From: a virus
IMG/VR virus record: IMGVR_UViG_3300031920_000109
Location: 1 to 27,537 of that record
Reading direction: 5' to 3' (one strand)
Length of the DNA stretch: 27,537 nt
Each line of letters begins with the position of its first letter. Position 1 is the first letter of the stretch. This document shows, in pieces, positions 1 through 27,537 of this stretch. The notes under the pieces were generated by a model. It saw only the letters and a list, made by a program, of their open reading frames with translations. It was not told the origin of the DNA and did not search any database. The position numbers and the translations under genes are program-made.

Positions 1-726
1 CCATTCCAGTTCGCCGTTCTGGTCCATTTGCCAGTCGATCACGTATTCGCTGGGAATGAAAATGGCGTATGGATCCAGCAGCCCAGCACGTTCCTGGGCC
101 AGCAGGCTGTCAGGTGCGTCTTCCACGTACTCTTCAGGCGTCTGGGGAAGGTCCACCAGGATCCACCCGCGCCGTGTGATCAGCGCTTCCCGGATCGTTT
201 CCATCAGCAGGGCCTGGCAGCTTTGCCGCTTCCCGCCTTTGGGTGAAACGTCCGTCAGGAAGTCCCGCCACCACTTTGGCAGCCGATCGCCATCGTCTTC
301 CCCTTCCTTCGCTTCAGGCTGGATCGATATTGGATCCGCGCCCAGGCCAGCCACCAGCTGATCGATGATCGATCCGGCATAGGGGAAGTAGTGGGCCCGC
401 TTCACACGTTCCTTGTAAACTTCAGCGTCTTCATGCCTGTGCATTGGGAAAACGCGTTCCATCAGTTCGGAGTTTCGCAGCAGCTTGGGGCCGCCAGCAT
501 ATAGCGCCCGACATTCCGCCCACAGTTCAGCGTCATATTCAGGGTGGCGTTCCTGGAACACCTTCCACGGTAGCGAACCCGCTGGGGCTGGCTGGTCAGT
601 GCCGCCATCGCCCTGGGATAGCTTCGCCGCTTGCTTCGCCTGGTAGCTTTCCAGGCCAGCACGCTGTGGCCCTAGTTCGTGATCGATCGCCGTTTTCAGG
701 CTTCCCTTTGGAATGCTGGTGGCCAT
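1..726 (-). CDS. Portal protein, DUF4055-like (3' end beyond window)
   Basis: The frame is open from an ATG at 726 to the left edge, giving 242 codons with no stop, so the C-terminal part is missing. The N-terminal ~60 residues are hydrophilic. From about residue 85 there is a pattern I associate with DUF4055 portal-like proteins: an EVYKERVKRAHYFPYAGSII segment, then QLVAGL, then a Trp-rich WWRDFL stretch, then EALITRRGWILVDLP, and finally LLDPYAIFIPSEYVIDW near the edge. Portals form the dodecameric ring at the capsid vertex through which the terminase pumps DNA. The ATG directly follows the TAA of the upstream 81-aa gene, and the large terminase lies just before that, which is the usual terminase-portal order. 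Family assignment is from memory of the pattern, supported by position. Confidence 0.75.
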   Translation of the reverse strand, partial: MATSIPKGSLKTAIDHELGPQRAGLESYQAKQAAKLSQGDGGTDQPAPAGSLPWKVFQERHPEYDAELWAECRALYAGGPKLLRNSELMERVFPMHRHEDAEVYKERVKRAHYFPYAGSIIDQLVAGLGADPISIQPEAKEGEDDGDRLPKWWRDFLTDVSPKGGKRQSCQALLMETIREALITRRGWILVDLPQTPEEYVEDAPDSLLAQERAGLLDPYAIFIPSEYVIDWQMDQNGELEW

Positions 727-972
727 TTATTTCTTCGCCTTCCGCCCGCCTGGGGCCCGCTTGCGCTTGGGTTTTGGCGCCGGTTCTGGCGTGCCCAGAT
801 CTTCCATGGCCACTTCGTGAACCACAGGGATTTCAGCGATCGCCACGGCGGGAACAGCAGCTGGCGTGGGTAGCAAAACCCTGGGGGGTGCCACTGGCCG
901 CCGTGGTGATCTAACCTGAACCTTTGGGGCTGGGCTTCCGAGATCTAAGGATTCACGCTGCCTTCGTGCCAT
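727..972 (-). CDS. Small basic Pro-rich protein between terminase and portal
   Basis: This 81-aa frame fills the space between the large terminase and the portal gene; its TAA abuts the portal ATG. It is low-complexity: an Arg-rich start, a Pro/Ala/Val-rich middle, and a strongly basic tail ending in GGRKAKK. I recognise no domain. A Shine-Dalgarno site is not obvious before the ATG, so the true start is uncertain. Its basic tail would suit nucleic-acid or protein binding during packaging, but that is inference. It could also be partly a chance open frame in GC-rich DNA, although its tight junction with the portal argues for a real gene. Confidence 0.5.
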   Translation of the reverse strand: MARRQRESLDLGSPAPKVQVRSPRRPVAPPRVLLPTPAAVPAVAIAEIPVVHEVAMEDLGTPEPAPKPKRKRAPGGRKAKK

Positions 973-1052
973 GGGCCGACACTACCACGCGCCAGCCGCC
1001 TGGGGGAATCGCTGTTCATGGCGGAAACTCACGCCGCCATACTGCCCTGAAA

Positions 1053-2498
1053 CTATCCGAATGGCAAATGGTTAGACTTACGCGGGCCACGTTTCCTGGC
1101 TGGCTTCGCCTGAAACAGCGTATTCCATGCGTGCGCCAGAACATCGATCTGATCGTCCACGCTGGCCGCTGGGGTGAAGTCTGTGGCTTCCGCGATCAGT
1201 GGCTTCGCCCAGGCCCGATCGATCGGGATATGGTATCGCCCCTCCGTCCACGCGCTGGCGCCGTTCTGGGCCCGTGTCCACTTGTCCCCGATCGGTGTGA
1301 TTTCCAGAACCTTCAGCGTGGGATCTTCAGCCCGCAGCAGCTGGGGAACCGCCTTGAACCCGCCCACAGCTTCGACGCCCACAGCCACGCCCCACCACTG
1401 TGACTGGAAGTGTCTCAGCATCTTCACCACGAAAGGGGTCTCCTTCTGGCCCAGCCACCAGTCCAGCACCCACGCTTCCATTTCTTCACCGTAGCCCTTC
1501 GCCGCCACCACTCCGATCGCCGTGTGGTCAGCGCTGGTGCTTTCGGTAGTGGCCGGATCGCACACGATCAGCACCCTGTGGCCATCCAGCTTCCATTCGT
1601 CCATTTTGAACCTGGCCGGATAGTCACTGAAGATCTGCTGGCCCTTGCTGGTGGGTGCCTGCTGGTAAAGCGAACCAAAACCATAGGGGCCCATGATCGA
1701 TCGGATCCCGTGTAGTTTCTTGGCTGGGAACCGTTCAGGCCACAGCGCTTCACCTTCCGCCCGTCCCAGTGGATCGTCATTTTCCGCCAGCGCCGGAAGC
1801 CTGATCCGTTCGAACTCGATCGGATCGCCCGTTTCCGGATCTTCGAAACCCTTCAGGACTCGCCCCGCCAGATCGTCCTTATGCCAGCGCGTTTGGATAA
1901 TGAACACGGAACATTCATCCTCCAGGCGCGTCCAGAAGGTATCCCTGAACCAGTCCCAGATCTTATCGCGGATCTTCCTGGATTCCGCTTCAGCGCGATC
2001 CTTGTGGGGATCATCGATCACCGCCACGCCGTTCAGGCCCTTGCCTGTGATGCCACCGCCGATCGAAGTTGCCAGGAACGATCCGCCTTCCTTCGTGGAC
2101 CACTTGGCCACGCCCTGGCTGGATTCGTCCAGGTTCACGCCAGCTTCCCTGGCCATGCGCCTGGCGATCCTGGACTTGTCAAAGGATAGCCCTTCAGAAT
2201 ACGCGATGAAGGCATTGTGAAGGCATGGATCCAGCATCATGCGCCAGGTGAACCCGTGAAGCGCCGTGGTGGTTTTCGCGTGCCTGGGTGGCAGTTCGAT
2301 CACCGCGTAAACTGGGCCGTCCCTGGTGCGTTCCCACGCATCGATCAGGGGCGCCAGGTGCATGGGTGGCGGAAGCCTGGGGCTGATCCGCCGAATGAAC
2401 GGATCCAGGCGTTCCACTTCCGTTTCATATTGCAGCAGTTCAGCCAGCTGCGCTTCTAGATCTGGCGTCCACTCTTCATCCAGCTGGCCGCTTTCCAT
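1053..2498 (-). CDS. Terminase large subunit (packaging ATPase/nuclease)
   Basis: This is the DNA-packaging motor. With the ATG at 2498 the protein has 481 aa, a usual size. An ATPase domain shows a deviant Walker A PPRHAKTTT near residues 71-78, a Walker B GVAVIDDP near 157-164 and a coupling motif QTRWH near 202-206. A C-terminal RNase H-like nuclease domain shows VCDPATT (Asp about 314), VEAVGG (Glu about 376) and VDDQIDVLAHA (Asp about 448-452). The frame stays open upstream to 2552, but those 18 residues overlap the end of a typical-looking 61-aa gene, so 2498 is preferred; the SD is weak. The Lys-preceding Gly of many phage terminases (RHGK) is Ala here. Portal follows downstream, and the likely small subunit is about 2.1 kb upstream. 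Confidence 0.93.
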   Translation of the reverse strand: MESGQLDEEWTPDLEAQLAELLQYETEVERLDPFIRRISPRLPPPMHLAPLIDAWERTRDGPVYAVIELPPRHAKTTTALHGFTWRMMLDPCLHNAFIAYSEGLSFDKSRIARRMAREAGVNLDESSQGVAKWSTKEGGSFLATSIGGGITGKGLNGVAVIDDPHKDRAEAESRKIRDKIWDWFRDTFWTRLEDECSVFIIQTRWHKDDLAGRVLKGFEDPETGDPIEFERIRLPALAENDDPLGRAEGEALWPERFPAKKLHGIRSIMGPYGFGSLYQQAPTSKGQQIFSDYPARFKMDEWKLDGHRVLIVCDPATTESTSADHTAIGVVAAKGYGEEMEAWVLDWWLGQKETPFVVKMLRHFQSQWWGVAVGVEAVGGFKAVPQLLRAEDPTLKVLEITPIGDKWTRAQNGASAWTEGRYHIPIDRAWAKPLIAEATDFTPAASVDDQIDVLAHAWNTLFQAKPARKRGPRKSNHLPFG

Positions 2499-2661
2499 CA
2501 GTATCCAGCACGCCCTGGGCTTCGCAGCATGGGCGCAGCAGGCCATTCGCATGGGCCACCGCGCCGCGTGCCTTGAATGGCCTGGTGCCGCCGTTCACGT
2601 GCGCCAGGAATGGCCACAGAACCGCCTGATTCAGTTCGTCCTGTGCTTCCTGGGGTGTCAT
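2476..2661 (-). CDS. Hypothetical 61-aa protein upstream of terminase
   Basis: This small protein starts MTPQEAQDELNQAVLWPF and has a plausible helical N-terminus and a CC pair near residue 45. Codon use (GAA for Glu, CTG for Leu, C/G at third positions) matches the surrounding genes, which supports it over the competing frame at 2498-2680, an Arg/Gly/Pro-rich shadow. It overlaps the chosen terminase start by 23 nt, suggesting coupled translation. No known domain was recognised. Confidence 0.6.
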   Translation of the reverse strand: MTPQEAQDELNQAVLWPFLAHVNGGTRPFKARGAVAHANGLLRPCCEAQGVLDTDGKRPAG

Positions 2662-2681
2662 CGCGGGCCGCTTTTAACATT

Positions 2682-2930
2682 TCAGTTGTTCCCCGTCGAT
2701 CCCTGGTTTATCCGATCACGCGTTTCATCGCAGCACAGCACCAGGCTGGCTTTGTGGGTTTGCACTCCATCAGCTTCCATTCGCACCAGCGTCATATCAT
2801 TCCGTTCACCACAGAATTCGCACAGCACGCGCATCACCTGGCGTCCGGTTTCCTTGGCTTCCACCACTCGGATCATTTCGCCCATGGCCCAGCCTACCAC
2901 TTCAGCCCTGTATTTCAGGAAACGCGTCAC
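2682..2930 (-). CDS. Small Cys-containing protein
   Basis: An 82-aa frame from a GTG at 2930. A mid-protein CEFCGERN knuckle plus a later LCC could form a zinc site. It overlaps the end of the upstream 174-aa Cys-rich gene by 29 nt if the GTG is used. A GTG at 2900 just past that gene's stop, or the ATG at 2885, are alternative starts. Function is unknown; it belongs to a run of small Cys-rich proteins between 2682 and 4246. Confidence 0.6.
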   Translation of the reverse strand: MTRFLKYRAEVVGWAMGEMIRVVEAKETGRQVMRVLCEFCGERNDMTLVRMEADGVQTHKASLVLCCDETRDRINQGSTGNN

Positions 2931-3426
2931 AGTGGAAGCACCCCCGATTGACCATCTGATCGCCCATGGGCGTATCCACCACAGCGTGGTGGCGCTTGGG
3001 CCCCTGGCAGTAGATCAGTGGCTTACCTTTGGCGATACAGTCCGCCAGGTGATCCGCCATTTTCTGTTCCAGCGTGCGTTCGTGTGGGTATTTGAAATCC
3101 CGCCTGGCGTTCAGCGCGTGCCCAGGTTCTGGGGTGATCGCCACGTCCGCCATCTTACACCGTGGGTGCTGTGGTCCAGGTGGCCCCGTCAGGCACGCTG
3201 GGCAGTAGTTCCCGGCCACGCCATTGCATGGCTTCAGTGGTCCGCCACAGTTCACGCACGCCGTGGGCTTTACCCACCCCGCCTTCAGCGCCCTGGCCTT
3301 CCACGCCCTGGCAATGTCCCGCGCTTCCATCAGGTTCGCGTGGCCATGGCATTCGCCCACAGGATCGCCGCTTTCGTGGCCCTTGGGGGCGTACCTGTGG
3401 CAGCAGGCGCACCGTGTGGGGTTCAC
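2902..3426 (-). CDS. Cys/His-rich zinc-binding-like protein (174 aa)
   Basis: The protein begins MNPTRCACCHRYAPKGHE and has several metal-binding-like knuckles: CACC near residues 6-9, CVNCGGPLKPC around 57-67, CPAC about 75-78, and CFHC near the C-terminus. This pattern suggests several zinc ribbons. I recognise no named family. The start overlaps the TGA of the next upstream gene by 4 nt (3423-3426), so the pair is probably translationally coupled. Role unknown; nucleic-acid or protein binding is only an inference. Confidence 0.7.
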   Translation of the reverse strand: MNPTRCACCHRYAPKGHESGDPVGECHGHANLMEARDIARAWKARALKAGWVKPTACVNCGGPLKPCNGVAGNYCPACLTGPPGPQHPRCKMADVAITPEPGHALNARRDFKYPHERTLEQKMADHLADCIAKGKPLIYCQGPKRHHAVVDTPMGDQMVNRGCFHCDAFPEIQG

Positions 3427-3770
3427 AGCGTCCCCCGTTCCGCCCTGCGCTTCAGGATCTGCTGGTATTTGTCCGCGTTCGCCGCGTCCCCTTCATCCAG
3501 CGAGTCCTGGACGCATTGCCCGTATAGTTCGCCCATGTAGCTGGGAACCGAACGCATGGAATGATCCACTGTGAATTCCGCCGCGTCATCGTCGCACGCC
3601 AGGCATGATTTCTCGCTGTCAGCTTCGCCGTCCTGTACCGTGAACAGCTTCGTATATGACTCGCCCACCCTGATCGGGCCGTGGCAGCAGTCGCACACGT
3701 GGGCCTTCCTGGCCTTCCCGATCTTGGTTTCCTTCCACACGTCGCACGGTTCCAGATCTATTTCGCACAC
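3423..3770 (-). CDS. Zinc-ribbon-like 115-aa phage protein
   Basis: Starts at a GTG that shares one base with the TAG of the upstream gene (TAGTG). The N-terminal part, CEIDLEPCDVW, is followed by HVCDCCHGPIRVGESY near residues 24-39, which looks like the first half of a treble-clef or zinc-ribbon. A CLACDDDA motif about 20 residues later supplies the second Cys pair. The C-terminal half is acidic and then basic. Similar short Cys-rich proteins occur in accessory regions of many phages, but I know no function for them. Confidence 0.75.
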   Translation of the reverse strand: MCEIDLEPCDVWKETKIGKARKAHVCDCCHGPIRVGESYTKLFTVQDGEADSEKSCLACDDDAAEFTVDHSMRSVPSYMGELYGQCVQDSLDEGDAANADKYQQILKRRAERGTL

Positions 3771-4246
3771 TAGGCGTCAACCACAGCAGCCTGGGCCGCG
3801 ATGGCCGCCGCTTCAGCAGCATCACAGTCGTATCCACAGAAACAGCAGATCAGCGCGTCCCCCTGGGCGTCATCTTCCCCGCAGTGTTCGCAGTGTTCGC
3901 CGTTCGCGCTGGCGTGGCATTGCTCCGCTTCCAGCACCACTTCGCCCGCACCTTCACAAGTGCCACACTCTGAAGATAGATCGAGACACCCGCCGCACCA
4001 GTCACAGCGCCAGGAACACGTCACAGGGCCTTCATCCCCGCATTCGCCATTGCAGTCTGGGCATTCGACGCGGGAAGGGATCGGGGGATAGCTGTCCAGC
4101 TTCGCTTCACTGCATTCGCCCAGAACCATTCCCTGGCTGCGCCCGCGATGGCTTCCAGCGTGGCCCACCACCAGCCTACAGGGTTCGGCTGGGCCGTTCT
4201 CTGGATCGTTGCCAGGGTAGTGCATCCGGTTACACGGATCCCCCAT
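3770..4246 (-). CDS. Cys-rich protein with DnaJ-like zinc-finger repeats (158 aa)
   Basis: Starts MGDPCNRMHYPGND at 4246, where its ATG overlaps the TGA of a 34-aa frame (TGATG). The frame is open upstream to 4369, but those 41 residues are Gly/Pro/Arg-rich and overlap a credible small gene, so the shorter form is chosen. It carries many CxxC units: CPDC, CDWCGGC, CGTC, CEHC and CCFCGYDC. The spacing recalls the DnaJ zinc finger, although the CxxCxGxG consensus is not strict. The C-terminus is an Ala-rich helix. It may bind zinc as a small scaffold; function unknown. Confidence 0.7.
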   Translation of the reverse strand: MGDPCNRMHYPGNDPENGPAEPCRLVVGHAGSHRGRSQGMVLGECSEAKLDSYPPIPSRVECPDCNGECGDEGPVTCSWRCDWCGGCLDLSSECGTCEGAGEVVLEAEQCHASANGEHCEHCGEDDAQGDALICCFCGYDCDAAEAAAIAAQAAVVDA

Positions 4247-4350
4247 CAGTTCGCCCACCACCACAGGATCGCCACGGCCGCCGCTGGGATCGTGTACCTG
4301 TGCCGGGAAACCATGTTCCACGCCAGTTCCTTCATCGCCCGCCATGCCAT
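4246..4350 (-). CDS. Possible 34-aa single-span membrane peptide
   Basis: A short frame, MAWRAMKELAWNMVSRHR followed by a hydrophobic YTIPAAAVAILWWWAN end. It is joined on both sides by TGATG overlaps: its ATG overlaps the stop of the 26-aa frame and its stop overlaps the start of the 158-aa Cys-rich gene. A basic head with a hydrophobic tail fits a tiny inner-membrane protein. The overlaps are the main support; it is too short for certainty. Confidence 0.45.
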   Translation of the reverse strand: MAWRAMKELAWNMVSRHRYTIPAAAVAILWWWAN

Positions 4351-4430
4351 CACGCGCCCATCCTCCCATCGATCTCCAGTTCGGCGCCAGCCTTGGGCGT
4401 GAACCCGTAAAAGACTACCTGGCCCGCCAT
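4350..4430 (-). CDS. Possible 26-aa peptide
   Basis: The frame MAGQVVFYGFTPKAGAELEI begins 2 nt after the TAG of the 62-aa gene and ends in a TGATG overlap with the 34-aa frame. It fills the only gap in the run 4621-3423. No domain is recognisable. It may be a real mini-protein or merely keep ribosomes moving between genes. Confidence 0.4.
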   Translation of the reverse strand: MAGQVVFYGFTPKAGAELEIDGRMGA

Positions 4431-4432
4431 CG

Positions 4433-4621
4433 CTAGCACGTCACCCGGTACGTGGGATCAATGCGATCGCCTTCCAGGCTGTCCCAGATATACACGTCCC
4501 GCCAGTCCTGATCCAGTTCGCGTTCCATGGTGGCCTTCGCCGCCTTCAGCGTGGGTTCACTGCATAGGGTGGCCATCCCGCCCTGGTAGTCTTCCGCCTT
4601 TATTTCAAATCGGTGTTTCAT
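4433..4621 (-). CDS. Hypothetical 62-aa protein
   Basis: The protein starts MKHRFEIKAEDYQGGMATLC and is mixed alpha/beta, with an amphipathic EPTLKAAKATMERELDQDW helix. It looks like a small globular phage protein with no recognised domain. It has its own leader rather than a coupled start: GTTGGAAACGT precedes the ATG and lies inside a GTTTCC...GAAACC dyad that recurs elsewhere in the window. It begins the block of small genes leading to the large terminase. Confidence 0.65.
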   Translation of the reverse strand: MKHRFEIKAEDYQGGMATLCSEPTLKAAKATMERELDQDWRDVYIWDSLEGDRIDPTYRVTC

Positions 4622-4623
4622 AC

Positions 4624-4645
4624 GTTTCCAACTGTACCAGAAACC
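4624..4645. promoter_or_regulatory. Candidate operator, GTTTCC/GAAACC dyad (site A)
   Basis: GTTTCC-N10-GAAACC occupies the short space between the small-terminase stop and the ATG of the 62-aa gene. The core TCCAACTGTAC is identical to one at 13142-13152. Related dyads are at 12601-12625, 13154-13182 and 16320-16344. The role is inferred from position and repetition. Confidence 0.4.
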
Positions 4646-5148
4646 TAGTGCTCTGTCTTCCCACTTGTCCCACCTGTAGGCGTCAGGGCCTTCCCTGCGC
4701 TTGCTCTGATTTCCAGAAGGCGTTCGATTTCGTCCCGCCGTTCCTTGGGTGACAGCGCCCGCACGTCCAGGCCGCCGTTGATCTTCACTTCCAGGGGCGC
4801 TTCCAGCCCGTCCAGCCTGGCGAGTAGGCGCAGCGTGGCCGCACCAGCCCCCGCGTTTTCAGTGGCGAAGGCCATGGCGAAGTTCGCTTTGACCATGGCC
4901 CTGAACTCTTCACGCCGCGCTGGGCGCAGTTCGCTTTCTTCCTTCGCCCACCGTTCCCGGATCATTCTGAAGTAGCGGGCCACCGTTCGGATCGTCACGT
5001 CATGGGCCACCGCCAGGCGTTCGCCCAGGGCCGTGGGGTGTTCGCCGCATATCATCCCCAGTTCAGCCTGAACCAGAAGCTGGGTGTTCAGTTTGGACAG
5101 CTGCCCAGCCTTGGGGGCCGCCTTGCTTTTCGCTTTTCGCTTTGTCAT
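4645..5148 (-). CDS. Putative terminase small subunit (HTH DNA-binding)
   Basis: A 167-aa protein with a Lys-rich N-terminus, followed at residues ~27-70 by a helix-turn-helix-like segment, LGERLAVAHDVTIRTVARYF. A long charged helical region comes next, and then a C-terminal segment that includes LSPKERRDEIERLLEIR. This is the usual layout of small terminases: an N-terminal HTH, a central oligomerisation domain and a C-terminal tail that contacts the large subunit. Small terminases recognise the packaging site. A good SD (AAGGATCACTG before ATG) supports the start. Phased GTCACAG repeats lie 23-72 bp upstream. It is about 2.1 kb upstream of the large subunit, farther than usual, so another DNA-binding role remains possible. 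Confidence 0.55.
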   Translation of the reverse strand: MTKRKAKSKAAPKAGQLSKLNTQLLVQAELGMICGEHPTALGERLAVAHDVTIRTVARYFRMIRERWAKEESELRPARREEFRAMVKANFAMAFATENAGAGAATLRLLARLDGLEAPLEVKINGGLDVRALSPKERRDEIERLLEIRASAGKALTPTGGTSGKTEH

Positions 5149-5170
5149 CAGTGATCCTTGATCCTAGTTC

Positions 5171-5220
5171 GTCACAGAACGTCACAGTTTGTCACAGCGT
5201 CCCACGAACGTCACGAACCG
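5171..5220. repeat. GTCACAG direct repeats phased at 10 bp
   Basis: GTCACAG occurs exactly at 5171, 5181 and 5191, with a related GTCACGAAC at 5210. One helical turn separates the copies, so they lie on one DNA face. They sit across the end of the 58-aa gene, just upstream of the small-terminase-like gene. Possible binding site for that protein (packaging site) or for a regulator; inference only. Confidence 0.45.
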
Positions 5221-5368
5221 TTCCCTGGCGTTCCCACCGCTTCCGGTTCAGTCTAGCCCAGCACCGCCACCCCACCCTGAACCACAGGGGAAGTTTCCGA
5301 TACATGGCCAGCAGTTCCCGTTCCAGCCGCGCCCGTGCTTCACCCACGGTTTCCCCTGGTTCCGTCAC
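5192..5368 (-). CDS. Small basic protein (58 aa)
   Basis: A GTG start at 5368 overlaps the upstream TGA in the GTGA arrangement, matching neighbouring junctions; the frame is open to an ATG at 5422, which would require a 58-nt overlap. The protein has an acidic start, an amphipathic helix ARARLERELLAMYRKL and a Trp/Arg-rich C-terminus. No family recognised. Its TGA lies inside the phased CTGTGAC repeats. Confidence 0.6.
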   Translation of the reverse strand: MTEPGETVGEARARLERELLAMYRKLPLWFRVGWRCWARLNRKRWERQGTVRDVRGTL

Positions 5369-5613
5369 CACCCCACCGCTTCCAGGTTTGCATGGATCCG
5401 ATTCCCGCAGGGACACTTCCACCTGAACACTGGGCCACAGAACGCCGCCGCCGTCAGTTCATCGTCCCGCATTGTGAAATCCATAACTGGGGCCAGCATC
5501 ACCAGATCCTGAACCCGGTATTTCTTGCACTCTGGACAGAACGCCGCGCTTCGTTGTTCAGGTGGGTTCGCTGGCCGCTCCACCATGGCTGGGCCGCGAT
5601 ACACGTGGATCAT
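5365..5613 (-). CDS. Zinc-ribbon-like small protein (82 aa)
   Basis: ATGA overlap with the upstream gene fixes the start at 5613. The protein shows FCPECKKYRVQDLV (CxxC near residues 26-29) and, about 40 residues later, WKCPCGNRI (CxC plus G). Together these resemble a four-Cys zinc ribbon bracketing a hydrophobic strand. Many phage proteins of this type are uncharacterised. It belongs to the coupled chain 10772-5192. Confidence 0.7.
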   Translation of the reverse strand: MIHVYRGPAMVERPANPPEQRSAAFCPECKKYRVQDLVMLAPVMDFTMRDDELTAAAFCGPVFRWKCPCGNRIHANLEAVGW

Positions 5614-5825
5614 GGTTCCGCCTTGGCCTTCAGTTCCGCCGCCATTTCCATCACGAACCGATCCGCGTCACACTCCACCGCTTCCGCGCAGCACAGCCGG
5701 ATCATGCGCCTGATATATCCCAGGTGAATCTGGGGATCGCCCAGTGGCACGAATTCCCCGATCGTGTCCCCGTCCCCTTTCCCCAGCCGCACACGGATCA
5801 GCCCGTCTTCCAGTTCGATCTTCAT
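5610..5825 (-). CDS. Hypothetical acidic 71-aa protein
   Basis: Starts MKIELEDGLIRVRLGKGDGD, suggesting two beta strands, followed by helices with a CC pair (RLCCAEAVECDADRF) and an MEMAAELKAK end. It is joined by ATGA overlaps to both neighbours. No known domain. Codon use matches the adjacent genes. Confidence 0.65.
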   Translation of the reverse strand: MKIELEDGLIRVRLGKGDGDTIGEFVPLGDPQIHLGYIRRMIRLCCAEAVECDADRFVMEMAAELKAKAEP

Positions 5826-6160
5826 GCCCTGAACCCACAGGCTGGCGAGTGGCCCAGGCTAGCGATCACCTGGCCACTACGGTAGCAATTAGGGCACGCA
5901 TCCCGCCGCGCCACAGGTGTGCCCAGGCTGAAGTTCCCGGACTCGATCAGATCGCTGATTTCTGGGTGTGACAGGCCGTGATCATCGTCCGCCAGCGTCA
6001 TTTCGAACTTCAGCTGGTTTCCTTCCAGCGTCACCACGTATTCCGTCACCATTGGATTCGCCATGATCACGTCACCGCGCTGTGGCCCCTGGATTTCCTT
6101 CAGAATGATAACCGCCCGCACGGGTTCCGTGAACTTCAGGGCCTGGGTGATCGGCTTCAT
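5822..6160 (-). CDS. Hypothetical 112-aa protein with C-terminal CxxC
   Basis: The first ~90 residues look like a beta-rich globular domain (PVRAVIILKEIQGPQRGDV, then TEYVVTLEGNQLKFEMTLAD). A DACPNCYRSGQ knuckle and a later CGF lie near the C-terminus. Start and stop each share ATGA overlaps with neighbours. No family recognised. It directly follows the metzincin-like gene, but nothing in the sequence shows a functional link. Confidence 0.7.
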   Translation of the reverse strand: MKPITQALKFTEPVRAVIILKEIQGPQRGDVIMANPMVTEYVVTLEGNQLKFEMTLADDDHGLSHPEISDLIESGNFSLGTPVARRDACPNCYRSGQVIASLGHSPACGFRA

Positions 6161-6765
6161 CGGTATCGCTCCACGATGGCCGCCGCATCCTTGTCATTCA
6201 CGCGCACCAGTTCGCCGCACACGTGGGGATTCATCACGCCAGGGGTTCCTGGGTGGTTTTCGTCCGCCAGGCCCAGCACGTGCCCCAGTTCGTGGGCCAC
6301 TATGCAAAGCTGGGTGTGGATATCGCCCGGAAAATTCACGTGGACTTCCCACAGGTCCACCCCATCAGGCCGCGCTGGGCATTGGTACGCTGTGGCGCTG
6401 TGGCCGTCTTCCGCTTCAGGCCGCCATGGATCCCCGCACGGTTCCCCGTTCGCTGATAGAATCCGCACCACCGATTCCCCAGGCTGTGCGCCTTCCAGGG
6501 AACCAGCGTGGAACAAGTCCTGGCCCCGTGCGCCATCCACCGTGGGCATTATGTCATTCCACAGAAGGATCGCGTGATACGTGGGCCGATCGAAATCGTC
6601 CCCATAGTCCACCATGATCGGAACCGTGGGGCGCCTGGTGGCCGCTGGGTTCCACACCAGTTCCGCCGCCTGTGGCCCTGTGCGATACATATAGCCGATC
6701 AGGACCATTCCCGCGATGGCCAGGGCCAGCAGCCCAAGCATTCTGAAGATCTTCGTTTTCGTCAT
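6157..6765 (-). CDS. Membrane-anchored metzincin-like zinc metalloprotease
   Basis: A 202-aa protein. Residues ~6-26 form a hydrophobic signal-anchor (IFRMLGLLALAIAGMVLIGY), and the rest should lie in the periplasm. The catalytic motif is VAHELGHVLGLADENH: His158, Glu159 and His162, then Gly165 and a third-ligand position filled by Asp168. This HExxHxxGxxD form occurs in snapalysin-type metzincins, whereas matrixins normally have His. A Met-turn GVMNP follows at 177-180. The domain before it contains the expected strand/helix elements. The start is fixed by an ATGA overlap. Its target is unknown: it could process host envelope or phage proteins. It is far from the lysis cassette. Confidence 0.8.
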   Translation of the reverse strand: MTKTKIFRMLGLLALAIAGMVLIGYMYRTGPQAAELVWNPAATRRPTVPIMVDYGDDFDRPTYHAILLWNDIMPTVDGARGQDLFHAGSLEGAQPGESVVRILSANGEPCGDPWRPEAEDGHSATAYQCPARPDGVDLWEVHVNFPGDIHTQLCIVAHELGHVLGLADENHPGTPGVMNPHVCGELVRVNDKDAAAIVERYR

Positions 6766-7076
6766 TCTGTTTCCCCCGTTATCGGTTGGAATATCCGTTC
6801 CATAATTCCAGCAGAGTATTCCGCGAAGTCCCCCATGGCGTCCGCTGGCAGTTCTTCCGCGTCCAGCTTTTCGGTGATTCGCGCCGCCGTCAGCTTCAGG
6901 TCCGCCAGGCGCGCTGGCGTGATCTTACGGTCCAGGAATTGCTGAAGTTCACACCTGATCATTTCCTTCAGCCCCAGCAGCCTGGCTTCATAGCTGTACA
7001 GTTCCGCCGTGGTCAGCGAGTCCAGGCACGTGTGATCGCCACCGTGGGTTTCCCGGCATTTCATGCAAGTGATCAC
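6762..7076 (-). CDS. Hypothetical 104-aa protein with N-terminal Cys/His knuckle
   Basis: The first 17 residues, MITCMKCRETHGGDHTC, contain CxxC plus His and Cys and could bind one zinc. The remainder is helical (LTTAELYSYEARLLGLKEMI and later AARITEKLDAEELP), consistent with a coiled coil. ATGA overlaps join it to the genes on either side. It sits just before the metzincin-like gene in transcription order. Function unknown. Confidence 0.65.
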   Translation of the reverse strand: MITCMKCRETHGGDHTCLDSLTTAELYSYEARLLGLKEMIRCELQQFLDRKITPARLADLKLTAARITEKLDAEELPADAMGDFAEYSAGIMERIFQPITGETE

Positions 7077-7354
7077 GCGTCCCCCAGCAGCAGCTTCAGC
7101 CGCTTCGCCACGCCAGTGGTGCTCCTGTTCAGTTCCAGCAGTGGAAGCATTCTTCGCAGTTCGCCTTCCAGGCCGCGCAGGCGCAGCAGTTCAGCCGCTT
7201 CGCCTTCCATGGCCTGATCGTGGCCATGCCGCATTCCCCGCTGATATGGATCATCGTGCCCAGGTGGGCCGTTCACCGCCTTCACCGTGTGAATCCGCAC
7301 CCGCTGGCCGCCCGCCTTGTTCATCGCCTTCACCATTCGATCTTTCTCACCCAT
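7073..7354 (-). CDS. Hypothetical helical 93-aa protein
   Basis: Start at ATG 7354, preceded by AGGGA six bases upstream; a GTG at 7357 is less likely. The N-terminal half is basic, and the middle (HDDPYQRGMRHGHDQAMEGE) is His/Asp-rich. The end is a leucine-rich amphipathic helix. It overlaps the upstream gene by 8 nt. No family recognised. Confidence 0.6.
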   Translation of the reverse strand: MGEKDRMVKAMNKAGGQRVRIHTVKAVNGPPGHDDPYQRGMRHGHDQAMEGEAAELLRLRGLEGELRRMLPLLELNRSTTGVAKRLKLLLGDA

Positions 7355-7670
7355 CACGATTCCCTGTAATATTGCGAACCGGGATCCCCAGGGCCATCGC
7401 GTGATCCCGCTCCATCGCCATCCCGCCGGATACGTGCGGGCCCACCAGCCACAGTTCGTGGCACACGCCGATCACCGCCATGTCACGCCGTAGGCCAGCC
7501 GCCCGTTCTATTGGGTTCGCGTCATCCCACACTTCGCATTCAGTGATCCAACTGGCGACGATCGCCACGTCAGGGTGGGTTTCTTCCAGTTCGCGAACCA
7601 GAACCCTGGCCTTCGCCAGATTCCCTTCCACGTCCCCGGATACTGGGTGGGCCATGTAAACCACAAGCAT
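7347..7670 (-). CDS. DUF4406 / nucleoside 2-deoxyribosyltransferase-like protein
   Basis: The ATG at 7670 overlaps the upstream stop (TGATG); the longer open frame to 7772 is a shadow. The 107-aa protein opens with MLVVYMAHPVSGDVEGNLAK, the Rossmann-like first strand and loop of this family. It continues with a WxxEC segment and ends with VGPHVSGGMAMERDHAMALG, where a Glu after a Gly-rich turn matches the catalytic region of nucleoside deoxyribosyltransferases. Family members exchange bases on deoxynucleosides or cleave the N-glycosidic bond; many phage members are uncharacterised. The enzymatic role here is inferred. Confidence 0.7.
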   Translation of the reverse strand: MLVVYMAHPVSGDVEGNLAKARVLVRELEETHPDVAIVASWITECEVWDDANPIERAAGLRRDMAVIGVCHELWLVGPHVSGGMAMERDHAMALGIPVRNITGNRDG

Positions 7671-7930
7671 CAGATCGTTCCGCCTGGCCGAACTTCCAGG
7701 GACTTGTCCACCGCCACGCGTAGTTTCACGTGGGATTCCTTCAGCTGGCGCTTCAGTTCCCGGATCTGCCACACGATGGCTTCAGGGGCCACTTCATAGC
7801 AGTCCGGAACGGGCCGACCGTCCAGTAGGATCTGGGTGATTTTAACCAGTGCCGCTTCCGCTGCCAGCGCCCTGGCCGTCATCATGGCCAGCGCCTCCTC
7901 ATTCGCCTTCAGTATTTCGATCTCGCCCAT
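7670..7930 (-). CDS. Hypothetical coiled-coil 86-aa protein
   Basis: The ATG at 7930 has a well-placed GGAG; an in-frame ATG at 7945 lacks a good SD. The protein is mostly helical: IEILKANEEALAMMTARALA, then WQIRELKRQLKESHVKLRVA, with a short loop between them. It likely forms a helical hairpin or coiled coil. No family recognised. It overlaps the Cys-containing upstream gene by about 32 nt. Confidence 0.6.
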   Translation of the reverse strand: MGEIEILKANEEALAMMTARALAAEAALVKITQILLDGRPVPDCYEVAPEAIVWQIRELKRQLKESHVKLRVAVDKSLEVRPGGTI

Positions 7931-8144
7931 TTTCTTCACTCCCATGTCTGTTTCTACGGTCAGCGAGTATCGCCAGCCTGATTCCTTGAACCGTCCAGAA
8001 CTTCATGGGGCCACCATTCACGTGGCACCGTTCCAGGCACTGGTCACAGGGTTCCGCGTACACGCGCCCCCTGTTCCGCATCGCCGCCAGCACCTTGTCC
8101 AGCAGCCCGTCAGTTCTCTCATTACAAAACCCGCAGCCCATCAT
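7899..8144 (-). CDS. Small Cys-containing protein (81 aa)
   Basis: Starts MMGCGFCNERTDGLLDKVLA in an ATGA overlap with the upstream gene. A later CDQCLERCHV motif about 30 residues on completes a possible four-Cys zinc site. The C-terminal ~20 residues are charged and overlap the next gene's start, so the real folded part may be about 65 residues. Function unknown. Confidence 0.6.
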   Translation of the reverse strand: MMGCGFCNERTDGLLDKVLAAMRNRGRVYAEPCDQCLERCHVNGGPMKFWTVQGIRLAILADRRNRHGSEENGRDRNTEGE

Positions 8145-8593
8145 TCACCCCACGCGCCTGGGCGCTGCCCAGCTTCGAATTCGTCCTGGATACGGTACGC
8201 CTGGCGTTCCGCCCAGATCCGCATATATGCCGAATGCCACGGGCCGAACCTGATCGCCGCCCACTCCCACAGAAACTGGATCCCATAGGCTGCGCCGAAT
8301 AGCAGGCCCAGGCCCATGATCCCCTGGATCGTGTGGACGCGTTCGTGGACGCGCAGGCTGGGCCGATCCCACTGGCGTTCGCTTGCGTACCAGATCACGT
8401 TGCAGCCCAGCGATTGCGCACCAGGCCGCCCCCAGATACGCGTCACCCCGTCCCGTTCCTTGGCCACCATTTCCAGGCACCCCGCCCGCCAGCGCCACGC
8501 ACGAACGCCGTAGGGTATCGCCAGCAGCAGGGACGCCAGGACGTTCAGCGCTGTGAAGGGAACCAGCAGAAAATACCACCAGCGCCACTTCAT
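8141..8593 (-). CDS. HExxH membrane protein, gluzincin-like
   Basis: A 150-aa protein with a membrane segment at ~7-30, a soluble loop (31-80), then LRVHERVHTIQ with His83, Glu84 and His87 forming HExxH. A second hydrophobic stretch (91-113) follows, and then IWAERQAYRIQDEFE, where Glu129 is placed like the third ligand of small gluzincins (pattern HExxHxxQ ... ExxAY). I infer a compact zinc-peptidase fold embedded in or next to the membrane. Activity is unproven, and such phage proteins are poorly described. Start and stop are both in ATGA overlaps. Confidence 0.6.
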   Translation of the reverse strand: MKWRWWYFLLVPFTALNVLASLLLAIPYGVRAWRWRAGCLEMVAKERDGVTRIWGRPGAQSLGCNVIWYASERQWDRPSLRVHERVHTIQGIMGLGLLFGAAYGIQFLWEWAAIRFGPWHSAYMRIWAERQAYRIQDEFEAGQRPGAWGE

Positions 8594-8868
8594 ACGCCCG
8601 GCCCCATCTTCGCCGCCAGTTCAGTCCGCGCCGTTTCCTTCGCGCCTTCAGGTAGCGCGTTGAACCATTGGGACAGGCGCACGTGCCCCACCTTGATCGA
8701 TTCCTTGAACCCCAGGCGATCCTGGATCATGGCCACGTCCACGCCGGTTTCCTTCGCCTTCCGGACGCGTGCCTGCTGATATTCATAGCGCGCATAGGCC
8801 AGTAGAATGGCGTCATCCTTGCGCCGCTTAAACCTTGATCGCCGCTTCGTTTTGTCTTTTCGTTTCAT
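8590..8868 (-). CDS. Basic 92-aa protein
   Basis: The ATG at 8868 overlaps the upstream TGA (ATGA); the frame is open to 8901, but the extension is a shadow of the preceding gene's end. The N-terminus is extremely basic (MKRKDKTKRRSRFKRRK), followed by a helical LLAYARYEYQQARVRKAKE and a segment IQDRLGFKESIKVGHVRLSQ that recalls a small helix-turn-helix. It may bind nucleic acid; this is inference. No named family. Confidence 0.65.
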   Translation of the reverse strand: MKRKDKTKRRSRFKRRKDDAILLAYARYEYQQARVRKAKETGVDVAMIQDRLGFKESIKVGHVRLSQWFNALPEGAKETARTELAAKMGPGV

Positions 8869-9209
8869 ACTCCGCTTCCACCATAGTTCACGTGGTGCCA
8901 CCGCTTACAGTTTGGACAGCACCATTTCAGTTCATGCCCGTCCGGACTCAATTCCAGCCCGATTTCGTGGCAGTGCCTACAGCTAAAATCCTGGCGCACC
9001 TGGCCCGTGGGTAGCGATTCGTCAGGAACCAGCGCGATCCCACGGAACGCGAACCCCGCCCATTCAGGGCGTGGCCCCATTTCCGGCATGGTGCCCACTA
9101 TGCCTTCGCAGGTTTCGCGGTTCGCCCTGAACTGCGCCACCACTGGTTCCGTGCTTCGCGTCATTTCATCGATCTGGCGCTTCGCTTCCATCATGTCTTC
9201 CAGTGTCAT
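8865..9209 (-). CDS. Zinc-ribbon protein (114 aa)
   Basis: The N-terminal half is helical (MTLEDMMEAKRQIDEMTRST). The C-terminal half holds FSCRHCHEIGLELSPDGHE and WCCPNCKRWHH, a CxxC-N(~20)-CxxC zinc ribbon ending close to the C-terminus. ATGA overlaps mark both ends. Function unknown. It is one of eight Cys-rich products in the accessory block. Confidence 0.7.
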   Translation of the reverse strand: MTLEDMMEAKRQIDEMTRSTEPVVAQFRANRETCEGIVGTMPEMGPRPEWAGFAFRGIALVPDESLPTGQVRQDFSCRHCHEIGLELSPDGHELKWCCPNCKRWHHVNYGGSGV

Positions 9210-9508
9210 TTCGGCCGCACCTTCCGCCAGCGAACTGGCACCGTCTTACCCATCACGCGCATGTCTTCAGCTGCCAGGGACTCGTTCATTCGAAGCATGG
9301 CCGCGCCGTCCCAATAGTCCCACGCCACAGTGGCCGTGTACCACTTCCCGGATTTCGCCTGGACTTCGATTTCATCACCGCCCAGCACCTGGGCCATGGT
9401 TCCCACTTCGCCCACTTTGCAGTTCTTCCACGCCCGCTTCCCCGTCAGCTTCCGTTCTTCCGTGAACATGGGGCCAGTAGCACCGCGATCAGCGTCCCCA
9501 TGTCTCAT
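9206..9508 (-). CDS. Hypothetical beta-rich 100-aa protein
   Basis: Starts in an ATGA overlap with the resolvase-like gene. A central run (VGEVGTMAQVLGGDEIEVQA, then SGKWYTATVAWDYWDG) suggests a small beta-barrel such as an SH3-like fold. The C-terminus is basic (VPVRWRKVRPK). An internal ATG at codon 14 is an alternative start. No family recognised. Confidence 0.65.
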   Translation of the reverse strand: MRHGDADRGATGPMFTEERKLTGKRAWKNCKVGEVGTMAQVLGGDEIEVQAKSGKWYTATVAWDYWDGAAMLRMNESLAAEDMRVMGKTVPVRWRKVRPK

Positions 9509-9957
9509 TCCGAAACCGCCGCCACTGTCACTTCCACACCCACCACTTCGCCTGGCTTCGCGTACATTTTGGACGCCACCAGGCGCGTCACGTAGCTGTC
9601 ATCCGTCCACGCTTCAGCGTCCGTCAGCGAGTCTTCCACGCATCGCACCAGTTTGGAAAGATCTGGGCTGCTGATCTTCGCCAGGGGCGCACCCTTCGCC
9701 AGCTCCCCGGACTTCAGCACGTGCGAAGGTGGCCGTGAAAAGCGGAACCGAACGCCCAGCACCACTGGACCGTCGATCAGTTCGTGGCCCTGTTCGCGCA
9801 TCGCCACCGTGGCCATCCGTGTCACCTTCACGCGCCAGGCGCTGTGGCCCTTCGTTGATTCGTAGATCATGGGTTTTTTCTTAGTCCCACGCCGCCCCAC
9901 GAACTTGATCCTGTGGTTCCCCTGTGGAACCGGGACGCCAGGAACGTGGAACTTCAG
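9505..9957 (-). CDS. rusA: RusA-like Holliday junction resolvase, possible CTG start
   Basis: The 150-aa form begins LKFHVPGVPVPQGNHRIK, the usual first strand of RusA-family proteins. The active-site region is SSPDLSKLVRCVEDSLTDAE followed by AWTDDSYV, matching the RusA pattern DLDN...K...DAL...DD. The second Asp and the Lys of E. coli RusA are Ser and Arg here, while the first Asp and the later Asp pair remain. RusA dimers cut Holliday junctions. The start is unusual: no ATG/GTG/TTG lies at the family start, but a CTG overlaps the upstream TGA as CTGA, like the ATGA junctions around it. The alternative is an ATG at 10212 giving an 85-residue low-complexity extension that would fully overlap a credible gene. 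Confidence 0.8.
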   Translation of the reverse strand: MKFHVPGVPVPQGNHRIKFVGRRGTKKKPMIYESTKGHSAWRVKVTRMATVAMREQGHELIDGPVVLGVRFRFSRPPSHVLKSGELAKGAPLAKISSPDLSKLVRCVEDSLTDAEAWTDDSYVTRLVASKMYAKPGEVVGVEVTVAAVSE

Positions 9958-10208
9958 GACAGCGCCGCCGTTACCATCAGCGCGCCCATCGTCATCAGCG
10001 CCAGCGCCACGAACGGCCACACCAGGTGGGCTGGGCGTTCGCCGTAGAACTGCGCCCACTGGTAAAGCTGCGCCCTGTTCATCCCCTGGGGATTTTCCGG
10101 ATCCGGTTTCCGGATCTGCTCTGGGTGCTTCCACGTCACTGGCGCCCACTTTGACAGCTTTCCGGTTTCCCCGCGTACTATTTCCAGCCTTGCTTTTTCT
10201 TTTGCCAT
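9954..10208 (-). CDS. Small C-terminally anchored membrane protein (84 aa)
   Basis: The ATG at 10208 directly follows the upstream TGA. The N-terminal part is charged and Trp/Pro-rich (SKWAPVTWKHPEQIRKPDPE), and the last ~25 residues are a single hydrophobic span, HLVWPFVALALMTMGALMVT, ending at the stop. This looks like a tail-anchored inner-membrane protein. Codon use is typical of the genome, which argues that this frame rather than the overlapping RusA extension is translated. Function unknown. Confidence 0.65.
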   Translation of the reverse strand: MAKEKARLEIVRGETGKLSKWAPVTWKHPEQIRKPDPENPQGMNRAQLYQWAQFYGERPAHLVWPFVALALMTMGALMVTAALS

Positions 10209-10772
10209 TCATTCCCGTCCGCCTGTTCTTGTGATCATGCACTCCCCCGGTGGGTTTGCTGGTTTGCAGTTCGTCCAGAATGCAGACCACTGGCCTGGTG
10301 ATTTCTGGCGTTCGCCGTGTTTTCTGTGGACTTCAAGATCTTCGTACTCCCCCACGCATTCCACCAGTTTTCCGTTCGCCATGCCCATGTCAGGGCCACC
10401 CCACACGTAGCCGATCCGATCCCGTGGCCACACGATCCAGCCTGGAAGTTCGAACGGCGACTGGCGAAGGTGGCGGAACTGTTCCACCGAAAACGCGCAC
10501 CACACGAAGCGCATGGTTCCCAGGTGCCGCGCCTGTTCCAGTTGGTATTTCGCCCACCATGCCTGCGCCGCTCCACGTCCGCCCGGGTGGTTGCAGTAGG
10601 TCCGCTTCGCCCACTTGCGATCCAGCCCTGATTCGTGGCCGCCGCCTTCGTAGTCCATGGGACACGGATCCCACAGGTATTCGCCGCCCATGGTGGCGAA
10701 CGCCCACGCCATCCATTCTTCAGGCGTCCACCAGGTGTGGGCATAGTTCCCGTGCATCTTCGCCAGGTTCAA
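10209..10772 (-). CDS. Dam-like DNA N6-adenine methyltransferase family protein
   Basis: A 187-aa protein. It opens with YAHTWWTPEEWMAWAFATMG and continues with YLWDPCPMD, the layout of phage Dam-type methylases (tryptophan-TP near the start, then DxCA/P). The catalytic position, normally NPPY or DPPY, reads CNHPGGRG (Asn, His, Pro, Gly). A later WCAFSVEQFRHLRQSP and WPRDRIGYVWGG continue the Rossmann-like pattern. I judge it a divergent member; whether it methylates DNA is uncertain because the NPPY aromatic is missing. It overlaps the helicase loader by ATGA. Confidence 0.5.
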   Translation of the reverse strand: MNLAKMHGNYAHTWWTPEEWMAWAFATMGGEYLWDPCPMDYEGGGHESGLDRKWAKRTYCNHPGGRGAAQAWWAKYQLEQARHLGTMRFVWCAFSVEQFRHLRQSPFELPGWIVWPRDRIGYVWGGPDMGMANGKLVECVGEYEDLEVHRKHGERQKSPGQWSAFWTNCKPANPPGECMITRTGGRE

Positions 10773-11428
10773 AGTCCTACCCGCCGATCCGCGCCCTGAA
10801 GTGATTTCCAGCGCGCATTCGCCCGCAGCCTGGACAGGATCCGCGCCAGATAGCGTTCCTTGAACTGCGCAGGCGTCAGGTTCGTGGTGATTATCAGCCT
10901 GGCGAACCGCCCCGCGTACACGTCGATCAGTTCGTCCAGGTCCGCCAGGAAATTCCCTTTCGCGTCAGCGTATTCAGCGCCCAGGTCATCGAACACCAGC
11001 GCCGTGGCGCCCTTCCACTGCGCCCGCGCTTCCCGATCGTATCTGGAAACCGTTTCAAATTCAGAAACGCGCAGGAATACGGGCCGCGATCCGCCGTGTT
11101 CAGCCAGCCACCTGATCGCCGCCAGCGTCTTCCCGGATCCCACTCCACCTGCTAGAATCCGGATCCCGCGTTCGTCCGTGTGGAAATCGCGCAGGGCCAG
11201 AACAGATTCCGCGCCCACGTCGAACCACTCCGCGAAGGAATCACGCACAGCCCGTTCAGGGGCCCCGCCTTCCAGGACGCGCACACGTGCCAGCTTTTCG
11301 TCCGTGGCCCGTGTGGCCGCTTCCTGGGCTTCCAGTTCAGCCTGGATCCCAGCATCGCGGGCCGCCCACTCCGCTTCCGTCAGGTTCGGAAGTTCCAGGG
11401 CCGCCAGGGTGTCAGCTCCGAACTTCAC
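10769..11428 (-). CDS. DnaC/IstB-like helicase loader ATPase
   Basis: This is a 219-aa AAA+ protein. The N-terminal ~85 residues are helical and probably bind the replicative helicase. Walker A is GGVGSGKT (residues ~94-101), Walker B ALVFDDLGAEY (~143-153), sensor-1 LIITTNL, and an Arg-finger-like RILSRLRAN lies near the C-terminus. Such loaders open the DnaB ring and place it on the melted origin. It sits directly after the replication initiator-like gene with an ATGA overlap, as in the lambda O-P or DnaT-DnaC type pairs, and before nucleic-acid-modifying genes. It would depend on host DnaB unless a phage helicase lies outside the window. Confidence 0.88.
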   Translation of the reverse strand: MKFGADTLAALELPNLTEAEWAARDAGIQAELEAQEAATRATDEKLARVRVLEGGAPERAVRDSFAEWFDVGAESVLALRDFHTDERGIRILAGGVGSGKTLAAIRWLAEHGGSRPVFLRVSEFETVSRYDREARAQWKGATALVFDDLGAEYADAKGNFLADLDELIDVYAGRFARLIITTNLTPAQFKERYLARILSRLRANARWKSLQGADRRVGL

Positions 11429-12348
11429 AGCTGAACTTCCCCGCCTTCGTGGGCTGAATGGGGCGCAGGTTCCACACGTCCCACGCGAACGTCATCGTGG
11501 CCCCTGGCGTTCCCGTTCCGCTGGCCCGCCATCGTGTCCCAGTGCTTCCGCAGCCTGGCGCCATCGTGAACCAGTGGCGCCCAGAATTTATCGCGCTGGC
11601 TGAAGGCGATCATGGCGTCGATCGTGGCCCACTCGTGTTTCTTGCTGTGAATGCGCAGCTGGTCAGCAGACTTCAGGATCGCCCGCACCCGTTCGGCTGG
11701 CGTCATCTTGGCCAGGTTCCCGTCCGGATTGTTTTCCCGCACGTAGTCCGCCAGAACCTGGGCCGCCAGGTGGGCCCGTTCAGGAATGGAATCAGGATCC
11801 AGGGCTTTGGGTTTCGCCTTACCCTTGGGTTTGGGTTCTTCATCGGAAGCGCCCGTGGCGGTTTCGCCTGAATACTCTGATCTATTCTCTTCTAGTCTAT
11901 TCTCTTCTAGTCTTGACGTTCCCACGTCGCTTTCGTCCCATCCCGTTCCCGCCGTCCCACCGTCACCGTCAGGTTCCGCCGCGTCCCTTTGCTTTTCTCG
12001 CCACTTGCGTGTTCTTTCAGTGCTGGTGGTGTTTTCGCTCCACTGTCCAGACCATCCCAGAATCTGGATCCCGTCATCTTCCAGCGCGATCAGCCCTTCC
12101 TTCACGCACGCCCGCAGCGCGTCCTTCACACGCCGGAACGCTTCCGCAGCTTCGAACTCGCGATCGATCTGAAGGTAGCGCACCAGATATTCCGGACTGG
12201 CCATCGCCACCGAAACCTTCCCCTTCCGGCCGTGGGCCTTGTTCAGAAGTAGCAGATTGCTGTAAATCGTGGTGGCCATGAATCCAGCAGCGAAACACCT
12301 GGGATTCATTGGCAGCAGGGCGTCCACCTTCGCCCATATCGCGCCCAC
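11425..12348 (-). CDS. Replication initiation protein (winged-helix, O/DnaD-like)
   Basis: GTG start at 12348, overlapping the HTH gene's TAG (TAGTG). The first ~105 residues form a winged-helix-like domain (FMATTIYSNLLLLNKAHG, then REFEAAEAFRRVKDALRACV and an EGLIALEDDGIQILGW wing), ending in STERTRKWREKQRD, a common linker in phage replication proteins. A low-complexity acidic linker contains SRLEENRLEENR, encoded by an AT-rich tandem repeat. A C-terminal helical domain with WATIDAMIAFSQRDKFW follows. In this type the N-terminal domain binds the origin and the C-terminal part contacts the loader encoded next. I infer the origin may lie within this gene. Confidence 0.72.
   Translation of the reverse strand: MGAIWAKVDALLPMNPRCFAAGFMATTIYSNLLLLNKAHGRKGKVSVAMASPEYLVRYLQIDREFEAAEAFRRVKDALRACVKEGLIALEDDGIQILGWSGQWSENTTSTERTRKWREKQRDAAEPDGDGGTAGTGWDESDVGTSRLEENRLEENRSEYSGETATGASDEEPKPKGKAKPKALDPDSIPERAHLAAQVLADYVRENNPDGNLAKMTPAERVRAILKSADQLRIHSKKHEWATIDAMIAFSQRDKFWAPLVHDGARLRKHWDTMAGQRNGNARGHDDVRVGRVEPAPHSAHEGGEVQL
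11881..11910. repeat. AT-rich 15-bp tandem repeat, candidate origin element
   Basis: TCTATTCTCTTCTAG occurs twice without a gap (11881-11895 and 11896-11910), within a locally AT-rich stretch of the replication initiator gene and encoding LEENR twice. Iterons in the initiator gene are known in lambdoid phages, where ori lies in gene O. Function here is inferred. Confidence 0.4.
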
Positions 12349-12599
12349 TAGATCTTACTCGATTTCCACGCCACCTTCGTGAATGGAACCGCGCCCTTTG
12401 TCAGTTCGGTGATCTTCCACCCCAGTTCCCGGCTGGGCATAAACTCGCCCCCCGCCAGCGCGTACACCGTGGACAGCCCGCAGCCCAGCGCTTCCTTCAC
12501 GTCCATGGGGGCCATCCCGCTGGCCTTCATCCATTCCCCGAACTTCGTGATCCGTGGTGGATTCACGCGTGGCCGTCCGCCTTTGTTTTGATCTTCCAT
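12348..12599 (-). CDS. Helix-turn-helix transcription regulator (83 aa)
   Basis: Start at the ATG at 12599, with GGTGG five bases upstream; the in-frame ATG at 12653 has no SD. The protein opens with MEDQNKGGRPRVNPPR, a basic GRP tail. Residues ~20-60 read FGEWMKASGMAPMDVKEALG then CGLSTVYALAGGEFMPS, resembling a Cro/CI-type HTH with a turn at ALGCGLSTVYAL. Such proteins bind operators as dimers. A GTTTCC...GAAACC dyad lies immediately upstream (12601-12625), consistent with autoregulation and with control of the other genes carrying this dyad. It precedes the replication genes. Confidence 0.7.
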   Translation of the reverse strand: MEDQNKGGRPRVNPPRITKFGEWMKASGMAPMDVKEALGCGLSTVYALAGGEFMPSRELGWKITELTKGAVPFTKVAWKSSKI

Positions 12600-12600
12600 T

Positions 12601-12625
12601 GTTTCCACCACTACCACTGGAAACC
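12601..12625. promoter_or_regulatory. Candidate operator, GTTTCC-N13-GAAACC dyad (site C)
   Basis: Perfect 6-bp arms with a 13-bp spacer (25 bp overall) directly upstream of the HTH gene start. The spacing equals site D at 16320-16344. The right arm covers part of the leader with the SD, so binding could block both transcription and translation initiation. Confidence 0.4.
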
Positions 12626-12678
12626 TGTGGCTGTCCAGTTTACTGCTCGCCATCCGAGATCGCAGCCAGCCGATACGT

Positions 12679-12705
12679 GTCAGTTAGCGTCAGTTAGCGT
12701 CAACC
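12679..12705. repeat. GTCAGTTAGC direct repeats phased at 10 bp
   Basis: GTCAGTTAGC at 12679 and 12689, then GTCAACC at 12699: three GTCA boxes one helical turn apart, about 80-105 bp upstream of the HTH gene. On the minus strand the group begins TTGACG, which could serve as a -35 element, but no good -10 was seen at 17 bp. The rest of the gap 12626-12848 holds only very short unconvincing frames. Confidence 0.35.
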
Positions 12706-12848
12706 GCCGCCACCGTCTTCAGGTTCCGCTATTCTTGGCCATTTCCGTGGTTCGCTGTTTCCCACTCAATGGCAGCCGCCTGGTGATCATGTCCACCGTT
12801 TCCTGGCGCCTGGGCATTGCTCAAAGCCCACACCGTGGCCGACCATCT

Positions 12849-13136
12849 TCACCCGTACCAGATCCGCCCTAGATCCCCAGCTTCCTGGGCCACGCTGGCC
12901 AGCTGGCGAACGCGCCGCACCAGTTCAGGATCCTGGGCATTTGACAGGATCCGCCTGCATTCCTTCGCCACGTCACGCGCCGCGAACTCCCCCACCATTT
13001 CTGTGGTTTCATCCATCAGCAGCCCCATGGCGCGCAGTACCAGTCCAGCACCTTCCTGGTGGAAGTTCGCCCAGCGCACGCCCATTGTGTCCATCTCGTC
13101 CGCACGTTCACCGATTATTCCAAAGGTCACTGACAT
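12849..13136 (-). CDS. Hypothetical helical 95-aa protein
   Basis: Starts MSVTFGIIGERADEMDTMGV and is largely helical afterwards (AARDVAKECRRILSNAQDPE, then LVRRVRQLASVAQEAGDL). No known domain. A GGAG lies only 4 nt before the ATG, which is a short spacing. The same frame is open upstream for a further ~36 sense codons without an ATG, GTG or TTG. The gene may therefore be the remnant of a longer one disrupted by a frameshift, or may start at the given ATG. Confidence 0.6.
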   Translation of the reverse strand: MSVTFGIIGERADEMDTMGVRWANFHQEGAGLVLRAMGLLMDETTEMVGEFAARDVAKECRRILSNAQDPELVRRVRQLASVAQEAGDLGRIWYG

Positions 13137-13141
13137 CAGGC

Positions 13142-13182
13142 TCCAACTGTACTGGAAACCGTTCTGGTTTCCAATAGGAAAC
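13142..13182. promoter_or_regulatory. Cluster of GGTTTCC/GGAAACC half-sites (site B)
   Basis: Contains TCCAACTGTACTGGAAACC (13142-13160, 17 of 19 identical to site A), then the inverted pair GGAAACC-N5-GGTTTCC (13154-13172) and GTTTCC-AATA-GGAAAC (13167-13182). Overlapping dyads upstream of a start codon are typical of operators. Function inferred. Confidence 0.4.
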
Positions 13183-13234
13183 GCGCCGCACCCATCGTCC
13201 CAGCACTCGTGCGCATCATCAAGCGCCTGCCGTG

Positions 13235-13264
13235 CTAACTCATCGCGTCATCGACTACACTCAT
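13235..13264 (-). CDS. Nine-codon frame with strong SD (leader or frameshifted gene start)
   Basis: AAAGGAGG sits 7 nt before an ATG at 13264 that overlaps the TGA of the 84-aa gene (ATGA). The frame MSVVDDAMS ends in TAG after nine codons. In the -1 frame, translation would continue DELARQALDDAHECWDDGCG and onward into the 95-aa gene. The strong SD suggests a real start whose frame was lost, or a short leader peptide. Confidence 0.35.
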   Translation of the reverse strand: MSVVDDAMS

Positions 13265-13515
13265 CGCTTCCCCTCCTTTACTCTAAGCATTTTGCCTACC
13301 TCATCCCTCAGCAGATCGACATGCTGATAAGTAGCCCCTACCGTCATATTGCCAACGTTCGCAGATACTTTATCTCCATGCACGTCTTCGCCATCTAGTA
13401 GTAAGATATACCGCACACTGCTACCACTGATAGCGTCATCAATGACCGCGCCAAGCTCGTACGCTACTACCTCTAGAGCTCGCCTACTATCATCTGTTCC
13501 CTCGTTATCACTCAT
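13261..13515 (-). CDS. Hypothetical 84-aa protein with foreign-looking composition
   Basis: Start at ATG 13515 (MSDNEGTDDSRRALEVVAYE), with AAGG about 8 nt upstream; an ATG at 13557 adds a Lys-rich prefix. The protein looks globular alpha/beta: VVAYELGAVIDDAISGSS, then VRYILLLDGEDVHGDKVSAN, then TVGATYQHVDLLRDEVGKML. No family recognised. The DNA is richer in A/T and uses GAG, CTC and CTA-type triplets that are scarce elsewhere in the window, so it may have been acquired recently. The 64 nt upstream (13558-13621) contain two CATCACAGC copies 17 bp apart and nothing else recognised. Confidence 0.6.
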   Translation of the reverse strand: MSDNEGTDDSRRALEVVAYELGAVIDDAISGSSVRYILLLDGEDVHGDKVSANVGNMTVGATYQHVDLLRDEVGKMLRVKEGKR

Positions 13516-13621
13516 TCGCTTACCCTTTTTTTTCTTCAGCATCGTGAGCCAGTACACCCCAGGGCCATCACAGCCCCAGGCGCATCACAGCGAACCGCCA
13601 CGGATCGCGCTTCAGTCTAGC

Positions 13622-15187
13622 TTATTCGAACTCTTCACCCGGTGGTGGGCCGCCGCGCATCCATTCCGGTTCCGCCGTGGTGGTGCTGTTTTCCAGCTTC
13701 GCCTGGCGCTGGCTGGTTTCAGCCTGGACTGATTCGTGATCCCGCTCCATCGCCGCTTCCTCCATCGCCGCTTCATGGTCAGGTGGTGACTTCGCCGTCA
13801 GTTCCTGGGCTTTGACTAGGTTCCTGGGATCGCCGTTCTGGACGTAGTACGTCAGACACTTGGAAGGGGTCAGGTTCATGGGGGCCACTTCAGCCTTCCG
13901 CTGTTCCTGGGCCGCTTTCGATCGGCTGGGTTTCTTCGCGCCAGGTGCCACGCCCTTCGCTTCCGCGCTTGCAACTGGGATCGATTCATTGGGCGCAGCT
14001 TGCCCAGCGTCCAGTTTTGGTTCCGCCACTGGTTCCGCCACTGGTTCCGCCACTGGCTTCGCCACTGGTTCCGCCACTGGCTTCGCCACTGGCTTCGCCA
14101 TGGGTGCTGGTTTCTTCGCGCCAGGTGCCACGCCCTTCGCTTCCGCGCTTGCAACTGGGATCGATTCATTGGGCGCAGCTTGCCCAGCGTCCAGTTTTGG
14201 TTCCGCCACTGGCTTCGCCACTGGTGCTGGTTTCTTGGCCGCCAGCTTGTCCTTCACCGCCTGGGCCCCTTTGGCCGCCTGGGTGGCTGGCGCCGCCCGT
14301 GGGGCTGCTGTGCCTTGCTGATCGCGCCTATGTTCGATCGTGTCCTGCCAGTTCGTTTGGCCATCCTTGATCGCCATGTAAACCTGGCGCAGTTCCACCA
14401 GTTCGGCTGGGCTGATCTTATCCAGATCGTGCGCCAGGTATTCTTCCAGGTCCACTGGCTGGACATTGAACGCCGCGAAGGCGTCCGCCAGCTTCCGCCG
14501 TTCAGCGTCAGGATCCTTCGCTGCCTGGTTCTGGGCCGTGGCCTTGATCGCCTGTTCGGCTTCATCCTGTAGCCATCCAGGGATCAGGCGCAGCCCGTTA
14601 GTTCGGATCGCCTTCGAAACCAGGGATCCCTGTTTGTTCAGCAGATCGTCATCAGTGGCCGCCACAATGTAAACCGTTTGGCCACCCGCGCCCGTGCGCC
14701 GCCCCAGGGCCGTTTGACCATTCCGCAGCTTCGAACGCTCCACCGTTTTCTGAACAGTGATCTGGGTGGAATGGCACACGTTCCGTTCGTAGTCCATCAC
14801 TATCACAGCCACGATCCGCTTCACGTCATCGTCATAAACCGTCACCGCGCTGGTTTCGCAGTTCCCCAGAATTTGCAGGGCCTGTTCCACGAACCGAATT
14901 GATAGCCCTTCGATCCCCGCGCCCACTGGCTTCCGGTATCGGGCCACTTCCGCGAAACTGGGCCGCTGGCATTCCCGCAGCAGTTCAGTACGTACTTGAT
15001 CAAAGTTCCGTGGATTGTGCATGGCCATGATCGATCTGGCTTCCACCACAGCCTTCGCCTGGGCTGCCATGGCCGTGCTGGCCGTTTCCTGTACCGTGGC
15101 CAGCTGCTGGCCGCCGAATGAATCGCTGCGCACCATGGCGCCGCCGTTTTGTCCGTTTTGCATTTCGTTTTTCTCCAGTGTCTTCAT
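13622..15187 (-). CDS. Putative single-strand annealing protein with repeat-rich tail
   Basis: A 521-aa protein. The N-terminal ~215 residues (FGGQQLATVQETASTAMAAQ, RPSFAEVARYRKPVGAGIEG, VYIVAATDDDLLNKQGSLVS) belong to a phage family I associate with RecT/ERF-type annealing proteins encoded next to exonucleases. Such proteins anneal complementary single strands in phage recombination. The middle region is helical. Residues ~305-445 are low-complexity: a 60-aa unit partly repeated twice and a PVAE/PVAK tetrapeptide run, then an acidic C-terminus (PPPGEEFE) like that of SSB-interacting tails. The gene follows a YqaJ exonuclease with a 5-nt gap, supporting a two-component recombination system. 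The family call is from pattern memory. Confidence 0.55.
   Translation of the reverse strand: MKTLEKNEMQNGQNGGAMVRSDSFGGQQLATVQETASTAMAAQAKAVVEARSIMAMHNPRNFDQVRTELLRECQRPSFAEVARYRKPVGAGIEGLSIRFVEQALQILGNCETSAVTVYDDDVKRIVAVIVMDYERNVCHSTQITVQKTVERSKLRNGQTALGRRTGAGGQTVYIVAATDDDLLNKQGSLVSKAIRTNGLRLIPGWLQDEAEQAIKATAQNQAAKDPDAERRKLADAFAAFNVQPVDLEEYLAHDLDKISPAELVELRQVYMAIKDGQTNWQDTIEHRRDQQGTAAPRAAPATQAAKGAQAVKDKLAAKKPAPVAKPVAEPKLDAGQAAPNESIPVASAEAKGVAPGAKKPAPMAKPVAKPVAEPVAKPVAEPVAEPVAEPKLDAGQAAPNESIPVASAEAKGVAPGAKKPSRSKAAQEQRKAEVAPMNLTPSKCLTYYVQNGDPRNLVKAQELTAKSPPDHEAAMEEAAMERDHESVQAETSQRQAKLENSTTTAEPEWMRGGPPPGEEFE
13930..14212. repeat. 103-bp direct repeat plus 12-bp tandem repeats
   Basis: 13930-14032 is repeated without mismatch at 14110-14212, exactly 180 bp (60 codons) away. 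Between the copies, 14019-14102 holds seven 12-bp units of GGTTCCGCCACT or GGCTTCGCCACT, encoding the PVAE/PVAK run; two more units end copy two. All changes keep frame. The perfect identity suggests recent duplication. Confidence 0.9.
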
Positions 15188-15192
15188 GGGTG

Positions 15193-16266
15193 TTATTTAC
15201 TCCAGGATCGCGGAACTACAAAGCGCCGTGATCCTGGTTTTGGGGTGGTGTTCTTCGCAGTCACTTCATCCAGGTTCGGAACTGGAACCGTTCCGCTTGA
15301 TTCGGCCGTGATCAGTTCCAGGGCATTCCGCAGATCGCCAGCCAGGGCTTTCCAGTCCACCTTCGTGGTGTCCTTCGAACGCCGCCAGGTGATCTTCCGC
15401 TTCACTTCCCTGGGCTTCCCGTCCTTGTCAGTGTCCATTTCTAGCCACTCAAGACCGCTATTCGCTCCGATCGCTTCCTTCAGGAACTGAACGTGGCGCG
15501 CTTCATCGGCTTCCAGGGCGTGGATTTCTTCCCGCAGCTTGCGAAGTCCTTGGGCGATTCCCAGATCTTCCGGATTCGCTTCCACCATTTCTTCGCTGTT
15601 CTTGGGGAACCTTCGCGCCAGGTGCGCGCTGAATCCGTCGCTGCCATCCGGATCCAGTTCCTTCCCGCCGATCACGTGATCATCCCAGAACGCCCGCCCA
15701 GCTTTGATCAGCATGTCCGCCAGTTCCTGATCGTGGGTGATCGTGTAGTCCACTGGCACGCCATCCATAAACGCCGTCAGATCCCATCGCGTCAGGTGCC
15801 CACCCCATGGCTTCGAACGCGCCACGATCAGGTTCCACTGGCATTGGACAAGTTCCCACCTGGGAACCTGATCCGTGCCTGGTTCGCCGTACAGGTGGGA
15901 CAGCCACCCGGTGTGGGTTTTCCCTTCCCACCCCCACGCTGGGATCGCGTCGTTTGGCCCAGGCGAATAGGCCAGGCCGTCAGGTGTGGCAATGATCCAG
16001 GGTTCCGCTTCGTGGCGCAGGGTTCCAATATTGTCACCGCCCACCACCGCCATGCCGAACCGCTGGGCGTAGTCCTTCCGGATCGGTCCTTCCAGAATGT
16101 TCCCCCACCGAACCCGATCGGTTTCGATGAATGGCGCAGGGGTTCCCCGCTTGTCCAGTAGTACGTCAATGGGCCCGCCGTAGTTTGAAAGCCCGCAGAT
16201 CTTCGTGATATCCGTGGCCGTGATCCCGGTCTTCCGGATATCCAGCTGTTCCTGTGAAAGCGACAT
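15193..16266 (-). CDS. YqaJ-type viral recombinase exonuclease
   Basis: Start at ATG 16266 with a strong AAAGGAG SD; the frame is open to 16299. The 357-aa protein shows the lambda-exonuclease/YqaJ fold: GITATDITKICGLSNYGG (residues 14-31), GNILEGPIRKDY with Glu59, ATPDGLAY with Asp96, and WEGKTH with Glu114 and Lys116 as the E-x-K catalytic pair. WELVQCQWNLIVA, the QxQ-like helix, follows. A C-terminal helical region (LGIAQGLRKLREEIHALEAD) is typical of YqaJ proteins. It resects DNA 5'-3' to give single strands for the adjacent annealing protein. The GAAACC dyad D lies 54 bp upstream of the start. Confidence 0.87.
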   Translation of the reverse strand: MSLSQEQLDIRKTGITATDITKICGLSNYGGPIDVLLDKRGTPAPFIETDRVRWGNILEGPIRKDYAQRFGMAVVGGDNIGTLRHEAEPWIIATPDGLAYSPGPNDAIPAWGWEGKTHTGWLSHLYGEPGTDQVPRWELVQCQWNLIVARSKPWGGHLTRWDLTAFMDGVPVDYTITHDQELADMLIKAGRAFWDDHVIGGKELDPDGSDGFSAHLARRFPKNSEEMVEANPEDLGIAQGLRKLREEIHALEADEARHVQFLKEAIGANSGLEWLEMDTDKDGKPREVKRKITWRRSKDTTKVDWKALAGDLRNALELITAESSGTVPVPNLDEVTAKNTTPKPGSRRFVVPRSWSK

Positions 16267-16319
16267 TTGCGCTCCTTTCCCGTGGTTATGTCCCGCCACC
16301 CTATCCCGTGGGTGTGACA

Positions 16320-16344
16320 GTTTCCAGGGGAATCGCTAGAAACC
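16320..16344. promoter_or_regulatory. Candidate operator, GTTTCC-N13-GAAACC dyad (site D)
   Basis: The same arms and spacing as site C at 12601-12625, in the 116-bp gap between the endolysin stop and the exonuclease start. The gap also has a minus-strand TTTTTT run near 16358-16363, but I see no good stem before it. The gap probably holds the promoter for the recombination genes. Confidence 0.4.
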
Positions 16345-16382
16345 ACACGTGGGCCCGAAAAAATTGGGGGAATTCTCGCCCG

Positions 16383-17135
16383 TCACCGCTGGCGAAGTTC
16401 GAAGTGCATGGGATCGAAGAACGAACAGCCCAGCGCCCGGTCCACGAAGTTCGCGCCGGATTTCCCCCACACGCCGCCCCAGGTGAACCCCACTGATTCG
16501 AACGCTTCCACGAAGGCCAGATCCATTCCGTCAGGCCACTGATCGGTCCACGCTTCAGACCATGGGATCGGTCCATGCCCACGCTGGAACTTGTGCGCCC
16601 GGTTTTCGCTTGGGTTGATATCCACCGCGATCCCCCAGCTGTGAAGTGATAGCTGGCTGCGCCCGCGAATTGCCCGGTGAACGTGAACGCCGCACCGTTC
16701 CACCTGGTAGGCGCTATCCGCCGCCGCCCGCTTCAGTGCTTCGCGCAGGTACGGTTCCGCCAGCCTGTGAACCTGAACATGCCATTTGTACGGAACGCCT
16801 GGCAGATCGCGAACCGTGACGATCTCACGCTTGCGCCATCGCTTATCCGGCCGCGCCAGGGTTCCAGGGTTCCCGAACGCTTGCATGATTTCAGCACGCG
16901 ATCGCGGAATGCGCCCCAGGGTTCCTTCGAACCGGCCCAGCTGATCTGCTGGTTCACTCGCAGGTTCCGGCTGGGTGTCCATCGTGTCCGCCAGGGCCGC
17001 CCGTGTGGCGTTCCCCAGCTTCCCGTCCACTGTCAGGCCCAGATATTTCTGGACTGTCCTGGTGGCTGCTGTGATGTTCTGGGTGGTGATCCGCCCAGCT
17101 GCCAGTTCCCTGGCATTGAACGCGTCAGCTTCCAC
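16383..17135 (-). CDS. Endolysin: PG-binding-like N-terminus plus M15 peptidase
   Basis: A GTG start at 17135 with GAGGAA seven nt upstream overlaps the holin-like gene by 11 nt. The 250-aa protein begins with a peptidoglycan-binding-like helix pair (TVQKYLGLTVDGKLGNATRA, residues 27-46), then a linker, then a VanY/M15 metallopeptidase domain. Zinc-site motifs are SLHSWGIAVDINP with His165 and Asp172, and DPMHFE with His244 and Glu246 near the end. M15 enzymes cut L-alanyl-D-glutamate or D-Ala-D-Ala bonds in cell-wall peptides. No signal peptide was seen, so export through the holin lesion is likely. Confidence 0.88.
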   Translation of the reverse strand: MEADAFNARELAAGRITTQNITAATRTVQKYLGLTVDGKLGNATRAALADTMDTQPEPASEPADQLGRFEGTLGRIPRSRAEIMQAFGNPGTLARPDKRWRKREIVTVRDLPGVPYKWHVQVHRLAEPYLREALKRAAADSAYQVERCGVHVHRAIRGRSQLSLHSWGIAVDINPSENRAHKFQRGHGPIPWSEAWTDQWPDGMDLAFVEAFESVGFTWGGVWGKSGANFVDRALGCSFFDPMHFELRQR

Positions 17136-17670
17136 CGATCGTTTCCTCGCTTGGCTTGTCCTGTGGCCAGATCAGCCGCTTGATCCAGGTGTAGCCGCCC
17201 ACCGCTGTGAACACTACGCCGAACGCGCCCAGGAACAGCTGGAAATCCAGGGCCACCCCGGACGCCAGTGCCGTGGACAGGCCGCCGCCGAAACCAAGGA
17301 TCCCCACCAGCACAGCGCCGCCGCGATCCCCGTCGAACCATTTCACCTTCCCGCGAATTTTCCCCAGGCCCAGCATTAGGAACGCCAGCAGGCCAGCCGC
17401 CGCCATTCGCCAGTTCCCGGACTTGATCGCGTTCACCACTTCAGCAGCTTCGCCCAGTGGATCCTTTTCCGCCGCTTCCACTGGTGTGGCCTTGGCTGGT
17501 TCCGCTGGTGCTTCCGCAGCTTCAGGGGCCGCTGGTGCTTCCTCGATTTCCGCTGGTGCTTCCACTGTGCCAGCGTCGATCGCTTGCCCATGGCTTCGCC
17601 CGCTGAATATCACCAGCAGCAGAAACGCCGCCGCCGCCGCCATGATCGCCGTTCTATTCGTGATCGCCAT
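17125..17670 (-). CDS. Holin-like multi-span membrane protein (181 aa)
   Basis: Start at ATG 17670 with GGAAGG eight nt upstream; earlier in-frame ATGs have poorer spacing. The N-terminus is a signal-peptide or signal-anchor (AIMAAAAAFLLLVIFSGRSH), followed by an Ala/Pro/Glu-rich linker (~30-75). Three hydrophobic spans follow: MAAAGLLAFLMLGLG, GGAVLVGILGFGGGLSTALA and FQLFLGAFGVVFTAVGGYTW, with a charged C-terminus. The position between spanins and endolysin supports a holin that forms the inner-membrane lesion. The long Glu/Pro linker is unusual for a holin, so another membrane role is possible. Confidence 0.65.
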   Translation of the reverse strand: MAITNRTAIMAAAAAFLLLVIFSGRSHGQAIDAGTVEAPAEIEEAPAAPEAAEAPAEPAKATPVEAAEKDPLGEAAEVVNAIKSGNWRMAAAGLLAFLMLGLGKIRGKVKWFDGDRGGAVLVGILGFGGGLSTALASGVALDFQLFLGAFGVVFTAVGGYTWIKRLIWPQDKPSEETIGGS

Positions 17671-17992
17671 TTTCATATCCTTCCACGGTTTCGGCTTCGC
17701 ATTGCGTAACTGCGTCACGGATCCACCGCTGCGCCGCCCCGATATATTTGGCGAGTCTAACCGCCGCCGCCTGGTCCATGCAAATTTCCCACTTTTCAGC
17801 GCAGGCTGGATCCGTGGTGTGGTTCTGGCTGCCCAGGCCAGGGGCTTCAGGCGCAGGGCCCACTTCAGCCAGGCAAGCGCGCCGCGTTACCTCCATTTTC
17901 ACGGTCTGACGCTTTGGACAGCAGGCGTTCAAGGCGGTTCCGAGTAGCGCCAGGCGTAGCACAGGAATCCAGATCGTCTTCCAGCTGTTCAA
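17654..17992 (-). CDS. o-spanin (Rz1-like lipoprotein), TTG start, embedded in Rz
   Basis: A TTG at 17992, out of frame inside the i-spanin gene, opens a 112-aa protein with a complete lipoprotein signal: MNSWKTIWIPVLRLALLGTA followed by LNAC, with the lipid-modified Cys at residue 24. The mature part contains GPAPEAPG, a Pro-rich stretch common in Rz1 proteins. In the +1 frame relative to Rz, as in the known nested spanin pairs, the o-spanin sits in the outer membrane and joins the i-spanin to fuse the membranes in the last lysis step. The frame is open to 18082, but the upstream part lacks a signal peptide. The C-terminal half (~55 aa) is longer than usual. ATA and ATT are other start options. 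Confidence 0.65.
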   Translation of the reverse strand: MNSWKTIWIPVLRLALLGTALNACCPKRQTVKMEVTRRACLAEVGPAPEAPGLGSQNHTTDPACAEKWEICMDQAAAVRLAKYIGAAQRWIRDAVTQCEAETVEGYENGDHE

Positions 17993-18206
17993 TATCTTCG
18001 CGCAGGGCTTTGAACTGTTCCCGCGTTCGCTTGCGATAGGTGCCCAGTTCGCGTGCCGTTTCTTCCAGTTGTTTGTTTGCATTGTGCCGCTCCCGATCCG
18101 CGTCCGCCGCGTCCGCTTTCGCGCCGGATAGGCGCAGGCCCAGAATGGCCACAGTTATGCCCAGCCCCGCCGTGGTCAGTCCCGCTATGGCTGCCAGGTA
18201 TTCCAT
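17865..18206 (-). CDS. i-spanin (Rz-like)
   Basis: Starts MEYLAAIAGLTTAGLGITVA in a TGATG overlap with the upstream gene. The N-terminal hydrophobic segment (~3-24) is an inner-membrane anchor. The rest is a coiled coil (ADADRERHNANKQLEETARE, LGTYRKRTREQFKALREDIE) typical of i-spanins, ending in a basic tail. 113 aa is a usual size. It pairs with the nested o-spanin whose TTG lies within this gene. The cassette order spanins, holin, endolysin is reversed relative to lambda. Confidence 0.72.
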   Translation of the reverse strand: MEYLAAIAGLTTAGLGITVAILGLRLSGAKADAADADRERHNANKQLEETARELGTYRKRTREQFKALREDIEQLEDDLDSCATPGATRNRLERLLSKASDRENGGNAARLPG

Positions 18207-18619
18207 CAGGCGCCGTTCACCACAGCCTTCACGATCAGATCGGAAGGATCCACCGCGTATTTCACCGCGCCACTCGCCAGCACGATCTTAACGTCATAGC
18301 GGAACGCGCCCACGTTCCCTGGCGCCACTGGCCAGTTCGCGTTCGCTGGCAGCGTTCCCGTGCTGGGAATCACCGCGTCAGCCACGCCGATATCGTCACC
18401 CACCTGGCCGCGCTTCGTGATGCCAGCCGCCAGGTTCAGCGCGATGAATGCAGGATCCGGATCGCCTTCGTTTTTCTTCACCTGAAGCTGGATCGCGTCA
18501 TCGCCAGCCGCCAGGTCAGTGTCCAGGTTCAAGCGCGTTCCGTCGCTGGACTTCGTGAAGATCAGGATCAGATCCTTGGTTTCGCCAAGTGACATAGTTT
18601 TCGGTTGTTCGTTCGCCAT
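18206..18619 (-). CDS. Small beta-rich tail/baseplate accessory protein (137 aa)
   Basis: Starts MANEQPKTMSLGETKDLILI, about three bases after the upstream stop. It contains DLILIFTKSSDGTRLNLD and ends FRYDVKIVLASGAVKYAVDP, a beta-sandwich pattern of the BppU/fibre-associated kind seen near phage tail fibres. It ends in a TGATG overlap with the i-spanin gene, so it is the last gene before lysis. Role inferred from pattern and position. Confidence 0.6.
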   Translation of the reverse strand: MANEQPKTMSLGETKDLILIFTKSSDGTRLNLDTDLAAGDDAIQLQVKKNEGDPDPAFIALNLAAGITKRGQVGDDIGVADAVIPSTGTLPANANWPVAPGNVGAFRYDVKIVLASGAVKYAVDPSDLIVKAVVNGA

Positions 18620-18622
18620 TGA

Positions 18623-19069
18623 TCAGCAGTCCTTCACCGTTGCAAGTATTCGATCGCCATCTTCCACCACAGCCGCCAGCACGTCCAGATCTGCCACGAT
18701 GGCCAGCACCCGGTCAGGTGAATCCGAGATCACGCACGCGATCAGATCGCCGTCCCGGACCACTGCCTGAATCGGATCCGGTTCCGAGATCACGCACGCG
18801 ATCCGATCCACTTCCCTGGTTTCGGCTTCCGTGCTGGGATCGTTGTAATCCACCGCCAGGGAATCGCTTCCCCAGGCGCCGGTTCGCGGAATGAATGGGG
18901 CCAGCATCGTGAAGGTTCCCGCGCTGGGATCCGTTTCCGAGTAACAGCCCAGGGATTCCTGGCCATTCAGCCACACCGCCAGGCTTCCCGCTTGGTATGG
19001 CACGCTGGTGGTGAACACTGGATTGACGCCATCGATCACGCCGCTGGGAACTTCCACCACCTGGCCCAT
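18623..19069 (-). CDS. Tail accessory protein with repeated beta-strand motif (148 aa)
   Basis: The ATG at 19069 overlaps the upstream TAA (TAATG); the frame open to 19165 is a shadow of the neighbouring gene. The N-terminal ~60 residues (VPSGVIDGVNPVFTTSVPYQ) match the 70-aa protein encoded just upstream. The C-terminal ~60 residues are about six ~10-residue repeats (IACVISEPDP, AVVRDGDL, IACVISDSPD, VLAIVADLD, VLAAVVEDGD, ILATVKD), which could stack as a beta-solenoid. The DNA holds a 21-bp exact repeat 60 bp apart (18723 and 18783). Likely a fibre or spike accessory subunit. Confidence 0.6.
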   Translation of the reverse strand: MGQVVEVPSGVIDGVNPVFTTSVPYQAGSLAVWLNGQESLGCYSETDPSAGTFTMLAPFIPRTGAWGSDSLAVDYNDPSTEAETREVDRIACVISEPDPIQAVVRDGDLIACVISDSPDRVLAIVADLDVLAAVVEDGDRILATVKDC

Positions 19070-19281
19070 TATGAAACCGCCGTGAATCTGGCCGTTACTA
19101 CGGATCCAGCCTTGGGTGGACTTGGCAGCTGGAACGTCAGTGGCCCCAGTTCCGCTGGAATGCACGCTGCGCCGTTCAGCTGCGCCATCAGGGTGCCAGG
19201 ACGATATGGAACGCTTGTGGTGAACACTGCATTGATCCCGTCCACCAGGCCGCCAGCCGCTTCGTTCTTACGGTTCGCCAT
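19069..19281 (-). CDS. Short tail accessory protein, paralogue of the next gene (70 aa)
   Basis: Starts MANRKNEAAGGLVDGINAVF. The segment GGLVDGINAVFTTSVPYRPG aligns with SGVIDGVNPVFTTSVPYQAG of the following gene, and the pattern continues into LNG. The two are tandem paralogues joined by a TAATG overlap. It is a single short beta domain without the repeat tail. Probably a fibre-associated module. Confidence 0.65.
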   Translation of the reverse strand: MANRKNEAAGGLVDGINAVFTTSVPYRPGTLMAQLNGAACIPAELGPLTFQLPSPPKAGSVVTARFTAVS

Positions 19282-19637
19282 TAGCGCCGGAACCCTTCAC
19301 ACCACACCTTGATCTTCCGATCCGTGGCGTCATCATTCGTCCGGACTATGCGCAGGGCCACCACGCCGTCACCTTCGATCGGCTGGAAATTCTCAAAGTG
19401 TGCGCTGCCTGGGCCCACTACCATTCGCAGCGTTCGCCACTTTTCTGTGGGCGTCAGCTGGGTTCGGATCTGTAGTTCCGCAGTTCCCACGTGAGTCAGG
19501 GCCGCTCCGAAACAGGTGATCCGGAACGATCTGTTTGCGCCCAGTGGATCCGCGCCCACTGGGTTCGTGGCGCTGGTCCCGGCCGCCACGTTCCCGCCCG
19601 GATACTTGCTGATCAGTGGTCTTTTGTTCGGTGGCAT
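19281..19637 (-). CDS. Beta-sandwich tail accessory protein (118 aa)
   Basis: The ATG at 19637 overlaps the upstream TAA; an in-frame ATG at 19661 gives an eight-residue acidic prefix and is less likely. The protein ends EGDGVVALRIVRTNDDATDR, then KIKVWCEGFRR. This is similar in layout to VGDGVKAIRISLQNDTNTGR of the next upstream protein, suggesting homologous jelly-roll-like modules. Probably a small tail-fibre or baseplate component. Confidence 0.6.
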   Translation of the reverse strand: MPPNKRPLISKYPGGNVAAGTSATNPVGADPLGANRSFRITCFGAALTHVGTAELQIRTQLTPTEKWRTLRMVVGPGSAHFENFQPIEGDGVVALRIVRTNDDATDRKIKVWCEGFRR

Positions 19638-19960
19638 TAGCTGATCTTCCTCGCTTTCCATTCGCCAGAAAGCACGCGGCCGGTGTTCGTGTCGTTTTGC
19701 AGGCTGATCCTTATCGCCTTCACGCCGTCACCCACGCACGAAAATTCCGGTTCAAAGGTGCCATCCCCGTGGGTACACGCCAGGATCTCAGGAACGCCTG
19801 CTGGATCCCAGATCAAACAGGCCGCCGTATCGTCTAGGTATGCCGCCGCCCCCCTGAAGTTGAACACTTCCCACGTTTCACCGTTCGGGATCACAGTGTC
19901 CGCCACTTCCTCTGAAAGCGCCGCCACGTCCACCACCAGTTTTCCGTTTATAACCGCCAT
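19637..19960 (-). CDS. Beta-sandwich tail accessory protein (107 aa)
   Basis: Starts MAVINGKLVVDVAALSEEVA in a TGATG overlap. The fold prediction by eye is beta-rich (ETWEVFNFRGAAAYLDDTAA), and the end VGDGVKAIRISLQNDTNTGR resembles the next downstream protein. Functions are inferred from their place among tail genes; no specific family recognised. Confidence 0.6.
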   Translation of the reverse strand: MAVINGKLVVDVAALSEEVADTVIPNGETWEVFNFRGAAAYLDDTAACLIWDPAGVPEILACTHGDGTFEPEFSCVGDGVKAIRISLQNDTNTGRVLSGEWKARKIS

Positions 19961-20748
19961 CAGATTGCTTCGATTCCGATCCAGCCAGCTGCCAGTTCAA
20001 GTGATACGCCATCCAGGCGTACGCGCCGCATCCGGATCAGCTGGTCCGTGCCTACGCCCAGAACGTCATAGTTCAGATCCACCCTGAAGTTGTTAGAACC
20101 GCCCCCTATGTATCCGAACGCCAGCAGGGCCCCGTCTGTGGTCCCGCCATCAGTGGAATGGTAAAGTTCGAACTTTGACGACTTGCTCACCTGGACTTCA
20201 CCGCCGCCGAAAAACTGCGAAATGGATAGGGTTTTCCCGGCCGGAACCACGTGATCATTGTCGATCGAACCGTTACCAGTGACGATCGCCTGGAACACCT
20301 CGGAAACTTCCGTGAACCCCGCTGGAATCACCACCGCGCTGGTGGTGGATAGCCTGTGGCTGGCGTCCACGTTCACGTCAAACAGGCCATCCGATCCGCG
20401 TAGCTTCACGGTTCCGATCAAATGGCTGCCAGCATTCAGGGCCACGCCGTCAGTGATTTTCTTAATTCCGGCCGTGTCCCTGATCGCCGTCAGGATCGTT
20501 TCAATGTCAGCGTTGTTCGTCAGCAGGGCCGCCAGGCTGGCTTCCGTGGCGAAGTCCTTGGCCACCAGCGCGCCAGTGTCCGCGTCAATCGTCGCCAGGA
20601 TCGCCCGCACCGCTTCCAGCTTCGCTTCCGTGGTAGCACCAGCAGGGAGTGGCAGCGCGTCCGCGTTCACGGTCAGCCGATCGCCGCCATCAGTCGCCAG
20701 TGGTGCGCCTGCTAGCGTGTGAAGTATTGCTGTGGGGTTTTCTGCCAT
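19960..20748 (-). CDS. Tail fibre/structural protein (262 aa)
   Basis: Starts MAENPTAILHTLAGAPLATD. The N-terminal part is Ala/Thr-rich with helices of a possible trimeric coiled coil (EASLAALLTNNADIETILTA). From ~105 on it is beta-rich (GTVKLRGSDGLFDVNVDASH, KTLSISQFFGGGEVQVSKSS). The C-terminal ~110 residues look like a larger version of the beta-sandwich modules encoded downstream. TGATG overlaps join it to both neighbours. Probably part of a fibre. No enzymatic domain seen. Confidence 0.65.
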   Translation of the reverse strand: MAENPTAILHTLAGAPLATDGGDRLTVNADALPLPAGATTEAKLEAVRAILATIDADTGALVAKDFATEASLAALLTNNADIETILTAIRDTAGIKKITDGVALNAGSHLIGTVKLRGSDGLFDVNVDASHRLSTTSAVVIPAGFTEVSEVFQAIVTGNGSIDNDHVVPAGKTLSISQFFGGGEVQVSKSSKFELYHSTDGGTTDGALLAFGYIGGGSNNFRVDLNYDVLGVGTDQLIRMRRVRLDGVSLELAAGWIGIEAI

Positions 20749-21209
20749 CAGGTGATCGTCCTTATCCGGCTGGTTTCGAACGCGCCCGAATACGTGATCG
20801 CGTCAGTCACTGTGGCCATAACTGTGGCCCCGTCAGTATCGTAGATCTTCCAGACTTCCTGGGTGATCTTGGCAGCCAGCCACGTGGTCAGCAGTTCCAC
20901 GATCTTCCCGGCTGGTGGAGTGGAACCCACCACGAACCACGTTTCCGCCGTGGGGAACACGCCGCCAGTGGTTTGTTTGAACGCACCGCTGGCGAACCCT
21001 TCAGCTGGGCCGTCATCTATAAAATGGATCAGCTGGCGAAGTGACGCGTGGCCCGCTTCCGATAGTCCCGAACCGCTGCGCAGGTCAAACACGCCAGTGG
21101 CGTCCATGGCCTTGAACGCGCCGCCCACCAGGCGCACCTGGCCCACGGCCACTGGGGTGGTGTCTTCCTCCAGTTCCAGGTTCCCCTGGTTCGGATCCTT
21201 TGTCCCCAT
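20748..21209 (-). CDS. Tail accessory/structural protein (153 aa)
   Basis: Starts MGTKDPNQGNLELEEDTTPV; TGATG overlaps on both sides. It contains LRQLIHFIDDGPAEGFASGA, a pattern I have seen in short phage tail proteins, and a beta-rich C-terminal half (TWFVVGSTPPAGKIVELLTT, then KIYDTDGATVMATVTDAITY). No certain family; tail role inferred from context. Confidence 0.6.
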   Translation of the reverse strand: MGTKDPNQGNLELEEDTTPVAVGQVRLVGGAFKAMDATGVFDLRSGSGLSEAGHASLRQLIHFIDDGPAEGFASGAFKQTTGGVFPTAETWFVVGSTPPAGKIVELLTTWLAAKITQEVWKIYDTDGATVMATVTDAITYSGAFETSRIRTIT

Positions 21210-21730
21210 CAGTCCTTTTTCTTGGCCTTCGCCTTCACTGCCAGCGCCTTTTTCTTCACCGCCCGCTTCCGCTTGGGCTTCGCTTGCGCCTTGGCTGCCT
21301 TGTTCACTTCGCCCATCGCCACCGATTCAGCGCGCCCACGGTCCACCGCCCGCCGAACGCCAGCAGCCTTCCGCATTTGTTCCGCCGCCTGGTTCATGGC
21401 CTTGGCTTCGCCCATCGTCAGGAACGCCATCTGGTGCTGATTCTTGTGGGCTTCGTTCATGCTGTGGGCCACTCGCATCATAGATCGGGCCACGTGCTTC
21501 AGGGCCACGATCTTGGTTTCATCGTCCAGGCTTTCGTCCGCCATGATCTCGGCTTCCGCTGCTGGTGTGATGGCCTTCAGGTTTGCTTCGATCACCTTGA
21601 TCACGTCCCGCGCCCCCTGGTGCTGGTGGCTTCGTTCGCTGGCAGCGTCCGCCGCTTTTTGCGCTTCAGCCGCCTGGCCTTCCAGGGTTCGGGCCACGAT
21701 TTCGGTGGTTTCTTCTGTTCCCAGTGTCAT
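21209..21730 (-). CDS. Helical protein with histone-like Lys/Ala tail (173 aa)
   Basis: The first ~130 residues are Ala/Glu-rich helices (LEGQAAEAQKAADAASERSH, MADESLDDETKIVALKHVAR). The last ~30 residues are a Lys/Ala tail (KAQAKPKRKRAVKKKALAVK), like the C-terminal tails of H1-type DNA-binding proteins. It lies among tail genes, where such a basic tail is unexpected. It could bind DNA, or surface polyanions when part of the particle. A hairpin separates it from the upstream 515-aa gene. Confidence 0.65.
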   Translation of the reverse strand: MTLGTEETTEIVARTLEGQAAEAQKAADAASERSHQHQGARDVIKVIEANLKAITPAAEAEIMADESLDDETKIVALKHVARSMMRVAHSMNEAHKNQHQMAFLTMGEAKAMNQAAEQMRKAAGVRRAVDRGRAESVAMGEVNKAAKAQAKPKRKRAVKKKALAVKAKAKKKD

Positions 21731-21745
21731 GGCCGCCAGCCTACA

Positions 21746-21778
21746 CCATGGGGGCGATAGTTTCCCAGCGCCCCCTGG
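21746..21778. other. Intergenic GC-rich hairpin
   Basis: CCA(T)GGGGGCG and CGCCCCCTGG pair into a ~10-bp stem with one bulge and a 12-nt loop, between the 515-aa gene's stop and the 173-aa gene's start. No T-run follows on the minus strand, so it is not a classic intrinsic terminator. It may protect mRNA ends or tune read-through. Confidence 0.45.
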
Positions 21779-21786
21779 TGTTCAGG

Positions 21787-23334
21787 TTAGCCCGCCAGAT
21801 CGATCATCGCGATCGTGTCACCGATCTTCAGCTTTCGGTTCAGCTTGATCTGGCCACCAGCAAGGGAAGTTCCAGGGTACACGTCCCCAACCCCAGCGAT
21901 CGCCGCGTCCACTCGCAAATACTGGCCGTTATGATAGAAATCGTACGCGTCCACGAACACGCCAATGGACAGATCGCCCAGTGCCGCGTCGATGTTCGTG
22001 GGGTTCACAATGTCCACGCCAGCCGCGACGTTCGCCGTGACCACCGCGAACACGCGCCGCCTGTTCGTGGCATTGAACGCCAGGGCCAGCATCGCAGCGA
22101 TCGATAGTTCGCCGCCATAAATGGTTTCCAGGGCGTTCCATTCCGCCTGGGTTTCAGACCATTTCACAGGTGCCGCCCAGGTGCTTCCCACTCTGTTCCC
22201 GTCATCCAGGATCAGTTCAGCCGCCGCCGTTAGACCTAGATCGCCAGCAGTGGACGCGATCACGCCATCAGTGACGCCCACAGCGATCGGCCGTGTTCCG
22301 CCGCTGTTAATCGTGGCGCCGTTCGCTATGTCCACCACGATCGCGTCAATGTCCAGTTCATCCACGCCCGCCAGAATGTTCAGCTGGCTGGTTCCGCCAG
22401 TGCTGCCTTCGATCACCTGGAACAGTGGCGCGCTTGCCAAGTCCCCTATTTCCCATGCAAGGCCAGCCGCCAGGTCCAGCGTGGCGTCAGTGGTTTGTGA
22501 CACCACAGCCGCGCCCTGGTTATCGTATGCAGACTGGCGATCCACAGTTGCGCCTGCTGGAACGTCAATATCACCGCCGCCTAACAGGGCCTGCTGGGTG
22601 AGCTCATCGAACGCCTTCCGCTGGCGCGCTTCGTAATGGACGGTCTTCCCAGCAATGTCCGCCACGGGACAGGCTTCGAACGCCGTCCCGCCAGCGTTCA
22701 AGCGAACGAACGAAATCTGGATCCGGTTCGGTGTGGTCCCCGTGGCCGTGTGGCCATCAGTCGCATTTTCTGAATGGAGTAGGCCCCAGATTTTCTGGCC
22801 GCCAGATAGGATCGGATCGTGAGTGACTGAATCAACGATCGCGCATAGGTTTTGTGGGTTCGCGAACGTGGCACCAGCCGCCACCGCCAGGCTGTGGGTG
22901 TCGAATGTCCCGCCGTGGGCCGCCACAGCCACGCCCTTCGTGGTCACTGCGCCCACCGCCATCGTGGTCACACTTGGCAGTTCACCGATCAGCAGCGCTT
23001 CCCAGTTCTGGGCCGCCGAAACCGTCACGTCAGTATGGACGAACAGCCTTTCCAGGAATCGCTTTTTTTCCACAGCGTGAAGGCTGGTGTTCAGATCGTT
23101 CACACCACGCTGGGCGCCAGCTTCCAGCGCTGCTGGGGTGTTGAGATCCACGAACCAGTCACCCGCGTGGCCATCGTAAAGGTTCGAAATGGCCGAACAG
23201 ATATTGTTGATATCGTCCAGTAATGAAACTGGGTTCGTTTCGAAGTTCGCGACGGTTGACGCGATCGTGTCATCGCGATCAGCTAGTAGGCTGGCGCGGA
23301 TCTGGGTTTCTTGCTGTAGCATCGTGCTCGACAT
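21787..23334 (-). CDS. Large structural/tail protein, possible fibre or spike (515 aa)
   Basis: ATG at 23334 with AAGGGG about nine nt upstream. The N-terminal ~75 residues are helical (NFETNPVSLLDDINNICSAI), followed by a coiled segment (LNTSLHAVEKKRFLERLFVH). The rest is beta-rich and Gly/Ala/Thr-rich, for example AVAAHGGTFDTHSLAVAAGA, TFANPQNLCAIVDSVTHDPI, and ends IKLNRKLKIGDTIAMIDLAG. The latter part resembles beta-structured fibre proteins. It is the largest gene between the baseplate and lysis modules, so a receptor-binding or fibre role is a reasonable guess. No known enzymatic motif seen. Confidence 0.65.
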   Translation of the reverse strand: MSSTMLQQETQIRASLLADRDDTIASTVANFETNPVSLLDDINNICSAISNLYDGHAGDWFVDLNTPAALEAGAQRGVNDLNTSLHAVEKKRFLERLFVHTDVTVSAAQNWEALLIGELPSVTTMAVGAVTTKGVAVAAHGGTFDTHSLAVAAGATFANPQNLCAIVDSVTHDPILSGGQKIWGLLHSENATDGHTATGTTPNRIQISFVRLNAGGTAFEACPVADIAGKTVHYEARQRKAFDELTQQALLGGGDIDVPAGATVDRQSAYDNQGAAVVSQTTDATLDLAAGLAWEIGDLASAPLFQVIEGSTGGTSQLNILAGVDELDIDAIVVDIANGATINSGGTRPIAVGVTDGVIASTAGDLGLTAAAELILDDGNRVGSTWAAPVKWSETQAEWNALETIYGGELSIAAMLALAFNATNRRRVFAVVTANVAAGVDIVNPTNIDAALGDLSIGVFVDAYDFYHNGQYLRVDAAIAGVGDVYPGTSLAGGQIKLNRKLKIGDTIAMIDLAG

Positions 23335-23393
23335 TTGGACGGTTCCCCTTCAGTGATGGTTTGAAAACACTCCAGTGTCGGCCAGGTGGGCTT

Positions 23394-23444
23394 CGCTTCC
23401 CCGTTCGGATTCTATCGCTTCCCCGTTCGGATTCTATCGCTTCC
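23394..23444. repeat. 22-bp tandem direct repeat
   Basis: Two exact 22-bp copies (23394-23415 and 23416-23437), beginning CGCTTCCCCGTTC and ending GATTCTAT, with a partial third start (CGCTTCC) to 23444. It covers the stop of the 167-aa gene and the start of the 99-bp gap before the 515-aa gene. A weak hairpin (ACAC/GTGT) followed by TTTT on the minus strand lies at 23363-23379. Confidence 0.85.
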
Positions 23445-23937
23445 GTGGCCTGGGTTCCAGCAGCTTGTCCAGCTTCCCGTCAATCTTCCCCAGGGACTTG
23501 TCCGTGCTTTCCTGGCTGGCTTTGATCAGTCGCTGATCTGTGGCCAGGTTTCGCTGGCTGTCCCGCACCAGGTCCATGTCATCTTCCAGATCTTCGTGGG
23601 CCGTGCTGTTTTGCTTCTGGGCTTCGTTGAATTCGCCGCGATCCGGATAGCTGGCCAGCGTCCACACCACAGTGATCGCTGTGCATAGGATCCCGAACAC
23701 CACCCCCGCCGCCTTCCATACAGGGATCGGCTTTGGGGCCAGCGCTGCGCTGAACCGTTCGTGGGCTTCCTTCAGATCCTGGCGAACCGCCCCGATCGAA
23801 TTCCGCAGATCGCTGAATGACTCCGCGCCTTGTGATAGCCGATCATCCACCGCTTCCACCTTCCATTCGGTTTTCGCCAGGCGTTCCCGTAGGTTCTGAA
23901 CTTCGTGATCGCTGTGGCTGTGCGCTCTTTCGGCCAT
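23434..23937 (-). CDS. Single-span membrane protein with flanking coiled coils (167 aa)
   Basis: Starts MAERAHSHSDHEVQNLRERL with AAGGAA upstream. An N-terminal coiled coil (~10-65) is followed by one hydrophobic span (VWKAAGVVFGILCTAITVVW, ~72-92) and a second coiled coil (~100-155), with a basic tail. It looks like an envelope or tail-associated protein; an XhlA/holin-accessory role can be proposed but the order of segments does not match well. Its stop lies in a 22-bp tandem repeat. Function unknown. Confidence 0.65.
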   Translation of the reverse strand: MAERAHSHSDHEVQNLRERLAKTEWKVEAVDDRLSQGAESFSDLRNSIGAVRQDLKEAHERFSAALAPKPIPVWKAAGVVFGILCTAITVVWTLASYPDRGEFNEAQKQNSTAHEDLEDDMDLVRDSQRNLATDQRLIKASQESTDKSLGKIDGKLDKLLEPRPRKR

Positions 23938-23986
23938 GAGTAATTCCTTCAGCCACCCCAGCGCTGTTCCGTAGCATATACCAGAT

Positions 23987-25120
23987 CTAGAACCCGCCCC
24001 AGCCGAACCATTCGATCCCGGCTATTTCGTCAGTGCTCGCCTTTGTCTCCAGTCTTAGCCTTAATGTTTCGCTCCCACTGGCGTAGGGAACAGCGCGCCC
24101 ACTTGACCACAGTGGCGGATCGGAAGGATAGGTGGAAGGATCCAGTAGGAGGTGGTTTGTTGGTCCCGCAGTGACGCGTGACGTGACGGTCCGGCTGTCC
24201 CCATCGTTCTGGTTCTGAAGATTGTAGGCCACCAGGCGCACGTCAGAAACTGTGGGTGGCCCCACCGTGTACTGGCCCAGCAGTCTGATCCGTTCCAGGC
24301 GCACGTTCCCAGCCTGGTTTCGCTGTCCACAGCCCACCTGGTTCTTCGCGAAGGGACAGCCCGCCACGATCTGTTCAATGTCCCCAGTTATCTGTTCACG
24401 TTCGAAGTTGATCGTGTGGGTGTTCCCATATCCGAAATCCTCCACGTGAGTCTGCCCGGTGCTGTAGCCCCATGGCTTCCGCCAGTCCCACGCGTTGGCT
24501 ATGAATGACGCCAGCGCGTTGTCATCCACCAGCACGCTTCCGATCTTAAACCACCCCGCGTCAGCAGATTGTTCCGTGGCCGCGTCACTTGCCAGCGCTG
24601 AACTTGCGTGTTCCAGGCCCGCCTTTCTTGCATATTCCACCACCGCCCTGCTGGTTTTCACCAGGCTGATCGTGGATAGCGCGCCGGTTATCGCGTCCTT
24701 GAAATCGCGGATCTCGTTTGGATCGTCCGCGTAGGTCACACGCGCCTGAATGATATCCCTGCGCCAGTTTCCAGCGCTGGCCGGGATGAATCCGGTGATT
24801 ATTTCTGAAGTATCCTTATGGGCCAGAATTCCGATCTGCTGGTCCGCGCCCAGGTTCGCGCTGGAATCGAACAGCAACCATAGCCCGCCGTATACTTCCA
24901 CCGTGGAAGATGCCCCGCCGAACGAATGGAAGAATGATCCAGCCTGGCGCAGTGGCCGCAATTCAGAGATCCCACGCGCTGAATCGCTGGACCATATCAC
25001 TGAATCAGGGGCCGCCATGTTCGCCGCCAGCAAGTCAGATATGGTGCGCAGCGTGAATTCACGCTGCGCGTTGTGATCGCCGTGCTCGATAGCTTCGCCA
25101 TCGCTGAATAGTATTTTCAT
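23987..25120 (-). CDS. Putative tail fibre / receptor-binding protein (377 aa)
   Basis: Starts MKILFSDGEAIEHGDHNAQR. The gene follows the gpI-like baseplate gene, where Mu/P2-type phages place their fibre. The N-terminal ~110 residues would attach to the baseplate; the middle is helical (DFKDAITGALSTISLVKTSR), and the C-terminal part is beta-rich (SGSETLRLRLETKASTDEIA, ending EWFGWGGF). A four-Cys segment CPFAKNQVGCGQ is notable. No chaperone follows directly. Role inferred from position. Confidence 0.6.
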   Translation of the reverse strand: MKILFSDGEAIEHGDHNAQREFTLRTISDLLAANMAAPDSVIWSSDSARGISELRPLRQAGSFFHSFGGASSTVEVYGGLWLLFDSSANLGADQQIGILAHKDTSEIITGFIPASAGNWRRDIIQARVTYADDPNEIRDFKDAITGALSTISLVKTSRAVVEYARKAGLEHASSALASDAATEQSADAGWFKIGSVLVDDNALASFIANAWDWRKPWGYSTGQTHVEDFGYGNTHTINFEREQITGDIEQIVAGCPFAKNQVGCGQRNQAGNVRLERIRLLGQYTVGPPTVSDVRLVAYNLQNQNDGDSRTVTSRVTAGPTNHLLLDPSTYPSDPPLWSSGRAVPYASGSETLRLRLETKASTDEIAGIEWFGWGGF

Positions 25121-25130
25121 CGTTTCTTCC

Positions 25131-26018
25131 TTACGGGTTCAGTCTGCATTCCGTCACCTTTACCACGCCAGCGCCAGCTTTCTGGCGCAGCATTTCCGCC
25201 ACACTGGCCGCCGTCCCGGCTGTACAGCCGAACGGTAGGATCAGGATCAGCTTTGACCGTGGATCGCCGTGTAGCCTGTAGCCCCTAGAAAGGAACGCCT
25301 TCCCGCTTCCGTTTGGGATCACGTTCCCCAGCCCGTCCCGCTTTTCCACTTCCCAGGTAGCTGTGGCGTCCACCTGGGCCACGCCAGCACCGTTCGCAAA
25401 TAGAACGCCATCGCCATCCGTGGCCGTGATCGGGAAAGTCCCGTCATTACCTGCGCTGGCCGCTCCGCTGATCACCAGCTGTGGCATTCCCCACACGTTA
25501 TCCAGTGGCGCCCGGAACAGTGGGTTTTCGAATGGAACCGTGGGCGTGAACTTGAACACGCCAGCGCCTTGATCCGTGAATTCGCCGCCCGTCCCGGTAT
25601 CGCTAGAGTAGATCCCGAAATACCCCTGATCGATCCGCAGTTCCACCATGGCCACAGTGCCCAGGATTCCTTCCGCGTCCACGATGGCCTGGGTGGCTGC
25701 CAGTATCGTGGGCCGCGTCAGCGCGTCTTCCACGCTCCGCAGCCGCTGGCGCAGGGCCACGTCCGTTTCACCGTCCTGGCGCGCTGTGCCGCGATCTATG
25801 GCGTGCTGATTCAGCCAGTCCGGATCCAGTGAAACTGGGCCCACGGCCGTTCCGATCAGCGTGTTTCCGTACCAGTCCGCGATCTGGGCGTGCGCCTGGC
25901 CCATGATCTTCGCAGCAGCCGCCAGGAATTCCATTTCCCGTTCGCTGTCAGAAAACCAGGACGGAAGCGAACCCTTCGCGAAGTCCAGCAGTTTCTGTTC
26001 CGTTACCGTCAGCGCCAT
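25131..26018 (-). CDS. Baseplate protein, P2 gpI / Mu gp48-like (295 aa)
   Basis: Starts MALTVTEQKLLDFAKGSLPS one nt after the J-gene stop. The first ~120 residues, including the helical LAAAAKIMGQAHAQIADWYG and RTARQ-type loop and ALRQRLRSVEDALTRPTILA, resemble the baseplate protein encoded between J and the tail fibre. A beta-rich insert follows (FGIYSSDTGTGGEFTDQGAG), and the C-terminal VAEMLRQKAGAGVVKVTECR is a typical end. It links the J wedge to the fibre. Confidence 0.72.
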   Translation of the reverse strand: MALTVTEQKLLDFAKGSLPSWFSDSEREMEFLAAAAKIMGQAHAQIADWYGNTLIGTAVGPVSLDPDWLNQHAIDRGTARQDGETDVALRQRLRSVEDALTRPTILAATQAIVDAEGILGTVAMVELRIDQGYFGIYSSDTGTGGEFTDQGAGVFKFTPTVPFENPLFRAPLDNVWGMPQLVISGAASAGNDGTFPITATDGDGVLFANGAGVAQVDATATWEVEKRDGLGNVIPNGSGKAFLSRGYRLHGDPRSKLILILPFGCTAGTAASVAEMLRQKAGAGVVKVTECRLNP

Positions 26019-26019
26019 C

Positions 26020-27138
26020 CTATGCCCCCAGCACCGTGATGGTTCCAGCCCGGATCACTTCTGAAGTTCCAGCCACCAGGTCCGCGATCGGCTGTGCGCC
26101 GCCTGGCGTGGTGGTGATCGCGTTGAAAGTAACGTCCAGGATATCGTCCGGATACACCGCGATCAGCGAACCGATCAGCGAGTCCAGGAATAAGGTTTCA
26201 CCCACCAGCAGCTTCAGCACTCTGTTTTCCACAGCTGTGGCCAGAAGCGCAGCCTGGGCCGCCACGTCAAATCCTGCGCGAACCGTCAGGCTGATCGTCA
26301 TATCCACCAGCAGCTGGGATCCGCCCAGAACTGAAACGATCGAACCAGCACAGCGCCAGTTTTCAAGTTCCGCCTGAACGTCAGTGATCATTTGGGCCGT
26401 GGAGTTTCCGTCACTGTCCGTCACACGAACCGTCACCAGGGCGTTCGCCAGATCTTCCAGTGCCTTCGCCACGCGAACGGAAGGGATCAGCCGCGCCCCG
26501 AACTCCAGGGCTGCCAGGGTTCCGCGCCGTAGTGTAGCGAAAAACTGGCGCGCCCTTGTGCGCAGTTCTTCGTCCGTTTCTTCATCGTTTCCGCCGCCAC
26601 CAGTTGCCGCGTTCGCCACCGTGAAAGTAGCGTCAAACGCTGGCACGTCGATCACCCTGGTGATCGTGTTGGCCTTCACGTTGCTGTCCCGCCCGCTGAT
26701 GGTGGCCGTGGCGTTCCCTGATAGCGGGCCAGTGGCGCCCAGCCCGAAAACCATGTTCGCGTCCAGCGTGAACTGGATTTCATCGCCGTTCGCATCGAAC
26801 CCCGTGGCCACAGTGGTGCCCGCCAGGATCGTTCCGGCTGGCAATAGCCCAGCAGGCCGTGAAACGCTGATCGTTACCTGGGAAGGCGTGGCCAGGACTC
26901 GCTGGATATTCAGGTGATCGTCCACCAGGGCCGTCAGTTCGTCACCCACTGCGCCGTCAAGGAAGGTGGCTTTGAACGATTGCGCCGCGAACCGGATCAC
27001 CGCGTCCGCCATCGCCGCCGAACCATGGATCTGGGCCAGGGTAATGTCCCCGGCTATGAACGTGAGATCGGGCCGCCTGGCGTCAGCTTCCGCTTGGCCT
27101 TGGGTGACTAGATCCGAAAAACTTGGGGCCACTGGCAT
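26020..27138 (-). CDS. Baseplate J-like protein (372 aa)
   Basis: Starts MPVAPSFSDLVTQGQAEADA. It matches the Baseplate_J pattern: an N-terminal helix (FAAQSFKATFLDGAVGDELT), a beta domain with GTILAGTTVATGFDANGDEI and VKANTITRVIDVPAFDATFT, then GGGNDEETDEELRTRARQFF followed by a helical GTLAALEFGARLIPSVRVAK. The C-terminal part ends PIADLVAGTSEVIRAGTITV. J is a wedge subunit of contractile baseplates (Mu gp47, P2 J). Length is normal. Confidence 0.92.
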   Translation of the reverse strand: MPVAPSFSDLVTQGQAEADARRPDLTFIAGDITLAQIHGSAAMADAVIRFAAQSFKATFLDGAVGDELTALVDDHLNIQRVLATPSQVTISVSRPAGLLPAGTILAGTTVATGFDANGDEIQFTLDANMVFGLGATGPLSGNATATISGRDSNVKANTITRVIDVPAFDATFTVANAATGGGGNDEETDEELRTRARQFFATLRRGTLAALEFGARLIPSVRVAKALEDLANALVTVRVTDSDGNSTAQMITDVQAELENWRCAGSIVSVLGGSQLLVDMTISLTVRAGFDVAAQAALLATAVENRVLKLLVGETLFLDSLIGSLIAVYPDDILDVTFNAITTTPGGAQPIADLVAGTSEVIRAGTITVLGA

Positions 27139-27141
27139 TGA

Positions 27142-27537
27142 CTAGATCTCCACTGAAGCGCGAACCGCTTCCTGGCGCAAGCTGCGCCCCTTGGGTTGAA
27201 CCGTGACGCTTATGCGCAGGCTTTGGGCCGTGATCTCCACGGCCACCGCTTCCACTGATTCGATCCTGGGATCCTGGATCAGCTGTCCACGGATTCGTTC
27301 TGATAGTTCATCACGTGTGGCCCTGGTGTTCCGCGCCTTCACGAACATTCGCGCACCCACGCCGTATCCCGGAAGCGCTGCCCACTCGCCTGGATCGGTA
27401 ATGATCCGCCGAATGATCGCCTGGCGAAGTGCTTCGTGGCCCTGAACCGTTTTCCAGTCCCCCGCCGCCGTCACTTCGTAGTTCGCGCCAGCAGCTTCGC
27501 GCACGTCGAACCATAGATCCTTCCCGAAAAGTTTGTC
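27142..27537 (-). CDS. Baseplate wedge protein, GPW/gp25 family (5' end beyond window)
   Basis: The frame is open to the right edge. A GTG at 27504 could give a 120-aa protein, but the preceding in-frame residues DKLFGKDLWFD match the family's usual beginning just before the EVTAAGDWKTVQGHEAL segment. The gene therefore probably starts outside the window. Visible features are LRQAIIRRIITDPGEWAALP, YGVGARMFVKARN and a C-terminal beta-strand with IRGQLIQDPRIESVEAVAVE, all typical of gp25/W baseplate proteins. It is the first gene of the gp25-J-I module. Confidence 0.9.
   Translation of the reverse strand, partial: DKLFGKDLWFDVREAAGANYEVTAAGDWKTVQGHEALRQAIIRRIITDPGEWAALPGYGVGARMFVKARNTRATRDELSERIRGQLIQDPRIESVEAVAVEITAQSLRISVTVQPKGRSLRQEAVRASVEI

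Follow-up and report, generated by a model that had tools for sequence, protein, structure and literature searches.

The window analyzed here, the whole stretch of DNA studied, is the entire viral record IMGVR_UViG_3300031920_000109 (27,537 bases, 60.6% G + C), and every gene that can be recognized in it lies on the minus strand. Transcribed from right to left, the gene order starts with baseplate and tail genes, a lysin gene, and the genes for a YqaJ/RecE-like exonuclease and a RecT-like protein. Small unknown genes come next, followed by a helix-turn-helix (HTH) gene, DnaD- and DnaC-like replication genes and RusA, and the order ends, after many further small genes, with a terS-like gene, terL and a portal-like protein. 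No capsid genes were recognized in the window, so the record is probably incomplete, and no repressor or integrase gene was recognized on this incomplete contig. A megablast search with the first 25 kb of the window gave no match among 50,697 phage records. The RecT-like protein (gene at 13622–15187) belongs to a PHROG of unknown function and has a long Pro/Ala/Lys-rich C-terminal repeat tract, encoded by 12–36-bp repeats at 14018–14100. A 202-aa protein encoded among the small early genes (6157–6765) is hydrophobic in an N-terminal segment and weakly matches matrixin/M6-like metalloproteases (HELGHVLGL).

The initial annotation had described four inverted repeats with GTTTCC and GGAAAC arms (dyads A to D), and all four were found where it had placed them, in the leaders of the four genes it had named. 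Their orientation is identical and follows the coding strand. Dyad A (4624–4645, minus strand; GGTTTC-TGGTACAGTT-GGAAAC-gtATG) occupies the 23 nt separating the terS-like gene from a 62-aa gene to which no function is assigned (4433–4621, minus strand). Dyad B (13142–13182, minus strand) reads GTTTCC-TATT-GGAAACC-AGAAC-GGTTTCC on the sense strand, continuing with AGTACAGTT-GGAGCC-tgATG of a 95-aa gene (12849–13136, minus strand), and thus has three half-sites that are exact and a fourth that is degenerate (GGAgCC). No relatives of this 95-aa gene were found among the phage records. An exact 13-bp repeat (AACGCGCCGCACC) is present within it (12909–12921) and at the upstream edge of dyad B (13180–13192).

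Dyad C (12601–12625, minus strand; GGTTTCC-AGTGGTAGTGGT-GGAAAC-aATG) ends one base from the ATG at 12599 of the HTH gene (12348–12599, minus strand, 83 aa) and has perfect 7-bp arms, GTTTCCA and TGGAAAC; it would lie within coding DNA if the gene began at the alternative ATG at 12653 (101 aa). Dyad D (16320–16344, minus strand; GGTTTCTAG...CTGGAAAC; GGTTTC-TAGCGATTCCCCT-GGAAAC) heads the exonuclease-RecT operon. It is located about 78 nt upstream of the best start of the exonuclease gene (15193–16266, minus strand; ATG 16266 with Shine-Dalgarno sequence GGAAAGGAG, a GTG at 16299 being possible), with 53 nt between GGAAAC and this start.

The right ends of dyads A, B, and C are 1–2 nt from the ATG, and the distance from the start of the left arm (GGTTTC) to the ATG is 24, 24, and 26 nt, respectively. 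Two exact arms are found only in dyad C and in the inner dyad of B; the arms carry one mismatch in A, one in D and two in the start-proximal dyad of B, and the distance from GTTTCC to GGAAAC varies (4, 9, and 12 nt). The 13-bp spacer reported as common to C and D is shared in length, but not in sequence. The core reported for A and B comprises 11 exact bases (TCCAACTGTAC) that occur exactly twice in the window.

Further repeats were observed. The 249-nt gap ahead of the HTH gene, adjoining the DnaD/DnaC-like genes, holds an iteron-like direct repeat at 12679–12702 (GTCAGTTAGC ×2.4; sense GCTAACTGAC). Just upstream of the terS-like gene (5170–5218), a 10-bp unit (CGTCACAGAA; sense TTCTGTGACG) recurs in about five degenerate copies, possibly a packaging or regulator site. 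A perfect 22-bp tandem repeat with promoter-like TAGAAT boxes (TCGCTTCCCCGTTCGGATTCTA ×2.4; 23393–23444) extends from a gap into the end of a 167-aa gene.

Weight of the dyad motif against chance

The significance of the motif varies with the null used. In the whole window, exact dyads number 2 against 0.01 in dinucleotide shuffles, and those with up to one mismatch 9 against 1.1. Arms such as TCCAGG and GCCAGC, among others, form far more whole-window dyads than GTTTCC, as a result of coding (codon) bias, and the whole-window excess was therefore discarded as evidence. Since these counts are misleading, we restricted the test to the intergenic gaps, of which there are 14 (about 1.5 kb). Here the comparison with shuffled sequence proposed in the initial annotation came out in favor of the motif: GTTTCC/GGAAAC is the top dyad arm and is present in 4 of the 14 gaps. 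Of 1000 shuffled gap sets, three had some arm in as many gaps, and none had this arm in as many. In addition, a two-block model was trained on three sites at a time and used to rank the positions of the two strands, about 55,000 in all; each held-out dyad ranked directly behind its three training sites.

These results bear on the explanation that the four dyads came together by chance and were picked out by eye in an arm-rich genome. In its favor, apart from the many arms that give more whole-window dyads, some arm reached at least four segments in 197 of 1000 random placements of 14 segments in the window. Such arms reflect coding motifs, however, and the GTTTCC arm did so in 0 of 1000 placements; it is also the top arm in the real gaps, and the leave-one-out recovery is clean. 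We consider a chance cluster very improbable. The dyad motif is real, directional and tied to leaders.

Related loci and the candidate binder

Single-protein scans with the exonuclease, the HTH protein and RecT (genomes) identified no close relative, and a scan with the terminase gave eight distant relatives, none of which carries the dyad. Alignment of the exonuclease with its distant homologues led to two loci, L127 and L128. L127 (4 kb) matches the window at 70% for RecT and 57% for the lysin. L128 is part of a 52.6-kb record (G003) that is syntenic with the window (exo-RecT, HTH-dnaD-dnaC, RusA, terS, terL, and portal). The exact dyad, GTTTCC-N3-16-GGAAAC, occurs in 0 of nine related records, five of which have HTH homologues, one of them with the HTH-dnaD-dnaC order. 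The initial annotation had taken absence from relatives with the same HTH gene to speak against a regulon; to the letter this is what we found, but at such divergence it does not decide the question.

Wider searches gave a similar picture. The dyad is present in none of 72 loci from a RecT alignment scan, and distant relatives found with the baseplate protein (genomes) and a tail protein (viral contigs) are likewise without it. A locus with an exonuclease at 35% (L068) has no comparable leader, and a covariance model of the four sites gave nothing significant in 18 relative loci (best E 0.64). In viral contigs, the exact core of A and B had no match. The dyad-plus-ATG pattern was found there in 34 stretches, which fall into several recurring unrelated families, and the sole similarity of these stretches to the queried window proteins is a weak terminase similarity in two.

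The 83-aa HTH protein shows a Cro-like pattern, with no family match. Homologues at 35–37% identity in alignment are found in L131, L132, L134, and G003, and a weaker one in G009 (overall range 30–40%). When the HTH regions are aligned, LSTVYALAGG of the window protein stands opposite DSSVYNMRNA or PSTVYNLRNG of the homologues. The recognition-helix region differs, which makes a different target of the window protein plausible, and the absence of the dyad at 35–37% identity fits a change in specificity no less than a mistaken choice of binder. A structure predicted for the protein with no alignment had a pLDDT of 53 and was unusable, so that a fold search with this model is meaningless. Judged from gene position, the HTH protein is the candidate binder, as the simplest autoregulated option, with its own start abutting dyad C.

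Promoter-like elements at the dyads

An early-gene promoter-like element ahead of the exonuclease operon (16298–16326, minus strand; TGGAAA-N17-TAGGGT) includes the right arm of dyad D as its −35 part and is kept in L127 and G003. From this arm onward, ahead of the exonuclease gene, the sequences are CCCCTGGAAACTGTCACACCCACGGGATAGGGT in the window, CCCCTGGGAATTGTCACACCCCCGTGGTAGTCT in L127 and GGACTGGAAACCGTCACGGCCGCGTGGTAGCGT in G003. The conserved form is a −35 TGGRAA, 17 bp and a −10 TAGNNT, with the spacer conserved too, and we infer that TGGRAA-N17-TAGNNT is a promoter. Just upstream of the element in L127 lies a perfect 17-bp palindrome (L127:2007–2023; CCTGGAATAATTCCAGG), and the GTTTCC arm is absent there. 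It looks as if the operator had changed while the promoter stayed, in a single case that was noticed post hoc.

A model built from the three sequences identified one further strong copy in the window (21738–21767, minus strand; TGGGAAACTATCGCCCCCATGGTGTAGGCT), with 21.5 bits against a best score of 19.2 bits in ten shuffled windows. This copy is located ahead of a 173-aa tail-region gene, resembles the D element through TGGCGG past the −10 box, and is without the left dyad arm. The broader pattern TGG[AG]A[AT]-N16-18-TANNNT has only three matches in the window, all in sense-strand leaders: D, the leader of the 173-aa gene, and B. The promoter-like pair inside B is TGGAAA (13168–13173), N16, TACAGT (13146–13151), and one overlapping A is AAGACA (4654–4659), N17, TACAGT (4631–4636). 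Both have four plus four matches to the −35 and −10 boxes at 16–18 bp, as do 1.4% of random positions, and the two are non-independent, the −10 box TACAGT being common to them. Dyad C has only a marginal match (TGGACA, N16, GGTAGT). A standard promoter and terminator scan picked up nothing at the dyads, indicating that the promoters are weak by consensus.

Promoter-like sequence is thus overlapped by three of the four dyads (A, B, and D) in differing registers; in D the match sits beside the dyad center, at the −35 box, and not across the center. The differing registers suit operators better than promoter boxes alone. In D, and probably in B, a promoter −35 box rather than an operator half-site alone accounts for the GGAAAC of the repeat.

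Probable operators over promoters and the alternative readings

We favor the reading, at a probability of roughly 0.5, that the dyads are operator-like DNA sites over phage promoters and specific to this lineage. By binding the GTTTCC and GGAAAC half-sites, a regulator would obstruct RNA polymerase or modulate its activity: at D over the promoter of the exonuclease-RecT operon, with the right arm as −35 box, at B over the promoter of the 95-aa gene, and at A and C over the leaders of the 62-aa and HTH genes, where the promoter-like sequence is weaker. The sites would define a small regulon made up of genes for recombination and replication and a single gene near the terminase boundary. The analysis shows the sites themselves, where they lie, their common orientation and the conservation of the element at D; promoter activity, protein binding and the identity of the protein we infer. 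Of the phage regulon suggested in the initial annotation, the set of regulatory sites is supported by position, orientation, leave-one-out ranking and overlap with promoter-like sequence, including the conserved element at D; the binder it named, the 83-aa HTH protein, is a candidate. Counting against operators are the variable arm spacing, which is unusual for one rigid dimer, the absence of the dyad from the nine relatives, and the uniform orientation, which a symmetric operator does not require. The weakness of the promoters by consensus, the marginal match in C, the position of the dyad beside the −35 box in D, and the lack of a recognized repressor or integrase gene count in the same direction.

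The uniform orientation along the coding strand (4 of 4 dyads) is what would be expected if the dyads acted as RNA, as sense-strand leader hairpins that tune translation, perhaps with a bound protein. Each would form a 7-bp stem with a 7- or 10-nt loop and a weak Shine-Dalgarno GGA in its 3′ arm, and B would switch between mutually exclusive hairpins. The right arm is indeed at the Shine-Dalgarno position in A, B, and C, the left and right arms pair in 27 of 28 cells, and G-U on the sense strand accounts for four of the five departures from symmetry. One loop is common to A and B, and varying loop length is unproblematic for RNA. For B, the predicted best fold is a stable GGAAACC-AGAAC-GGTTTCC hairpin, the alternative being two flanking hairpins. 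Dyads, however, fold by construction; the folding z-scores are modest, the start regions of A to C are unexceptional among gene starts, no pair is changed on both sides, and an Rfam search gave no match at gathering score. Moreover, D does not lie at the Shine-Dalgarno position, its start codon being about 53 nt away, and its right arm is accounted for by the −35 box. Action as RNA thus appears unlikely, and a dyad used at two levels, as DNA over the promoters and as RNA over the ribosome-binding site, with B as a hairpin switch, is less probable still. About as doubtful as action as RNA alone is that the repeats are mainly parts of promoters for the host RNA polymerase (TGGAAA as −35, TACAGT/TAGNNT as −10) and that the left arm has no regulator of its own, leader DNA copying between A and B having perhaps spread them. 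GGAAAC is the −35 box of the conserved element in D, L127, and G003 and also of the copy at 21738–21767, where the left arm is missing, and the 11 exact bases common to A and B agree with copying. This explanation leaves unaccounted for the GGTTTC left arm, which is invariant across the sites, and in C GGAAAC directly adjoins the ATG and cannot serve as the −35 box of that gene.

With respect to operators over promoters, the favored reading, Cro/CI-type operators of temperate phages are dyads over early promoters with constant half-site spacing for one dimer. The dyads described here may resemble them in overlapping promoter-like sequence at A, B, and D, and one of them stands at the start of a small HTH gene, but they differ in that the half-site spacing (4, 9, or 12 nt) is not constant and in that no repressor or integrase was recognized on the incomplete contig.

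The nearest parallel is ESAS of cluster K mycobacteriophages, imperfect inverted repeats that lie shortly before start codons and have 4–13-bp spacers (PMC3203893); those of Adephagia are reported to fall on SigA-like promoters, under a regulator yet to be identified (PMC11373665). Shared with SAS/ESAS are start-associated imperfect inverted repeats with a variable spacer, at non-structural genes and mostly in one orientation (PMC3203893, PMC11373665, PMC12699233). However, SAS/ESAS arms are 15–17 bp as opposed to about 7 bp, the sequences differ, and SAS/ESAS have 6–9 or more copies compared to four dyads here. The 13-bp SAS consensus at the ribosome-binding site (GGGATAGGAGCCC) is absent from the A to D leaders, as read directly. 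Measured against the definition of ESAS as paired 17-bp imperfect repeats, A to C fit in spacer (4–13) and start proximity, but not in arm length or sequence. No relation of the window phage to cluster K phages was found, and the dyads are ESAS-like in layout, but are not ESAS. Similarly, cluster EG Microbacterium phages have 18-bp inverted repeats (PMC7302621) and cluster O mycobacteriophages 17-bp repeats (PMC4351075). In these phages, too, short inverted repeats recur in small intergenic regions close to starts (PMC7302621, PMC4351075), but they have a fixed 2–3 bp spacer, exact arms and 8–34 copies, whereas the spacer varies and the arms are imperfect here.

Taken as operators over promoters, the dyads are probably ordinary on/off control sites similar to the repeats of other phages; the set is useful for annotation, and general understanding is unchanged by it. 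Use of the dyad at two levels, if true, would mean that a single regulator could set transcription and translation jointly. For an otherwise unannotated phage group, the dyads provide a small defined set of control sites together with one promoter-like element that is kept across diverged relatives, so that promoter and operator may be separated by comparison, the promoter being kept where the dyad changes.
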